NCBI GenBank assembly: GCA_900095875.1 | Contig: LT608311.1 | Span: 558,001 to 622,000 of the forward strand | DNA length: 64,000 nucleotides | Origin: Caecibacter massiliensis | GTDB lineage: Bacteria; Bacillota; Negativicutes; Veillonellales; Megasphaeraceae | Reading direction: 5' to 3' | Part shown: in pieces, positions 1-64,000 of the stretch | Layout of the letters: every line of letters begins with the position of its first letter | Position numbering within the stretch: the stretch's first letter is position 1 | The notes under the pieces: generated by a model | Told to the model about the DNA's origin: nothing | Seen by the model: the letters and a program-made list of their open reading frames with translations, nothing else | The model's database searches: none | Position numbers and translations under genes: made by a program

Positions 1-36
1 GCAAATTTGCTTCGTGCGGCAGTTTTCGTATTACTA

Positions 37-3000
37 CTATACGACAGGATCCGCAAAATATACATATACACCTTTGAGCCGTACGAGGTCGAGACCCATT
101 TCTGTAAAAGCTGCGTGGATTGCCTTTTCAGAAAGTGATACGTTTTTCTTTGCATCACCGGCTTTGACGACGTATTGTGCCCCGTCATCAAGTGGATAAA
201 TCCGCAGGGTTACTCCATCATAATCGAGACGGAACATACCACTGCCATCTTCTGTCTGTATGTTCGTTTTGATGGAACGGCTGTGCAGCTGAGGCTGTAC
301 CGGTTCCGTGAGGCGCATGCCCGTCGGCGAAAGCTTCGTTGTTTCTCCCGCCTGGGAAACACCATAGGTGCCATACTGTTTGACTGTATTGTCCTGAACA
401 CGGAAAATCGGCATAGAAATTTCTATTTTGTGCTGTGGCCGGCCACCCTCACGGTTCCAAACATCCTGATTCGTAATATCCGGTTTGGTCTGAACAATCT
501 GCAATGTCGCATCTCCACCGGAAACGAGATAGTTCTTCAGAAAATCAGGACCGCTGAGGAATGTTCCAAAGGAATATGTACCTGGCCAGTTTGTCCGTGT
601 ATTGCCATTGAGATAGCCATGACCATAGTCACCATAATCATAGCTCAGACCTCCCGGCTGATCCCCGTTGGTCAGGCCCGTAACGCGGGACCGGGTCGTC
701 CGTACTACACCGTACTGGGTGAATACGTCATCCGTATCAATACGGAGGGGGGCTTTATTTACGATGATGTCCCCTTCGATGGTGACGATGTAGTTCTTCC
801 GGGCATCACTGCCATTTTCATGGACGATACCGCCACCATCCGATTCCATGTCATTGTAATACGTCCCGGCATCGGCCGTAGTCCGGCCGGCCCGGTTGGT
901 TTCATACGCTCCACCAGCCTTCGGCGTCATAGTCAGGCCAACCGTAGAAATAGTATCCCCGTTCACCAGATTGGGATTGGACGATTCCGTAAAGGTTGTC
1001 TTATCCGAGCCATAAGTCTGAATCATGTCGTTGGTAACTTTGATGGCTACCGGTGTCAGAGTAACCGTACCGGCCTTATCCAGCACCACTTCGTAGTTGT
1101 CCAGGGACTTATTGAAGTCCGTCGTAATGCCATAGCTGTCCAGGCTGCCATCCGTCTTGTACTTTACATCGTTGGTCCGGTCCTTACTTACGAGAGCACC
1201 AGATGTGTTGGTGATACCGATTTTAGACGTCAATTCAACCAGGCTGTCCCCGTTTTTTTCGCCCTTGACCGTAGTAGCACTATCCAGATCCTTCTGAACT
1301 GCCCCTGCATCCCCATAGGCTTCCGTATAGTTGCCAGTGGACAGATGCAGTGTGGCTTTGTTGATGGTGGCATTGCCGTTTTCGATCTCGATGTTGTAGT
1401 TGTCCAGTGTCTGGTTGGTAGACCCTTCCAGGTAGTATGGCCCGCCGTTCACCGTCTTGGTCACCTTGCCGGCCTGTTTTTCCTCTGCGGAAGCATCGCC
1501 CGTATTGGTATAGGTGATATTGCCCGTGCCGTACGTCCCATCGAGGGCACTCGTCACCACGCCTGAGCCGTCCCCGTTGGTCAGGCCTTCGATACTGCTG
1601 GTATCATAACCATACTTGCTGGTATCAAAAGCTGTACCATAGGTGGTGGAAACATCGTTGAGCTTCACCTTCACAGTAGCTTTGTTTACCGTGGCCGTAC
1701 CGGCCAAATCAGAGTTTTCCTTATCGATTTCATAGTTCTGAGCCGTATTACCCTTCAGGGTAAACGTCCCTGTCAAATCATAGTCTCCTGCATTCTGGGT
1801 CTTGACAGCGGAATTGTTGGGATCAGACTTTTCTCCGCCATTAGAATAGGAAACTTCAATTTGATTGTTCCTTACGTCTTCCTCTGAATCTCCATTGGCA
1901 TTTCCAGACAGGGTATAGGCATAAGGGGTCCAATCACTTGACCCATAGGTAGTGCTCGTATCCCCCACTTTCAAGGTCAGTTTGGCCTTTTCTACCTTAG
2001 AAGTGCCCGGGTTCACCACTTTGATGTTGTAGTTGTCCAGGGTTTTGGAGGTGTTGCCGGTGATCTGGTAGCTGCCGGCGTTCTGGGTCTTGACATTTTC
2101 GTTATTGGGATCGGATTTTTCCCCGCCATTCACATAAGTAAAATCACTGTCCTGGAGGACATCGGTGATGGCCGCTGCGGCATCCCCGTTGGTCAGCCCC
2201 TGCAGATCCGCCGCGTCCTTTTTGTACCCATAGGTGCTGCTGTCAAACTCTTTCCCGTAGGTGGTAGAGACGTCTTTCAGGGTCAGGGTCAGATTCGCTT
2301 TATCCACGGTGGAATCGGCCCCGTCAATGATCACCTTATAATTCTGCAGTGTCTTCTCCGTAGTCCCGGTCAGTTTGTATCCTGTGCCTGCGTTTTGGGT
2401 CTTTACATTCTCATTGTCCGGATCCGTAGCGTCCCCGGTGTTGGTGTAGGTAATATCCCCGTTGCCAATGGCTTTCGTCACTACATCCGTGCTGTCCCCG
2501 TTGGCCATCGCCAGCTTGCTGGCATCATAGCCGTACTTGCTGGTATCGAAGGCCGTACCGTAAGTGGTGGATACGTCGTTGAGCTTCAGATGGATTTCTG
2601 CCGGAGTGACTTCAGCCTTGCCGGCCTTCACGGTGCCGATTACGTAGTTCTGCGCCGTATCCCCGCTGAGCGTGAAGGTTCCCATCAGATCGTAGCTGCC
2701 CACATCCTGGGTCTTTACCTTGTCATTGGACGCATCGGATTTCTCCCCGCCATTGGTGTAGGTAACGGAAATCTTGTTGTTTTCTACATTTGCTACGGTA
2801 TCCCCGTTGGCATTGCCTTCCAGGGTATAGCTGTACGTATTGGGATCAAAAGCAGTTCCGTAGGTGGTTTCCGTATTTCCCACCGTCAAGGTCAGTTTGG
2901 CCTTTTCCACCGTAGATTTCCCGTTGGTGATATGGACGTTATAGTCAGAGAGTTCCTTGCTGGCAGCCCCCTGGAGTTCATAAGTCCCGGCATTCTGAGT

Positions 3001-6000
3001 CTTCACCTTGTCGTTGCTGGCATCCGTTTTCGCCCCGGTATTGGTGTAGTTGAGGAATTGATCTCCCAATACAGACTGGGTATCCCCGTTCACCAGCCCA
3101 CCTTTGGCGTCATCCACCGTATAGCCATACTGGGTATCATCAAAGGCCGTCCCATAGGTGGTGGACACATCCCCCACCGTCAGGTAGAGATCCGCCGGGT
3201 TCACCGTGATGGTGCCACTGCCGGTGACCTCATAGTTGGCAGAAGCATCGCTGCCATCGCTAGCCTTTACCTCTGCACTGGAAGTCAGATATTGGTCTTC
3301 ATATTTGCCTACATGGGCCGTATCGTTGCTACCCTTGCTGTCAGCATAAGTACCATCAGTAGAAATGGTATACTTGATATCACTATCAGTCAGAGTATCT
3401 CCGTTTACCAGCTGGGTTTTGTCGTAAGAAGGCGTCCCGCTCTTCACCGTGGAGTTGCCATAAGTCTGGGTACCATCGGTGTTGATGGTCAGTGTCTTCC
3501 GAGTGATTTCCACTTCCCCATCATTGGCCGCCTTGTCATACCCGTTCAGGGTCTTGACCCCATCCTGATAGGCCACATCCATCACGTAGAAGGCTTTGTT
3601 CCCATCGCTGGCCGTCTTATACGTTTTATTGCCATCTGCATCTGTCACCATTTCATTTCCGCTGGTCCGGGTGGCTGTTTGCACAGCGCCGTCACTGGAT
3701 GCGCTGACCGTAGCCAGGCCCGTCTTCGTTCCGTCCGAACTGGTCACGTAGGTCAGATAATCGGCTTCATTGAAATTGCTGAACTGGGTCACATCGACAT
3801 CCTTGCCGGTGGAATCCGTATAGGTGGCCGAGGTGATCAGCAGATTCCGCAGTTGGTCATCGGTAAGGGTATCCCCGTAGGTTTTCTTCTGGCTGCCGCC
3901 GGAAATGGTAATCACCGGGGTTACCTGGAAGATGAACTTGTTGCTGCTGGTATCGGTATAGTCCGTCAGCGTTTTATTAGAACTGTTGGTAGTCACCGTG
4001 CTGTTAGCATCGGATTTGGCCGTCCACTGGGCATTGGTGCTGCTGTTCAGATTGCTGCCCAGGCTGGTGCCATAGTCGCTGGGGGAATTCACATAGACCT
4101 GCCAGGTGCCTCCGGTGCCGGTGGTGATGGCAGAAGTACCGGTGGTGCTGTTCACCAGAGAGCCCTGGCTGCCCTGGGCATCGACCACCACAGCGCCTTT
4201 TGCCGTGCTGGCCGCAGCCAGGGTGCCCTCTGTGGCATTGCCATTGTAATCCACGCCGGCGCCCAGGGTGATCTTACCGGTCTTCCCGGTGGAAGTCAGA
4301 CTGATCTTGCCGCCGTTCAGGGTGCTGTCACTATCTGTATAGCCGTCGGATTCCACGCCGTGGACGGTAAGGTCACCGGCTGATTTGATGGTTACACTGT
4401 CCAGCTGGAAGGCGGTGTTCTGGTATCCATCGCTACGGGTGGTGATGTCACTGGCAGAAGCGGTGGTATCCGTGGTGCCGGAATGGATTTCCCCGCCTAC
4501 CGATACGGTACCCCCGGAAATGTAGACCCCATGGTCCGCATAAACAGTGCCGTATTTATAGTTTGTGGCTTTATTGTTTTCATTCCCGATGGTCACGGCC
4601 CCGGTGCTTTCAATGTTCACCGTATCCAGAGCCTTGCCTTTCCCGATATCCCCTTCCAGGCTGACAGCGCCGCTGCCGGCTTTGATGTTCAGGCTGGAAT
4701 TGGCCAGGTTGGTCTCCTTGATAAAGCCCACGGTGGTATCCCCGCCCATGGCCGCATCGTCCCATTTGCCGGTGGTGCCAAACCCTACGGTCAGGAACGG
4801 TGCACTGTTGTCCGGCTGGGAACGGGTCTTGTTCCCGTCTTTATAGGTATCCCAGTTCACATACCCATAAACGGCTTTCCCATAATTCCCGCTCTGCCAG
4901 TTAGAACCAGCATTGCTGTAGAATTGGGTCCCCTTGCCATTATTGGCTTCCCCTTCCGGGCCGGTGACCCAGTACATGCCGTCCTGATAGGTAGGATCGT
5001 CGGGCATGCCGTAAAAGGAATAAGGATAGAGCTTGTCGTTGGTGCTGCTGTTGGAACCTTTTTTGTTCAGTACGCCGGAACCCCGGCCACCGGCCCAGAG
5101 GATCTGCTGGCCGTTAGGCGTGGTCAGGGAGTTTTCCAGGATGGTGGTAATGGTGGCCAGGTAGGAATCCCCTGCAGCCGAACCGCCTTTGGTATTTCCC
5201 TGGGCCAGTTCCTTGGATGCAAACCAGTTGGTAGCCAGGAGATGGCTGATGTCGTCCTTGATATTGGCGTAAAGAGTCTGTCCGTTCAACGTGGTATCGG
5301 TGCTGGCCGTACCATTCGTGAAGCTTTCAACAGCCGCAGTCAGATAGGTTTTTAAATCGGCTGTGGTCATGGTTTTTCCGGCCGAATTTTGTACAGAAGT
5401 AGTAGTCTTACCGCCACTTGTAGCAGTTACCACCTTAACCCCACTGCTCTGGCTGATATATCGATTGGCAAAGTTAGCTGCGTTATAGGTGAGCTGGTAG
5501 TTCAGCCATTGTTCCAAGGTCATTTCGCCTTTGGTGATGACGACGGAAGCATATCCCGTCCCCGCACTTGTGCTGACGCTGGTGGAGCTCCCGTCTCCCA
5601 GCCAGCGGACATTCTGGGTATCGGCTTCAGAGAAGGTGTAATGGGGCTGTCCATTGCTAAAGCTCTGGGCGTCTGTGGTGTATTGATAAGTCCCGTCTGC
5701 ATTCTTCACATAGTTGCCGCTGGTGTCTTTCACATAGTTAACACCCTGGTAATGATAGGCCGGGACCGTACCTTTTTCCAGGTATTTTTCCACCGTCTGT
5801 TCCACCAGGGTATTCCAAGTGTCCGTCCCGTATACATAGGCCCCATAGCTGTTCCCGGAGTTGATGATCCCGGTGGCCGTCACATCTCCGCCCCCGGAAT
5901 CCAGGGTCAGAGTTCCCCCGTTGAGGCCGATGGCGATTTCCCCGTTAAGGGTGATCTTCCCGCCGCTGGTCTTGATCATCCGGTCATCCTTTGCCCCATC

Positions 6001-7698
6001 CGCTGTACCGCTGCTGTCCACATGGCCAAAATAGGTACCGACCGTATGGCCCGCAGGATCTGCCTTGCCGCTAAGGGTCCCTTTGCCATACCCTTTGGTA
6101 TTGGCCTTATCACTGGTATATGTCACCGTACCGCCGGAAGCGGAGGTGAAATTTCCCCCATTGGTATTGATATTGGCATTGATGATTACGGCACCGATCT
6201 GGTCCCCGTTGCTGTCCGCATTCAATACCACATTCAGTTTATTGGACGTAGAAGAGATATTGCCATTGACGGTGATATTCCGCATGGCATCCAGGGTAAA
6301 GGTGGCATCATCCCCTGCGGTCTTATCGATGTCATTTTTGACGATGATATTGGCCGATCCGTTAGTGGCCGCTGCCTGGATGGTCACATTCGTACCCGCA
6401 TTCAGCATTTTTTCCACCATATCAGTGGAAATCCAGGTTACAGCACTGTTTACGGAAGAAGCATTGGCAGTGGTGGCATCGGGGTCGTTGTAGCCGATGG
6501 AAGCACTGCCCTTGGTGAAATCAGAATCCGCGGCGGTTTTCTTTTCCGCATTGTCATAATTACTTGTCGTTGTGGGATCACTGTCGGCGATGATTACGTC
6601 CAGCGGATCCAGCAGCCATTCCCCTGCCTTGCCGCTGACGCCTTTTGCATCGATTGTGAGATTATCCCCCAGGTTCAGCACGTCGCCGGAGGTTTCGATT
6701 TTGCCGCCGTCCACATCACCGCGGGCGAGGAGGTTTGTCCCGTCATGGACGATGGTCTTTTCACCGATGACTTTGATATTTCCTGCGTCCTGGCCTTTTT
6801 CCGTACCGGAAGCGTCCAAGGTTCCACTAACATCGACCTGTCCATGATCTCCGCCGTCGAGAATGATCTGGCCTTTTTCATTTTTACGCAGCGTCTTAGC
6901 TTCAATGGTGCCGCTGTTGTTGACGACCGTGCTCAGGACATCGCCGGCACTTTTAGCCGTCATGACGACGTATCCGCCATCGGCTTTGAGCGTACCGCTG
7001 TTGAGAGATTGTGCCCGTGCCAGCGTACCATCGACAGTGAAATTCAGTTTGCCATCAGCATCACTGGACAGATTCAGATTCTTTGCTGCCGTAAGAGCTA
7101 CCATACCGCCGTCATTAGCAATGGTACCACTGTTTTCTACGTTTGACGCATGAAGAGCGACCAGACCGCCCTGGGCCTTGATGATTCCTTCATTGATAAC
7201 AGCCGCATTGTTTTCATTATCGACAGCGAGATTCAGGGAATCCTGGCTGCTGCCAAAGCGATTCATCGTGTCATCAGCGAGACGGGCCGTCGAAGCGACG
7301 AGTCCTCCTACATCAACACTGGCATTTTTACCAAATACGACACCATTTGGGTTGACCAGAAAAACATGTCCATTGGCATTCAGGTTCCCTTCGATCAGGG
7401 ACTGCTGGCCACCGGTAACCCGGTTCAGTGATACGGCATTCTTATCAGGCTGTGCATAACGAACTGTTTCATTTTTAGCTATATCAAACTGCGTCCAGTC
7501 AATAGCCATGCGGTTGCTATTCTGTTGAACCGTCATCGTTTGTCCTTGTTCTACAATGGACCCATTGCCGGACCGGATGGTTCCGCCCGAAGGCATAGCC
7601 TGTACAGAGCCACCCAGCGCCATGGCCAGGAGGACCATGCCAGTCAGCCGATGTTTCCATTGGTTTCTATTTCTATATCTCATATATATCCGCTTCAT
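37..7698 (-). CDS. Giant filamentous-haemagglutinin-like secreted adhesin (TpsA type)
   Basis: Predicted exoprotein of a two-partner secretion system, 2553 aa. A cleavable signal peptide (basic start, hydrophobic stretch, VQA cut around residue 34) is followed by the TPS/haemagglutination-activity domain (about residues 35-180) with the family motif NPNGVVFG. A Gly/Asn/Thr-rich beta-helix region follows. It is interrupted at about residues 820-985 by a segment that looks like a C-type-lectin-like domain: LATIT near its start, then WAGG, and QPDNS plus KWDD near its end. From about residue 1260 there are 11 MBG-type repeats of roughly 85 aa, most with the core TTYGTAFD and linkers such as VKTQNAG. 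The C-terminus (about 180 aa) is not a beta-barrel, so export must use the TpsB encoded 23 bp upstream. Substrate or host receptor is unknown; adhesion is inferred from the family. The opposite strand carries long open frames that I regard as shadows. Confidence 0.9.
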   Translation of the reverse strand: MKRIYMRYRNRNQWKHRLTGMVLLAMALGGSVQAMPSGGTIRSGNGSIVEQGQTMTVQQNSNRMAIDWTQFDIAKNETVRYAQPDKNAVSLNRVTGGQQSLIEGNLNANGHVFLVNPNGVVFGKNASVDVGGLVASTARLADDTMNRFGSSQDSLNLAVDNENNAAVINEGIIKAQGGLVALHASNVENSGTIANDGGMVALTAAKNLNLSSDADGKLNFTVDGTLARAQSLNSGTLKADGGYVVMTAKSAGDVLSTVVNNSGTIEAKTLRKNEKGQIILDGGDHGQVDVSGTLDASGTEKGQDAGNIKVIGEKTIVHDGTNLLARGDVDGGKIETSGDVLNLGDNLTIDAKGVSGKAGEWLLDPLDVIIADSDPTTTSNYDNAEKKTAADSDFTKGSASIGYNDPDATTANASSVNSAVTWISTDMVEKMLNAGTNVTIQAAATNGSANIIVKNDIDKTAGDDATFTLDAMRNITVNGNISSTSNKLNVVLNADSNGDQIGAVIINANINTNGGNFTSASGGTVTYTSDKANTKGYGKGTLSGKADPAGHTVGTYFGHVDSSGTADGAKDDRMIKTSGGKITLNGEIAIGLNGGTLTLDSGGGDVTATGIINSGNSYGAYVYGTDTWNTLVEQTVEKYLEKGTVPAYHYQGVNYVKDTSGNYVKNADGTYQYTTDAQSFSNGQPHYTFSEADTQNVRWLGDGSSTSVSTSAGTGYASVVITKGEMTLEQWLNYQLTYNAANFANRYISQSSGVKVVTATSGGKTTTSVQNSAGKTMTTADLKTYLTAAVESFTNGTASTDTTLNGQTLYANIKDDISHLLATNWFASKELAQGNTKGGSAAGDSYLATITTILENSLTTPNGQQILWAGGRGSGVLNKKGSNSSTNDKLYPYSFYGMPDDPTYQDGMYWVTGPEGEANNGKGTQFYSNAGSNWQSGNYGKAVYGYVNWDTYKDGNKTRSQPDNSAPFLTVGFGTTGKWDDAAMGGDTTVGFIKETNLANSSLNIKAGSGAVSLEGDIGKGKALDTVNIESTGAVTIGNENNKATNYKYGTVYADHGVYISGGTVSVGGEIHSGTTDTTASASDITTRSDGYQNTAFQLDSVTIKSAGDLTVHGVESDGYTDSDSTLNGGKISLTSTGKTGKITLGAGVDYNGNATEGTLAAASTAKGAVVVDAQGSQGSLVNSTTGTSAITTGTGGTWQVYVNSPSDYGTSLGSNLNSSTNAQWTAKSDANSTVTTNSSNKTLTDYTDTSSNKFIFQVTPVITISGGSQKKTYGDTLTDDQLRNLLITSATYTDSTGKDVDVTQFSNFNEADYLTYVTSSDGTKTGLATVSASSDGAVQTATRTSGNEMVTDADGNKTYKTASDGNKAFYVMDVAYQDGVKTLNGYDKAANDGEVEITRKTLTINTDGTQTYGNSTVKSGTPSYDKTQLVNGDTLTDSDIKYTISTDGTYADSKGSNDTAHVGKYEDQYLTSSAEVKASDGSDASANYEVTGSGTITVNPADLYLTVGDVSTTYGTAFDDTQYGYTVDDAKGGLVNGDTQSVLGDQFLNYTNTGAKTDASNDKVKTQNAGTYELQGAASKELSDYNVHITNGKSTVEKAKLTLTVGNTETTYGTAFDPNTYSYTLEGNANGDTVANVENNKISVTYTNGGEKSDASNDKVKTQDVGSYDLMGTFTLSGDTAQNYVIGTVKAGKAEVTPAEIHLKLNDVSTTYGTAFDTSKYGYDASKLAMANGDSTDVVTKAIGNGDITYTNTGDATDPDNENVKTQNAGTGYKLTGTTEKTLQNYKVIIDGADSTVDKANLTLTLKDVSTTYGKEFDSSTYGYKKDAADLQGLTNGDAAAAITDVLQDSDFTYVNGGEKSDPNNENVKTQNAGSYQITGNTSKTLDNYNIKVVNPGTSKVEKAKLTLKVGDTSTTYGSSDWTPYAYTLSGNANGDSEEDVRNNQIEVSYSNGGEKSDPNNSAVKTQNAGDYDLTGTFTLKGNTAQNYEIDKENSDLAGTATVNKATVKVKLNDVSTTYGTAFDTSKYGYDTSSIEGLTNGDGSGVVTSALDGTYGTGNITYTNTGDASAEEKQAGKVTKTVNGGPYYLEGSTNQTLDNYNIEIENGNATINKATLHLSTGNYTEAYGDAGAVQKDLDSATTVKGEKNGDSLVELTSKIGITNTSGALVSKDRTNDVKYKTDGSLDSYGITTDFNKSLDNYEVVLDKAGTVTLTPVAIKVTNDMIQTYGSDKTTFTESSNPNLVNGDTISTVGLTMTPKAGGAYETNRAGRTTADAGTYYNDMESDGGGIVHENGSDARKNYIVTIEGDIIVNKAPLRIDTDDVFTQYGVVRTTRSRVTGLTNGDQPGGLSYDYGDYGHGYLNGNTRTNWPGTYSFGTFLSGPDFLKNYLVSGGDATLQIVQTKPDITNQDVWNREGGRPQHKIEISMPIFRVQDNTVKQYGTYGVSQAGETTKLSPTGMRLTEPVQPQLHSRSIKTNIQTEDGSGMFRLDYDGVTLRIYPLDDGAQYVVKAGDAKKNVSLSEKAIHAAFTEMGLDLVRLKGVYVYFADPVV

Positions 7699-7721
7699 TC
7701 CTTTCTTATATATACATATTC

Positions 7722-9485
7722 TTAGAAATATACGCCTGTGCGGAGCCAGAATTGTCCATTGCTATGGCGTGTATCACTGAACGGTTCTTCGGAACCCAGT
7801 TTCCATGCATAATCAGCCCGGACAAACCAGTCTTCATGACGGGACCAGATAAGCCCCAGACCGATGCCCTGCAGATTGCGGTGGTTTTTGGCACCAGGAT
7901 TCAGACTGCTGTCCTTATTGATCCAGATGCCGCCGTGTTCCAGATAAGCGGCCAGCTGCAGCTGCTGGTCATTCTTCTTGATAGGCAGCTGCCAACGCAG
8001 TTCAGCCCGTGTCAGATATCCCGTATCGCCGGAGGCTTCACTGGTCGGATAAGCCCGTACGCCGTACGGCCCGCCGAGATAGAAATGTTCGGACGAATCC
8101 AGGTTGGAAAAAGCATACTGGCCCCGTGCTGTCAGGAGCAGATACAGGCGGCTGTTGATATTCTGATGTCGTTCGATATACCCCCGCATTTTTTCATATG
8201 TTCCCGTCGTCCGGGGGCTGTTGGCCAGAAGCGGAACAAAAGGATTGGATGAATTATACAGTGCATCGTTGGTGATGTGCCCCCATTTATAATCAACACG
8301 CCAGTTCGTGAACCCTTCATTATCCTGGCTGTCCCCGTACAGGGAGAACACGGCTGCGTTCCCCGTCTTATCTCCATAGGTTGCATCCCACAGGCGGTAT
8401 TCATCTTTCATACGGCTGTGTTCGTATCCGATGCCGGCATAAAAATTGTGCAGCCGGCTGCGCTGGATGGCATAATCAAATCCGATGGAAGCCACGCGGG
8501 ACTGGCCTACCCCGTCGAGATAGGAAAATTCATCTCCCAGATCATAACTCATGACGTTGTAACCGACAGTCATGCGCAGGCCATCGGTCAGGACAGGAAT
8601 CGTATAATTGGCACCCCAGTCGAACATCTTGCGGCCGGAAGTAGCGATGCCCGTGTTCAGATGATCCCCTTCGTGGGCCAGATTGGTAAAATCATAATTG
8701 ACACCATACTGGTTATACCCCATGGAGCGGCTGCCATAGTTATCAGCCGTTGCCAGACCGTGTTTTGTCTTGTATGGATCGACATCGAGCAGGACATGAA
8801 CCGTTCCCGGTTCACTGCCCTGGCTGAGCGTTACCTTGGCGTCTGCATCAGCCAGATCCGACAGGAGCCAGACGGCCCGTTCCAGTTCGGCCCGGGTAAC
8901 GTAATCACCCTTTTTCAGGAACCCAATCTGCCGCTGTATGGCTGCGTCGTTGATTTTCGTATGATTTTCAACAGTTACCCCGTCAAGCCGTCCCACTTGC
9001 ACGACATAGGTCACAGTCCCCTGGTCTATCTGCTGTTGCGGCAGATAAGCCCGTGCGACAAGATAGCCATGGTCACGAAAATATTTCGTGAGTACATCAG
9101 CCCCGCCCTGCAGCTGGGCAAAAGTGAGGTCTTTTCCCTTATTGTCCGCCAGCAGTGCCTGCAGCGTCTGTTCGGGATAGATATCCTGCCCGGTAATCTT
9201 GAATTCCCGGACGGGAAGGGTGACCTCTTTTCCCTCAATAGCCGATGATGTTCCCTGTTCAGGCGTCTGTACCTTGATATTTTTCGATGCTTCAGGAATG
9301 GTCAGTGCGCGCTGCCGGTCCCGCCATTCATTCTGCAGCATACCTGCATCAGCTTTGCGTGGCGTATCCCGCAGTCCTTCCGGCAGACCAGCCGGGATGG
9401 CCGCTTGTATACAGACAGCTTGAGCAGCTCCCAAAACAGCAGCTGCTATGATGATTCTAATTTTTCTGTTGTGACTCCTTCTCAC
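7722..9485 (-). CDS. TpsB outer-membrane transporter, ShlB/FhaC/HecB family
   Basis: 587 aa outer-membrane partner that secretes the TpsA protein encoded immediately downstream. A signal peptide occupies about residues 1-28. A ShlB-type POTRA domain follows (about residues 75-165, containing the KITGQDIYPE and DHGYLVARAYLP stretches), then a second POTRA-like segment and a 16-strand-type barrel ending in a terminal Phe (RTGVYF), the usual outer-membrane insertion signal. The start is GTG at 9485, preceded by an AGGGGGA ribosome-binding site; no ATG lies near it. The stop is 23 bp before the adhesin ATG, so the two are almost certainly one transcript, in the classic B-then-A order. The upstream 500 bp are very AT-rich. 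Confidence 0.93.
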   Translation of the reverse strand: MRRSHNRKIRIIIAAAVLGAAQAVCIQAAIPAGLPEGLRDTPRKADAGMLQNEWRDRQRALTIPEASKNIKVQTPEQGTSSAIEGKEVTLPVREFKITGQDIYPEQTLQALLADNKGKDLTFAQLQGGADVLTKYFRDHGYLVARAYLPQQQIDQGTVTYVVQVGRLDGVTVENHTKINDAAIQRQIGFLKKGDYVTRAELERAVWLLSDLADADAKVTLSQGSEPGTVHVLLDVDPYKTKHGLATADNYGSRSMGYNQYGVNYDFTNLAHEGDHLNTGIATSGRKMFDWGANYTIPVLTDGLRMTVGYNVMSYDLGDEFSYLDGVGQSRVASIGFDYAIQRSRLHNFYAGIGYEHSRMKDEYRLWDATYGDKTGNAAVFSLYGDSQDNEGFTNWRVDYKWGHITNDALYNSSNPFVPLLANSPRTTGTYEKMRGYIERHQNINSRLYLLLTARGQYAFSNLDSSEHFYLGGPYGVRAYPTSEASGDTGYLTRAELRWQLPIKKNDQQLQLAAYLEHGGIWINKDSSLNPGAKNHRNLQGIGLGLIWSRHEDWFVRADYAWKLGSEEPFSDTRHSNGQFWLRTGVYF

Positions 9486-9995
9486 AAAAAAATCCCCCTA
9501 TACGTTGTCAAAACATCATGTATATAGCAATCAATAAATATAAATTATTAATTTATAATCTATTTTTCTTATTCTGCTTTCATATTATATAACAATATTT
9601 ATTAGAATTCCATGATTATTCGTAATGTTAAATTTATTTTATAAAACGATAAAATAAAGCGCAATTATAAAAAAACATAATGTTTTAAACACAACTCAAT
9701 CGTTCTAATATAAATACATTATGTTTATTCGCTGTACCATATTCACTATCTTTTCCGTCTGGATATGGAAAACTGTTCTTTTACGTCTGTGTCCTACATC
9801 CGTTTGAGACACATATAAAAAATGTGCCCTGATGACAACAGGAACACGAAACACACCAGTGACATACTCATTCAGTATACTTGCCGAAGCCGGCATCTCT
9901 CAAATCCATCATAAAATATCACAAAATCCCAAATAGAGAATACCTATATTTATTTCGCGATAATATGCGATACGAAAATATTTTTATAAACACGA
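9486..9995. other. AT-rich intergenic region upstream of the tpsB-tpsA pair
   Basis: About 510 bp without a supported gene. The part next to tpsB (9486-9720) is extremely AT-rich, with several TATAAT-like hexamers on the minus strand, and probably holds the promoter of the secretion pair; I cannot choose a single start site. The 9720-9950 part is of more ordinary composition. It contains a 63-codon minus-strand open frame (9705-9896) with no recognisable similarity and no ribosome-binding site, which I do not call a gene. Confidence 0.6.
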
Positions 9996-10043
9996 AAACG
10001 GCTCTGTACGATATGTATCGCTACATATCGTACAGAGCCGTTT
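9996..10043 (-). terminator. Perfect 22-bp inverted repeat behind the tRNA pair
   Basis: Two perfectly complementary 22-nt arms (9996-10017 and 10022-10043) enclose the 4-nt loop TCGC. Read on the minus strand it lies 8 nt after the CCA end of tRNA-Ser and closes with TTTT, so a rho-independent terminator for the tRNA transcript is the simplest reading. The stem is unusually long and perfect for such a terminator. Confidence 0.7.
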
Positions 10044-10051
10044 CATTGCTT

Positions 10052-10143
10052 TGGCGGAGAGAGAGGGATTTGAACCCTCGGTACAGCTGTAGCCGTACAC
10101 ATGATTTCCAATCATGCTCCTTCAGCCACTCGGACACCTCTCC
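10052..10143 (-). tRNA. tRNA-Ser (anticodon GGA)
   Basis: A cloverleaf reads on the minus strand: acceptor GGAGAG pairs with CTCTCC, the discriminator is G, and CCA is encoded. The anticodon loop is TTGGAAA with anticodon GGA (codons UCC/UCU). The long variable arm is typical of serine tRNA, and the T-arm contains GGTTCAAATCC. Length is 92 nt with CCA. It lies 71 bp downstream of tRNA-Pro and probably shares its transcript. Confidence 0.96.
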
Positions 10144-10214
10144 ATGCCTTACACATTGTTGCACTCTATGAAGTTTTCACGGTGCTGTCGGGATCAACAC
10201 CCAATGTGTAAATA

Positions 10215-10291
10215 TGGTCGGGGCGACAGGATTCGAACCTGCGACCTCTTAGTCCCGAACCAAGCGCGCTACCAAACTGCGCTACGCCCCG
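10215..10291 (-). tRNA. tRNA-Pro (anticodon CGG)
   Basis: A 77-nt cloverleaf on the minus strand. Acceptor CGGGGCG pairs with CGCCCCG, the discriminator is A, and CCA is encoded. The anticodon loop TTCGGGA gives anticodon CGG (codon CCG). The T-arm has GGTTCGAATCC. A good promoter (TTGACT, 16 bp, TATTAT) sits just upstream at 10307-10334. Confidence 0.96.
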
Positions 10292-10306
10292 TCACCTGAC
10301 TTGTAT

Positions 10307-10334
10307 ATAATACCATATTCACAACAAAAGTCAA
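10307..10334 (-). promoter_or_regulatory. Probable sigma-A promoter of the tRNA-Pro/tRNA-Ser unit
   Basis: On the minus strand a -35 box TTGACT (10329-10334) and a -10 box TATTAT (10307-10312) are separated by 16 bp. The expected start lies within about 10 nt of the tRNA-Pro 5' end. Called from sequence match only. Confidence 0.65.
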
Positions 10335-10414
10335 GTGAAATATTTACATTATTTTGCCATGTCTTTAGGTTTGCTGATACCTTCTGCCAGAGCCATCGCA
10401 ACCAGAAGGCCGGC

Positions 10415-11092
10415 CTACTTACGGGCTTTCTGTTTCCGGTCGTTCCGTTTTTTCCAGAGGAATCCTCCGGCCAGGGTAACAGCAACCAATATGCCCTGAA
10501 TCACCGTTTCATTTCCTTTTCCATAGGGAAAGTACGGATCCGTTGCCAGCATCCCGCCGGCAGCCCAACCGAGGATGGCCCCGCCAATATAGACCAGTAT
10601 GGGAAAACGGTTCATGATTTTGATGACGATAGTGCTGCCAAAGATGATGATAGGAACGGAAATCATCATGCCCAGCACCAGAAGCCCCAGGTGGCCGCCG
10701 GTGGCACCGACGATTCCCAGCACGTTGTCGAGGCTCATGAGGGCGTCGGCGGCAATGATAGTGCGCACGGCCGCAAATAGGGAATCCTTCGCTTCTACGT
10801 GAATATTTTCGTCATCATCGGCTCCGATGAGCTTAATACCAATAAGGACCAGCAGGATAGCACCGACAGTCTTGAGATAGGGAATCTGCAGCAGCCAGAC
10901 AACGGCAGCAGCCATGAGGAAACGCAGGACAATAGCCCCGCCGGTTCCGTACAGAATGGCCTTCTTCTGCAAATGATGAGGCAGATTTTTTGCGGCCATG
11001 CCAATGACGATAGAATTATCGCCGCCCAATGCCAGATCGATGAGAACGACCTGGGCAATAGTCCATATATCAAACAGTATCGTTTCTTCCAA
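10415..11092 (-). CDS. TerC-family integral membrane protein (YjbE/YkoY-like)
   Basis: 225 aa polytopic membrane protein with about seven hydrophobic segments. It has the TerC family pattern DLALGGDNSIVIGMA near residues 19-33 and its second acidic motif ALMSLDNVLGI near the middle; the two Asp-Asn pairs are the proposed metal-handling residues. A charged loop (ADDDENIHVEAKD) separates the halves and the tail is very basic. Relatives in Bacilli (MeeF/MeeY) export manganese and often metallate secreted enzymes; that role is inferred here. The gene stands alone. I looked for a yybP-ykoY manganese riboswitch upstream and did not find its core. Confidence 0.9.
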   Translation of the reverse strand: MEETILFDIWTIAQVVLIDLALGGDNSIVIGMAAKNLPHHLQKKAILYGTGGAIVLRFLMAAAVVWLLQIPYLKTVGAILLVLIGIKLIGADDDENIHVEAKDSLFAAVRTIIAADALMSLDNVLGIVGATGGHLGLLVLGMMISVPIIIFGSTIVIKIMNRFPILVYIGGAILGWAAGGMLATDPYFPYGKGNETVIQGILVAVTLAGGFLWKKRNDRKQKARK

Positions 11093-11191
11093 AAGAATCC
11101 TCCTTTATCTTAACAAAACAACAGATATATTATACGCAAAAATAAGCAGCTTGTGTAGGGCGTAGATGGGGAATAACCGGAATGGAACTTC

Positions 11192-11360
11192 CTATATGGA
11201 AAACGTATGTCTCCCGCATAGCTTCCCGCGTCTCCAGCAGACAGATACCTCCGGGGCATAGGCATTGATCAGCATCGTCTCTTTGGCATAGCATTTTTGC
11301 ATTGCTGCATGGACCTCATTCCCCCTGTGCCTCGTTAATCTTTGGTTTTACTTCTGGCAT
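11192..11360 (-). pseudogene. Possible frameshifted remnant of a small unknown gene
   Basis: In the 396-bp gap upstream of the TerC gene, the minus strand reads ATG (11360) for 13 sense codons (starting MPEVKPKINEA) into a run of five G, then hits a stop. Removing one G lets the frame continue for about 40 more codons (NEVHAAMQKCYAKETM and on) to a TAG at 11192. The composition looks protein-like, but I recognise no family and no ribosome-binding site precedes the ATG. It could be a decayed gene, a homopolymer sequencing error or chance. Confidence 0.25.
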
Positions 11361-11488
11361 AGTGGCCGCCTGATAGTGACATGTAAGATAATTGATCAAG
11401 AAATATAATTTCGTTAGAAATACAACGGATAAATCATAAAAAATTACGTATACTATGTACAGAATTAATTTACTAATGAGGTGATACC

Positions 11489-12145
11489 ATGAAAGAACCG
11501 GTAGGAAAAATCTTTTCTATCACACAGGAAAACACACCTGTTTCCGGCTGCACTATTTCCAATCAGGAATTTCAGGAAAACGGATATGCTTTTTCCTATT
11601 TTTCTATGGCCGCTCACACCGATATCAGTGCCGAAAGCTATGCCTATCCCAAATGGCTGCACGTAGTGGCTGGAACGCTGACCATATACACTCCAGACGG
11701 CATCTTACAGATACTACAGGCCGGCGACAGCATTCTGACACCGCGTCATATTCCCATTGGCATGAAGGCCGATATTGATACTATTTATAGTGAATTGACA
11801 TTACAGGAGGAATCGACTATGAACGACATAATCAAAGAAGGAAACGTATTTCAGCTCGCTAATCTCGTTCCTTACCAGGATGGAAAAATCATCAATATGG
11901 ATATCATTTCCGATCCAAAATTAAAATTCGTCGTCATGAGTCTGGCTGCTGGCACGGGCCTTTCGGAACACGCCGCACCGGGCGAAGCTCTGGTATTTGC
12001 ATTAGACGGCACAGCTACCATCACCTATGAAGGTACGCCTCTGACAATCCATAAGGGAGAAACCATCAAATTCGCCGCCGGGGCCCGTCACGCCGTACAG
12101 GCAGATGACAACTTTAAAATGGCGCTTCTCCTGACACTGAAGTAG
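11489..12145 (+). CDS. Double-cupin domain protein
   Basis: 218 aa, two small cupin barrels in tandem: about residues 35-100 (KWLHVVAGTLTIYTPDG, then AGDSILTPRHIPIG) and about 135-215 (SEHAAPGEALVFALDG, then KGETIKFAAGARHAV). The second half keeps more of the cupin metal-site pattern (His, Glu and a late His) than the first. Single-barrel relatives are usually annotated simply as cupin proteins, so the substrate is unknown. The start is supported by GAGGTGAT 8 nt upstream of ATG. It is the only convincing plus-strand protein gene in the window. It is followed by a strong hairpin terminator at 12240-12274. Confidence 0.85.
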   Translation: MKEPVGKIFSITQENTPVSGCTISNQEFQENGYAFSYFSMAAHTDISAESYAYPKWLHVVAGTLTIYTPDGILQILQAGDSILTPRHIPIGMKADIDTIYSELTLQEESTMNDIIKEGNVFQLANLVPYQDGKIINMDIISDPKLKFVVMSLAAGTGLSEHAAPGEALVFALDGTATITYEGTPLTIHKGETIKFAAGARHAVQADDNFKMALLLTLK

Positions 12146-12239
12146 GGAAAAGTTAGCAGTCAGCGGCTAGCAGAAGGAAAAATTGCAATTCTCAGGCCGC
12201 ATTCGCAGGCGGCAGGCCGTTTCGTCAAACATCAAACTT

Positions 12240-12274
12240 AAAAGGCACCAGCTCACTTTGGCTGGTGCCTTTTA
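12240..12274. terminator. Bidirectional terminator between the cupin gene and eno
   Basis: A perfect GC-rich stem (AAAAGGCACCAGC / GCTGGTGCCTTTT) around an 8-nt loop, flanked by A-run and T-run, so it can stop transcription from the cupin gene (plus) and from eno (minus), which converge here. Confidence 0.85.
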
Positions 12275-12385
12275 TACTGTAAGTTTTAGCAGTCTCCCGT
12301 TGTTTACGCTCCTGAAGACGGATATTTTCCTATATCGGCCTCTAATTTCACATAAATTCTGTATGCAGAGACAAGAGCACTGCAC

Positions 12386-13681
12386 TCAGCGCTGGGTGCC
12401 AAATGCCTGGAAGCCGGGATAGATTCCCTGGCCACGCAATTCATCTTCAATCTGAAGCAAACGGTTGTATTTCGCCACACGTTCGCTACGGTTTGGTGCG
12501 CCGCTCTTGATCTGTGCCGTATTCAGAGCGACGGCCAAATCAGCAATAGATGTATCTTCTGTTTCACCGGAACGATGGGAAACGATGGCCCGATAACCAG
12601 CGCGGTGTGCCATTTTGATGGCTTCCAACGTTTCCGATACCGATCCAATCTGATTGAGCTTGATGAGGATGGCATTGCCGCAACCCTGGGCAATCCCTTT
12701 GGCCAGACGTTTTGTATTGGTAACGAATAAGTCGTCACCAACGAGCTGTACGCGCTGTCCCAGGGCCTTTGTCAAAGCGGACCAGCCATCCCAGTCTTCT
12801 TCATCCAAACCATCTTCGATGGAGTAAATGGGATAAGCCTGGGAAAGCTTCTGCCAGTGTGCAATGAGTTCATCTGTCGTAAAGGACTGACCGCTCTTGG
12901 GCAGAACGTAAACGCCCGGTTTCGACCCTTTCCATTCGCTGGCAGCGGCATCAAGAGCAAGGACGAAATCTTTACCCGGTTCATAACCAGCTTTTTCAAT
13001 GGCCTGAATGATATACTGGATAGCCTCTTCATCGCTGGCCAGATCCGGAGCAAAGCCGCCTTCGTCGCCAACAGAAGTAGCCAATCCTCTGGCCTGCAGA
13101 AGACCTGCCAGAGAATGATAAACCTCAGCGCACCAGCGCAGACCTTCCCTGAACGAAGAAGCTCCTGCCGGCATGATCATAAATTCCTGGACGTCAACCG
13201 TATTGGCTGCATGGGCACCGCCATTTAGAATGTTCATCATCGGTACAGGCAGATAATTGCCATTGACGCCGCCGAGGAAACGATAAAGGGGAATCCCCAG
13301 GGATGCAGCAGCTGCATGGGCGCAGGCCAGCGATACAGCTAAAATGGCATTGGCGCCGAGGCGTGACTTATCAGGCGTGCCATCGGCGTGAATCATCAGG
13401 CTGTCAATGTCATACGTATCAAAAGGATTCTGACCTATCAGAACATCCTGCAATACCGTATTGACGTGACTAACGGCCTGGGTAACGCCTTTGCCGCCAA
13501 AGCGCTGTGCATCGCCGTCACGCAGTTCCAATGCTTCAAACTGTCCCGTCGAGGCACCGCTGGGAGCAGCACTGCGGCCAAGGGTTCCGTCGGACAACCA
13601 CACATCGGCCTGCACGGTAGGATTTCCCCGTGAATCAAGGATTTCCCGGCCAATAACTTTTTCAATGCGAATATCTTTCAT
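12386..13681 (-). CDS. eno: Enolase
   Basis: 431 aa, the usual length. It converts 2-phosphoglycerate to phosphoenolpyruvate in glycolysis and is cytoplasmic. Diagnostic stretches are [19 protein letters not shown] near the N-terminus, GDEGGF with catalytic Glu207, and the signature [14 protein letters not shown] near residue 340 with the catalytic lysine, followed by [13 protein letters not shown] is preceded by AAAGGAGG. It is monocistronic here, about 15 kb from the other lower-glycolysis genes at 29-37 kb rather than in their operon, unlike in Bacillus. Confidence 0.98.
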
Positions 13682-13868
13682 AATAAAGCCTCCTTTATCG
13701 GTAGATACAACACCATGAGCACCATATATTCAGTATTTTTACAGTTATATTATACAATATAAAGTATCTTTCGCATAATATTTTATGAGAATTGATATTA
13801 TTGTATTTAGACATATCCGGTCCACTTTTTCAGTCCTTTTGTATTTTCAAGAGAAAAGGGCGCCGTTT

Positions 13869-13960
13869 GCAGGCCGGAAAGGGCAGTAGCCAGCAGTTCG
13901 CAGGCCGGAAAGGGCAGTAGCCAGCAGTTCGCAGGCCGGAAAGGGCAGCAGCCACAGAAC
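13869..13960. repeat. Three tandem copies of a 31-bp repeat
   Basis: The unit begins GCAGGCCGGAAAGGGCAGTA and ends GCCAGCAGTTC. Copies 1 (13869-13899) and 2 (13900-13930) are identical; copy 3 (13931-13960) is 30 bp with a few changes. Degenerate GCAGGC pieces continue to about 13990. It lies between eno and the end of the rRNA operon. The open frame across it has repeat-derived composition and is not a gene. A loosely similar GCAGGC-rich stretch lies at about 12140-12235 on the other side of eno. Confidence 0.85.
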
Positions 13961-14000
13961 GCAGGCCGCAGGCCGCAGTTCGCAGGCAGCCATCTAATGA

Positions 14001-14034
14001 ACAGGACACCAGCCGTATTGGGCTGGTGTCCTGT
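14001..14034. terminator. Strong hairpin beyond the rRNA operon
   Basis: A perfect 14-bp stem (ACAGGACACCAGCC / GGCTGGTGTCCTGT) with a 6-nt loop. A TTTTCTT tract follows on the plus strand. It lies just past the rRNA terminator and may act as a second stop or as a stop for plus-strand transcription entering the operon. Confidence 0.6.
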
Positions 14035-14064
14035 TTTCTTCACTTCCCACTGATCACTAACCAC

Positions 14065-14097
14065 AAAAAAAGCACTAGCATAAGCTAGTGCTTTTTT
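14065..14097 (-). terminator. rRNA operon terminator
   Basis: Stem AGCACTAGC / GCTAGTGCT with flanking A6 and T6 runs, immediately after the 5S rRNA on the minus strand; symmetrical, so it could work in both directions. Confidence 0.85.
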
Positions 14098-14102
14098 CCA
14101 CA

Positions 14103-14218
14103 ATCAGCGGCTTCCTATCCTTCCAGGGGGCTTCCCCCCAAGTACTTTCGGCGTTTGCGGGCTTAACTGCTGTGTTCGGCATGGGAACAGGTGGATCCCC
14201 GCAGCTATCGCCACTGAA
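14103..14218 (-). rRNA. rrf: 5S ribosomal RNA
   Basis: About 116 nt. It shows the conserved 5S features on the minus strand: helix I (CAGTGGC / GCCGCTG), the loop CCATGCCGAACACAG and the late AAAGTACTTGG stretch. Ends are estimated from helix pairing. It is the last gene of the 16S-23S-5S operon. Confidence 0.93.
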
Positions 14219-14280
14219 TTCTCTTGTCAGGGCCGTGCCCTGACAACTGTATAGAAAACGTATCCTTTACCTTACCTTTT

Positions 14281-18956
<4,676 letters not shown>

Positions 18957-19217
18957 GTGAAGAGCACTAGCTCATTCTTACTATTGTTGGTTTGTTACTC
19001 ATTGTTTGACGTTCTATCTCTAGAACCTCGCACTACCGAGTTAATCTCGGTATAAGTGATTCGCTCATGTTTGCGTGTCGCCTTACGGCTCCTTCAAACA
19101 TGGCTCTCTACTTATCTGGCGTTCATTCGTATGTTGCATTGTTCAGTTTTCAAAGGTCATCTGCCAGCCGCATGATTGAGATGAAGGAAGTTCATCGCTC
19201 ATCGCGGCGACTCATAT

Positions 19218-19246
19218 ATCTTAACAAACTCACAGGAGTTTGTCAA
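19218..19246 (-). promoter_or_regulatory. Probable rRNA operon promoter
   Basis: On the minus strand a perfect -35 TTGACA (19241-19246) lies 17 bp from TAAGAT (19218-19223), about 260 bp upstream of the 16S 5' end. The 451-bp region 18957-19408 otherwise holds only the rRNA leader and the glmS terminator. Confidence 0.7.
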
Positions 19247-19352
19247 GCACTTTTTTTGAAATACTTTTGAGAGGAGGAAGGGAACCTTCACGTCCGCTCA
19301 ACAGCTTGTTTAGTATATCCCACTCTTTCCCTCTTGTCAAGGGATTTTTTAA

Positions 19353-19395
19353 AAAAGCCGGCAGGCGAACGCTCTTTCATTCACCTGTCGGCTTT
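19353..19395 (-). terminator. Terminator of glmS
   Basis: Minus-strand stem AAAGCCGACAGGTGAA / TTCGCCTGCCGGCTTT (one G-U wobble and one mismatch tolerated) followed by TTTTT, 14 bp after the glmS stop codon. Confidence 0.85.
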
Positions 19396-19408
19396 ATACA
19401 CCTGATTC

Positions 19409-21238
19409 TTATTCTACAGTAACACTCTTAGCCAGATTTCTCGGCTTGTCTACATCATTTCCTCTGACTACGGCTGCATAGTACGCCAGCAGCTGCAAGG
19501 GAATAACCGTCATGACGGGCATGACAAAATTATCCGATTTGGGGATTTTGATGATATAGTCCACCGTCTTGGCCACTTCCGTGTCATCATCCTGCACGAC
19601 GCCTACTACCTGGGCATTGCGGGCCTTGACTTCTTTGATATTGCTTATCATCTTTTCTTCTACATCCCGCTGGGTAGCCAGGGCTATGACGGGGACACCG
19701 TCAACAATCAGGGCCAGGGTACCGTGTTTCAGTTCACCACCGGCATAGGCTTCGGCATGGATGTAGGAAATTTCTTTCAGTTTTAAAGCCCCTTCCATGG
19801 CCAGGCCATAATCCATAGAGCGGCCGATGAAAAAGACATCTTCTTTATTCTTGAATTTTTCTGCCAGCTGTTTCACATCATCGGCGTGGTCAAAGATATA
19901 CTGGCACTGCTCCGGAACCTTCTGCAGATCCTGAAGAATCTCTGTTTCTTTTTCTGCGCTAAGCTGCCCGTTGAGACGACCCATGTAGAGTGCCAGCAGC
20001 AGCAATGCTACGAGCTGTGTCGTATAGGCCTTTGTCGATGCTACAGCGATTTCCGGGCCTGCCCAGGTATAAACAACCTGGTCTGCTTCCCGGGAGATAG
20101 ACGAGCCGACGACATTGGTAATAGCCAGAGAGCGGGCTCCCCGCCGTTTTGCTTCTTTGAGTGCCGCCAGTGTATCAATCGTTTCCCCGGACTGACTGAT
20201 GATAATGCACAGTGTCTTGCTATCTGTCAGGGGATCGCGATAGCGGTATTCTGAAGCAATGTCTACTTCGACGGGAATGCGGGCCAGTTTTTCAATGAAA
20301 TACTTAGCCAGCAGCCCAGCATGATAAGCCGTACCGCAGGCGGTGATCATAATCTTTCCGATAGAGTTGACATCTTCCGGCGACCAGTTGAGTTCGTCGA
20401 ATTTAACCGATTTGCCATCGTCCGCCACGCGGCAGCTCAGGGTATCACGGATAGCCTTGGGCTGTTCAAAAATTTCTTTGATCATAAAATGCTCAAAGCC
20501 GCCTTTTTCAGCAGCTTCAGCATCCCAATTGACCTCAAATACTTTTTTGGAAACAGGCTGCCCGTCCAAATCCGTTACCCAGACGCTGTCTTTTTTGACA
20601 ATAGCGACTTCGCCATCGTTCATGATATACGTCCGGCGCGTATAGTTGAGAATAGCCGGTATATCCGATGCAATATAATTCTCCCCGTCGCCGAGTCCCA
20701 CAATAAGCGGATTATCCTTTTTGCAACAGATAATCGTATCGGGCTGATATGTACTCATGAAGACCAGGGAATAAGAGCCACGGAGCCGTTTCAGGACCCG
20801 GCGGACTGTGCTGGCAAAGTCACCATCATACATGTCAGAGCAGAGGTGAGCCACGACTTCTGTATCCGTTTCTGATTTGAACTGATAGCCTTTGGCCAGT
20901 AATTCTTCTTTCAACGTCATGTAGTTTTCAATGATGCCATTGTGGACGACTGCAAATTTCCCGTCCATGCTCATATGAGGATGAGAATTGACATCAGAAG
21001 GGCCGCCATGGGTAGCCCAGCGGGTATGACCAATGCCGATAGTCCCGATATTGGGGTCCTGTTCGACAACTTTCTTCAGGTTGACCAGCCGGCCCACTTT
21101 TTTCTGTACTTTTATTTTTCCATCATGATATACAGCTATGCCAGCAGAATCATAGCCTCTGTACTCTAATTTAGCAAGGCCTTCCAAAAGAAAATCTGCC
21201 GCCTGGCGGTCGCCAACATAACCAACAATACCACACAT
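19409..21238 (-). CDS. glmS: Glutamine-fructose-6-phosphate aminotransferase
   Basis: 609 aa. It makes glucosamine-6-phosphate from fructose-6-phosphate and glutamine, the first step towards UDP-GlcNAc for peptidoglycan and LPS. The N-terminal Ntn-type glutaminase domain begins MCGIVGY, with Cys as the nucleophile after Met removal. Two SIS sugar-isomerase domains follow (about residues 285-420 and 455-590), with ITACGTAYHAG and SQSGETIDT motifs, and the C-terminus ends LAKSVTVE as usual. The start was placed at 21238: the upstream in-frame extension to 21307 would bury the catalytic Cys, and an AGGAGG site precedes this ATG. A glmS ribozyme lies in the leader. Confidence 0.98.
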   Translation of the reverse strand: MCGIVGYVGDRQAADFLLEGLAKLEYRGYDSAGIAVYHDGKIKVQKKVGRLVNLKKVVEQDPNIGTIGIGHTRWATHGGPSDVNSHPHMSMDGKFAVVHNGIIENYMTLKEELLAKGYQFKSETDTEVVAHLCSDMYDGDFASTVRRVLKRLRGSYSLVFMSTYQPDTIICCKKDNPLIVGLGDGENYIASDIPAILNYTRRTYIMNDGEVAIVKKDSVWVTDLDGQPVSKKVFEVNWDAEAAEKGGFEHFMIKEIFEQPKAIRDTLSCRVADDGKSVKFDELNWSPEDVNSIGKIMITACGTAYHAGLLAKYFIEKLARIPVEVDIASEYRYRDPLTDSKTLCIIISQSGETIDTLAALKEAKRRGARSLAITNVVGSSISREADQVVYTWAGPEIAVASTKAYTTQLVALLLLALYMGRLNGQLSAEKETEILQDLQKVPEQCQYIFDHADDVKQLAEKFKNKEDVFFIGRSMDYGLAMEGALKLKEISYIHAEAYAGGELKHGTLALIVDGVPVIALATQRDVEEKMISNIKEVKARNAQVVGVVQDDDTEVAKTVDYIIKIPKSDNFVMPVMTVIPLQLLAYYAAVVRGNDVDKPRNLAKSVTVE

Positions 21239-21303
21239 AATTTTTTCCTCCTGTTTTCCGGGGCTGCGCCGTAAAATAGGCGCACTACCCCTGTGCGCTC
21301 CCT

Positions 21304-21445
21304 GCAATGATTTTGTCCACCCTGTTACCAGTGTGATTTTTTCATTACATGACGGCCGGAGCTGCCGAGAGACATCCGCTGAATCTTCGATACTTCTCTA
21401 CCTCGTCTGCCTGTTCCTCACGCAGGCACTAGCGCTATCCATTTT
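21304..21445 (-). ncRNA. glmS self-cleaving ribozyme/riboswitch
   Basis: The glmS leader on the minus strand matches the ribozyme core: a cleavage site A/GCGC (between 21436 and 21435), then GCAGACGAGG, ATCGA, TTC, GCGGATG and CTCTCGG, followed by the P3-P4 part with CACACTGG and GGGTGGACAAAATCA. Known glmS ribozymes cut their own mRNA when glucosamine-6-phosphate binds, which lowers GlmS. The match was made by eye; a covariance-model search would fix the exact ends. Confidence 0.85.
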
Positions 21446-21465
21446 ACGAATGGATTCCTAAACGA

Positions 21466-21500
21466 ATAAAAAGGAATGAAGTAGTATACTCCATTCCCTT
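21466..21500 (-). terminator. Terminator between glmM and the glmS leader
   Basis: Minus-strand hairpin GGAATGGAGTA / TACTTCATTCC (one A-C mismatch) followed by TTTTTAT. It separates glmM transcription from the ribozyme-controlled glmS unit. Confidence 0.8.
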
Positions 21501-21538
21501 ATTTTAATATAAGCTATGACTCTGGTCAATACCCGCGC

Positions 21539-22894
21539 TTATTTCGACGGTCCCATTTCATGTTCTACGACGAGGGCGATATCGTCTACGATGCGCTGCA
21601 GCTGGTCCAGATCCGGGCCTTCCGTCATAACGCGGATAAGCGGTTCCGTTCCGGACGGACGCACGAGGATCCGGCCTTCATCACCCAGTTCTTCTTCCCC
21701 GGCAGCGATAGCCGCCATGATGAGATTGTTATTTTCCCAGCCCGATTTCGTTTGTACGGTGACATTTTTCAGGATCTGCGGATATTTCGTCATGATTCCT
21801 GCCAGTTCAGACAAAGGCTTCTGGCGTGTTTTCATGATAGACAGCAGCTGCACAGCCGTCAACAGGCCATCGCCCGTCGTATTATAATCGAGGAAAATAA
21901 TATGTCCCGATTGTTCGCCTCCCAGGCAATAGCCATCTTTGCGCATCCGTTCCAGGACATAACGGTCCCCGACGGCAGTGATGACGCTCTGGCACCCCAT
22001 TTCTTTCAGGGCCTTGTGGAAACCGATATTGCTCATGACCGTACCGACGACCGTATCCTGTTTCAGCCGCCCTTCTTCTTTCAATTTCAGGGCGCAGAGG
22101 AGCATAATCTGGTCGCCATCCATTTCCTGTCCTTTTTCATCGACAGCCAGGCAGCGGTCGGCATCGCCGTCATTGGCGATACCGATATCGGCACCGTTCT
22201 GCAGGACTGCTTCTTTAAGGCTTTCCAGATGGGTAGAACCGCAGTGGTCGTTGATATTGATGCCATTGGGTTCATGGTGGATAGCGATGACTTCCGCACC
22301 GAGCCGGCGGAAGATATCCGGGCCGAGCTGGGAAGCCGATCCATTGGCCCCGTCATGGACGATTTTTAGTCCTGTCAGGTCGACATCGGTAGACTGGACG
22401 ATGAAATCTTCATATTCATCCTGCAGATTCGTCCAGTTAGAAATCGTACCGATAGCTGCGCCGGTCGGACGGCTCTGGATACCGGAACGTTCATCTTTGA
22501 GCATGTATTCTTCAATGCGGTCTTCTGTTTCATCGGGCAGTTTATATCCGTACTGGTCAAAGAATTTGATACCATTGTATTCAAACGGATTATGGGAAGC
22601 CGAAATCATGACGCCAGCGTCGAGATGATGGACCCGTGTCAGATAGGCAATGGCCGGTGTCGGGATTACACCGACAAGATAGCAGTTTCCCCCTGCCGAG
22701 GTAATTCCTGCTGCCAGGATGCTTTCGAGCATCGTTCCGGAAATACGCGTATCCCTGCCGATAAGGAATGTGGGATGTTCTTTTTCCTGTCCCAGTACGT
22801 ACGCAGCCGCCCGTCCCAGATGATATGCCAGTTCCGGCGTCAATGTATCATTTGCTATACCTCGTACTCCATCAGTTCCAAACAATCTTGCCAT
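21539..22894 (-). CDS. glmM: Phosphoglucosamine mutase
   Basis: 451 aa. It interconverts glucosamine-6-phosphate and glucosamine-1-phosphate on the route to UDP-GlcNAc. The start MARLFGTDGVRG is characteristic. The active-site phosphoserine is in ISASHNP (Ser100), the metal loop is DGDADR, and the substrate loop is GEQSGH; the phosphate-binding RPSGTEPLIRVM lies near the C-terminus. GGAGGG precedes ATG. It follows directly on the flavoprotein gene (adjacent stop and start) and cdaR-cdaA. GlmM is a known interaction partner of CdaA in other Firmicutes, so the operon probably links wall precursor supply to c-di-AMP. Confidence 0.97.
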   Translation of the reverse strand: MARLFGTDGVRGIANDTLTPELAYHLGRAAAYVLGQEKEHPTFLIGRDTRISGTMLESILAAGITSAGGNCYLVGVIPTPAIAYLTRVHHLDAGVMISASHNPFEYNGIKFFDQYGYKLPDETEDRIEEYMLKDERSGIQSRPTGAAIGTISNWTNLQDEYEDFIVQSTDVDLTGLKIVHDGANGSASQLGPDIFRRLGAEVIAIHHEPNGININDHCGSTHLESLKEAVLQNGADIGIANDGDADRCLAVDEKGQEMDGDQIMLLCALKLKEEGRLKQDTVVGTVMSNIGFHKALKEMGCQSVITAVGDRYVLERMRKDGYCLGGEQSGHIIFLDYNTTGDGLLTAVQLLSIMKTRQKPLSELAGIMTKYPQILKNVTVQTKSGWENNNLIMAAIAAGEEELGDEGRILVRPSGTEPLIRVMTEGPDLDQLQRIVDDIALVVEHEMGPSK

Positions 22895-24502
22895 TTATTT
22901 TCCCTCCAACGGTTGATATATAGTTATAATTGCGATAGCTGTTTCCAGACCATCGAGAAAAGCACTCATAATTCCCCCGGCATATCCGGCTCCTTCGCCG
23001 ACAGGATAGAGGCCGCTGCTGCCATCAGCCATACGGTCTTCTCCCCGGACAATCCGTACCGGAGCGCTGGTCCGGGTCTCCACGCCCGTCATGACGGCGT
23101 TATGATCGTCAAAGCCATGAATACGCCGGCCAAAATATGGCAGGGCCTTTGCCAGCGTATCAGTCACAAATCCGGGCAGAACGCGGCGCAGATCGGTCCA
23201 GACGACGCCGGGCCGGTAAGACGTGACAGACGGCATCTGCCCCGTATCGTCCCGTCCCAGGAACGATCCTACCGTTTGTGCCGGTGCCTTATATGTCCTG
23301 CCGCCTGCTTCATAGGCCAGCTTTTCATAGCGACGCTGGAATTCTATTCCCGCCAGTGGCGTCGAACCGCCCACGTCATCGGCCGTCACATTGACGACGA
23401 GAGCGCTGTTGGCAATACCACTATCCCGTTTGTACAAGCTCATGCCATTGGTCACGACACCGCCTTCTTCTGACGCGGCCGCTACGACGACGCCGCCGGG
23501 ACACATACAGAAGGAATAGCAGGACCGGTCGCTTTGTTTATCATGATATACGAGTGCATAATCGGCGGCATCCAGTCCCAGCTCAGCTGCGCTGCAGCCA
23601 TACTGGGAATGATCAATCAAGTCCTGGGTATGTTCGATGCGTACGCCTACGGCGAAATCTTTCCGTTCCATATGGATTCCCTGCTGGTACAACATGTGGT
23701 ACGTATCGCGGGCACTGTGCCCGATTCCCATGATGACGACCTCTGCCGGGACCGTCTCCGTGCCATTGATGGTAACTGAAGTAATCTGCCCCGTATCGTC
23801 TCTGCCGATATCAGTCACACAGCTGTTGAAATGAATGGTCCCGCCCATGCGTTCGATAGTCTGGCGCATATTCTTTACGACGCGTCGCAGGATATCCGTA
23901 CCTACGTGAGGATTATAGGCATACTGGATATCTTCCGGTGCCCCGGCCTGGACAAACATCTGGAGTATTCTGGGCAGCAACGGGTGATTGACCCGCGTCG
24001 TCAGTTTTCCGTCTGAAAAAGTGCCGGCTCCGCCTTCACCGAACTGTACATTCGACTCGGGACGGAAGGGACCGCCGTCCCAGAACTCTTCTACATGGCG
24101 TGTCCGCGTATCGATATCGCAGCCTCGTTCATAGACTACAGGCCGGTATCCATGACGGGCCAATTTCAGGGCTGCCGCCAGACCAGACGGACCGGTACCG
24201 ACGACGACCGGCCGGTGGGCCAGTTTCCGGTTTCCAGGATGAATCGGCGGTTCAGGCCTGATCTCTAGTTTTCGAACGTCTTTGGCGTCGTGGCAATGTT
24301 TCCATACCCGCGCTTCGTCAGCCAGGGTGACATCGACCGTAAACACAAAGTAGATGTGCGGTTTCCGGCGGGCATCTATGGAACGCCGTACGATGACCAG
24401 ACGCTGTATGTCTTCCTTACGGCAGCGTAATTTCTTCGCTGCCAGGACCGGGAGCGGCTTTTCCATCGGAACGGCGGTCCGTATATTTAGTACTCTGAGC
24501 AA
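22895..24502 (-). CDS. FAD-dependent oxidoreductase of the COG2509 type
   Basis: 535 aa flavoprotein of unknown substrate. An N-terminal domain of about 90 aa (basic, with RKEDIQRLVIVRRSIDAR) precedes a Rossmann FAD-binding motif VVVGTGPSGLAAALKLA. GEGGAGTFSDGKLTTR and a C-terminal GEGAGYAGGIMSAFLDGLE complete the flavin fold. The start appears to be TTG at 24502, with AGGAGAG 8 nt upstream; no good ATG is near. It sits between cdaR and glmM, where many Firmicutes have cdaA-cdaR-glmM contiguous. Members of this family are widespread and annotated only as uncharacterised FAD-dependent dehydrogenases. Confidence 0.85.
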   Translation of the reverse strand: MLRVLNIRTAVPMEKPLPVLAAKKLRCRKEDIQRLVIVRRSIDARRKPHIYFVFTVDVTLADEARVWKHCHDAKDVRKLEIRPEPPIHPGNRKLAHRPVVVGTGPSGLAAALKLARHGYRPVVYERGCDIDTRTRHVEEFWDGGPFRPESNVQFGEGGAGTFSDGKLTTRVNHPLLPRILQMFVQAGAPEDIQYAYNPHVGTDILRRVVKNMRQTIERMGGTIHFNSCVTDIGRDDTGQITSVTINGTETVPAEVVIMGIGHSARDTYHMLYQQGIHMERKDFAVGVRIEHTQDLIDHSQYGCSAAELGLDAADYALVYHDKQSDRSCYSFCMCPGGVVVAAASEEGGVVTNGMSLYKRDSGIANSALVVNVTADDVGGSTPLAGIEFQRRYEKLAYEAGGRTYKAPAQTVGSFLGRDDTGQMPSVTSYRPGVVWTDLRRVLPGFVTDTLAKALPYFGRRIHGFDDHNAVMTGVETRTSAPVRIVRGEDRMADGSSGLYPVGEGAGYAGGIMSAFLDGLETAIAIITIYQPLEGK

Positions 24503-24516
24503 AATGATTCTCTCCT

Positions 24517-25434
24517 TTAATCGTCCTTGCCGACTTCAACGGTGACTTTAATCGTATCCGGCGCAAAGACGGCCCCATCAATGGATGGCGCAGACATTTC
24601 AAAGTCTTTCGTTTCACTGATACCGCTGACATTGACTGCTGCCAGATTGATGCCTGACACGGTACCGACGACATCAGACCGTCCGCGTATTTCTACACTT
24701 TCCGGAATGGGACTGACACGCTTTACGGTATACCCGTCAGCCGGGTCCCCCGTCGTCGTCACATAGACCGGGACCCGTTTGGTCACGGCATCGGTCAGCA
24801 GTTTCACATTGACCTTGCTCTGCCACGGCGTCATTTCCAGCCCATCTACAGGAGATCCATCGGCATGGACCAGATGAATCGGTGCCATGACCGAGAAGTC
24901 CTGGTTTTTATCACCGACCGGAATATCGATGATGGCCCGGTCTACCTGCTGAATAAGGCGGCGGGCTCCACTGACGACGACTGTATCGGGCACCATGCGC
25001 AGACTGCTGATAGCTACATTATCGGGTAGCTTGCCGTTGAGATGAGGCGTCAGTTTGAATTCCTGTACGGCATAGACATCAATATAAATTTTTGCCGAAT
25101 TCTGTGCCTGTTTCTTCAGTTCCGTCCCATTGGGAATCTGTACGTGTATCGGGACTTCCATTTCACCTTCCTGGGCGTTGGAAAGGTCGATATAGGCCTT
25201 GATATCCGATGCACCAACGTTAATAATCGTATTGCGCGGACCGGAAAGGCGGACGTAGACTGTCTTGGGGACATTGGCCGCAATATACTGGGAATTGAGA
25301 TTTTCTACGGTGACCGGTACGGTATAGCTGCCTTCGCTCGTCGGATTTTGTTCATTGATGATGACAAACCAGAGGACAATGGCCAGAATGAGACAGATGA
25401 TGCGCAGCTGCCATTTTTGATTGAGCTTGATCAT
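24517..25434 (-). CDS. cdaR: YbbR-domain protein, CdaA regulator CdaR
   Basis: 305 aa. A single N-terminal membrane anchor (about residues 10-29, LRIICLILAIVLWFVIINEQ) is followed by three YbbR-type beta repeats of about 80 aa exposed outside the membrane. Relatives bind and modulate the diadenylate cyclase CdaA. The start was set at 25434 because GGAGG lies 11 nt upstream and the ATG overlaps the cdaA stop (TAATG). The earlier ATG at 25452 would itself contain that ribosome-binding site. Confidence 0.9.
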   Translation of the reverse strand: MIKLNQKWQLRIICLILAIVLWFVIINEQNPTSEGSYTVPVTVENLNSQYIAANVPKTVYVRLSGPRNTIINVGASDIKAYIDLSNAQEGEMEVPIHVQIPNGTELKKQAQNSAKIYIDVYAVQEFKLTPHLNGKLPDNVAISSLRMVPDTVVVSGARRLIQQVDRAIIDIPVGDKNQDFSVMAPIHLVHADGSPVDGLEMTPWQSKVNVKLLTDAVTKRVPVYVTTTGDPADGYTVKRVSPIPESVEIRGRSDVVGTVSGINLAAVNVSGISETKDFEMSAPSIDGAVFAPDTIKVTVEVGKDD

Positions 25435-26258
25435 TATTTCATCGGCCTCCATTTCAATATGTTGGCCAGCCCCTGAGGCTGCCGTTTGAGGAATGTCATA
25501 AGAACGTTGCGCAGTGCCGTGCCGTCGAGATGACGGTAAATGTGGCCGCCGTATGTGTAAGAAATCGATCCCGTTTCTTCACTGACTACTACGACGACAG
25601 CATCGGCCAGTTCACTGATACCGATAGCGGCCCGGTGGCGCGTCCCCAATTCCGTCGAAAGGGAACGGTCACTGGTAAGCGGCAGCAGACACCCCGCCGC
25701 CATGATGCGGTCATCGCGGATGATAACCGCTCCGTCGTGGAGCGGCGTATTGGGAATAAAAATATTTCCCAGCAGTTCCCGCGACACTTTACCGTCAATC
25801 TGAATGCCCGTGTCAATATAATCATTGAGGCCGACATCCCGTTCAAAGACGATGAGTGCCCCCGTATGAGTTTTGGACATGGATTCCGTAACAGCTACGA
25901 TTTCATCGAGCAGCCGCTCCAGTGCTTCCATATCGACGACCTGGCTGGAACGGATGAGGCGGCCGCGGCCGATTTGCTCGAGGGCACGGCGCAATTCCGG
26001 CTGGAATACGACAGGCAAGGCAAACATGATGACCATCATGCCCTGTTGAAGCATCCAGTTGATGACGTGAAGATTGAGAAAGCGGCTGCTGCTGATTACC
26101 GTAACGGCACCGAGGACGATGAGGCCTTTGATAAGGGCCACAGCCCGCGTATTACGGATCAGGATCAGCATTTTATATAAAAAGAAAGCGACGAGCAGAA
26201 TATCTACGACATCGAGCAGGCGGAAACTGCTGATGAATCCCTGAATTGGTAAATACAT
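25434..26258 (-). CDS. cdaA: Diadenylate cyclase (c-di-AMP synthase)
   Basis: 274 aa. It condenses two ATP to cyclic di-AMP, the second messenger controlling potassium and osmolyte transport and wall homeostasis. Three N-terminal membrane helices (about residues 14-85) lead into a DisA_N/DAC domain with the catalytic DGA (175-177) and RHR (207-209) motifs. The start was chosen at 26258, preceded by GGGAG; the in-frame extension upstream to 26423 runs through the neighbouring terminator and is not plausible. First gene of cdaA-cdaR-flavoprotein-glmM. Confidence 0.96.
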   Translation of the reverse strand: MYLPIQGFISSFRLLDVVDILLVAFFLYKMLILIRNTRAVALIKGLIVLGAVTVISSSRFLNLHVINWMLQQGMMVIMFALPVVFQPELRRALEQIGRGRLIRSSQVVDMEALERLLDEIVAVTESMSKTHTGALIVFERDVGLNDYIDTGIQIDGKVSRELLGNIFIPNTPLHDGAVIIRDDRIMAAGCLLPLTSDRSLSTELGTRHRAAIGISELADAVVVVVSEETGSISYTYGGHIYRHLDGTALRNVLMTFLKRQPQGLANILKWRPMK

Positions 26259-26373
26259 AGTACACTCCCTGATATAATATCTGAAGACAGTACGTACATG
26301 AGACATTTCATGCAGTATTTTTATTGTACAATATTTCAGGGGCGCTGAAAAGAGCTTCTTCCCTGACCTGAAG

Positions 26374-26417
26374 CAAATAAAAACTGGCACTGAAGATAAT
26401 CGTACTTCAGCACCAGT
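26374..26417 (-). terminator. Terminator of the Rrf2-family gene
   Basis: Minus-strand stem ACTGGTGCTGAAG / CTTCAGTGCCAGT, fully paired when two G-U wobbles are allowed, followed by TTTTTATTT. Confidence 0.85.
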
Positions 26418-26433
26418 CTCCATATCAATATGG

Positions 26434-26916
26434 TCATTCCGCTTTTGCTTTGTCTTCGTCCGGGGCAGCAGCCGCTTTGGCAGCTTCTTCGGCGTTCTTT
26501 ATGGCCTTTTCCTGATTCGCCAGGTCTTCAAAATTATACGATTTCAATTGTTTGGCCAGATTACGCTGAATACCGGCAAAGGCCGCGTAAATGGAACACA
26601 TGCCGCTGCATCCTTTGGAACACGATTCCACGTCATGAAGGCAGCGCTGTAATTCCGTCTGTCCTTCTACGGCTTCAATGATATCAAAAAGGGTAATATC
26701 TTTCGGTGCGCGCTGGAGGGCAAATCCTCCTTCTACGCCCCGGTATGATTTCATGATATTGGCAGCCGTCAGACTGCGCATGATTTTTAACAAGAAGCGT
26801 TCCGGTATATTCTGTTTTTCTGCCAGGGAAGCTCCCGTTATTTTTGTTCCTTCCGGCAAAGATGCCAGGTACAATACCATACGAAACGCGTAATCTGTTG
26901 CCTGATTCAATCTCAT
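26434..26916 (-). CDS. Rrf2-family transcriptional regulator with Cys cluster
   Basis: 160 aa. N-terminal winged helix of the Rrf2/IscR family (MRLNQATDYAFRMVLYLA, then SLAEKQNIPERFLLKIM as recognition region, residues 30-46). Cysteines at 92, 99, 103 and 107 correspond to the Fe-S ligand region of IscR (C92, C98, C104 in E. coli), so a redox- or iron-sulphur-sensing role is likely. The last 30 residues are an unusual Ala/Lys/Glu-rich tail. No isc or suf genes are nearby, so it is not called iscR. Monocistronic, with a hairpin terminator behind it and a TATAAT box upstream (26980-26985). Confidence 0.88.
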   Translation of the reverse strand: MRLNQATDYAFRMVLYLASLPEGTKITGASLAEKQNIPERFLLKIMRSLTAANIMKSYRGVEGGFALQRAPKDITLFDIIEAVEGQTELQRCLHDVESCSKGCSGMCSIYAAFAGIQRNLAKQLKSYNFEDLANQEKAIKNAEEAAKAAAAPDEDKAKAE

Positions 26917-27050
26917 AGCAAAATTCCTCCTTGCTGATGGGACTATGACTAACCAGCCCCATCGTTATCCTTGCTTATTATTATACAATAATTCACTAAA
27001 TTCGTATAGTTTTTTTGACACAATATCCCCTATTTTTTTGACATAATACA

Positions 27051-27087
27051 AAAAAGCTGTGCAAATACGCAAGCGTATTGCACAGCC
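27051..27087 (-). terminator. Terminator of the PiT phosphate transporter operon
   Basis: Minus-strand stem GCTGTGCAATACGC / GCGTATTTGCACAGC (one bulge) with a TTTTTT tract. Confidence 0.88.
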
Positions 27088-27103
27088 ATAATACCGTATT
27101 TAG

Positions 27104-28093
27104 TTATAACAGACTCAGCCCCAGGTAGATAACAGCCGAAATACAGGCACTGATGGGAATCGTAATGACCCAAGCCAGAAGCATGCTGCGGGCTACCCCC
27201 CAATGAACGGCACGGACCCGTTCAGCCGAACCGATGCCCATGATAGAACCGGATACGACATGAGTCGTACTGACCGGCAGGTGCAGGAAAGTCGCCGTAA
27301 AGATGACAATCGACGAATTCAGATCTGCAGCAAAGCCATTGATGGATTCCATCTTGAAGATTTTCGTTCCCATCGTAGAAATGATGCGCCAGCCGCCGGC
27401 CGATGTCCCCAGCGCCATCGATGTGGCACAGGCGATTTTTACCCATATGGGAATTTCCATAGTTTCAATGTAACCGCCGGACAGTAACGCCAGGGCGATA
27501 ATGCCCATAGCTTTCTGCGCATCGTTCGAACCGTGGGAAAAAGCCATGAGGCTTGCCGACACGAGCTGCATTTTGCGGAACTGCCGGTTCAGGGTAATAG
27601 GAGAAAAATTACGGAAAATCCATAATAGCCCGATCATGACAAAGTACCCCGTTGCAAGGGCCACGATTGGCGACAGAATCAGGGACATGATGATTTTGCT
27701 GATCCCCGTTATATCCAGGGCAGCCGGTCCGACGCTGATGGAGACGGCACCAATAACGCCCCCGACAAGAGAATGGGAGGAACTGCTGGGGATACGGTAA
27801 TACCAAGTCGTTATATTCCAGATAATCGAACCGATCAGAGCGGCTACAATGACTTCCAGACTGATCTGGGATGGGTTGAGGACCAGATCACCGCCAATGG
27901 TCTTTGCGACACCGGTACTGATCATGGCGCCGGCAAAATTCAGTGTAGCCGCCATGATAATAGCATGACGGGGCGTGATTGCCCGTGTCGATACACTGGT
28001 GGCAATGGCATTGGCCGTGTCATGAAACCCATTGACATAATCAAAAAGAACGGCAAGCAATACGACTGCCCAGATTAACCAATGCTCAGGCAT
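27104..28093 (-). CDS. PiT-family inorganic phosphate transporter
   Basis: 329 aa membrane protein with about ten helices. The duplicated PiT signature is present as NGFHDTANAIAT near residue 22 and SHGSNDAQKAMG in the second half. Family members are low-affinity cation-coupled phosphate symporters; the counter-ion cannot be told from sequence. It overlaps by 8 bp the upstream gene for a DUF47/PhoU-like protein, a standard pairing for Pit-type systems. Length is at the short end for the family, as in other short bacterial Pit proteins. Confidence 0.93.
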   Translation of the reverse strand: MPEHWLIWAVVLLAVLFDYVNGFHDTANAIATSVSTRAITPRHAIIMAATLNFAGAMISTGVAKTIGGDLVLNPSQISLEVIVAALIGSIIWNITTWYYRIPSSSSHSLVGGVIGAVSISVGPAALDITGISKIIMSLILSPIVALATGYFVMIGLLWIFRNFSPITLNRQFRKMQLVSASLMAFSHGSNDAQKAMGIIALALLSGGYIETMEIPIWVKIACATSMALGTSAGGWRIISTMGTKIFKMESINGFAADLNSSIVIFTATFLHLPVSTTHVVSGSIMGIGSAERVRAVHWGVARSMLLAWVITIPISACISAVIYLGLSLL

Positions 28094-28715
28094 ACTTCAA
28101 TACAACCCTCCTGAACGTGACAACCAAATCTTCACAGTCATCTGTCACGTCTTCGACAGACTGCAGTATTTCTTTCCATTTGATAATTTCGATGGGATCT
28201 TTGCATTCGGCAAACAGCTTTGCCATTTCTTCGTGATAGAGGTCATCACAATCCTGTTCCAGTTTCAGCACCTTTTTACTGCGTGCTTCTACTTTGAGAT
28301 AGTTCTTTTTCAAATCCTTCATATATCCGATAGATTTGCGGATTTCCTTCATCGCTTTGGCCGTAATGACCGTCATCTGTTTAGTTCCTTCCGTAGCCTC
28401 GCCGACCTTGTACATCCACATTTTATCCATGATGTCATTAATGCTGTCTACAGTCGCATCCAGCTGGTCTATTAGCTGCTGGATATCTTCCCGGTCCATG
28501 GGGGTAATAAACGTTTTTTGCAGCCGTTTCATCGTTTCGACTACCAGTTCATTTGCCTTTGTCTTCAGATCAAAAATCTGATGCATGGCGTCTTCTGTAG
28601 GGATTTCCCGGTTCATGGCCTGACGCAGCAGATCAGCTGCTTCATAGCTGATACGGGCATGTTCGTCGAGCAAGGTGAAAAACTTCTCTTCTTTCGGCTT
28701 TAAATGGAATGCCAT
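28086..28715 (-). CDS. DUF47 (PhoU-like) accessory protein of the Pit transporter
   Basis: 209 aa, all-helical, with acidic metal-binding patches typical of PhoU-like proteins, for example EQDCDDLYHEEMAKLF and SVEDVTDDCEDLVV. Members (TIGR00153) are encoded next to Pit transporters and probably gate or regulate them from the cytoplasm. It is the first gene of the two-gene operon. A TATAAT box stands about 100 bp upstream. Confidence 0.9.
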   Translation of the reverse strand: MAFHLKPKEEKFFTLLDEHARISYEAADLLRQAMNREIPTEDAMHQIFDLKTKANELVVETMKRLQKTFITPMDREDIQQLIDQLDATVDSINDIMDKMWMYKVGEATEGTKQMTVITAKAMKEIRKSIGYMKDLKKNYLKVEARSKKVLKLEQDCDDLYHEEMAKLFAECKDPIEIIKWKEILQSVEDVTDDCEDLVVTFRRVVLKYA

Positions 28716-29013
28716 AGTCGTCCAATCTCCTCATTTTTACAAGTACATACCGGCCGTAGAATTTACAAAAACATGACGCATTTATCGTCAAAATTTTACA
28801 ATGGCCTACTTTGCATTATATCATATGCGCTTTTTTTATTCTACATAATCGTTTTACTTTTCATAATTTCTGATGCATTATTTTAAACCAGTATTTCTTA
28901 TCTTTATTATTTACAAAAAAGAAAAGTCTCCAATCGCCTAAAAAGAAAAGGGGAAATGGAGACTTTAATATGATATATAAAATTTACAATATCATTTACT
29001 GATATCCTATGGA
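28716..29013. other. AT-rich intergenic region
   Basis: About 300 bp between tpiA and the DUF47 gene. It holds the tpiA terminator at its right end and, on the minus strand at 28815-28825, a TATAAT-type -10 that probably serves the phosphate-transport operon. No gene seen. Confidence 0.5.
28923..28965 (-). terminator. Terminator of the glycolytic operon
   Basis: Minus-strand arms AAAGTCTCCA and TGGAGACTTT with a long loop, followed by TTTCTTTTTT; about 50 bp after tpiA. Confidence 0.75.
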
Positions 29014-29775
29014 TTATTTGATGACAGCCTTATGGATGATTTCCAGGAAATCACCGGCTTTCAGGCTGGCACCGCCGACCAGTCCGCCATCAATGTCGGG
29101 GCAGGCTGTCAGTTCTGCTGCATTTTTGCCTTTAACGCTGCCGCCGTACAAAATGGATACATCCTGTGCAGCTGTGTCATCATAGAGAGCTGCCAGCTTT
29201 TTGCGGATAATGTCGCATACTTCTTCTGCCTGAGCAGCCGTCGCCGTTTTGCCCGTCCCGATAGCCCAGATAGGTTCGTAGGCGATGACCACTTTCGTTA
29301 TATCAGCTGCCGCAATATCTTTCAGGGCGTTTTCGATCTGACCTTCTATCCAGGACTGCATAATACCGCCTTCACGCTGGGCCAGCGTTTCCCCACAGCA
29401 GAGAATCGGCGTGAGTCCATGGGCTAGTGCAGATTTAACTTTCAGATTGACCGTTTCATCCGTTTCATTGTTGTATTCCCGCCGTTCCGAATGGCCGATG
29501 ATGGCATGGCTGACGCCGATATCTTTTAACATAGCCGGCGATACTTCGCCTGTGTAAGCGCCGTTGTCCAGCCAGTGCATATTCTGGGCAGCGACATGTA
29601 CAGCCGTTCCTTTTGTCAGTTCTACAGCCATCGGCAAATAGGGAAATACGGGGGCGATGACAATATCTGCCTGTTCCGCACCAGTAAGTCCCTGTACGAG
29701 AGCCGTGATGGTTTCCCGCGTTTCTTTTCCGGTGTGATTCATCTTCCAGTTACCTGCAATAATTGTTTTTCTCAT
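29014..29775 (-). CDS. tpiA: Triosephosphate isomerase
   Basis: 253 aa TIM barrel interconverting dihydroxyacetone phosphate and glyceraldehyde-3-phosphate. It begins MRKTIIAGNWKMN (catalytic Lys and Asn). The catalytic His is in IIGHSERR and the catalytic Glu in AYEPIWAIGTGK; the phosphate loop is YGGSV. The start was placed at 29775, where the conserved sequence begins and AAGGAG precedes it; the upstream extension to 29820 is not conserved. Last gene of the gap2-cggR-gap1-pgk-tpiA operon. Confidence 0.98.
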   Translation of the reverse strand: MRKTIIAGNWKMNHTGKETRETITALVQGLTGAEQADIVIAPVFPYLPMAVELTKGTAVHVAAQNMHWLDNGAYTGEVSPAMLKDIGVSHAIIGHSERREYNNETDETVNLKVKSALAHGLTPILCCGETLAQREGGIMQSWIEGQIENALKDIAAADITKVVIAYEPIWAIGTGKTATAAQAEEVCDIIRKKLAALYDDTAAQDVSILYGGSVKGKNAAELTACPDIDGGLVGGASLKAGDFLEIIHKAVIK

Positions 29776-29809
29776 CTCGAAAACTCCTTTGCGACTGATA
29801 TAAGTAGAT

Positions 29810-30991
29810 TTATTTATCACTCAGCGATTCTATACCGGGCAGCTTCTTGCCTTCCAGATATTCCAGGGAAGCGCCGCCGCCAGTAGAGATATGGCTGATC
29901 TGATTAGCAAGGCCTGTTTTATTTACAGCCGAAACGGAGTCACCGCCGCCGACAATGGAAACCGCCTGGGAATGAGCTACTGCACGGGCAACAGCTTCTG
30001 TGCCCTTTGCGAAGTTTTCCATTTCAAAGACTCCCATCGGACCGTTCCAGACGATGAGTTTCATCGGTTCCAGTTCACGGGCAAACAGTTCCTGTGACTT
30101 TGTACCGATATCGAGGATCATCCAGTCTTCCGGCACGGCATCAGCCGGTACGACTTTATGAGCCGCATCGTTAGAGAACGTTTCCGCTACGTTCACATCG
30201 ACGGGCAGCAGCAGTTTCTTTCCTTCGTCTGCTGCCTGGGCGATAAGTTTCTTCGCCAAATCGATTTTATCGGCTTCTACCAGAGACTTTCCAATACCAT
30301 ACCCCTGGGCTGCCAGGAAGGTGTTGGCCATGCCGCCGCCAATAATCATGACATCGACTTTGGGCAGCAGATTGGAAATGACTTCAATCTTATCGGAAAC
30401 TTTGGCACCACCAATGATTGCTGCGAAGGGGTGTGCCGGATGATCGACGGCACCACCGATAAAGCGGATTTCTTTTTCCAGAAGGAAACCGGCTGCCATA
30501 GGAAGAAAAGCGGCAATACCGGCTACGGATGCATGAGCGCGGTGGCAGCATCCAAAGGCGTCGTTGATGCCTACATCGGCCAGAGAAGCCAGCTTGCGGG
30601 AGAATTCCGGATCATTCTTTTCCTCTTCCCCGTGGAAGCGCAGGTTTTCCAGGAGCAGGACCTGGCCCGGCTGCAGTGCCCCGGCCATAGTTTCCGTTTC
30701 GGCTCCGATGCAGTCCGGTGCCATCTGCACGGGAATCCCCAGCAGTTCCGACAGGCGGGCTGCCACCGGTTTTAAGGAATATTTTGCAACGGCCTTTCCC
30801 TTTGGCCGGCCCAGATGGCTGGCCAGGATGACCGCAGCCTGATGGTCGAGGAGATAGCGGATTGTCGGCAATGTTTTCTGGATCCGTGTATCGTCGGTGA
30901 TAACGCCATTTTCATCAAGTGGCACGTTGAAATCAGCGCGGACAAATACTTTTTTCTTATCTACATCTACATCAGTAATTATTTTTTTCAT
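29810..30991 (-). CDS. pgk: Phosphoglycerate kinase
   Basis: 393 aa, standard size. It transfers phosphate from 1,3-bisphosphoglycerate to ADP. It has the N-terminal [12 protein letters not shown] motif, SHLGRPKG, and the nucleotide-binding C-domain with IGGAKVSDK and VGGGDSV. The start [10 protein letters not shown] at 30991 has AGGAGAG upstream. It follows gap1 with a 17-bp gap and leads into tpiA. Confidence 0.98.
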
Positions 30992-31008
30992 AGTAGTCTC
31001 TCCTCTCG

Positions 31009-32034
31009 TCAGTCGAGACCCTGGGATGTGAGGTATTTCACCAGTTCGACGACGCGGCGGGCATATCCCCATTCATTATCATACCAGGAGACAATTTTCA
31101 CCATGCCTCCGTCCATGACCATATTCAGGGGAATATCGATGGTCGTCGTATTTTCATTGCCGCGGTAATCAACCGAAACGAGTTCATCTTCGTTAGTATC
31201 GATGATGCCTCTGTATTTCCAAGCAGCGGCTTTTTTGAAGGTGCTGTTCAAATCTTCCAGGGTAACGTTTTTATCTTCTAATTCCAGTACAATATCCACA
31301 ATGGAGACATCCGGTGTCGGTACGCGGACTGCCCGGCAGCTCAGTTTGCCTTCGAATTCCGGCAGGACTTTGGTAATGGCTTCGGCAGCCCCTGTCGTCG
31401 TCGGAATGATCGACATGCCCGCTGCCCGGGCGCGGCGGAAATCTTTATGGGATACGTCGAGTATTTTCTGGTCCGTCGTGTAGGAATGGATGGATGTGGT
31501 CATACCGCGTCTGACACCATACGTATCATTCATCAGTTTCAGGATAGCAGCCAGACCGCAGGTTGTCATAGAAGCGCCGGAAATGACGTGGTGCTTCTTG
31601 GGATTGTATTTATCTTCATTGACGCCAAGGACAATCGTAATGTCATCGATGGTGGATGGTGCCGTAATGATGACTTTTTTTACGCTGCCTCCCAGAGGAA
31701 GACGACTCTGGGAACTCGCCGTGCGGCGGCCGGCATATTTGCCCGATGATTCGATGATAATCTGGGCACCGAGAGCATCCCAATCGACATCTTTCACATC
31801 TTTCTGCTGAAACAGCGGATAGGCTTTCCCATCAACGATGATGTGGCCCGTATCATAGGTCACGTTATTTTTCAATGTGCCATAGATGCTGTCATATTTC
31901 AGAAGATGGGCCATCTGTTTCGGAGAACCGATATCATTGATGCCGACGATTTCGATTTCATCCTGATAGCGCTGGGCAATCTTAAAAAGACTTCTGCCAA
32001 TACGCCCAAATCCATTAATACCTACTTTTACCAT
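31009..32034 (-). CDS. GAPDH paralogue lacking the catalytic cysteine (gap1)
   Basis: 341 aa with a full GAPDH fold: Rossmann motif [13 protein letters not shown]-type Asp in INDIG, general-base His183 (SIHSYTTDQ), phosphate-site TTTGAAEA, RVPTPDVS, and the C-terminal SWYDNEWGYARRV. However, the active-site block that reads [12 protein letters not shown] in working enzymes is SGASMTTCGLAA here. The nucleophile position is Met156, and a Cys appears three residues later (Cys159). I checked the codons (TCT ATG ACA ACC TGC GGT). Unless Cys159 can substitute, it cannot form the thioacyl intermediate, so a regulatory, structural or altered-activity role is more likely. ATG 32034 is preferred over GTG 32043 because AAAGGG is correctly spaced only for the former. 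It lies between cggR and pgk, the usual place for gapA. Confidence 0.9.
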   Translation of the reverse strand: MVKVGINGFGRIGRSLFKIAQRYQDEIEIVGINDIGSPKQMAHLLKYDSIYGTLKNNVTYDTGHIIVDGKAYPLFQQKDVKDVDWDALGAQIIIESSGKYAGRRTASSQSRLPLGGSVKKVIITAPSTIDDITIVLGVNEDKYNPKKHHVISGASMTTCGLAAILKLMNDTYGVRRGMTTSIHSYTTDQKILDVSHKDFRRARAAGMSIIPTTTGAAEAITKVLPEFEGKLSCRAVRVPTPDVSIVDIVLELEDKNVTLEDLNSTFKKAAAWKYRGIIDTNEDELVSVDYRGNENTTTIDIPLNMVMDGGMVKIVSWYDNEWGYARRVVELVKYLTSQGLD

Positions 32035-32056
32035 GCTATACACCCTTTCCTCATTA

Positions 32057-33079
32057 TCATATCATCTTCAGGATTTGTTCTGCGGCTCCTTCATCTGTAA
32101 CGAGGATTCCTGTACGGCAGGCACGCATCACCGCAAGGATAGCTTCAGCCTTGCTGGTTCCGCCTGCGACAGCTATAACATGTGGATGTTTTTTTATGTC
32201 TTTTAAAGAAATACCGGCATTGCTCGTCACGTGGACGACATGACCATCGAGACTGCAATAGCAGCCCAGGGACTCGCCACAGGCCATGAGCTCCTTCAAC
32301 GCATGCGTTTCTACCGTTGTCAGGCCGCGCCGTTTTGCCATCGTATCGGCCCGGCCTATGCCGAACAGGACAATCTGGGCCTTTTGTGCCAGAGCTACAT
32401 TTTCCCTCGCCTGTTCATCCGCATCAAGCATGAGGTGCAAAGCCGACTGGCTCAGCCCGTCCGGTATATGGACCATCCGGTACGTACCATGCGTCTTGAC
32501 CGCTACGTTGGCGGCAATATAATTGGCCTGGAATTCGACGTGATTGCCAATGCCGCCCCGGGCCGGCACAATGACCGGTCCCGCCGTGCTTTCTGGCAGG
32601 CAGCGTGCTACTTCGGCCATGGTCGAACCGCCACTGATTGCGACGATTGCCCCCCGCGTGAGCAGGTCATTCAGGAGCAGGGCTGCCTGACGCCCCATTT
32701 CTTCACAGGCCGCTTTATCGGTATCACAATCGCCCGGTACGATATATACTTCTTTCAACTGCAGGTGCTGACAGAGCCGACGCTGCATATCATCGACATT
32801 ATTCAGGCGCAGGAAACATTCCAGTAAATCCGGCATGAGTCTGCGTCCTTCCGGCTCAAGGGCAATCCCCATGGTCGTAAAACGCACGAGGCCACTTCGC
32901 CGCAGCACATCCACATGTGCCCGTACTACTCGTTCAGATAATCCCGACAAGGCGGCCAGAGACCGGCGCCCGACGGGTTCCGCATCAGAAATATGACGGA
33001 GCAGCAAATATCTTTCTTTGATGGTCCCCATTACATCGGGGGCTATTTTGCGAAAGACATTGAGAGTCTTTTCTTTCAT
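32057..33079 (-). CDS. cggR: Central glycolytic genes regulator, SorC/CggR family
   Basis: 340 aa. An N-terminal winged-helix DNA-binding domain (about residues 18-75: RRSLAALSGLSERVVRAHVD) is joined to a SorC sugar-phosphate-binding domain with AISGGSTMAEVARCL and NAGISLKDI. CggR proteins repress the gap-pgk-tpi operon and are released by fructose-1,6-bisphosphate. ATG at 33079 has GGGAGG upstream. It lies second in the operon, after gap2, rather than first as in Bacillus, and so probably controls its own transcription from the promoter at 34218-34246. Confidence 0.92.
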   Translation of the reverse strand: MKEKTLNVFRKIAPDVMGTIKERYLLLRHISDAEPVGRRSLAALSGLSERVVRAHVDVLRRSGLVRFTTMGIALEPEGRRLMPDLLECFLRLNNVDDMQRRLCQHLQLKEVYIVPGDCDTDKAACEEMGRQAALLLNDLLTRGAIVAISGGSTMAEVARCLPESTAGPVIVPARGGIGNHVEFQANYIAANVAVKTHGTYRMVHIPDGLSQSALHLMLDADEQARENVALAQKAQIVLFGIGRADTMAKRRGLTTVETHALKELMACGESLGCYCSLDGHVVHVTSNAGISLKDIKKHPHVIAVAGGTSKAEAILAVMRACRTGILVTDEGAAEQILKMI

Positions 33080-33114
33080 CTTTTCCTCCCTTTTGCTGCC
33101 TGTCATGATAGTCT

Positions 33115-34128
33115 TTAAATACCTTTCGTTGCCATATAGGCCGCCAGGTCATTGACGCGGAGAGAATATCCCCATTCATTATCATACCAGGCAACAACTT
33201 TAATCATGTCGCCTTCGACAATCTGTGTATCTAGCGAATCGACAATGGAGCTATGGGGATCGCTGATATAATCGGAAGAAACGGTAGCGTCTTCTGAATA
33301 GGCCAGTATGCCTTTCAGCGGGCCTTCCGCCCATTTTTTCAGGGCACCGTTCACTTCTTCTACGGTTACTTTTTTCTGCAGGATAGCTACGAGGTCGGTC
33401 ATCGAAACGTTCGGTGTCGGGACGCGCAGAGCCATACCGGTAAACTTGCCTTTCAATTCAGGCAGGACCAGGGCAACGGCCTTGGCTGCACCGGTAGAAG
33501 TCGGAATAATAGACTGGGTAGCGCAGCGGGCACGGCGCATATCTTTATGTACGCCATCGACGAGAAGCTGATCGTTCGTATAGGCATGAACCGTCGTCAT
33601 CATACCACGGACGATACCGAATTCGCGGGACAGCACTTTGGCTACAGGAGCCAGGCAGTTCGTCGTACACGAACCGTTCGAAATAATACGGTGTTTTTCC
33701 GGATCGTACGTTTCTTCATTGACACCCATAACGATGGTCGTATCAGGATTTTTGCCCGGCGCCGTAATGATGACGCGTTTGGCACCGCCTGCCAGATGTT
33801 TGGATGCCGATTCGCGGTCTTTGAATTTACCTGTCGATTCGACTACTACATCTACACCCAGTTTTTTCCAGGGAATATCAGCCGGATCCGTATGATTGGT
33901 CACGGGAATGCGGCGCCCGTCAATAATCAGTTCACTCGTTCCTTCATCGTATGATACATCGTGGTTCCACGTACCATGCACGGTATCGAATTTTAATAAA
34001 TCCGCCATGATAGGGCCAACGGAACGGTTATTGATAGCCGCGATTTCGATTTCCGGCTGCAGCAGGGACGTGCGGAGTGTGCACCGGCCAATTCTGCCAA
34101 AGCCACTGATACCTATTTTTACTGTCAT
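33115..34128 (-). CDS. Glyceraldehyde-3-phosphate dehydrogenase (gap2)
   Basis: 337 aa, catalytically intact: [12 protein letters not shown] with the nucleophilic Cys, His in VHAYTNDQ, and a C-terminal WYDNEWGYSLRV. At the cofactor-selecting position after the second beta strand it reads INNRS where NAD enzymes have IND. Loss of that Asp is associated with NADPH use in GapB-type enzymes, so this copy may accept NADP(H) or both; that is an inference from one position. It is the first gene of the cggR-pgk-tpiA operon, with AAGGAGGAA before ATG. Confidence 0.95.
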   Translation of the reverse strand: MTVKIGISGFGRIGRCTLRTSLLQPEIEIAAINNRSVGPIMADLLKFDTVHGTWNHDVSYDEGTSELIIDGRRIPVTNHTDPADIPWKKLGVDVVVESTGKFKDRESASKHLAGGAKRVIITAPGKNPDTTIVMGVNEETYDPEKHRIISNGSCTTNCLAPVAKVLSREFGIVRGMMTTVHAYTNDQLLVDGVHKDMRRARCATQSIIPTSTGAAKAVALVLPELKGKFTGMALRVPTPNVSMTDLVAILQKKVTVEEVNGALKKWAEGPLKGILAYSEDATVSSDYISDPHSSIVDSLDTQIVEGDMIKVVAWYDNEWGYSLRVNDLAAYMATKGI

Positions 34129-34217
34129 TATGCTTCCTCCTTACACATAATCCAGGTAGCTATGCCTGACCGTCGGATATTCGGACAGACTACACCTCTT
34201 TTAAGTTCTACAGCTAT

Positions 34218-34246
34218 AGTGTATACTACAATCCATAATTTGTAAA
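34218..34246 (-). promoter_or_regulatory. Probable promoter of the gap2-cggR-gap1-pgk-tpiA operon
   Basis: Minus-strand -35 TTTACA (34241-34246), 17-bp spacer, -10 TACACT (34218-34223), about 90 bp upstream of the gap2 ATG. A CggR operator is expected downstream of it but I could not identify one with confidence. The region 34247-34377 shows only a short duplicated GCACTATATA motif. Confidence 0.55.
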
Positions 34247-34377
34247 TTATTTTTTCCTGTTATGGTTGTGTGAGGAGGAAGCAGTGCACTATATAGGCAC
34301 TATATAAGTAAGTTTCTCGTATTTAGAATATTATTTTATCCATTTTGTATATACTATTTTATGTTTTATGAGCTATT

Positions 34378-35901
34378 TTATGAGTGAAGCAGATTGTTAC
34401 CAGTCATTTCCGGTGGCACCGGCAGTCCGGCAAGATGGAGCAGCGTCGGCGCGACGTCGGCCAGTTTGCCATCATTCAGAACATCATGCTGATGGCAGCG
34501 GCTGACTAAAATGCAGGGAACTTTATTTGTCGTATGTGCCGTATAGGGCGAACCGGTCACAGGATCTGCCATCTGTTCGGCATTGCCATGATCGGCAATG
34601 ATCAGTACTTCGCCACCAGCCTGCTGCAGTACTTCTACAATACGGCCGACACAGGTATCGACTGTTTCAACGGCTTTGATGGCCGCCGGAATGACACCCG
34701 TATGTCCTACCATATCGGCATTGGCAAAGTTCAGCATGATCATGTCATATGTCCCCGACTGGATTTGTTCGATGACCTTATCCGTCACGACAGGGGCACT
34801 CATTTCTGGCTTCAGATCATACGTAGCAACTTTAGGAGATGGAACGAGGATCCGGTCTTCACCGGCATTCGGCGTTTCATTGCCTCCGTTGAAGAAATAG
34901 GTCACATGAGCATATTTTTCCGTTTCAGCGATGCGCAACTGTTTCTTCCCTGCTTTGGCCAGCACTTCGCCCAGTGTATTGACGATGGTTTCCTTATCGT
35001 AGGCAATGTGAACAGGCAGGCCGTCTTCATAACGGGTCATAGTCGTAAAGTAGATATCCCGTTTTTCTGGCCGGTCAAACCCCTTGAAATCAGGAGCTAC
35101 AAAGGCTTCTGTCAGCTGCCGTGCCCGGTCGGGACGGAAATTAAAGAATATGACACTGTCTCCATCGGCAACGGGCTGATGGCAGAGGACGGACGGCACG
35201 ACGAATTCATCGGAAACATCCGCTGCATAAGAATCGCGCAGACAGGACCGGACATCGGCTGCTTCGACACCTTCGCCGAAGGCAATGGCCCTGTACGCTT
35301 TTTCAATGCGGTCCCACCGTTTATCCCGGTCCATAGCATAATAACGGCCGCTGATTGTCGCGATGGTTCCCGTACCAAGACGGCGGCATTCGTCTTCCAG
35401 TTCCTGGAGAAACGGGCCGGCACTGCGGGGAAGGACATCGCGGCCATCCAGGAAAGCATGGATAAAAACCTTTTTCAGACCGTATTGGCGGGCCATTTCC
35501 AGCAGGCCGAAGAGGTGTTTTTCACTGCTATGTACGCCTCCGGGCGACACGAGGCCCATGAGGTGAAGAGCTGAATGACGATCCCGGGCATTTTCCATGG
35601 CTCCCACCAGTGCTTCTTTTTTGAAGAAAGCACCCGTTTTAATATCGTTTGTAATTTTCGTCAGTGCCTGATAGACGACCCGGCCGGCTCCGATATTGAG
35701 ATGTCCCACTTCGGAATTTCCAATCTGGCCTGCCGGAAGTCCTACGGCTTCGCCAGACGCTTCCAGGTGAGAATGGGGATAGTCATGCCACAAGCGCGGC
35801 AGCACCTTTAAATCAGCCATGGCCACGGCGTTATCTTTTTTTTCATCACGGCATCCGAACCCGTCCATGATGATCAGCATTACTGTGTGTTTTTGTGTCA
35901 T
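34378..35901 (-). CDS. gpmI: 2,3-bisphosphoglycerate-independent phosphoglycerate mutase
   Basis: 507 aa, typical length. It converts 3- to 2-phosphoglycerate using two Mn ions. Metal ligands include Asp13 in LIIMDGFG, the catalytic Ser63 is in GNSEVGHLNIGAG, and the late motifs NFANADMVGHTG and ADHGNAEQM are intact. The start at 35901 (MTQKHTVML) has AAGGAG upstream; the longer reading to 35958 crosses the gap3 terminator. No clear terminator follows, so some read-through into the gap2 operon is possible. Confidence 0.97.
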   Translation of the reverse strand: MTQKHTVMLIIMDGFGCRDEKKDNAVAMADLKVLPRLWHDYPHSHLEASGEAVGLPAGQIGNSEVGHLNIGAGRVVYQALTKITNDIKTGAFFKKEALVGAMENARDRHSALHLMGLVSPGGVHSSEKHLFGLLEMARQYGLKKVFIHAFLDGRDVLPRSAGPFLQELEDECRRLGTGTIATISGRYYAMDRDKRWDRIEKAYRAIAFGEGVEAADVRSCLRDSYAADVSDEFVVPSVLCHQPVADGDSVIFFNFRPDRARQLTEAFVAPDFKGFDRPEKRDIYFTTMTRYEDGLPVHIAYDKETIVNTLGEVLAKAGKKQLRIAETEKYAHVTYFFNGGNETPNAGEDRILVPSPKVATYDLKPEMSAPVVTDKVIEQIQSGTYDMIMLNFANADMVGHTGVIPAAIKAVETVDTCVGRIVEVLQQAGGEVLIIADHGNAEQMADPVTGSPYTAHTTNKVPCILVSRCHQHDVLNDGKLADVAPTLLHLAGLPVPPEMTGNNLLHS

Positions 35902-35926
35902 ACAGAATATCTCCTTACTATAAATT

Positions 35927-35954
35927 AAAAAGGGCAGGGAATGAATCCCTGCCC
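35927..35954 (-). terminator. Terminator of gap3
   Basis: Minus-strand perfect stem GGGCAGGGA / TCCCTGCCC with a 5-nt loop followed by TTTTTAATTT, between gap3 and gpmI. Confidence 0.9.
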
Positions 35955-36017
35955 TCATTATAATATGTACTTCGCTGCCTTTCCAGCCGTGGCAGGCATC
36001 TATCCGGTATGATTGTC

Positions 36018-37082
<1,065 letters not shown>

Positions 37083-37182
37083 CTAATGGATGTTTGTAAC
37101 TTCTTTGTTCTTACAATGTCATTATGCCACATTGGGAACAATAATGCAATGCCATGGTCGTTTTATGTCCCACTTTTACGGT

Positions 37183-37211
37183 AAAAAAACAGACCTGCTA
37201 CTGCAAGCCTG
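37183..37211 (-). terminator. Terminator overlapping the stop codon of the YdcF-like gene
   Basis: Minus-strand stem CAGGCTTGC / GCAGGTCTG (two G-U wobbles) with loop AGTA, followed by seven T. The TAG stop codon of the YdcF-like gene lies in the loop/stem junction, so the hairpin forms from the last coding bases. Confidence 0.75.
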
Positions 37212-37959
37212 CTTTTGCTGCCATCATCCCAGCATATTCTTTGATGGCCAGACATGAGTCGAAAAGGACGATGGACTGGGGAATAAAGGAAAATAACGAT
37301 AGGCGGTATGTATCTGTCGTGCGGTAATCACAGGGATAAGGGGTAACATTCATGCCTTCACGGGTGAAAAATCCGATGGCCCGCGCCATATGGAAGCCAC
37401 TGGTCACGACGATAGGATGATGCCAGCCATGAGCATCACATAGCTCTCTGGCGAACCGGGCGTTTTCTGCCGTGTTGCGGCTTTTTTCATCACTGATGAT
37501 GTCCTTCTCCTCTACTTCCAGAGACAGCAGCATCCGTTTTTCAATAGCAGCTTCGTTGGCATCACCGGCAAACACGACGCCACCGGAAAGGAGAATGGGA
37601 ATGTGCAGCGCCTTCTGGATGCGCACGGCTGTCAGAAACCGATGGGACGCTGCAAGGCCCAGCTGGCCCGTTCCGTCAAAATCAGGCACGCCAGCCAAGG
37701 AACCTCCTCCCAACAGGATAATGACATCCCCGTCGAGCTGATCCAGGGACGGCTGTTCATACCGTGTTTCCAGAGGATGAACAAACAGATGGCTGACGGG
37801 CTGGATGGAAAGACCATAAAAACAGAGCACGGTTACGAGCAGAGCCCAGCGGCCGGCAGCACGCTTGCGGAACATATATATAAGAATGGCAAACAAGGCA
37901 AGAAATACGCCGCCTAAAGGCAGAATCCACATATACAGCCATTTAATCACATACAACAT
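37198..37959 (-). CDS. YdcF/ElyC/SanA-type DUF218 membrane protein
   Basis: 253 aa. Two N-terminal membrane helices (about residues 8-30 and 40-60) anchor a DUF218 domain with DVIILLGGG, a central LLSGGV, SRNTAENARFA, and VVTSGFHMARAIGFF. Relatives (ElyC, SanA, YdcF) affect envelope integrity and vancomycin tolerance in diderm bacteria by an unresolved mechanism. It follows the C39-like gene with a gap of only 3 bp, so the two are an operon. Confidence 0.87.
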   Translation of the reverse strand: MLYVIKWLYMWILPLGGVFLALFAILIYMFRKRAAGRWALLVTVLCFYGLSIQPVSHLFVHPLETRYEQPSLDQLDGDVIILLGGGSLAGVPDFDGTGQLGLAASHRFLTAVRIQKALHIPILLSGGVVFAGDANEAAIEKRMLLSLEVEEKDIISDEKSRNTAENARFARELCDAHGWHHPIVVTSGFHMARAIGFFTREGMNVTPYPCDYRTTDTYRLSLFSFIPQSIVLFDSCLAIKEYAGMMAAKAGLQ

Positions 37960-37962
37960 GAC

Positions 37963-38580
37963 TTATTCTTCCCTTCCCTTTTTTGTTACATCCAGAAGGA
38001 TGACGCCGCCTTTACGCTTATAGCCGCTGTTCCACAACTCTTCCAGGGAAAACCAGCGGAAGCTTCCATAAGTTACGAGTTTGACCAGGAACGCATCTTC
38101 GTACTGGACATACCCCGCCAGCCAGAACCAGTGCCAGACATAGGCGGCCAGATCCGGATTGGCATGTTTTAAATTGAGATAGGGGACAGGAAGATTATGA
38201 TCTATTTCCCATTTTACAGCGCTTTCCAGCTCTTTCAGCGGGCAGTCACTGTACAAACCATGCATGGTGATACGTTGTTCACCGACGGACCGCAGATAGT
38301 TGCTGTATCCCTGTATCCACAATTCCAGCGTATCAATACCATTCTGTCGCGGACGCAAGAATGGTTTCATAATCTGTGAAAAATTAATATAATCCTGAGC
38401 CGTCAGATGATGAATGTCATACGGATACAAACGGCTGAACCCCTGATTGAGGTCCAGATAAATACTGACATCACAGGCCGTCACGGCCCCGCAGCCGCCA
38501 ATATTCATCCAGTGGTCAGTGAAGAGTTCCTGATTATATCCATAGTAATTGCCAACTTTAAACAGTGGTAATTCTTTCAT
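37963..38580 (-). CDS. Hypothetical protein resembling C39-type cysteine peptidases
   Basis: 205 aa, cytoplasmic-looking (no signal peptide or membrane helix). The N-terminal block GGCGAVTACDVSIYL around residue 30 looks like the Cys-containing start of a papain-like/C39 fold. The C-terminal part (VWHWFWLAGYVQ, then GSFRWFSLEELWNSG) resembles the His-containing half, but a full catalytic triad cannot be asserted by eye. The start was chosen at 38580 because CAGGG is spaced correctly for it, not for the ATG at 38589. Co-transcribed with the YdcF-like gene. Confidence 0.6.
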   Translation of the reverse strand: MKELPLFKVGNYYGYNQELFTDHWMNIGGCGAVTACDVSIYLDLNQGFSRLYPYDIHHLTAQDYINFSQIMKPFLRPRQNGIDTLELWIQGYSNYLRSVGEQRITMHGLYSDCPLKELESAVKWEIDHNLPVPYLNLKHANPDLAAYVWHWFWLAGYVQYEDAFLVKLVTYGSFRWFSLEELWNSGYKRKGGVILLDVTKKGREE

Positions 38581-38671
38581 TGCTATCATCCCTGTCCTAA
38601 AAGAGTACCAAAATGGTCTTTTTTATTATAACACATTTCTCTGTACGACGGCATCCCTATTATCGGAAATG

Positions 38672-38711
38672 AAAAAAGGTGCTGCCGCACAATACGTGTG
38701 CAACAGCACTT
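38672..38711 (-). terminator. Terminator of ssrA
   Basis: Minus-strand hairpin with outer arms GTGCTGTTGCACA / TGTGCGGCAGCAC around the loop CGTAT, followed by CTTTTTT; begins about 8 nt after the tmRNA CCA. Confidence 0.85.
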
Positions 38712-38718
38712 CTTTATC

Positions 38719-39071
38719 TGGTGGAGATGAGGAGAGTCGAACTCCTGTCCGTAAATGCCGCCCCATGAACTTCTCCGAGCGCAGACCTTGTTAGTTATCT
38801 CGAGCAGTTGTCGTACAAGGACAAACTAGACTGACTCCAGCCTGTGAGTTTCCCGTTCCAGCCACCAGGCAGAGCTGAAAGGTATCCCGCTAAGTGACGT
38901 CCCATCCCTGCCCGCAGGATTAGCAGAAAGGGACGTTAGCTGCGCTTAGGCAGCTAAAGCAAAGTTTTCTTCTTTAGCGTTTAATTTAACGTTTTCACCG
39001 ATTTACGGGCAGATGACACCCCGGCTCGCTATTCATGATACAACCATCCACGTCGAAACCTTTACATCCCC
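38719..39071 (-). ncRNA. ssrA: tmRNA (ssrA)
   Basis: 353 nt. The tRNA-like ends pair (5' GGGGATG with 3' CATCTCC, one G-U), discriminator A and encoded CCA. The 5' side has GGTTTCGACGTGG and the 3' T-arm GGAGTTCGACTCTCC. The tag frame reads GCT AAA GAA GAA AAC TTT GCT TTA GCT GCC TAA, giving AKEENFALAA if GCT is the resume codon. tmRNA with SmpB rescues stalled ribosomes; smpB is not in the window. Confidence 0.96.
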
Positions 39072-39102
39072 GTAAAGGTATACACATTGCTGTGTACACA
39101 AT

Positions 39103-39130
39103 AGTATATCATAGGAAAAATAATTTACAA
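39103..39130 (-). promoter_or_regulatory. Probable ssrA promoter
   Basis: Minus-strand TTGTAA (39125-39130), 16-bp spacer, TATACT (39103-39108), about 30 bp before the tmRNA 5' end. Between them and the gene lies a short inverted repeat (GTGTACACAG...TGTGTATAC). Confidence 0.6.
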
Positions 39131-39167
39131 GTCTCAAATACCATATTTTTTTGCAGAACGAGGCCAC

Positions 39168-39992
39168 TTACCAATACATTACATTCACTTTTTTAGCCGT
39201 GTACTGTTGTTCCAGCATGGCGACATGAGACAAAAAGGCTGGATCATCGAAATATTTTGCTTCATGAGGACAATGCCGGATACATCGCTGGCATTTGATG
39301 CATGTGCCCGTGATGACAGATGGATTCTCCCGTGATATAGCTCCCATAGGACAGTTTCTGGCACAGATTCCGCATTGAACACACCGGTCTTCCCGGGTTT
39401 TTGGACGGGCTTTAAGAAATTTCGCCGGTTTTCCATCAATTCCCTTTGGAATATAGTACGGGGCTGCTGCATCGCCATCTACAGATACCACGTCTGGCAT
39501 ATCCATCCTGTCCCGGATTTTTTCGGCCGTCCTGTCAGCCAGCTGCCGGACATCAGCCAGATCCCGTTCATCGGGTCGTCCGGGAGCCAGCCGGTCTGAA
39601 AAGGCATGGGTCGCAACAAAAGCCCCAGCAGATATAGGACAAAAATTATTCTTCTGCAACAGGTTACACAACTCCGCCAGGGAATTGTCAAAAGACCGGT
39701 TGCCAAAGGTCACGAGCGCCACGGCCCGCGTCCCCTGCCCGTGAAAGTTTTCTGTATAAGCTGGCAGTATTTTATTGGGCAGCTTTCCCGCATAGGTCGG
39801 ACCTGCTGCGATGACCAGATCATGAGGGCCAAAGGTATATGCCGTTTTCCGTTCTTCCGGTAAATCGAGAGAGATTTCATGAAGTGGTACGGAAAGCAAT
39901 TCTGCCAGACGGGCGGCACAGTACCGGGCTACCTGCCTGGTCTTGCCCGTCGGGCTGAAAGATATGGTATAAATCTGTTGAATCAGCATCAT
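39168..39992 (-). CDS. Flavodoxin-ferredoxin fusion protein (EFR1 family)
   Basis: 274 aa. An N-terminal flavodoxin-like domain with the FMN phosphate loop SFSPTGKTRQVA (about residues 10-21) and AAGPTYAGKLPNKI is fused to two 4Fe-4S ferredoxin motifs near residues 205-250: CVQCGICARNCP and CIKCQRCIRHCP. Such proteins are anaerobic electron carriers with unknown partners. AAAGGAGG stands before two adjacent ATGs (39992 and 39989); either could start. It lies directly downstream of the EptA-like gene. Confidence 0.88.
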   Translation of the reverse strand: MMLIQQIYTISFSPTGKTRQVARYCAARLAELLSVPLHEISLDLPEERKTAYTFGPHDLVIAAGPTYAGKLPNKILPAYTENFHGQGTRAVALVTFGNRSFDNSLAELCNLLQKNNFCPISAGAFVATHAFSDRLAPGRPDERDLADVRQLADRTAEKIRDRMDMPDVVSVDGDAAAPYYIPKGIDGKPAKFLKARPKTREDRCVQCGICARNCPMGAISRENPSVITGTCIKCQRCIRHCPHEAKYFDDPAFLSHVAMLEQQYTAKKVNVMYW

Positions 39993-40048
39993 TTTTTCCT
40001 CCTTTATCGAAATTTCACAGGTTTGCTGCTGATGAAATCCATCGGCAT

Positions 40049-41845
40049 TCACTCTTCTATTTTTTTCGTGCCATGAAGTGTCCGTATGGTTCCTCTATCA
40101 AGAGAATACCCATCAGACGTCAGGTCCAGATCGGGCATTACAGTAGATACTCCGTCAATGCCCATGAGGCTGGTCATGACATCGTACAGCAAATCATTCG
40201 TCCAATAAGCATCCCGATGATTCCGCAGCGTATCAACTATTTTCGGATATTCCTGGATAAATGTATCACTGAAAATCATGACAAAGGGAATGTGACTCAT
40301 AGCATAGGTGAATTTTGTCGCTTCGTGAAAATACCCCAGATCCACTTCTTCTCCATGGTCAGAAACATATACGAGTCCCTTAAACCGGGGCTCCGCCTTA
40401 ATCCGGTCATAGATTTTCTGCAAGACATAATCCGTATAACCCACGGCATTGTCATACTGATCGATACGTTCATTCTCTCCATGAAAAACATTCCACTTCG
40501 TCGGATACCTGTCCCCATATGATCCATGACAGCCCATGAGATGAATGACAATCAGGGCATTGGAAGAGTCCTCCAGATTTGGGATCGTATCGGCCAGTAC
40601 CTCATCAAAATAGTTCGTCCGGCAATCTTCCGTCCCGTTCCGCTCATTGAGCCACACCTGATAATCAGCCGTGCTGGCAATTTCGGCAACTGGTGTATCC
40701 CAGGCACCGTAATGTCTCTGATTGCTCAGCCAAACCGTATCATACCCGGCTGCTTTGGCTACTTCCATAAGGGAACAGGCATCTTCCAGGGAAATATTAT
40801 TATACTGGTTTTTCTCACTCAGGGCATAGGTCAGGACAGGTACAGTAAGGCTATGATTCGAGTAGGCATGAGTAAACAGTATGGTATTCGTTTTTTCAGT
40901 CTGTTGTAATAACCAGGGCGTATCCGGCCGGTCATATCCATAGGCCTGCATGTGGTCCCGGTTTTCCGATTCACCAATGACCAGCACGAATATGCCGCCT
41001 GACGATGAAATCCTCAGATTCTGCAGCGATTGCAATCTTTCCTGCCGCACTGCTTTTGCCTGTCCATACTTCTGATATTCCTGCAACACATTTTCCGTTT
41101 CATCCATAATCCGCACGGGCAGATAACTGGATGACTGCTCCATAACGCAGAAGCCTGCCGCCAGTGTAACCAGGACCAGCAATAGTTGTCCCCAGAGTGG
41201 ATACCGGCTCTGCTTTCTGCCAGCATCGTGCAGTATATACATCATGGCAGAAACTACCGACAGCAGCATCGTACCCGTCACACACCATAGGAATATATTC
41301 TGGTCTTTTAAATAAGACATAGCTTCGCTGCCGTTGGTCTGAAACAAAGTAAGGACAATCGCCGACGACAACACACGTCCACTGACTACGTAGTATCCCC
41401 AGAATAAGAGTGGTATGAGCAGAAAAACAGCACCTAGCAAATATACCGTACCCAGGCAGAAACGCCGCAAGTGGGAAAACCGCAACTGCCCGGCCATGAT
41501 TCGCAAAGAAAAAATAGTGAGAAATGCTGCAGTTCCCATGACAAAAGCATGAGCAATCTCTTCATGCAGGATCCGCTGACCAGACAATAGTGGAATAAAA
41601 GCGGCTGACAATACAATCCCATTATAGAGTATCATCGTCCGTACCCATTTTTTGTCATACTGCCATGCTGTCAGATTCCCTGCCACGAGGAGGGCACAGA
41701 TAGCAGCACTGTCATAAAACCGGTACGGTGATAAATCCGGAACCATCCACTGGCAGACACCATAACACAACAAATATACGACGGCACTGGCTATCCCCTT
41801 TATGATTTCATTACAGCGGCCATATCTATGAAAACGAAAAACCAT
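40049..41845 (-). CDS. EptA/CptA-like phosphoethanolamine transferase
   Basis: 598 aa inner-membrane protein with about five N-terminal helices (to about residue 215) and a periplasmic sulfatase-fold domain: LVIGESENRDHMQAYGY with the metal-binding Glu, a THAYSNHSLTVP region holding the likely Thr/Ser nucleophile, and YVSDHGEEVDLG. Relatives transfer phosphoethanolamine to lipid A or core sugars of LPS and can change susceptibility to cationic peptides; the acceptor here is unknown. The C-terminus ends GTIRTLHGTKKIEE. A weak promoter (CTGTAT, 18 bp, TATAAT) lies at 41903-41932. A fossil of a second copy of its C-terminus lies just upstream. Confidence 0.9.
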   Translation of the reverse strand: MVFRFHRYGRCNEIIKGIASAVVYLLCYGVCQWMVPDLSPYRFYDSAAICALLVAGNLTAWQYDKKWVRTMILYNGIVLSAAFIPLLSGQRILHEEIAHAFVMGTAAFLTIFSLRIMAGQLRFSHLRRFCLGTVYLLGAVFLLIPLLFWGYYVVSGRVLSSAIVLTLFQTNGSEAMSYLKDQNIFLWCVTGTMLLSVVSAMMYILHDAGRKQSRYPLWGQLLLVLVTLAAGFCVMEQSSSYLPVRIMDETENVLQEYQKYGQAKAVRQERLQSLQNLRISSSGGIFVLVIGESENRDHMQAYGYDRPDTPWLLQQTEKTNTILFTHAYSNHSLTVPVLTYALSEKNQYNNISLEDACSLMEVAKAAGYDTVWLSNQRHYGAWDTPVAEIASTADYQVWLNERNGTEDCRTNYFDEVLADTIPNLEDSSNALIVIHLMGCHGSYGDRYPTKWNVFHGENERIDQYDNAVGYTDYVLQKIYDRIKAEPRFKGLVYVSDHGEEVDLGYFHEATKFTYAMSHIPFVMIFSDTFIQEYPKIVDTLRNHRDAYWTNDLLYDVMTSLMGIDGVSTVMPDLDLTSDGYSLDRGTIRTLHGTKKIEE

Positions 41846-41996
41846 GAATCACATCTCTCCAGTCATGCGAAATCTATGAAAGAAATCGCATTTATATATC
41901 TCATTATATCATACTCCAGGAGTGCGATACAGCCTGTTAGTACGGGAGTTCATAATGCATACATTTATTTGTCCAAAAGCAGATATTTCCCAGAAA

Positions 41997-42030
41997 AAAG
42001 GACTGTCCGAAAAATACAGACAATCCTTTT
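41997..42030 (-). terminator. Terminator behind folC and the eptA remnant
   Basis: Minus-strand stem AAAGGATTGTC / GACAGTCCTTT with one wobble, followed by TTTTCTGGG; it lies after the eptA fragment that follows folC. Confidence 0.8.
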
Positions 42031-42046
42031 GAAAATTCCTGATATG

Positions 42047-42111
42047 CTATTCTTCTATACGTTCTTTCCCATGCAATGTCCGGATTGTATCTTTTGTCAT
42101 ATCGTATGAAC
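42047..42111 (-). pseudogene. C-terminal remnant of a second EptA-like gene
   Basis: On the minus strand, directly after the folC stop codon, the bases translate to SSYDMTKDTIRTLHGKERIEE-stop in two short blocks (SSYDMTKD, then TIRTLHGKERIEE). This matches the C-terminus of the EptA-like protein encoded 200 bp further on (TIRTLHGTKKIEE). No start or upstream coding sequence survives because folC occupies the preceding bases. The fragment shares the stop position and the spacing to a hairpin terminator, as expected if an ancestral eptA copy was deleted almost to its end. Confidence 0.75.
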
Positions 42112-43419
42112 TTACACGTCTATGTGATATGTGTTGCGCAGGTATTGCCGGACTTCTCCCTGTATGTAGAGGGAGCCCACTATGCAGAGTACCTGTCCTT
42201 CCTGCACGGCAGCAAAGGCCTTATCCAATCCGTGGACAATGCTGTCCGCCCAGTCGGCCCGGCATGGCAGGATTTTTGCCATTTCTTCCGGATCAGACGT
42301 ACGCGGTGTCGGTGCTGGTGCGCAGACGACATAATCATCGTCATGGAACAGTTCATGCACCATCTGGGTATAATCTTTATCGGCAAGGACCGAAAAGAGA
42401 AATACCCGCTTTCTATCCCCAAATACATCACTGTAAGTCTGACAGAACGTATCGATACCGGCCGGGTTATGAGCTCCATCGATAACAACGTCTGTTTCTC
42501 CGGCCCGCAGGACCTGGAACCGCCCGGGCCATTTCACATGGTGAAGGCCCTGTTCAATAGCCGTACGGGTCAGTCTCTTTTCGTGACGGGCCAGGAGCAG
42601 CAGCGTCATGGCGGCCGCTCCGCAATTCACACGCTGGTGTTTCCCTAACAGCGGCAGTGTCGTCGTGATGGCAAAGCCATAGGGTTCCCGTACTGTCACC
42701 ATCTGCCCGGCTGCCGGATCTTCCGGACCGGCATTGCCAATGACATCGAAACTATGCTTATAGGCATAGAGCCGGCTGTGTTTGTGATAGGCCGTACGGG
42801 CAATGACCGAAAGGGCCGGTTCTTCCGCCGTCGTGACGACAGGGACGCCCTCTTTTATAATGCCCGCTTTCTGTATGGCAATCTCTTCTATCGTATTGCC
42901 ACAGTATTTCATGTGGTCCATGGCAACATTGGTGATGACCGAGACTTCCGGTATGATGACATTGGTCGAATCGAGAAGGCCGCCGAGCCCGACCTCGATG
43001 ACGGCATATTCGACACCGGCTTTGGCAAAATGCCAGAAAGCGGCGGCCGTAATCATTTCAAACTCCGTCGGACGTTCCAGCCCTTCTGCTGCCATGACTT
43101 CGACTTTCTCCCGGACGGCAGCGACAGCAGTGGCAAAGTCAGCACGGGAAATATCATCGCCGTTAATATGTATCCGTTCGGTGTATTCTTCCAGATGGGG
43201 CGACGTGTACCGGCCAGTCCGGAAACCAGCTTCACAAAGAGCACTGGCTATCATGGCCGTTACAGACCCTTTGCCATTGGTTCCAGTAACATGAATCGTC
43301 TTATATTTTTTCTGGGGATTGCCCAGCCGGTTCAGGAGTTCCTGAATCCGGCCCAGGCCCAATTGTACACCAAACACGCTGGCATGCTGGATATAATCAA
43401 TTGCTTCTTCGTAGGTCAT
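42112..43419 (-). CDS. folC: Folylpolyglutamate/dihydrofolate synthase
   Basis: 435 aa, Mur-ligase-like ATP enzyme. It adds glutamate to folates (and possibly makes dihydrofolate). The P-loop is GTNGKGS (residues 46-52), followed by TSPHLEEYTERI, and the C-domain has DGAHNPAGI. It lies 9 bp downstream of valS and shares its T-box-controlled transcript; valS-folC is a frequent pair in Firmicutes. The stop codon abuts the eptA remnant. Confidence 0.95.
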   Translation of the reverse strand: MTYEEAIDYIQHASVFGVQLGLGRIQELLNRLGNPQKKYKTIHVTGTNGKGSVTAMIASALCEAGFRTGRYTSPHLEEYTERIHINGDDISRADFATAVAAVREKVEVMAAEGLERPTEFEMITAAAFWHFAKAGVEYAVIEVGLGGLLDSTNVIIPEVSVITNVAMDHMKYCGNTIEEIAIQKAGIIKEGVPVVTTAEEPALSVIARTAYHKHSRLYAYKHSFDVIGNAGPEDPAAGQMVTVREPYGFAITTTLPLLGKHQRVNCGAAAMTLLLLARHEKRLTRTAIEQGLHHVKWPGRFQVLRAGETDVVIDGAHNPAGIDTFCQTYSDVFGDRKRVFLFSVLADKDYTQMVHELFHDDDYVVCAPAPTPRTSDPEEMAKILPCRADWADSIVHGLDKAFAAVQEGQVLCIVGSLYIQGEVRQYLRNTYHIDV

Positions 43420-43428
43420 GAGCGCCTC

Positions 43429-46092
43429 TTATAATTTAGCCAGATCTTCCATACGTTTGGTAAGGGAGGCCATCTTGTCCGTATAATCAGCCAGTTTGGC
43501 TTTTTCTTTTTCTACGACAGCAGCCGGTGCTTTGCCGAGGAATCCCGGATTAGACAGTTTTTTCGAAAGGCGGTCGATTTCCTTCTGGAGTTTGTCCTGT
43601 TCTTTCTTGACACGGGCCGTTTCTTTTTCTACATCGATAAGGTCTTTCAGCTGCAGATAGACTTCAATACCCGGTACGACGGTTACAACGGCATTTTCCG
43701 GTTTGGCCGCATCAGGAGCCAGCAATGTCACCTTATCGGCAAAGGCCAGTGTATGGAAATACGATTCATACTTGCGCAGTGTCTGAGCCATGCCTTCATC
43801 GGACGGTACCATGATGACCGGAGCTTTTTTGCCCATCGGCACGTTGGATTCGGCACGCATATTGCGGATGCCCTTGATGGCTTCCATAATGACGTTCATA
43901 ATGGCGGCATCGGCAGTAAATTCCAGGTCGGCTCTGGGCTGTGGCCACGGTGCCACGATGATGCTTTCCCCTTCGTGGGGCAGATGCTGCCAGAGATGTT
44001 CTGTCACGAAAGGCATGAACGGATGGAGCATTTCCAGTGTGTGCGTCAGGACATAGACCAGTACGTACTGTACAGTCTGCTTGCTGCGCTGGTCATCCGA
44101 TTTATACAGGCGCTGTTTAGCCAGTTCAATATACCAGTCACAATAGGAATTCCAGATGAAATCATACACTTCGTCAGCGGCGTCGCCGAGTTCGAATTTA
44201 TCGAGATTAGCCGTAACCTGGCTGACCGTATCGTTGAAAGAGGTGAGAATCCAGCGGTCAGCTAAGGTAAGATCATCAGCAGACGGCTTGAAACCGGGGT
44301 CATAATCTTTCAGATTCATGATGACGAATTTGGATGCATTCCAGATTTTATTGGCAAAATTCCGGTTGGCTTCGACCCGTTCCATATAGAAGCGCATATC
44401 ATTACCCGGCGTATTGCCCGTTACCAGAGTAAAACGCAGTGCATCCGCGCCATACTGTTCGCAGACGCCCAGAGGATCGATACCGTTTCCCAGTGATTTG
44501 CTCATCTTGCGGCCCTGGCTGTCCCGGACGAGGCCATGGATGAAGACGTCGTGGAAGGGGATTTCTTTCATGAATTCGCAGGTCATGAACATCATGCGGG
44601 CTACCCAGAAGAAAATGATGTCATAGCCCGTAACCATGACGCTCGTTGGGAAAAATTGTTGGATATCTTCCGTTTTTTCCGGCCAACCCATTGTCGAGAA
44701 CGGCCAGAGGGCCGAACTGAACCACGTATCGAGGACATCGGGGTCCCGATGGATATGTTTGCTGTGGCAATGCTGGCATTCGGTGATATCTTCACGGCTG
44801 ACGGAAATTTCACCGCAGTCATCGCAGTACCAGGCCGGAATCTGATGGCCCCACCAGAGCTGGCGGCTGATGCACCAGTCATGAACATTTTCCATCCAGT
44901 GATTGTATGTCTTGCTGAACCGTTCCGGAATGAACCGAGTCTTTCCTTCAGCGACGGCATCGATAGCGGCTTTGGTCAGTGGTCCCATCTTGACAAACCA
45001 CTGTTTCGTCGAAAACGGTTCGACAATCGTCTTGCAGCGGGAGCAATGACCGACAGAGTGGGTCAGCGGTTCAATGTGATCGAGGAGGCCCAGTTCCTGC
45101 AAGTCAGCAACAACGGCTTTGCGGCATTCTTCCCGGGTCATACCATCGTATTTAGCTCCGGCTTTATCGTTCATCGTGCCATCGAGATTCATGATCATGA
45201 TTGATTCGAGGTGATGGCGTTCGCCCATGGCAAAGTCATTGGGGTCGTGGGCCGGTGTAATTTTTACGGCACCCGTACCAAAACCGATATCAACATAATC
45301 ATCGGCAATGACTTCGACTTCGCGGTTTACCAGCGGTACGATGACTTTTTTGCCGACGTATTTTTTCATGCGGTCGTCTTCCGGGTTGACGGCAACGGCC
45401 GTATCGCCCATAATCGTTTCCGGACGGGTCGTGGCAATCATGATGTAATCATCTTCACCGACGACAGGATATTTGACATACCAGAGGCTGCCCTGAACAT
45501 CCGAATGGTCTACTTCGATATCAGACAATGCCGTATTGCAATGAGGGCACCAGTTGGTGATACGCTGTCCCTGGTAAATGAGGCCTTTTTCATATAAGGT
45601 GCAGAATACTTCACGAACGGCACGGGCACATACGGGATCCATCGTGAAGCGTTTGCGGCTCCAGTCACAGGATGAACCGAGACGGCGTACCTGTTTTTCA
45701 ATGCGGCTGCCATATTTTTCTTTCCAGGCCCAGACCCGTTTCAGGAATTCTTCACGGCCGATATCATAGCGCGTCTTTCCTTCTTCTTTGGCCAGCTGCT
45801 GTTCTACTTTGACCTGGGTAGCAATGCCGGCATGGTCTGTTCCAGGGATCCAGGCAACATTGTAGCCTTCCATGCGTTTGAAACGGACGAGGATATCCTG
45901 CAACGTATTATCCAGTGCGTGGCCCATGTGAAGCTGCCCCGTAACATTAGGCGGTGGCATGACGATGCTGAATGGCTTTTTGCTCTTATCGGCATCCTGA
46001 TGAAAATAGCCATTTTTTTCCCAGAAATCATACCAGGACATTTCAATGTCATTCGGTGAATAAGCTCCTAATTCTTCCTTATTCCATTTCAT
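43429..46092 (-). CDS. valS: Valyl-tRNA synthetase
   Basis: 887 aa class Ia synthetase that charges tRNA-Val. The HIGH motif is HMGH (residues 55-58) in PPPNVTGQLHMGHAL, the editing domain contains TTRPETIMGDTA, and KMSKS is intact in GRKMSKSLGN. Anticodon-binding domain and the C-terminal coiled-coil arm (KDLIDVEKETARVKKEQ) complete the usual architecture. TTTGGAGGG precedes ATG. Regulated by the T-box leader directly upstream. Confidence 0.98.
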   Translation of the reverse strand: MKWNKEELGAYSPNDIEMSWYDFWEKNGYFHQDADKSKKPFSIVMPPPNVTGQLHMGHALDNTLQDILVRFKRMEGYNVAWIPGTDHAGIATQVKVEQQLAKEEGKTRYDIGREEFLKRVWAWKEKYGSRIEKQVRRLGSSCDWSRKRFTMDPVCARAVREVFCTLYEKGLIYQGQRITNWCPHCNTALSDIEVDHSDVQGSLWYVKYPVVGEDDYIMIATTRPETIMGDTAVAVNPEDDRMKKYVGKKVIVPLVNREVEVIADDYVDIGFGTGAVKITPAHDPNDFAMGERHHLESIMIMNLDGTMNDKAGAKYDGMTREECRKAVVADLQELGLLDHIEPLTHSVGHCSRCKTIVEPFSTKQWFVKMGPLTKAAIDAVAEGKTRFIPERFSKTYNHWMENVHDWCISRQLWWGHQIPAWYCDDCGEISVSREDITECQHCHSKHIHRDPDVLDTWFSSALWPFSTMGWPEKTEDIQQFFPTSVMVTGYDIIFFWVARMMFMTCEFMKEIPFHDVFIHGLVRDSQGRKMSKSLGNGIDPLGVCEQYGADALRFTLVTGNTPGNDMRFYMERVEANRNFANKIWNASKFVIMNLKDYDPGFKPSADDLTLADRWILTSFNDTVSQVTANLDKFELGDAADEVYDFIWNSYCDWYIELAKQRLYKSDDQRSKQTVQYVLVYVLTHTLEMLHPFMPFVTEHLWQHLPHEGESIIVAPWPQPRADLEFTADAAIMNVIMEAIKGIRNMRAESNVPMGKKAPVIMVPSDEGMAQTLRKYESYFHTLAFADKVTLLAPDAAKPENAVVTVVPGIEVYLQLKDLIDVEKETARVKKEQDKLQKEIDRLSKKLSNPGFLGKAPAAVVEKEKAKLADYTDKMASLTKRMEDLAKL

Positions 46093-46118
46093 TTGTCTGT
46101 TCCCTCCAAAAAGTAAAT

Positions 46119-46359
46119 AAAAAAAGCGCTCTTTCGTCCACTCTTAGGACGAAAGGCGCTTAGTTCTTCCGCGGTACCACCTAAATTGCCGCTCCACGCG
46201 GCCTCTTTATAAAACAGATAACGCCTGTCAGACGGGCAGGCCTTTCCTCCTGCCGGCTCACGGGTGACCCGCGATACTCTCTGCCAATGCTCTTTCACCT
46301 GTACGGCATCTCTCTGACGCAGATACAAACCGCTTCTTCCGCTCATCGCTTTTGTATTG
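46119..46359 (-). promoter_or_regulatory. T-box leader of valS-folC
   Basis: The minus-strand leader contains the conserved T-box AGGTGGTACCGCG (46169-46182), followed by a terminator hairpin with arms GCGCCTTTCGTCC and GGACGAAAGAGCGC and a T7 run (46119-46162). T-box RNAs sense uncharged cognate tRNA through a specifier codon in stem I and a pairing of the tRNA acceptor end; valine is inferred from the downstream gene. I could not identify the specifier triplet with certainty. Confidence 0.93.
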
Positions 46360-46365
46360 GTAATA

Positions 46366-46394
46366 ATTGTAGCAACTTTACCCATACCTGTCAA
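46366..46394 (-). promoter_or_regulatory. Promoter of the valS T-box operon
   Basis: Minus-strand TTGACA (46389-46394), 17-bp spacer, TACAAT (46366-46371): near-consensus, and placed right at the 5' edge of the T-box leader. Confidence 0.8.
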
Positions 46395-46402
46395 GGGATT
46401 TA

Positions 46403-47227
46403 CTATACCTTTCCCTCTTTGAACAAGGTCATCATTTCCATGGTCAGGCTGACTTTTTCCACATCTTCCGGTACTTCATCCCGACTGATCCAGCGGGCAG
46501 TTGCCAGTTCTTCATGATCTACACGCAGCGTATCTTCTCCGTCAAGGTCGCAGAAAAATCCGAACAGAAGCGTGTCGGTGAAACACCAGGGCTGGCTTTT
46601 ATAGAACTGCAGATTTTTGACGCAGATTCCCACTTCCTCCATGACTTCCCGGTGAACTGTCTCCTCGATGGTTTCTCCAATTTCAGCAAATCCTGCGATG
46701 AGAGCCATATTCGTATATTCCCGGCCGGCATAGGTCGATACGAGGAGCTTATTTTCATGACGGACGGCCACGATGACCGCCGGATTGATACGGGGATAAT
46801 TCATAATACCGCAGGATGGGCAATACAACATCCGCTCTTTTTTGCTATGCTGCAACGGCTGCCCGCAGCATCCGCATAACTGATGATGGCGGTACCATCC
46901 GGCCAGTGACAGGCCGGTGACAGAAGCAAATGCCAGGTGCCGTGGTGCCGCATACCGCATATAGCGGATAGGCACATAGGCATATCCTTCTGGAGCTGGC
47001 AGCGTACGCCGGGCCAGGAAAAACTGCCTGTCGTCGATGGCAAACAGCCAGATAAAATTATCGGCCTTCCAGCCGGAAAAATCAGAAGCTGCCGGCAGGG
47101 TAAAGCTGTTTCCATCCTGCCGTATGAGGACACTTTTTTTATCATAGGACAAGATAAGGGCATTTTCTTCTATGAGAGCAGGCGTAAATTCGTTGTGATA
47201 CGTATGGGGATGGATATCCTGAATCAT
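46403..47227 (-). CDS. nudC: NADH pyrophosphatase (Nudix, RNA deNADding family)
   Basis: 274 aa. It cleaves NAD(H) to NMN(H) and AMP, and in E. coli also removes NAD caps from RNA. A four-Cys zinc ribbon (CGCCG and CPSCG) precedes the Nudix box, in which GFAEIGET is followed by REVMEEVGI. The NudC-specific SQPWCF motif after it matches SQPWPF of the family with one change (Pro to Cys). AGGAG before ATG. It stands alone between thrB and the valS promoter, with a weak hairpin (47250-47271) upstream. Confidence 0.95.
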   Translation of the reverse strand: MIQDIHPHTYHNEFTPALIEENALILSYDKKSVLIRQDGNSFTLPAASDFSGWKADNFIWLFAIDDRQFFLARRTLPAPEGYAYVPIRYMRYAAPRHLAFASVTGLSLAGWYRHHQLCGCCGQPLQHSKKERMLYCPSCGIMNYPRINPAVIVAVRHENKLLVSTYAGREYTNMALIAGFAEIGETIEETVHREVMEEVGICVKNLQFYKSQPWCFTDTLLFGFFCDLDGEDTLRVDHEELATARWISRDEVPEDVEKVSLTMEMMTLFKEGKV

Positions 47228-47306
47228 ATAAACTCCTTACAATGGAAATGAGGCTGTCCGGTGGCAGCCTCTCTCCGTTTTATACTTTAATTTACAAATC
47301 TGAATA

Positions 47307-48230
47307 TTATTTCGGTATATCTACATAAGTAGCACCCTGATTATCCGCTTTGAGAATATGACCAAAAGATTGGATGCCATACCCGGCAAAAGTAGAAATC
47401 ATCGCCTCTTCTACCTCTCTTTCCCGTCCGGTTGCAAATGCGATGAGTGTCGAGCCGGAACCACTGATGGTAGAACCCAGGGCACCGGCAGCGATAGCCG
47501 CATCCAGTACGTCCTGGCCGTGGGGAATCAGCTGGATCCGATAGGGAACATGGAGCTTATCCTGCAGGCTGTATTTTAGATAGTCATACCGTTTCGTAAA
47601 GAAGGAGGACAAAAGGAAACTGACCCGGCTGACATTAAAAACAGCACTTTTATAGTCAATCGTATCGGGCAGCGCCTGTCTCGCTTCTTCTGTAGAAACT
47701 TCAATTTCCGGACTGACCGTGATAAAAGACAAATCATCTTCTACAGGCACTGAATTGGTGATAGCTTTGTCATGGACAATGATAGACGATGTCAGTCCTC
47801 CATATGTTGCAGGCGCCACGTTATCGGGATGGCCTTCCATCGAATTGGCAATGATCAGTATATCTTCTTTGGTCAATTTCCGCCCTGTCAGGGCATCTCC
47901 TGCCATGATTCCGCCGACGAGGGCTGCCGAGCTGCTTCCCAGCCCGCGTGCCGGCGGGATGCGGTTAATCAGCGTCAGATGACCGGCCGGCAGCGGCTGT
48001 CCATTCCGTTTTGCCACGTATGCCATGGCTTCCGATACCAGATTTTCTGCGGGATCGGTCGGGATTTCATTCTGACCCATACCCTTGATTTCGATGGTTA
48101 TCGCTTCCGCTCCCGGCCGTTCTTCAAACAGTATTTCATTATACAGGGTCAGAGCGATGCCGACGGCATCAAACCCGGAACCCATATTGGCCGATGTGGC
48201 CGGAATTTTTACATGTACTTTCTTGGTCAT
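47307..48230 (-). CDS. thrB: Homoserine kinase
   Basis: 307 aa GHMP kinase phosphorylating homoserine on the threonine pathway. N-terminal PATSANMGSGFDA, the ATP loop PPARGLGSSSAALVGG and the C-terminal GSTISGSGSTLIA are intact. The start ATG 48230 has GAGGTG 6 nt upstream; an in-frame GTG at 48239 lacks a site. It follows hom by 11 bp. Threonine synthase is not next to it. Confidence 0.96.
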   Translation of the reverse strand: MTKKVHVKIPATSANMGSGFDAVGIALTLYNEILFEERPGAEAITIEIKGMGQNEIPTDPAENLVSEAMAYVAKRNGQPLPAGHLTLINRIPPARGLGSSSAALVGGIMAGDALTGRKLTKEDILIIANSMEGHPDNVAPATYGGLTSSIIVHDKAITNSVPVEDDLSFITVSPEIEVSTEEARQALPDTIDYKSAVFNVSRVSFLLSSFFTKRYDYLKYSLQDKLHVPYRIQLIPHGQDVLDAAIAAGALGSTISGSGSTLIAFATGREREVEEAMISTFAGYGIQSFGHILKADNQGATYVDIPK

Positions 48231-48241
48231 AAACAGCACCT

Positions 48242-49528
48242 CTAAATTTCAATGACTCTGATTGCATTGGCAACGCGGCGGACGCAGGAAAGAGATGTCA
48301 CCTTTTTCAGTGAATCCCGCACCAGCCCATCGGCTGATGCATCGATAAGAATTACAATTTCGGCAATTTCCTTCGTTTCATCTTTCTGGATTAGAGAACG
48401 GATACTAATACGATTTTCAGCAAATATGCCAGAGATACTGGACAAGACGCCCGGTGCATTATCGACGATCATGCGCAGATAATAAGGAGCGCGGATAGAG
48501 CGTGGATCCGTCAGTTTCGTGTCATGCCAGACATATTTCCGTTTTCCTGTCACGGTAAGGTTAAAATGAAGAATGACATTCATGACATCGCTGACAACCG
48601 CACTGGCAGTCGGAAAAGCACCGGCTCCCTGTCCGTAAAACATGACATCACCGACGCAGTTGCCCCGTACATATACTGCATTATAGGCTCCGCCGACATT
48701 GGCCAGCGGATGGCTTCTGGGTATAAAGGCGGGGTGGACATTGAGGGAAATCCCATCGTCGTTCTGCTGTGCAATAGCCAGCAGTTTAACGGCATAGCCC
48801 ATTTCCGATGCATGTTCAATATCCTCATGGGTGATTTTCTCGATGCCTTCGACAGAGACATCGCGGAAAGTAACGGCAGAATGGAATCCCAATGTTGCCA
48901 GAATAGCGATTTTCCGGGCCGCATCATATCCACTGACATCATTAGTCGGATCGGCTTCGGCATACCCTTTTTCCTGGGCTTCCTTAAGAGCGGTTTCATA
49001 GGACAGGCCCCGTTCCGTCATATTAGTCAGGATATAGTTTGTCGTTCCATTCATGATGCCGATGATGCGTTCGATACGATTACTGTTGAGCGACGAATAC
49101 ATGGGACGGATAACGGGGATGCCGCCGGCTACACTGGCTTCAAACTGGAAATCGACATTGTTTTCCTGACTGAGTTTCAAAAGAGGAATCCCATAATCAG
49201 CAATTAGGTCCTTATTGGCACTGACTACGCTCTTCCCGCGCTTAAAGCACTGTTCGATGCATTCTTTTGCAAAATCAGCACTTCCCATAACTTCCACTAC
49301 GATTTCTATTTCATCATCATTGATAATATCGTTGAAATCGGTAGTAAGAGCAATGGTATCCGGCAAATCCATCTGTTCATATTTCGGTAAATCACGGATG
49401 AGTATCCGTTTAATGCTGATATGCGTCTCCAGCTGTTCCTCAATGAGCTGGCCGTTGCGGCTCAATAAATCGACAACGCCTTTACCAACGGTACCGCAGC
49501 CTAACAATGCAATTGCAACATGTTTCAT
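48242..49528 (-). CDS. hom: Homoserine dehydrogenase
   Basis: 428 aa, with N-terminal NAD(P)-binding GCGTVGKGVVDLL, the catalytic domain containing GIMNGTTNYIL and EADPTNDVSGYDAA, and a C-terminal ACT domain (about residues 350-428) for allosteric feedback by threonine. It reduces aspartate semialdehyde to homoserine. GGAGGGG precedes ATG. It belongs to the run epimerase, ACT protein, hom, thrB; the order ACT-hom-thrB is a common Firmicute operon. Confidence 0.97.
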   Translation of the reverse strand: MKHVAIALLGCGTVGKGVVDLLSRNGQLIEEQLETHISIKRILIRDLPKYEQMDLPDTIALTTDFNDIINDDEIEIVVEVMGSADFAKECIEQCFKRGKSVVSANKDLIADYGIPLLKLSQENNVDFQFEASVAGGIPVIRPMYSSLNSNRIERIIGIMNGTTNYILTNMTERGLSYETALKEAQEKGYAEADPTNDVSGYDAARKIAILATLGFHSAVTFRDVSVEGIEKITHEDIEHASEMGYAVKLLAIAQQNDDGISLNVHPAFIPRSHPLANVGGAYNAVYVRGNCVGDVMFYGQGAGAFPTASAVVSDVMNVILHFNLTVTGKRKYVWHDTKLTDPRSIRAPYYLRMIVDNAPGVLSSISGIFAENRISIRSLIQKDETKEIAEIVILIDASADGLVRDSLKKVTSLSCVRRVANAIRVIEI

Positions 49529-49539
49529 ACAGCCCCTCC

Positions 49540-49989
49540 TTAGGCCTGCCCGATGATATCGACTTTGCTGACTCCCGGCAGTTTATCTAATTTTTTCATT
49601 AATTCATCGGCAGAAATATTCATGTTCTTCGTTTCAATGGAAATACTGACATCAGCCATTCCCTGCAGGGGAATCCCCTGATTGATAGTCAGGATGCTGC
49701 CGTTGCTGGCTGCGACTGTATGCAGCACCTGGGAAAGTTCGCCCGGTTTATCAAAGATCAGAAGCGATAAGGTAACAATTTTTCCCTGTGTTACGTCGTG
49801 GAAAGGGAAAACATAATCTTTATATTTATAGTACGCACTGCGGCTTAAATCCATCATCTTTACCGCTTCATTGATGGTACGGCTCTGATGGTGCTTTAAG
49901 ATTTCTTTGACGCGGATTGTCTTTTTAATAGCTTCTGGCAGGATATCTTCCCGGACCAGATAGAAGTTATGGTTCGTGTCCTTTTTCAT
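49540..49989 (-). CDS. ACT-domain protein (UPF0735/PheB-like)
   Basis: 149 aa. An N-terminal helix-turn-helix-like region (VKEILKHHQSRTINEAVKMM, LSRSAYYKYKDYVFPF) precedes an ACT domain (about residues 70-145, LLIFDKPGELSQVLHTVA). Found upstream of hom-thrB in many Firmicutes, and so probably a sensor of an amino acid for this pathway, though its action is not known. Its ATG overlaps the epimerase stop (ATGA), and GGGAGGG lies just before it. Confidence 0.88.
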   Translation of the reverse strand: MKKDTNHNFYLVREDILPEAIKKTIRVKEILKHHQSRTINEAVKMMDLSRSAYYKYKDYVFPFHDVTQGKIVTLSLLIFDKPGELSQVLHTVAASNGSILTINQGIPLQGMADVSISIETKNMNISADELMKKLDKLPGVSKVDIIGQA

Positions 49990-50915
49990 CGTTCATCCCT
50001 CCCTAAAAAATAAGAAAACGTCGTCATCAATCCTGGCAGAAGTTTTGTCTTCGGCCGCCAGTTCAGTGTCTGCACAGCCTTTCCATTATCGAGTACGGAC
50101 CGGTAAATATCGCCGTGCCGTGCGTCTTCATAGATTACGTCAGACCGTATCTGGGCAAAATACATCAATATTTCTTTCAAGGCATTGATGGTCGTTTCGA
50201 TTTTCGTACTGATATTGTAAATGCCGCTGGGAACGCCGGCATCCATGGCAGCCATGCTGGCAGCCGCCGCATCCTTGACGTAAATAAAATCCCGTGACTG
50301 ATTCCCATCGCCATAGATGGTCATAGCAGTTCCCGAGGCCAATGCCCGGGAAAACAGACTGACTACACCGGCTTCCCGGCTGCTTTCCTGCCGTTCGCCA
50401 TACACATTGGCGTAGCGAAGGACGGCATACGGAAGGCCATACATACGGTAATACAAAGCGGCATATACTTCTCCTGCCGCCTTGGTCAGTCCGTAAAAAG
50501 ATTGTGGCTGTACCGGTATCGTTTCATCAGCCAGTCCTGTTTCCTGATTTCCGTATACAGCGGCTGATGAAGAAAGAAGTATTTTCTTTACGTCATGTCT
50601 GCAGCAGTGTTCTAACACATTAATCAGTCCCAGTACATTGACATCGGCATCTTCCCGGGGATGGAGCATGGAATAAGATACCTGCGTCTGGGCAGCTTCA
50701 TGAAACACTACATCAAAAACCGTTCCGGCAAACAGACGGTCCAGGGCTTCCGTATCACGGATATCTCCCTGACAGAACCGGGCTGCTTTGTGGATATACT
50801 CTTTCCTTCCACTGTTCAGATTATCAAATACCGTTACATCATGACCGGCTTCTATTAAGGTGTCAACGAGGTGTGAACCGATGAAACCGGCACCGCCTGT
50901 AACCAATATATTCAA
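49986..50915 (-). CDS. NAD-dependent epimerase/dehydratase (UDP-glucose 4-epimerase-like)
   Basis: 309 aa short-chain dehydrogenase fold: NAD motif GGAGFIGSH at the N-terminus, Ser/Tyr/Lys catalytic set in SSSAAVYGN and YGLTKAAGE, and the late RDFIYVKDAA typical of GalE-type nucleotide-sugar epimerases. It could be a UDP-glucose or UDP-GlcNAc 4-epimerase or a related dehydratase; sequence by eye does not decide. It is translationally coupled to the ACT gene (4-bp overlap) and is the first gene of the run towards hom-thrB, an unusual partner for them. Confidence 0.87.
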   Translation of the reverse strand: MNILVTGGAGFIGSHLVDTLIEAGHDVTVFDNLNSGRKEYIHKAARFCQGDIRDTEALDRLFAGTVFDVVFHEAAQTQVSYSMLHPREDADVNVLGLINVLEHCCRHDVKKILLSSSAAVYGNQETGLADETIPVQPQSFYGLTKAAGEVYAALYYRMYGLPYAVLRYANVYGERQESSREAGVVSLFSRALASGTAMTIYGDGNQSRDFIYVKDAAAASMAAMDAGVPSGIYNISTKIETTINALKEILMYFAQIRSDVIYEDARHGDIYRSVLDNGKAVQTLNWRPKTKLLPGLMTTFSYFLGRDER

Positions 50916-50941
50916 TACATACCACTCCCTGTTCCGGTAGA

Positions 50942-51790
50942 TTACGGCAGATTGCCGTAATGGATGAGTTCAATATGACGTTCTTCAATGAGCTTACGGA
51001 TGCCCGGTGAAACAATAGCAGCCAATTCATCCTGCCAATGATATCCCCAATGGAATATCTGGCTCAAAACAGCCGTATGGCAGCCGGGATGCATCATCAC
51101 TTCATGCACGCCAAAAGGCATCTGACCAATGATATACCGCAGATTCGTTTCATTCATATTTCCGCCATCAGCCATGCCCCAGAAATAATCCGGCATGGTA
51201 AATCCGAGATTGCGCGCATCGCGACGGGCCTTCCTCGAAAAAAAAGTCAGCCCATCCCGGCCCAGGGCACGGACCGGATTTGCTGTCCACAACTTGAAGA
51301 AATACGATTCGTCAGGGATACGCAGCCGGTGAAGCCCATATTTTTTCATCAGGGCCTGTACGATCACCCAGACCTGGGGTAATACGTGCAGGTGCTGGTG
51401 GCTGTCCACATGGGTAATAGTAAGCCCCTGAGACATGATTTTTTCCATCTGCGCATCCAGTTCACGATACAGCTCCTGATATTGAATCTGGCCAGTATAT
51501 ATCCGTTTCATAAATTCGCCATAACTATCGGGGAATAGCCCCCGCCTATCGACAAGACTTGGGACTTCCTGCGGTGATAAAACCGGTGACAGGCCTCCGA
51601 CCAGACAGAGGTGGATACCAATTCCCAGGCCCGGCCTTTTTTTTGCAACCGTTACGGCTTCAGGAAAAGCCGGACCGGATGCCAGAAGGGATGTGCTCCT
51701 CAGGATACCTGTATCAAAGCCTATGGCTACAGCTCGGTTCACTTCCTGATGGATGCCGAAATCATCTGCATTGATAATTAATCTATTCAT
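50942..51790 (-). CDS. YdjC/ChbG-family carbohydrate deacetylase
   Basis: 282 aa. NADDFG at residues 6-11 (metal site), GIHLCLVGG, and HVDSHQHLHVLPQVW carry the metal-binding and catalytic residues of the YdjC/ChbG/HpnK deacetylases, which remove acetyl groups from sugars or glycans. The substrate is unknown; location next to a nucleotide-sugar epimerase is consistent with surface glycan modification. Start 51790 begins the conserved MNRLIINADDFG and has AAAAGGCG upstream; the ATG at 51817 lacks a site. Confidence 0.87.
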   Translation of the reverse strand: MNRLIINADDFGIHQEVNRAVAIGFDTGILRSTSLLASGPAFPEAVTVAKKRPGLGIGIHLCLVGGLSPVLSPQEVPSLVDRRGLFPDSYGEFMKRIYTGQIQYQELYRELDAQMEKIMSQGLTITHVDSHQHLHVLPQVWVIVQALMKKYGLHRLRIPDESYFFKLWTANPVRALGRDGLTFFSRKARRDARNLGFTMPDYFWGMADGGNMNETNLRYIIGQMPFGVHEVMMHPGCHTAVLSQIFHWGYHWQDELAAIVSPGIRKLIEERHIELIHYGNLP

Positions 51791-51897
51791 AATCAGAATC
51801 GCCTTTTTTGAACTCATTCATTATTATACACGGACAATTGTTTATTTGCAAGAGACAACTTGTTTTTCTCTGAGAGACGCTTCAGGAAACGAACAGT

Positions 51898-52368
51898 TCA
51901 GTCTGCCAGCTCTTCATACTTTTTCCCGCCGTAACGCTGCCAGGCGGCTTCCAGAACACGGCGCTGCCACTCTTTCAGCGGAATACCTGTCTTTACGGCT
52001 GCAGCCCGGCAATCATCGTATTCTGCAGAAATATTGGTCACTATATCACCGGACCAGCAGATTTTACAATGAATCGTTTCGCCTGACACCGTCACCGTCT
52101 GTATAGACCGCCTGCAGGCGATGCGGCTGACAGGAAAGTAGCGGACACCTACAGAAGTCGTTTCTTTAAAAATAAGATCGGCTGCCTTTTCCAGGAGTTC
52201 TTCCCGGCATAACACGCAGAGCATGGACGCCATCCGGCATTTTTTCATGAGCATCGGCATGGCCCACACATCATTGACGCCTAGGTCCAGAAGACGGCGG
52301 AAAATGTATTCCATATTCTGGGGATTCATGTCGTCTATATTTGCTTCCATCTGCCATAGCGTTTCCAT
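51898..52368 (-). CDS. Stand-alone LarC C-terminal domain (LarC2)
   Basis: 156 aa. It matches only the last third of LarC, the CTP-dependent nickel-insertion protein that completes the NPN (nickel-pincer) cofactor: it starts METLWQMEANIDDMNP, contains AMPMLMKKCRMA, and continues with ISAEYDDCRAAA. The LarC1 part (about 270 aa) is absent: larB ends 6 bp before the start and there is no room for it. In lactobacilli LarC1 and LarC2 are joined by frameshifting. Whether this gene works alone or is a leftover is open. GTG 52377 overlaps the larB stop (GTGA), but ATG 52368 has GAGGTGA spaced 8 nt upstream. Confidence 0.75.
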   Translation of the reverse strand: METLWQMEANIDDMNPQNMEYIFRRLLDLGVNDVWAMPMLMKKCRMASMLCVLCREELLEKAADLIFKETTSVGVRYFPVSRIACRRSIQTVTVSGETIHCKICWSGDIVTNISAEYDDCRAAAVKTGIPLKEWQRRVLEAAWQRYGGKKYEELAD

Positions 52369-52373
52369 ACGTG

Positions 52374-53135
52374 TCACCTCATCCGGTTCAATATATCTGC
52401 CAGACGGCCGGCACCGAACCCGTTATCGATATTGACGACAGAGACACCGGCTGCACAACTGTTGAGCATGGCCAGCAGAGCAGACAGTCCATGGAAATTG
52501 GCACCGTACCCGATACTGGTCGGTACGGCTATGACGGGCTGGCTCACCAGACCGCCGACGACGCTGGCCAGGGCACCTTCCATACCGGCGACAACGATGA
52601 CCACGTTGGCTTTGCGTATGTCATCCGCCCGGCTGAGCAGACGGTGAATACCGGCAACTCCCACGTCGTAAATGCGCATGACTTTATTTCCCATGATTTC
52701 AGCCGTAAGAGCGGCTTCTTCTGAAACAGGGATATCACTCGTACCGGCAGTTACAACAGCAATGGTCCTGTCGCCATTGACGATGGTCGTGTCCTTGCGC
52801 TGATAAACCATGCGTGCCAGGTCATCATACTGTACATCGGGAAAATCGGAGAGCAGCCGTTCATACACTTCTTTAGACGCCCGCGTGCCAATGACGTTAT
52901 CATACTTCTTCATTAAAAGTGTTAAAATCGTGACAGACTGTTCTACAGTCTTTCCGGCACAATATACGACTTCCGGAAAACCGCATCGTTCCTGACGCGC
53001 CAGATCGATATTGGCAAACCCAAGATCTGCCGTCTGCGCTGTATGAGAACTGTCTTTTTCCGCCAGGGCGGCCTGTGCTGCTTCTAGCGAGAGTGTTCCC
53101 TTTTTATACTCTTCCAAAATACTGGTTATATCCAT
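52374..53135 (-). CDS. larB: LarB-like AIR-carboxylase-fold protein
   Basis: 253 aa. An N-terminal helical region is followed by a PurE-like domain with NVIGTRASKEV, TAGTSDIPVSEEA, and VVAGMEGALASVVGG. LarB carboxylates and hydrolyses nicotinic acid adenine dinucleotide in NPN cofactor synthesis; the usual companions LarA, LarE and LarC1 are not in the window. The neighbour downstream is the LarC2 fragment, overlapping by the stop codon, which supports a shared function. Confidence 0.85.
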   Translation of the reverse strand: MDITSILEEYKKGTLSLEAAQAALAEKDSSHTAQTADLGFANIDLARQERCGFPEVVYCAGKTVEQSVTILTLLMKKYDNVIGTRASKEVYERLLSDFPDVQYDDLARMVYQRKDTTIVNGDRTIAVVTAGTSDIPVSEEAALTAEIMGNKVMRIYDVGVAGIHRLLSRADDIRKANVVIVVAGMEGALASVVGGLVSQPVIAVPTSIGYGANFHGLSALLAMLNSCAAGVSVVNIDNGFGAGRLADILNRMR

Positions 53136-53141
53136 ACGGCA

Positions 53142-53951
53142 TTACTCCTTAAATCCATTGATTTCCCATGCTTTATACAGGATGATGCCTGCCGAGAGCG
53201 ATAGGTTGAGTGATTCGGTATCCTGTTTCATCGGTATCGTAATCAGGGCATCACATTGCTGCTGCAACTCGTGGGACAGGCCATTTCCTTCATTTCCAAA
53301 AGCTAAAATAACTGGTTTGTCGTACGGCGCATCGGTATACCGCACCGTTCCCAGAGGGGCTGTCCCCAACAGGAGGCGTCCACTTTTCTTACGAAAGGCC
53401 ATCAGGTCGTCCAGGGTGACGTGCTGTATGACCGGGACCTTGAATATAGCACCCATGGCACTGCGGATTGCCTTGTCATTGTACACATCGACACTGCCCT
53501 CGCTCAAAAGGACGGCAGCCCCATTGCTGGCCGCGGCCGTACGCAGAATCGTACCCAGATTACCCGGATCCTGGATATCTTCCAGATAGAGGACGGGCCG
53601 GTCAGCCTTCAGTGTATCCAGCGCCTGGAGCGTATATGGAAAAAGCGGCAGCATAGCCGCCATTCCCTGTGGATTTCCCGTATCTTTTATTTTATCATAC
53701 ACGCTGTCAGTTACATGAAAAAATGTCCATCCCAATGTTTCCCCCCGGGACAGGAATGTATCAAATCCTTCATGATGCATTCCCTTTTCTGTAACAAAGC
53801 AGATGCCATCCATGACACCTACCTGGATGGCGTCTGACAATAAGCGGAATCCCTCTGCCAAAAACCGGCTTTGTTCCTGCCGTCCTTTTTTCTTTTTAAG
53901 TGAATGGGCCATCCTGACCCACTGGTTCTCCCGTGAAGTTATTTCTTTCAT
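53142..53951 (-). CDS. TrmH-family (SpoU) RNA 2'-O-methyltransferase
   Basis: 269 aa. An N-terminal substrate-binding extension (SRENQWVRMAHSLKKKKGRQ, basic) is followed by the SPOUT methyltransferase knot: DIQDPGNLGTILRTAAASNG, ILAFGNEGNGLS, and a C-terminal SLNLSLSAGIILYKAW. It probably methylates a ribose in rRNA or tRNA, and the target is not determined. Start 53951 has GGGAG; the longer in-frame start at 53981 is less likely. Lies 6 bp upstream of larB. Confidence 0.93.
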   Translation of the reverse strand: MKEITSRENQWVRMAHSLKKKKGRQEQSRFLAEGFRLLSDAIQVGVMDGICFVTEKGMHHEGFDTFLSRGETLGWTFFHVTDSVYDKIKDTGNPQGMAAMLPLFPYTLQALDTLKADRPVLYLEDIQDPGNLGTILRTAAASNGAAVLLSEGSVDVYNDKAIRSAMGAIFKVPVIQHVTLDDLMAFRKKSGRLLLGTAPLGTVRYTDAPYDKPVILAFGNEGNGLSHELQQQCDALITIPMKQDTESLNLSLSAGIILYKAWEINGFKE

Positions 53952-54021
53952 CGTCTTCTCCCTGCATCCTGATAAATACAATCCACAGTCCGGGCCCGCC
54001 GGCCCTCTTATGTCTTAACGC

Positions 54022-54068
54022 AAAAAGAGACTGTCGTACAAAGTATTTCTCTTCGTATGACCGTCTCT
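54022..54068 (-). terminator. Terminator of the coiled-coil protein gene
   Basis: Minus-strand arms AGAGACGGTCATAC / GTACGACAGTCTCT with a few mismatches, followed by TTTTT. Confidence 0.7.
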
Positions 54069-54087
54069 TGTAGTCTGACTTACGGCA

Positions 54088-54564
54088 TTACTGTTTACTA
54101 TTATCCTGACGATTGGACTGAAGAAGGCTTTCCCGGTTCTGGCGGATACTGGTCAGCGTCTTTTCCAATGTCGATTCTACATACTTCAGTACGTCGCCGG
54201 CATACGTAATAGAACTGCTCTTGAGTTCATCAGAGGACTTCGTAGCACTCATGACAATCTGATTGGCATGTTCTTGCGCCTGCCGTACCAGTTCGCTTTC
54301 TTCCGTCAGTTTGGCAATGTAATCTTTGGCCTGGGCAACCATGCTGTCAGCATGACGCTGGGCATCGGCAATAATTTTATCCTTTTCAGCGAGAACTTTT
54401 TTTGATTCATCTAATTCCGCCGGCATGGATGCTTTCAAATCATCGATAATCTGGAGAAGTTCTTCCTCTTCGATCATCTTTTTGTTCGTAAAGGGCATCT
54501 TTGACGCATTCAGTACTAAACTTTCCAAATCTTCCAACAACTTATCAGAGTTCATGTTGTCCAC
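54088..54564 (-). CDS. Coiled-coil (DivIVA/ATPase-stalk-like) protein
   Basis: 158 aa, almost entirely helical and charged, with a long coiled coil (about residues 40-140) of the kind often annotated as V-type ATPase subunit H-like in Negativicutes: KKVLAEKDKIIADAQRHAD, then QEHANQIVMSATK. No signal peptide or membrane segment. A cell-division or scaffold role resembling DivIVA-type proteins is possible but not shown. It lies 2 bp downstream of coaD and ends the short operon before a terminator. Confidence 0.7.
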   Translation of the reverse strand: MDNMNSDKLLEDLESLVLNASKMPFTNKKMIEEEELLQIIDDLKASMPAELDESKKVLAEKDKIIADAQRHADSMVAQAKDYIAKLTEESELVRQAQEHANQIVMSATKSSDELKSSSITYAGDVLKYVESTLEKTLTSIRQNRESLLQSNRQDNSKQ

Positions 54565-54566
54565 CC

Positions 54567-55058
54567 CTATACCTTATATTTATCTTTAAATTTAGTTTTC
54601 AAGCGTTGTTCTACATAATCCGGCACCATGCCGTCCAGCTTGCCTCCAAAGCAGGCCAGTTCCCGGATTCCCGTAGAACTTACATACGAATATTTTGTAT
54701 TGGCCATGATGAATACCGTTTCAATAGCCGGTTCGATCTGTTTCATGAGAAGAGCCCGCTGAAACTCATATTCAAAATCGCTGAGTGCCCGGAGCCCGCG
54801 GATGATAATCGTAGCCCCATGAGACATGGCATATTCATTGAGCAGGCCTTCAGCACTGGCCACTTCAATATTCGGAATATGTTTAGTCGTTTCCCGCAGC
54901 ATTTCTTCCCGTTCAGCCATCGTAAAGACAGGCTGTTTCGTCGGATTGCTGAAGACGGCAACAATCAGCTTGTCAACCAGTTTGCTGCCTCGTTCAAATA
55001 TATCGATATGTCCGTTCGTCACGGGATCAAAACTGCCCGGACAGATTCCGATACGCAC
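54567..55058 (-). CDS. coaD: Phosphopantetheine adenylyltransferase
   Basis: 163 aa, the normal size. It makes dephospho-CoA from ATP and 4'-phosphopantetheine. N-terminal GSFDPVTNGHIDIFERGS with the nucleotidyltransferase HxGH-like TNGH, the RGLRALSDFEYE loop and YVSSTGIRELA are all present. It follows rsmD by 2 bp, a nearly universal pairing in Firmicutes. Confidence 0.97.
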   Translation of the reverse strand: MRIGICPGSFDPVTNGHIDIFERGSKLVDKLIVAVFSNPTKQPVFTMAEREEMLRETTKHIPNIEVASAEGLLNEYAMSHGATIIIRGLRALSDFEYEFQRALLMKQIEPAIETVFIMANTKYSYVSSTGIRELACFGGKLDGMVPDYVEQRLKTKFKDKYKV

Positions 55059-55060
55059 AA

Positions 55061-55615
55061 TTATTCCCCTTCCTGACGGCGGCAGATAAAGCTGACGCGC
55101 GTTTCTTTTCCATAGGATTTTTCTCTGATAATGCTATACAACGGGTTCTCCGATATATCTTCATGACGGCTGTGCTCCATGATGACCAGGCCGTCAGCAG
55201 CCAGCAGCTGATATTGAAAGATAAAAGAAATTGTATCATTCACCAGATTTTTATCGTACGGCGGGTCGGCAAAAATATACTGGAACGTCCGTCCGCGCAA
55301 CCGCGCCAGAGCACGCCCCATCTCCATACGCAGTACCTCATATTTCCCGGAAAAGCCGCACATCGCTGCGTTTTCCTGAATAAGGCGCTGGGTATAATGA
55401 TCGATAAACACACAATGGGCAGCACCGCGGCTGAGGGCTTCCAGCCCGAGAGCGCCTGTTCCGGCAAAAATATCCAGTACGGATGCTCCTTCCAGGCCGT
55501 AATTAGTCAGAATATTAAACAAACTTTCCCGCGTACTGTCCAGTGTAGGCCGGGTCAGCATACCCTTTGGAGATTTCAATTGTCTGCCTCTGGCGCTTCC
55601 GCCTATGATTCTCAC
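55061..55615 (-). CDS. rsmD: 16S rRNA (guanine966-N2)-methyltransferase
   Basis: 184 aa. N-terminal RIIGGSARGRQLKSPKG and RPTLDSTRESLFNIL, SAM motif LDIFAGTGALGLEALSRGA, and catalytic ADPPYDK are characteristic. It methylates G966 of 16S rRNA during 30S assembly. Upstream partner of coaD. Confidence 0.96.
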   Translation of the reverse strand: MRIIGGSARGRQLKSPKGMLTRPTLDSTRESLFNILTNYGLEGASVLDIFAGTGALGLEALSRGAAHCVFIDHYTQRLIQENAAMCGFSGKYEVLRMEMGRALARLRGRTFQYIFADPPYDKNLVNDTISFIFQYQLLAADGLVIMEHSRHEDISENPLYSIIREKSYGKETRVSFICRRQEGE

Positions 55616-55691
55616 ATCATCACCTGCTCGTACATGTTAATTATACACGTTTTTCCTTACATATCAAATATAAATCCTGAAACCGGAACAG

Positions 55692-56309
55692 TTATTTTTT
55701 GTGTATCCGTTCTACTTTCAATTCATTGCCATGAAGCAACCGCACGATATTGGCGCGGTGCCTGATAATGACAAACGCAGCTGCCAGAATACCGAATACT
55801 ACGATTTCCAAAGGTTCATGGAACAGGTACATCGTCACCGGCACCAAAATCGCTGCTACAATAGAACCGAGCGAAACGATCCGCGAAAAAGCGACGACAA
55901 TACACCAGACAGCAAAGACGATAAGTGTTTCCCACGGTGCCAGATAAAGAATGACTCCCAGGCCGGTGGCCACGCCTTTCCCTCCTTTGAATTTCATGAA
56001 CAAAGAGCAAGAATGGCCCAGAATAGCCAGAAGGCCGCCGCCGATCATACATAATTCTATCTGATCCGGTGCCAGGAGGATTCCCGCCTGCTGGCCAAGC
56101 CAGACGCCGAGAATCCCTTTCGCCGTATCGAGGATAAGAACTGCCAGGCCGCCGGCTTTTCCCAGTACACGATAGGCATTGGTCGCGCCTGTATTATGAC
56201 TTCCTTCAGTGCGGATATCGGTATGATAAAAGACATTGCCAATGACCAGGCCGCTCGGGAAGGAACCAGCGGCATAGGCCAGGAACAGACAGAGTATACC
56301 TTCTATCAC
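55692..56309 (-). CDS. plsY: Acyl-phosphate glycerol-3-phosphate acyltransferase
   Basis: 205 aa polytopic membrane enzyme (five hydrophobic segments). It transfers an acyl group from acyl-phosphate to glycerol-3-phosphate, the first step of phospholipid synthesis. It has the PlsY motifs GSFPSGLVIGN, RTEGSHNTGATNAYRVLGK and the glycine-rich KGGKGVATGLG. It starts inside the der stop region (4-bp overlap), a common der-plsY order. Confidence 0.95.
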   Translation of the reverse strand: MIEGILCLFLAYAAGSFPSGLVIGNVFYHTDIRTEGSHNTGATNAYRVLGKAGGLAVLILDTAKGILGVWLGQQAGILLAPDQIELCMIGGGLLAILGHSCSLFMKFKGGKGVATGLGVILYLAPWETLIVFAVWCIVVAFSRIVSLGSIVAAILVPVTMYLFHEPLEIVVFGILAAAFVIIRHRANIVRLLHGNELKVERIHKK

Positions 56310-57637
56310 GCGTCTTCATCTCCCTTTTTACCTCGCAGGATAAGACGGATAGGAGTTCCTTCAAAACCAAATGTTTCCCGCAGTTTGTTTTCCAGGAAAC
56401 GGGTATAGGAAAAATGAATAAGCTGGGGATCATTAACGAATAAGACGAACGTAGGCGGTTCCACCGAAGCCTGGGTCATATAGTAAATCTTTAAGGGACG
56501 TCCGTTTTTAGCCGGTGCCGGATTAGTAAGCTGCGCGTCTTCGATGAGTTCATTGAGGACACTCGTCGAAACACGCATATGCTGCTGTTCCGATACGTAC
56601 TGTACCAGATCGGCCAGACGGTTAACGCGCTGTTTGGTAAGGGCCGAAGCATATAGAATCGGGGCATACTGCATGAAGGCCAGTTCCCGGCGGATATCAT
56701 CGGTATATTTCAGGCTGGTCTTGCTGTCTTTGGTCACCAGATCCCATTTGTTGACGACAATGATGCAGCCCTTGCCGGCTTCATGGATGTAACCGGCTAT
56801 TTTCTTATCCTGCTCGGTTACGCCTTCTACGCCATCCAGTACGAGGACAGCTATATCGGAACGATCGACAGCCCGCAGTGCCCGTACCACACTATACCGT
56901 TCCACGGGCAGGTCGATTTTTCCCTTGCGCCGCATCCCTGCCGTATCGATGAGGATAAATTCATTTCCATTATAGGTCCAGTGTGTATCAATGGAATCGC
57001 GGGTCGTGCCGGGAATATTGCTGACGATGACCCGGTCCTGTCCCAACAGGGCATTGGTCAGGGAAGATTTTCCTACGTTCGGGCGGCCTACCAGTGCTAC
57101 ATGAATTGCATCTTCACTTTCTTCGTCAACAGGTACTTTTTTGATATATTTCAGCACTTCATCGAGAAGATCACCGAGGTTCATGAGATTGACCGCAGAA
57201 ATGCCGATAGGATCGCCCAACCCCAGATTATAAAATTCGTAAATGTTGATTTCCTGCTCTACACTATCGATTTTATTGACAGCCAGGATTACCGGCTTGC
57301 CACAGGAACGGAGAATATGGGCGATTTCCTCGTCCTGAGGCTGGATTCCCGTCTTTCCATCTACTACATAAATGATGACATCGGCTTCACGAATGGCAAG
57401 TTCAGCCTGATAGCGCATACTCGTAAAAAAGTGATTGTCCTGATCGACAAATTCAATGCCGCCCGTGTCAATCATGGTAAATTCCTGGCCCAGCCATTCA
57501 GCATCAAAATAAATGCGGTCTCTGGTGACGCCGGGGATGTCTTCGACAATGGAAATCCGTTTCTTTACGACGGCGTTGAACAGTGTCGATTTACCGACAT
57601 TCGGCCGGCCTACAACGGCAACTAATGGTTTATACAT
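56306..57637 (-). CDS. der: Double-GTPase ribosome assembly factor Der (EngA)
   Basis: 443 aa with two tandem GTPase domains: GRPNVGKSTLFNAVV (residues 10-24), and GRPNVGKSSLTNALL (about 185-199), each with DTGG/DTAG and NKID/NKWD motifs, then a KH-like C-terminal domain. It is needed for 50S assembly. It follows the DUF512 gene by 4 bp. Confidence 0.97.
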   Translation of the reverse strand: MYKPLVAVVGRPNVGKSTLFNAVVKKRISIVEDIPGVTRDRIYFDAEWLGQEFTMIDTGGIEFVDQDNHFFTSMRYQAELAIREADVIIYVVDGKTGIQPQDEEIAHILRSCGKPVILAVNKIDSVEQEINIYEFYNLGLGDPIGISAVNLMNLGDLLDEVLKYIKKVPVDEESEDAIHVALVGRPNVGKSSLTNALLGQDRVIVSNIPGTTRDSIDTHWTYNGNEFILIDTAGMRRKGKIDLPVERYSVVRALRAVDRSDIAVLVLDGVEGVTEQDKKIAGYIHEAGKGCIIVVNKWDLVTKDSKTSLKYTDDIRRELAFMQYAPILYASALTKQRVNRLADLVQYVSEQQHMRVSTSVLNELIEDAQLTNPAPAKNGRPLKIYYMTQASVEPPTFVLFVNDPQLIHFSYTRFLENKLRETFGFEGTPIRLILRGKKGDEDA

Positions 57638-57641
57638 AATT

Positions 57642-58967
57642 CTACTCCTTATTCTCCTGCCAATGATATAAAAGCTGCTTCAGTTCCGGCGCAAATTCAC
57701 TGACGCCGACAGGTACGCCGGCCCGGGCTTCAAATTCACTAAGTGTCATATCGTCGAGAAAGATGTTTTCACCCTTGCGCAATGCCGTGCCGGGAATAAT
57801 CAGGCCATCCCAGTCACCGGCCAGCTGCTGCCAGGCATGAAGCATATCCTGGGCTGTGAGGAGACCAGCCACATTAATCTGCCTGCCAAAATAGTGATTT
57901 TCTACGGGGACAACATTTACCTCCAGATTGGCAACCTGTACTTCCTGTACGAGCTGGCTGATAAAAGGAGCTGCCAGCGTGCCTGTCAGAAGAGCCAGCC
58001 GTTTCGGCCTGTCATAGGCCGTACGGACCTTGCCATCCCAGCTATGCCATTGTTGTTCAAACAGACGCAGCATCCCGATGCCATCTTCAATCTGTTCGTA
58101 GTTATCATAATACGCATTGTCCGGCAGCGGCATTCCGGCTTTCAGATAAAATTCGTCAGCCAGATAGACAAAGCTTCCCCTGCCTTCCCGGCGGCTGCGC
58201 TCTGTAAAAGGCCGGGAACGGTTTATAATGTCACGGGCTAGTTCCGGCGTAACCGGATTCAGAGGCATGCATTCAGAACGGAATTTCGTCATTCCCAGTG
58301 GCACGACAGCTATTCCCAGTACGTTAGGCCGGAGCGATTCCAGATCCCGTACGGTGCGGCTGAATTCTTCGCCATCATTATATCCCGGCACGAGGACAAT
58401 CTGGCAGTACATATCAATGTCATGCCGCACCAGATTGCGGAGATGATCCATAATATCCTCTGTCCGTTCCTGCCGCATCATGCGCCGGCGGAGCATGCCA
58501 TTCGTCGTGTGGACGGAAATATGGAGCGGTGACAGATGGTACTGGGTAATTCTCCGGAGATCTTCTTCAGACAGGTTAGATAAGGTAATGAAACTTCCCG
58601 TCAGGAAAGACATACGATAGTCGTCATCCTTGACATACAAAGATGGGCGCATCCCCTGGGGCATCTGCGCAATAAAGCAGAATATGCAATTGTTCCAGCA
58701 CTGGCGTATATGGTCAAAAACGGCATTTTCCATAGTAATGCCCACGTCTTCGCCAAACCGCTTCTGAAAATAGCAGTCCCGCAGGCTGTCGCCGTTTTGT
58801 ACGACCAGATGCACTTTTTCGTCAGCAAGGGCAAAATTCAGATCGATCAGGTCCTCTACAGGCTGGCCATTGACCGAAACGATAGTATCACCAGCTTTCA
58901 GACCTTCTTTCTGAGCCCGGCTGCCCTCCTGCACACTGGCTATGACTGCATGTAACGTATCCGACAT
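57642..58967 (-). CDS. DUF512 protein with PDZ and radical-SAM-like Fe-S motif
   Basis: 441 aa. An N-terminal PDZ domain (about residues 5-75, QKEGLKAGDTIVSVNGQPVE) is followed by a Fe-S cluster motif C-x3-C-x2-C (CWNNCIFCF, near residue 90), the DUF512 signature, and a C-terminal domain ending at a Glu-rich tail. The family sits next to der-plsY or nearby genes in many Firmicutes and is annotated as a putative radical SAM enzyme; no reaction is known. ATG with AAAGGA upstream. Confidence 0.88.
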   Translation of the reverse strand: MSDTLHAVIASVQEGSRAQKEGLKAGDTIVSVNGQPVEDLIDLNFALADEKVHLVVQNGDSLRDCYFQKRFGEDVGITMENAVFDHIRQCWNNCIFCFIAQMPQGMRPSLYVKDDDYRMSFLTGSFITLSNLSEEDLRRITQYHLSPLHISVHTTNGMLRRRMMRQERTEDIMDHLRNLVRHDIDMYCQIVLVPGYNDGEEFSRTVRDLESLRPNVLGIAVVPLGMTKFRSECMPLNPVTPELARDIINRSRPFTERSRREGRGSFVYLADEFYLKAGMPLPDNAYYDNYEQIEDGIGMLRLFEQQWHSWDGKVRTAYDRPKRLALLTGTLAAPFISQLVQEVQVANLEVNVVPVENHYFGRQINVAGLLTAQDMLHAWQQLAGDWDGLIIPGTALRKGENIFLDDMTLSEFEARAGVPVGVSEFAPELKQLLYHWQENKE

Positions 58968-59011
58968 ATGTATATCCTTTCCTGAAACACCTTATGATCC
59001 ATTCCTGTCCA

Positions 59012-59047
59012 AAAAAAAGGATAACCGGTACACGCCGGCTATCCTTT
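59012..59047 (-). terminator. Terminator of the ispH-rpsA gene
   Basis: Minus-strand stem AAGGATAGCCGG / CCGGTTATCCTT (one G-U) followed by TTTTTTTT, between the S1-fusion gene and the DUF512 gene. Confidence 0.9.
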
Positions 59048-59059
59048 TTCCAGGAATAC

Positions 59060-61045
59060 TTATTTATCTTCTACAGCGTCGCCAATTGTGGCCGATTCTT
59101 CCTGCTGATTTGCTGTTTCGAGATAATTGCGGACTTCCCGTTCTTCGTCATCTTTCTGCAGAGCGAGTACGCTGAGAGAAATCTTCTTCTTATCTGTATC
59201 AATACCGATGATCTTGACATTTAAAATATCGCCAATATTCAAAAGGTCTTTTACAGAAGCACCGCGTTTTTCCGTCAGTTCGGAAACGTGGAGGAGCCCC
59301 TGCAATTCCGGATCGATAGCGAGGATAGCACCGAAAGGCAGCAGCTTTTTGACTTCGCCCTTGACGACATCGCCAACTTCGAATTTTTCGATAGCGGCAA
59401 TCCAGGGGTTCTTCTGCAGTGCTTTCAGGGACAGGGAAATACGATCGCGTTCTTTATCGAATTTCTGTACGAGGACCTGCAGTTTATCACCCTGTTTGAG
59501 TACGGCATCAACGGAGCTGATCCGTTTCCAGGAAATATCAGAAATGTGAAGCAGTCCTTCTACGCCACCGAGATCGATGAACGCACCATAAGGCATAATC
59601 TTGACGACCGTTCCTTCAAGGACAGCGCCTTCTTCAATGTGTTTCAGGGCTTCTTCGCGTTTTGCTTCCCGTTCTGCTTCAAGAACAGCTTTACGGGACA
59701 GGACAAGGCGGTTTTTATGTTCGTCAATATCGATGACTTTTACCTGGAATGTCTGGCCTACGAGATAGTCCAGCGATTTGACAAAGCGGATATCGCCCTG
59801 GGACAGGGGGATGAACCCGCGCAGAGATTTGATGGATACGACGAGGCCGGCTTTATTCGTTTCTTTACCGGTACATTCGACGAGCTGGTCATTTTCGAAT
59901 GCTTCGCGTACTTCTTTCCAGTCTTCAACTTTCTTCATCTTGACGAGGGAAACGACAATCGCACCTTCTTCTTTGATGTTGTTGGCGATTTCAACAGTCA
60001 GTTCATCACCGACTTTGACAAAATCACTAGCTTTTTCCGGTGCCGGTACAGCCATTTCCTTTTTCGGCAGGATTGCTTCTGCTTTCGTGCCGATGGAAAC
60101 ATAGGCAGCATCATCGTTCACAGAAATAACCGTGCCTTTTACTACGTCGCCTTTCTTTGGATTTTCTTCATAATCATACTTGTCCAACAATTCTTCACTC
60201 ATTACTTCTGTGGCTTCTGCTTGCAAATTTTCCATAATATTAACAACCTCCTGTATTATCCAATCCGGCGTGGAAGCGCCGGCTGTAATGCCTATATTTT
60301 TCATACCTTTGAACCAGGCCGTATCTAATTCAGCTGCTGTTTCAATATGGTATGTCGGGCAACCCTGTTCTCTGCACACCTGTGCAAGGCGACCGGTATT
60401 GGCACTGTTTTTCCCGCCAATCACGATCATCGCATCCATTTTCCCTGCCAGATCAATCGCCGCCTGCTGCCGCTGCTGCGTCGCCGTACATATTGTCATG
60501 TACACCGTAAGGTCCGGAATTTTATCTGCCAGTATCTGTTCAATGCGTTTAAATTGCTCCTGGGAAAAGGTCGTCTGTACGACCACCCCGGCCTGCTCCA
60601 TAGGGGGCAGAGCCCGGGCCATTTCTTCCCTATCTAATATAATAGCACGATTTGCCCCCCATTGTGAAATACTAATTACTTCTGGATGGGCTTTTTCGCC
60701 AATAATTATAAGATTTTTTTCTTTTTCGATGATTTTTTTCGCATCCTGCTGTGCTTTTTTCACATGAGGACACGTCGCATCGACAACGTTGAGTCTTTTT
60801 TTCTCCGCTTCCCGGTACACATCAGGACCGACTCCATGGGAACGGATGAGAATCGTGTCTCCTTCCCGAAGTGATTCCAGAGAATCTACCGGTGATACTC
60901 CCCGTTCAGCCAGCCGGGCTACTACCTGGGGATTATGGATAATCGGCCCCAGTGTGTGAGTGCCGCTGGCGGCGGAAGACGCCATTTCTACGGCCCGGCG
61001 GACGCCATAGCAGAAGCCGCAGGCATCAGCTACATATACATTCAT
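59060..61045 (-). CDS. ispH: IspH (HMBPP reductase) fused to ribosomal protein S1-like domains
   Basis: 661 aa bifunctional protein. The N-terminal half (about residues 1-275) is the 4Fe-4S reductase that makes isopentenyl and dimethylallyl diphosphate; cluster ligands Cys12, Cys92 and Cys186 and the GKNSANT loop are present. A linker (about 276-297) leads to four S1 OB-fold RNA-binding repeats (about 298-640), for example GAFIDLGGVEGLLHISDI and the TKAEAILPKKE region. The fusion is characteristic of Negativicutes and several Clostridia. Its ATG overlaps the plsC stop by 4 bp. A terminator follows. Confidence 0.96.
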   Translation of the reverse strand: MNVYVADACGFCYGVRRAVEMASSAASGTHTLGPIIHNPQVVARLAERGVSPVDSLESLREGDTILIRSHGVGPDVYREAEKKRLNVVDATCPHVKKAQQDAKKIIEKEKNLIIIGEKAHPEVISISQWGANRAIILDREEMARALPPMEQAGVVVQTTFSQEQFKRIEQILADKIPDLTVYMTICTATQQRQQAAIDLAGKMDAMIVIGGKNSANTGRLAQVCREQGCPTYHIETAAELDTAWFKGMKNIGITAGASTPDWIIQEVVNIMENLQAEATEVMSEELLDKYDYEENPKKGDVVKGTVISVNDDAAYVSIGTKAEAILPKKEMAVPAPEKASDFVKVGDELTVEIANNIKEEGAIVVSLVKMKKVEDWKEVREAFENDQLVECTGKETNKAGLVVSIKSLRGFIPLSQGDIRFVKSLDYLVGQTFQVKVIDIDEHKNRLVLSRKAVLEAEREAKREEALKHIEEGAVLEGTVVKIMPYGAFIDLGGVEGLLHISDISWKRISSVDAVLKQGDKLQVLVQKFDKERDRISLSLKALQKNPWIAAIEKFEVGDVVKGEVKKLLPFGAILAIDPELQGLLHVSELTEKRGASVKDLLNIGDILNVKIIGIDTDKKKISLSVLALQKDDEEREVRNYLETANQQEESATIGDAVEDK

Positions 61046-61671
61046 GACATATTTTCTCCTCCGTGCTGATTGATGAGGTCCAGAATCCGGCTTCGGATAT
61101 CTTCTGAAAACTCATGGATGATGTCCCGTTCTTTTTCTTTATCCTGCCGGCTTATAACGGGCGGCAGGACCGGATCACCGAATACGACCCGCACCGGCCC
61201 CATCTTGTGTGGAAGATGGCGGGAATTAATGATGGCCGTCGGCAGGACCGGGACTTGGGCGCGGATAGCAATGGCAGCCATGCCTTCATGGAATTTTCCC
61301 AGTTTTCCCTGGTCGCGGCTCGTTCCTTCCGGAAAGATACCCAATACCTCGCCTTGCTTCAATACCCGCAGTGCTTCTATCAGCGCTTTGCGGTCCACAC
61401 GGCCCCGGTGAACGGGAAAAGTACCGACATACCTCAGGAACCAGCCCATGAACGGATTATGAAATAACTCTTCCTTCGCCATAAAGTGAATCAGATGATG
61501 GCGCATCGCCGTCCCTACCAGAGGCGGGTCAAAATAACTGGCATGGTTCGATGCCACAATAAATGCGCCCTTTTCCGGGATATGACCTTCTCCCACGACC
61601 TGCATTCCCAGCCAGGTATAGGTGACCAGATTAAAGAGAAATCGGATAATAGCATAGAAAAAATTTTTCAT
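61042..61671 (-). CDS. plsC: 1-acyl-sn-glycerol-3-phosphate acyltransferase
   Basis: 209 aa. It acylates lysophosphatidic acid in phospholipid synthesis. Motif I NHASYFDPP (HX4D) and motif III FPEGTSRDQG are intact, after an N-terminal hydrophobic segment. It sits 12 bp downstream of cmk and overlaps ispH-rpsA by 4 bp; the order cmk-plsC-ispH-rpsA is conserved in related genomes. Confidence 0.95.
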   Translation of the reverse strand: MKNFFYAIIRFLFNLVTYTWLGMQVVGEGHIPEKGAFIVASNHASYFDPPLVGTAMRHHLIHFMAKEELFHNPFMGWFLRYVGTFPVHRGRVDRKALIEALRVLKQGEVLGIFPEGTSRDQGKLGKFHEGMAAIAIRAQVPVLPTAIINSRHLPHKMGPVRVVFGDPVLPPVISRQDKEKERDIIHEFSEDIRSRILDLINQHGGENMS

Positions 61672-61683
61672 CGCTCCGCTTCC

Positions 61684-62352
61684 TTACTGTTTTTCTTCAA
61701 TCATACGGCAGATACAGTCTGCCGTTTCTTCCAGTGTAAGGTCACTGTTATCTACCAGCACGGCATCATCAGCCCGTTTCAGGGGGCTGACAGCCCGGTG
61801 TGAATCCATATCGTCGCGAGCAGCAATGCTGGCTTCAATGGCTTCCAGTGTTTCCGTACTGCCTTTTTCCTTTAACTCCAGAAACCGCCGTCTGGCCCGC
61901 GCCGTAACCGACGCCGTCAGATAAATTTTGAGATCGGCCCGGGGCAGGACTACCGTGCCAATATCGCGGCCGTCTAAAATGACGCCTCCGCCTTTTGCCA
62001 TATCTCTCTGCAATTGTACCAGTTTTGTACGCACCACTGCAAGGGCTGCTACCTGTGAAACATGAGACGATATAAAAGGCGTGCGGATTTCTTCCGTTAT
62101 GTCCTGTCCGTCTGCATATACGCGGCATACCTCTTCACCCGGTTCCAGACGGATCTGTATGGAGCCGGTCAGCTGCTGCACTGCTTTTTCATCTCGTATA
62201 TTGATATGCCGTTCCAGCATGGCCCAGGTAAAAGCGCGATACATGGCTCCGGTATCAATATACAGATAGTGTAACCTATTTGCTACCATTTTCGCAACAC
62301 TGCTTTTTCCTGCACCGGCCGGCCCGTCGATAGCAACCGTAATTTTTCTCAT
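61684..62352 (-). CDS. cmk: Cytidylate kinase
   Basis: 222 aa P-loop kinase that phosphorylates CMP and dCMP. The Walker A is AIDGPAGAGKSSVAK near the N-terminus, with DTGAMYRAF, DGRDIGTVVLP and the SDLTLEETAD end region typical of bacterial Cmk. It overlaps the upstream flavoprotein gene by 4 bp. Confidence 0.96.
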   Translation of the reverse strand: MRKITVAIDGPAGAGKSSVAKMVANRLHYLYIDTGAMYRAFTWAMLERHINIRDEKAVQQLTGSIQIRLEPGEEVCRVYADGQDITEEIRTPFISSHVSQVAALAVVRTKLVQLQRDMAKGGGVILDGRDIGTVVLPRADLKIYLTASVTARARRRFLELKEKGSTETLEAIEASIAARDDMDSHRAVSPLKRADDAVLVDNSDLTLEETADCICRMIEEKQ

Positions 62353-63593
62353 TGATCAGCTTCCTCCTCTGCTGCAGAACAGCCGGCCACATACCCCGTC
62401 GAAAAGGCTGCCTGCAAGTTATATCCTCCCGTAAAAGCGTCGATGTCAATCACTTCACCGGCGAAATAAAGACCCTGGACTTTTTTAGATTCCATCGTTC
62501 CAGGATTAATTTCCCGTACAGATACGCCGCCGGCCGTCACAATGGCTTCTTCAATGGGGCGGGTACCTGTCAGAGTCAGAGAAAAGGCCTGGAGCACTGT
62601 CGCCAGGTCCTGGCGCTGGGTACGGGTAATCTGATTGATCAGTGTCTGTTCCGGAATTTCTGCCTGTTCGAGCACATATGGGATGAGGCGTCGTGGCAGG
62701 AGATCCTGCAGACCATTACCAGCCTGCTTGCGCAGATACTTCTGAAAATCCCGCTGGATCCGGGAGTCAAGTGTTTCCGCTGTCAGGGCCGGCTTCAGGT
62801 TAATGCGCAGCTGCATGGGGAATTCCCATTTCGGTTTGTGCGCCGCCTGGCTGCTCAGCATGAGGATGACCGGCCCGGAAACGCCCGTATGGGTAAACAG
62901 CATTTCACCAAACTGGCTCGCCAGCTTTTTCCCATGTTTCCATAACGAAACATCGACATTCCGCAGAGACAATCCCGCAAGATCCCTTACCCACGTTTCT
63001 TCTGTCGTAAACGGAATCAGGGACGGCTTTAAGGGAGTTACGGTATGTCCCAGTTTTTTGGCAAAGTGGAATCCATCGCCGCTGGAACCGGTAACGGGAT
63101 ACGAAAGACCGCCTGTCGTAATGATACAGGCATCCGCCGTATAACTTCCCTGTTCTGTCCGGACGGCAAAGCCCCCGTCCGTATGGTTCACAGTCAGTAC
63201 ACCTTCATTCAGGTGAAGTTCCACATGCTGTTTCTGCAGGCGATGATACAGGAGTTTACGCACTTCAATAGCGCTGTCGGAACGGGGGAAGACACGGCCG
63301 CCCCTTTCTTCTTTCGTAGCCAGCCCCCATTGATGCACACACCGGAGGAGGTCTTCATTACTGAAAGCACGGTAGGCACTGAAAAGAAATTTCCCATGCC
63401 CTGGCGTCCGGGCGATGAAATCTGTCATAGGCGCCGTATTCGTCAGATTGCAGCGGCCCTTGCCAGTAATCCCCATCTTTTTTCCTACAATATCATTTTT
63501 TTCAAAAAGCTGCACCCCGGCCCCTCTGGAAGAGGCCGCCAAGGCAGCAAAGATACCTGCTGCGCCTGCACCGACAACTATAACCTGTTTCAT
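62349..63593 (-). CDS. HI0933/YhiN-family flavoprotein
   Basis: 414 aa FAD-binding protein: VIVVGAGAAGIFAALAAS at the N-terminus, the family-specific GKGRCNLTN near residue 50, TGGLSYPVTGSSGDG, and a C-terminal GEVIDIDAFTGGYNLQ. Members are widespread aminoacetone- or pyridine-nucleotide-disulphide-type oxidoreductases of unclear substrate. Start 63593 has AAGGTG upstream; an in-frame GTG at 63605 is less likely. It overlaps cmk and precedes it in the operon. Confidence 0.9.
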   Translation of the reverse strand: MKQVIVVGAGAAGIFAALAASSRGAGVQLFEKNDIVGKKMGITGKGRCNLTNTAPMTDFIARTPGHGKFLFSAYRAFSNEDLLRCVHQWGLATKEERGGRVFPRSDSAIEVRKLLYHRLQKQHVELHLNEGVLTVNHTDGGFAVRTEQGSYTADACIITTGGLSYPVTGSSGDGFHFAKKLGHTVTPLKPSLIPFTTEETWVRDLAGLSLRNVDVSLWKHGKKLASQFGEMLFTHTGVSGPVILMLSSQAAHKPKWEFPMQLRINLKPALTAETLDSRIQRDFQKYLRKQAGNGLQDLLPRRLIPYVLEQAEIPEQTLINQITRTQRQDLATVLQAFSLTLTGTRPIEEAIVTAGGVSVREINPGTMESKKVQGLYFAGEVIDIDAFTGGYNLQAAFSTGYVAGCSAAEEEADQ

Positions 63594-63606
63594 CGCTATT
63601 AACACC

Positions 63607-64000
63607 TTATTTATACTTGTATAATTCCTTTATTTCCTCTGCTGTAAGAGACCGGTAAGATCCCCGCTTGACCCCGCTCAATGTCAGGAACGCATACTGG
63701 ACACGCCGGAGATTATGTACTTTAAAGCCAAAGTGTTCAAACATACGGCGTACCTGACGGTTCCGGCCTTCATGAATAGTAATTTCCACATTCGTGATGC
63801 CCGTATGATTATCGTATCCATTATAGCAGACGATAGCCGGTGCTGTCATGCCATCTTCTAATTCCACACCATCAGCCAGCTGCTGGAGTACCGTATCGGC
63901 GATATGCCCTTTAATTTTCACTTCATACGTCTTATCGACGAGCTTGCTGGGGTGCATGAGGATATTAGCCAGTTCCCCGTCATTTGTCATGAGCAGCAGC
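63607..64000 (-). CDS. rluB: Ribosomal large subunit pseudouridine synthase B, partial
   Basis: C-terminal about 130 aa; the gene runs off the right edge. The frame continues past the ATG at 63990 to the window end (…LLLMTNDGE), which corresponds to the GLLLLTNDG motif of the RluB/RsuA family, so that ATG is internal. GRNRQVRRMFEHFGF and the HNLRRVQY region are typical. The family isomerises a uridine in 23S or 16S rRNA; RluB is the likelier assignment, RsuA possible. It ends 14 bp before the flavoprotein start. Confidence 0.9.
   Translation of the reverse strand, partial: LLLMTNDGELANILMHPSKLVDKTYEVKIKGHIADTVLQQLADGVELEDGMTAPAIVCYNGYDNHTGITNVEITIHEGRNRQVRRMFEHFGFKVHNLRRVQYAFLTLSGVKRGSYRSLTAEEIKELYKYK

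Follow-up and report, generated by a model that had tools for sequence, protein, structure and literature searches.

Background

As intimin and invasin illustrate, sugar binding is not a necessary property of a bacterial C-type-lectin-like domain (CTLD). Both are inverse autotransporters (type Ve) ending in a lectin-like domain (PMC7718877, PMC5422565), and the TpsA protein presented here resembles them as a type V-pathway surface adhesin bearing such a domain, although they differ from it in their secretion route, their Ig-like stalk and the position of the domain at the tip. Among the two-partner-secretion proteins, EtpA of enterotoxigenic E. coli is described in PMC11463764 as a lectin for GalNAc / blood group A, with binding requiring C-terminal beta-helical repeat modules; the same paper reports functional extra-helical elements on the TPS beta-helix of HxuA and other TpsA proteins, and does not contain the term "C-type". 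Whereas the EtpA site is in beta-helical repeats and the elements of the HxuA type are short loops or motifs, the candidate site in our TpsA is a discrete and complete CTLD. No CTLD in a TpsA protein was found in searches of an open-access library, nor in a two-partner-secretion review and a fibrillar adhesin survey, which we take as weak evidence of novelty.

The Negativicutes, diderm Firmicutes which live in gut, rumen and mouth, have to our knowledge hardly any characterised adhesins, and we are also not aware of more than a poor mapping of those regions of two-partner-secretion adhesins that bind ligands. With a discrete CTLD that can be expressed on its own, the question of the ligand of a giant protein would be reduced to a single-domain glycan-array experiment, and with a CTLD in TpsA, type Vb secretion would join the routes by which bacteria display C-type-lectin folds.

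Results and discussion

The tpsB-tpsA locus and the landmarks of the CTLD

The locus lies in the window, by which we mean the complete 64,000-nucleotide stretch of DNA analysed, with tpsB adjoining and preceding tpsA on the minus strand (Table 1). The TPS domain of TpsA was recognised by both Pfam (PF05860, E 2e-35) and NCBIfam (TIGR01901, E 2.4e-24), and is preceded by a hydrophobic N-terminal segment which is a putative signal peptide, and the TpsB protein matches ShlB (PF03865, E 1e-19) and POTRA_2 (PF08479, E 1.5e-13). With its N-terminal TPS domain and the neighbouring TpsB gene, TpsA has the make-up of a two-partner-secretion exoprotein. Its C-terminal region is common to most relatives and is also visible in a virus-encoded version, and the whole of TpsA is devoid of cysteine. 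An initial description of the sequence surrounding the CTLD as beta-helix-like is not quite right, as the TPS domain is the sole recognised domain of TpsA. The C-terminal half (window about 600-3800, minus strand) consists of diverged 'TTYG..FD...NGD' repeats, which were matched by no Pfam model.

Table 1. Features of the tpsB-tpsA locus and of the related viral protein (window coordinates unless a contig is named)
Feature	TpsA residues	Position	Strand	Basis or remark
TpsB outer-membrane transporter, POTRA and ShlB/FhaC barrel		7722..9485	-	PF03865, PF08479
TpsA, 2553 aa, filamentous-haemagglutinin-type two-partner-secretion exoprotein with CTLD		37..7698	-	ORF
TPS secretion domain	34-293	6820..7599	-	PF05860
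CTLD	824-997	4708..5229	-	landmarks, A1 alignment, hhalign
NWFASKELAQ...SYLATIT segment		5146..5229	-	conserved columns in A1
NWFAS	824-828	5215-5229	-	helix-1 W..A...A landmark, in NWFASKELAQ
SYLATIT	845-851	5146-5166	-	LATIT..EN landmark
ILWAGG	866-871	5086..5103	-	WIGG-type core motif; G invariant in A1
Variable insert between WAGG and YWVTGPEG		4975..5085	-	A1 alignment
YWVTGPEG	909-916	4951..4974	-	CTLD W.W..G position; W, G and E invariant in A1
YVNWD	946-950	4849-4863	-	NW landmark
QPDNS (Q961-P962-D963)	961-965	4804..4818	-	EPN/QPD sugar-specificity motif equivalent, with cis-proline
GKWDD (W979-D980-D981)	977-981	4756..4770	-	WND equivalent; W and D invariant in A1
GFIKETN	991-997	4708-4728	-	last strand
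Conserved C-terminal region of TpsA		40..519	-	matches in relatives; viral translation
Viral TPS-CTLD protein, 766 aa		L034 3684-5984

The first-pass annotation of this DNA had proposed a CTLD within the adhesin on the basis of a series of landmarks, and re-reading of the sequence located every one of these on the minus strand, in the order and at the place that had been given. YWVTGPEG and GFIKET are additional to that series, and both strengthen the case for a CTLD; the core landmarks of the fold (WxGG, W.W..G, the cis-proline of EPN/QPD, W(N/D)D and the terminal strand) are thus all present. When compared with Pfam Lectin_C (PF00059), the domain shares the order and spacing of W..A...A, LATIT..EN, WxGG, W.TG, NW, (E/Q)P(N/D) and W(N/D)D, as well as a final strand ending in E, but differs from it by a long insert ahead of the W.TG strand and by loss of the equivalent of E193. 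This insert is missing or short in most relatives, and the homologous region in the alignment begins near TpsA residue 815 (window 5256).

Evidence for homology to C-type-lectin-like domains

Searches with the window domain as a single sequence gave no match in Pfam, NCBIfam or PDB sequences, and a PF00059 search of the window's own genome was also negative, as would be expected from the divergence of the domain. We therefore rely on profiles: A1, an alignment of 19 homologous segments, has 17 invariant columns (W26, A33, D45, Y47, L48, T50, E56, G71, W111, G114, E116, G124, P163, W180, D182, E196 and N198), which largely coincide with the signature columns of CTLDs. As reference we used A2, consisting of 14 Negativicutes domains matching Pfam Lectin_C, a profile of which matches animal CTLD structures (mannose receptor, selectins, mannose-binding protein) with E-values down to 1e-75. 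Comparison of A1 with A2 using hhalign gave a probability of 96.8 and an E-value of 2.1e-10, with a match that is collinear throughout, starting in the first helix and ending in the final strand, and that covers nearly the full template, whereas the best of 60 column-shuffled versions of A1 reached a probability of 2.6 and E 0.018, and reversal of the alignment gave E 0.45. The profile search that had been suggested for this segment hence did retrieve the CTLD family, via the profile of its homologues and with clean shuffled controls.

None of the A1 members reaches the Lectin_C cut-off of 22.6 bits (the best scores 17.5 bits), a cut-off which is a detection threshold and not a biological feature; one relative (L014) has a sub-threshold Lectin_C match with E 0.0069. 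The gap is bridged by a domain from another class of the same phylum (L073), which was found by the A1 profile (E 5.7e-8), passes the Pfam Lectin_C cut-off with 30.8 bits and matches solved CTLDs with a best E of 9.7e-8. When intermediates such as L073 were added, the resulting alignment (A6) matched the Lectin_C profile with E 1.7e-15 in hhalign. Against solved structures the A1 profile found no CTLD, but just chance-level matches to Rad52 and apolipoprotein, whereas nearly all top matches of the A6 profile were CTLDs, though weak ones (best E 0.016). AlphaFold2 models of the segment were discarded, both from the single sequence (pLDDT 37.9) and from the shallow five-row alignment A5 (the window, the two A. 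massiliensis halves and two viral rows; pLDDT 31.5). Short of a structure, we consider the homology of the TpsA segment to CTLDs to be established with very little doubt on the strength of these profile comparisons, and by the same sequence evidence the domain is a genuine, if very diverged, member of the CTLD family. It differs from canonical animal C-type lectin carbohydrate-recognition domains in missing their conserved disulphides; the two conserved cysteines of the A2 domains are missing from the A1 family, in which no cysteine is conserved.

Distribution of the domain in the Negativicutes

Homologues of the segment were found in 24 of the 380 Negativicutes genomes, belonging to 7 genera, in open frames which are about 900-2600 aa long; within the window's own family, the 16 remaining genomes were all without the domain. 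A TpsA protein of 3246 aa from another Negativicutes family (L111) was missed by the A1 profile and reached by the A6 profile; it combines a TPS domain (E 2.8e-44) with a Lectin_C domain (E 5.8e-9), both above the Pfam cut-offs, so this architecture exists independently of the A1 alignment. Like the window protein it has a TPS domain and a CTLD within one exoprotein, but the CTLD of L111 (residues 1417-1534) keeps the full canonical EPN...E...WND set. As judged from the sequences, the same TPS-CTLD architecture recurs across the Negativicutes, in agreement with the original suggestion that a two-partner-secretion adhesin contains a CTLD, a suggestion also borne out by the profile-profile match, the L073 intermediate and the structure matches of A6. 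Two other loci have tandem TpsA-like genes, three in L113 (genome G274) and two in L106 (G254), each with a CTLD of the A1 family, which suggests local duplication and diversification.

Probable horizontal exchange of tpsA segments

When window positions 37-9485 were compared with L002, L003 and L100, the DNA identity was mosaic, ranging from 60 to 97% in 300-base bins. The tpsA gene shares 88-93% DNA identity with A. massiliensis between window positions of about 5285 and 3785, a stretch which includes the CTLD and is interrupted by a single bin of 83%, and up to 97% with Acidaminococcus G025 near window 1685, whereas tpsB and the start of tpsA show just 61-73% identity to Acidaminococcus. 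The enolase of the window has 64% protein identity to that of Acidaminococcus and to that of a genome of the same order. The mosaic identity of tpsA stands in contrast to this, and its best explanation is that segments of tpsA were exchanged horizontally between orders. In a tree of the domain (25 rows) the window groups with Acidaminococcus G025 (91/71 support) and not with its own order. The tpsB-tpsA pair of Acidaminococcus is located between dnaK-dnaJ and prmA-mtaB. In A. massiliensis (NZ_LT608315.1; L003, L002) tpsA is split within the CTLD, in the stretch of the insert between WAGG and YWVTGPEG, and the same IS110-type element is found in the same orientation after the 5' half and before the 3' half, about 97 kb apart, which points either to a rearrangement mediated by the IS or to the assembly having been joined at a repeat.

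Candidate Ca2+ site and proposed role

The ligands of Ca2+ site 2 in mannose-binding protein, which we take to be E185, N187, E193, N205 and D206, correspond in our reading of the alignment to Q961, D963, A966, D980 and D981 of the window protein. An oxygen-containing side chain is thus kept at four of the five canonical positions, and the site is incomplete through loss of the E193 equivalent (A966), with WND replaced by WDD. At the sugar-motif position the 25 rows of the tree have EPN (13), QPD (8), DPN (3) or EPS (1). Repeated switching between EPN and QPD is unsupported, as a single change on the tree (1-2 across bootstraps) accounts for the QPD rows. A carbohydrate ligand is plausible from these residues, and we see an even chance that one is bound via the remnant Ca2+ site (Q961, D963, D980, D981), with QPD hinting at the galactose/GalNAc type if animal CTLDs are taken as a guide.

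While the TPS domain, the TpsB partner, the homology to CTLDs and the recurring architecture can be read directly from the sequences, fold, surface display and ligand binding are what we infer from them. Residues about 815-1000 very probably constitute a diverged, disulphide-free CTLD in a type Vb exoprotein, which would serve as an extra-helical ligand-binding side domain. The TPS domain would lead the TpsA chain out through TpsB, and the exported fibre would carry the CTLD on its side, roughly a third of the way along its length, where it may bind a ligand on another cell, mucin, a food particle or a bacterium. The earlier idea of a CTLD forming the "head" of the adhesin is doubtful, since with such a position in the chain the domain is more likely to be side-mounted.

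Three other readings need to be weighed against this proposal, one being that the resemblance is convergent, with a beta-helix or an unrelated extra-helical domain containing CTLD-like words. The negative single-sequence searches and the uninformative AlphaFold2 models from a shallow alignment (pLDDT 31-38) would fit such a reading, but against it stand the full-length collinear profile match, the intermediates above the Pfam cut-off (L073 and L111) and the coincidence of the invariant A1 columns with CTLD signature columns; chance or convergent similarity was rejected on the shuffling and reversal controls, and we regard this reading as highly improbable. A CTLD without a binding function, either decayed or acting as a structural spacer, is also improbable, if less so: the partly degraded Ca2+ site and the A. 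massiliensis gene broken within the CTLD by an IS110-type element would be in line with it, whereas in most of the 24 genomes the domain is conserved, complete and in an open frame, is found as well in tandem paralogues and in the viral version, and lies in a central region which was exchanged at high DNA identity while TpsB diverged.

The nature of the ligand is a much closer question, as the domain could be a CTLD by descent and fold and yet bind a protein without Ca2+, as intimin and invasin do, a reading to which we give somewhat less than an even chance. It draws on the loss of one of the five site-2 ligands together with substitution of two others, on the lack of conserved cysteines in the family, and on intimin and invasin forming the known group of CTLD-tipped type V adhesins, with the D3 lectin subdomain of intimin binding the protein Tir (PMC7718877). 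Against this, all 19 A1 sequences have the proline of EPN/QPD and the W.D motif, and almost all of the 25 rows retain EPN, QPD or DPN, a conservation more readily accounted for by a site that is in use; L111 with the same architecture also retains EPN, E and WND.

Virus-encoded versions

A protein of 766 aa containing both a TPS domain (E 1.9e-25) and a CTLD of the EPN type (E about 1e-40 with the A1 profile) was found on three IMG/VR viral contigs of 92, 148 and 90 kb (L034/L096, L035/L097 and L036/L098, respectively). Its translation has a C-terminal tail similar to that of TpsA, its gene is directly behind genes with tail-fibre PHROG matches, and no tpsB was seen within about 10 kb. This raises the question of phages carrying host adhesion modules. 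Returning to the side-domain proposal, it is a tentative and rather unlikely extension that the Negativicutes have a disulphide-free, TPS-dedicated CTLD family which serves as a side module for glycan binding and can be exchanged, its EPN and QPD versions differing in sugar specificity, with horizontal swapping between orders and capture by phages for the use of the host or their own.

Another IMG/VR contig (L033, 3300021255_005138) encodes the window domain at 100% identity; this is probably not a gene of a virus but DNA of a bacterium or from the flank of a provirus. The viral CTLD is closest to those of Selenomonadaceae-like relatives (family f24), a family in which genus g65 (L037-L066) shows an expansion of CTLDs and is rich in Lectin_C proteins, with up to five per genome and E-values down to 4e-19.

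Follow-up and report, generated by a model that had tools for sequence, protein, structure and literature searches.

The cggR operon and its GAPDH genes

The window, by which we mean the whole stretch of 64,000 nucleotides of Caecibacter massiliensis DNA that was analysed, carries on its minus strand a set of glycolytic genes in the order gap(P3)-gpmI-gap(P2)-cggR-P1-pgk-tpi. P1, P2 and P3 denote the three GAPDH genes and their products; a genome-wide search turned up no GAPDH gene beyond them. The names gpmI, pgk and tpi are presumptive and were assigned from the sequences. The features to which we refer are listed below by their coordinates in the window. Numbers in the B. stearothermophilus (Bst) scheme other than 149 come from a Bacillus-type sequence calibrated on Cys149 and may be off by one from the classical numbering.

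29014..29775, minus strand: presumed tpi
29810..30991, minus strand: presumed pgk; each of the 15 genus genomes has an orthologue
31009..32034, minus strand: P1, GAPDH paralogue with Met156 at the position of the catalytic Cys149 (Pfam Gp_dh_N and Gp_dh_C; predicted fold)
31486..31488, minus strand: codon of His183 (Bst His176), retained
31558..31560, minus strand: codon TGC of Cys159 (Bst Asn152 position); the other 8 clade members have Cys (4), Gly (3) or Asn (1)
31567..31569, minus strand: codon ATG of Met156 (Bst Cys149 position), where the other 8 clade members carry TGC or TGT
31699..31734, minus strand: P1 residues ~101-112, a loop that carries an insertion not shared by P2 or P3 and that is modelled at low confidence (pLDDT of the block 58; residues 104-106 below 50)
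32035..32056, minus strand: ribosome-binding region with AGGAAAGG ahead of the P1 ATG, by direct reading
32057..33106, minus strand: cggR, SorC-type central glycolytic gene regulator (Pfam CggR_N and Sugar-bind)
33115..34128, minus strand: P2, GAPDH with Cys (SNGSCTTNCL) and coenzyme loop INNRSVG, by alignment
34378..35901, minus strand: presumed gpmI-like phosphoglycerate mutase; served as a tblastn query
36018..37046, minus strand: P3, GAPDH with Cys; orthologue in 15 of 15 genus genomes

On the minus strand the P1 frame runs uninterrupted from its ATG at 32034 as far as a stop codon at 31009 and encodes 341 amino acids; a GTG at 32043 in the list of open reading frames is a mechanical start only, and the ATG was used. 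Both GAPDH domains are present (Gp_dh_N, 109.7 bits; Gp_dh_C, 181.6 bits). Immediately upstream lies cggR, whose CggR_N domain scores 67.8 bits against a cut-off of 30, and pgk follows immediately downstream. A reading made earlier from the sequence alone had placed P1 at these coordinates, between cggR and pgk, in good frame and with a ribosome-binding site, and all of this was borne out: the coordinates are correct, Pfam identifies the upstream gene as cggR, the 341 codons are uninterrupted and AGGAAAGG precedes the ATG. With cggR beside gap, pgk and tpi on one strand, the cluster has the composition of a CggR-type glycolytic operon.

P2 and P3 both carry the SCTTNC loop. The coenzyme loop of P2, INNRSVG, has Asn and Arg where many GAPDHs carry Asp-Leu, and P2 may on this account prefer NADP. 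Elsewhere in the window, positions 37-7698 hold a single open frame of ~2550 codons, the largest among the frames kept for codon-usage analysis.

The active site of P1 and its clade

Catalysis by GAPDH is described, in an excerpt of PMC9287727, as strictly dependent on the reactive Cys149, aided by His176. Residues 152-161 of P1 read SGASMTTCGL, and alignment places Met156 (ATG) opposite Cys149, so that the sequence-only reading was correct in putting Met at the nucleophile position. It was also correct that the catalytic His and the phosphate-binding motifs are kept: His183 and the TGAA, RVPTP and SWYDNEWGY motifs are present, as are the NAD-site and phosphate-site residues. With Met at position 149 neither a thiohemiacetal nor a thioester should form, and P1 would therefore be expected to lack phosphorylating dehydrogenase activity.

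The nucleophile position is Cys in 158 of 159 distinct GAPDHs sampled from 141 genomes, and the single Met is that of P1; expressed by clade, Cys was found in 150/150 proteins outside the P1 clade and in 8/8 of its other members. The sample began with 200 matching frames, reduced to 159 once repeats within a genome were dropped. Of the 141 genomes, 61 belong to the same order as the window and the other 80 are named contigs; the loci on these contigs are the best 80 of at least 589 confirmed, found with search patterns that spare the nucleophile, one of which spans His183. A gap fragment in genome G004, too short for inclusion, was left out; this short 5' P2-like piece (G004:C28:35964-36155; loci L030 and L195) shows 82% identity over 61 amino acids and lies outside the operon.

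The sequence-only reading had asked whether the SMTTCG form might be a conserved clade. No such clade was found: Met is present in 0/8 orthologues of P1, and the DNA pattern for S-x-x-S-M-T-T-x-x-L-A occurs in 1/300 genomes of the class, namely the source genome itself. In the phylum the pattern matched 2/398 genomes, the source genome and G582, and the match in the latter is a 26-amino-acid chance frame with no similarity to GAPDH; a backwards control pattern gave 4 chance matches in the same 398 genomes. (The samples of 159 GAPDHs, 300 class genomes and 398 phylum genomes overlap.) P1 is thus a species-level variant in a remodelled GAPDH clade and not a member of a conserved Met-GAPDH family. 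Viral contigs were searched for copies of P1 from close strains; they yielded 15 relatives, none of them above 44% identity, and a 20-base stretch of the P1 active site had no exact match there. A narrow search of the open-access literature, outside which most subscription papers lie, found no report of a natural GAPDH without Cys149 and no description of the remodelled clade.

When a form is confined to one genome it must be asked whether it is an error of sequencing or assembly, or a defect of one isolate. Two single-base indels that compensate each other would in fact account for the change, as they might in such an error. However, the assembly consists of 2 contigs with a completeness rating of 100%, and two adjacent errors that retain both the frame and a sense codon are unlikely. 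We consider this explanation very improbable.

P1 orthologues are present in 7 of the 15 genus genomes, its own included, and in both genomes of the sister genus, hence in 9/17 genomes of the family; elsewhere in the order, in the remaining 44 genomes, nothing matches P1 at more than 54% identity. In a tree built from 90 of the 159 sequences, with 11 of the 80 named loci among them, these nine form one group with a support of 100 and a stem length of 1.27, values to which the tool attaches a warning that long branches meet here. The eight orthologues of P1 (L004-L009, L127 and L128) resemble it in sequence (72-77% identity), in their position before pgk and in the marks of the clade, but differ from it in that all 8 have Cys149.

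These marks are several. In every one of the nine members Asn146 is replaced by Gly (Asn in 149/150 other GAPDHs), Met172 by Thr (Met in 147/150), Thr174 by Ser (Thr in 150/150) and Gly226 by Cys (Gly in 149/150). Asn152 (150/150 outside the clade) and Cys153 (147/150) are variable inside it, and of 78 sites that are nearly constant in GAPDH each member has changed 11 to 15. His176 and the TGAA, RVPTP and DNExGY motifs are present in 9/9, His176 being found in 150/150 others as well. P1 does not reach the cut-off of the GAPDH-I model TIGR01534 (359.9 against 367.2), which is reached by 6 of the 8 Cys-bearing orthologues and hence by 6/9 of the clade, and it falls well below that of the erythrose-4-phosphate dehydrogenase model TIGR01532 (258.2 against 530.55). 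The four substitutions common to 9/9 members imply that the active-site loop was remodelled clade-wide and that the source species lost the nucleophile too. At each of these sites the remodelling, seen at the eight loci above and at 31009-32034 of the window, is rare or absent in the 150 others. These comparisons show that P1 derives from a family-specific clade that had already diverged far from ordinary GAPDH.

The drift raises the possibility that the whole clade has a function other than that of GAPDH, for which the Cys was never essential or serves a different reaction, the source species showing that it can go. The long stem, read with the warning attached to it, would fit this idea, as would the 11 to 15 changed sites, the substitutions N146G, M172T, T174S and G226C, the variability at Asn152 and Cys153 and the failure of 3/9 members to reach TIGR01534. 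Yet Cys149 is kept in 8/9 members and His176 and the phosphate-site residues in 9/9, and 6/9 exceed the GAPDH-I cut-off. We regard a clade-wide departure of this kind as improbable, and ordinary dehydrogenase activity in most members of the clade as likely.

The sequence-only reading had also described a Cys shifted three residues on, and had offered an enzyme that uses this displaced Cys in a different chemistry. Cys159 is indeed present but nothing has shifted, because it substitutes for the otherwise constant Asn152 (150/150) and the usual Cys153 is Gly. Further, the same Cys accompanies Cys149 in 4/8 orthologues (those of G001, G004, G015 and G016). It can therefore predate the loss of Cys149, and nothing suggests a nucleophile that has moved; on the evidence of the orthologues the displaced-nucleophile proposal is rejected. 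A more general form of the idea, in which Cys159 or another residue serves as nucleophile, draws on the predicted model, where a helix spans residues 156-172 and Cys159 lies one turn past the old nucleophile. But a Cys that coexists with Cys149 need not be its replacement, and by position it would lie further into the helix, whereas the nucleophile acts from the N-terminal end. The neighbouring Cys153 in a solved GAPDH is given in the excerpt of PMC9287727 as buried, with 0 A2 exposed. A different chemistry of this sort seems to us highly unlikely.

Gene neighbourhood and selection on P1

P1 and P2 are either both present or both absent in 17/17 family genomes. In the 8 of the 15 genus genomes that lack them the order is P3-gpmI-cggR-pgk-tpi; three of these genomes are only 78-83% complete, and pgk and its neighbours were read in each. 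On a tree made from the joined pgk, tpi, gpmI, P3 and cggR proteins (with P3 of G003, G004, G007 and G015 omitted, and with G016 represented without P3 or gpmI), the pattern of presence requires two changes if the best tree is taken, whereas half of the bootstrap trees need a single change. The source genome stands at the base of an 11-genome group (84/79) that holds the eight genomes without P1 and P2 together with G001 and G004, which have both; G004 is a fast-evolving small genome. The both-or-neither pattern is weak evidence of a partnership, because one or two loss events suffice to explain it. The eight species without the pair, and the place of the source at the base of their group, make it plausible that P1 is dispensable.

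At 22/22 other loci tested in the order (L033 of Veillonella parvula and 21 more; the GAPDH of G052 is identical to that of L033, which identifies the order as that of Veillonella) a GAPDH lies between cggR and pgk, as P1 does. This single GAPDH is closer in sequence to P2 (57-60%) than to P1 (50-54%; 52% for L033). Either of the two may be heir to the ancestral gap, since P1 keeps the ancestral place and sequence favours P2; the deep branches of the GAPDH tree are long and poorly supported. Several peculiarities were seen in related genomes. In the stretches read from G003 (L153) and G007 (L155) no cggR was found to separate P2 from P1, which would then adjoin. G015 (L160) has two tandem P3-type GAPDH genes, the loop of one ending in NGL instead of NCL. 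In G005 (L124 and L126) pgk was matched as two overlapping pieces, as if by a frameshift or an assembly error.

Is P1 decaying? It has no frameshift or stop. On a codon index trained on P3, pgk, tpi and gpmI from the same window, P1 scores 0.726, close to P2 (0.707) and tpi (0.715) and above cggR (0.579). The tip branch of P1, whose placement within the clade has low support, is 0.18 long and shows no acceleration, the other tips being 0.03 to 0.25. P1 departs alone from 7 otherwise uniform columns of the clade, other members doing so at 0 to 9, and two of its seven departures, C156M and G272W, look radical.

Selection was estimated with a purpose-written codon model. The P1 branch gave an omega of 0.040 against 0.077 elsewhere (2dlnL 4.25, which is marginal; similar on two other topologies). 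This points to tighter and not looser constraint, but it should not be relied on heavily: the branch carries >3 neutral substitutions per codon, so that its synonymous sites are saturated, and the very long G004 branch gave a still lower 0.023, itself a hint of saturation. As a control, the P2 branch of the source genome gave 0.063 against 0.048 elsewhere (2dlnL 0.78). We also asked how long a neutral phase the tip could contain, the whole branch measuring 3.3 to 5.3 substitutions per codon. With the omega of the clade assigned to the constrained part, a neutral phase above ~0.05 substitutions per codon is rejected; with the constrained omega left free the limit lies between 0.10 and 0.15 (~0.13). 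Codon 156 was omitted from the first pass and from the free-omega profile.

The codon itself bears on the same question. To pass from TGC or TGT to ATG takes three base changes. By single-base steps the probability of TGC to ATG is 6.5e-8 for a neutral phase of 0.05 and 5.1e-7 for one of 0.1, compared with 0.021 and 0.041 for any loss of the Cys. Because the stepwise route is so improbable, the change must be either old, with selection on the gene continuing afterwards, or the product of one recent complex mutation. The latter stays possible, since TGC ACA to ATG ACA, with an ancestral ACA assumed, can be written as an inserted A and a deleted C two bases apart.

The intact frame, the codon usage, the omega and the short neutral phase give no sign of a pseudogene made by frameshift or by relaxed drift. 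They provide some statistical support, within the limits given, for the view that P1 has been under purifying selection after, or despite, the loss of its nucleophile. The sequence-only reading had held that absence of the Met form from close relatives, together with signs of decay, would tell against it: the form is absent from the relatives, but no signs of decay were found.

A recent accident is harder to dismiss than decay. One complex or multi-base mutation may have struck an unneeded paralogue, leaving P1 inert and heading for loss, as in the related species. The absence of P1 and P2 from 8/15 genus genomes and the basal place of the source, the restriction of the Met form to this one genome and the writing of the change as one A in and one C out all suit such an event, and a loss of recent date would leave no trace. 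Against it, P1 has no other lesion, its frame, start, ribosome-binding stretch and codon usage being intact; the neutral phase is limited to a few percent of the branch; and both a rare kind of mutation and a recent date are required. We think such an accident unlikely, though not strongly so. It and a retained pseudoenzyme are the two live readings, and the retained pseudoenzyme is somewhat better supported.

Predicted structure and possible role of P1

The fold predicted for P1, from an alignment that combined the 3 GAPDHs of the window with 37 of the 80 named loci, is a complete GAPDH with a mean pLDDT of 92.6. Compared with the type I enzyme of B. stearothermophilus (PF00044/PF02800; 1gd1), P1 shares the whole fold (51% identity; TM 0.94 and 0.96), His176 and the coenzyme-site and phosphate-site residues. 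It differs in having Met for Cys149, Gly for Asn146, Cys for Asn152 and Gly for Cys153, in the insertion near residue 105 and in its TIGR01534 score under the cut-off. By title, the best PDB match of the model is 1npt, an engineered C149A enzyme with NAD+, and rank 5 is 1nq5, C149S with NAD+. Since both were solved with NAD+, a GAPDH without the Cys can fold and bind NAD. P1 resembles them in having the GAPDH fold without the nucleophile, but they are laboratory mutants with a single change, whereas P1 is a natural, diverged paralogue. At rank 37 is 2vyn, by its title a heterotetramer of E. coli and rat sperm GAPDH, from which it follows that different GAPDHs are able to mix in one tetramer.

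In P1 an essential residue is lost and the fold, as predicted, is retained, as would be expected of a GAPDH-fold pseudoenzyme. The earlier proposal of a pseudo-enzyme for the phosphorylating reaction thus finds support in the logic of the residues and in the comparisons above, and the hetero-oligomer subunit that it also offered is plausible. We suggest, giving it an even chance, that P1 is a dehydrogenase-dead paralogue that is still selected, probably as a binding or regulatory subunit and perhaps in mixed tetramers with P2. P1 would be folded and probably well expressed, and would carry out no thioester chemistry, Met having replaced the nucleophile with no thiol in its stead. It would act by binding, with NAD and triose phosphate bound and the GAPDH tetramer formed, probably mixed with P2, its constant genomic partner, and catalysis would be supplied by P2 and P3, whose motifs are intact. 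Alternatively, P1 may serve as a metabolite-binding regulator of the cggR operon. A more specific version, which we put forward tentatively, makes P1 a true pseudoenzyme, either a non-catalytic subunit that tunes P2 or a sensor of NAD and triose phosphate for the cggR operon, and the end point of a clade that is leaving dehydrogenase chemistry.

The prozyme of the trypanosomal AdoMetDC offers a parallel, according to an excerpt of PMC6221367, as a dead paralogue beside a live one. The enzyme is unrelated, and the mixed active complex that the excerpt reports there is for P1 a guess.

The GAPDH cysteine is among the most constant residues in metabolism, and P1 is a natural copy without it inside a glycolytic operon. 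The two neighbouring copies have intact motifs and the orthologues in sister species bear the Cys, which makes P1 a clean system for the non-catalytic roles of GAPDH: any one of the three copies can be assayed or deleted independently of the others, and the related species without P1 serve as controls.

The coenzyme region of P1 deserves a further remark. The best PDB match by sequence is 3dbv, a B. stearothermophilus mutant that was reportedly engineered to accept NADP. The two proteins are similar in this region, with NDIGS and DVSHKD in P1 and NDTGG and DASHKD in 3dbv, a likeness which, taken with that reported acceptance of NADP, suggests that the choice of coenzyme by P1 may be looser.
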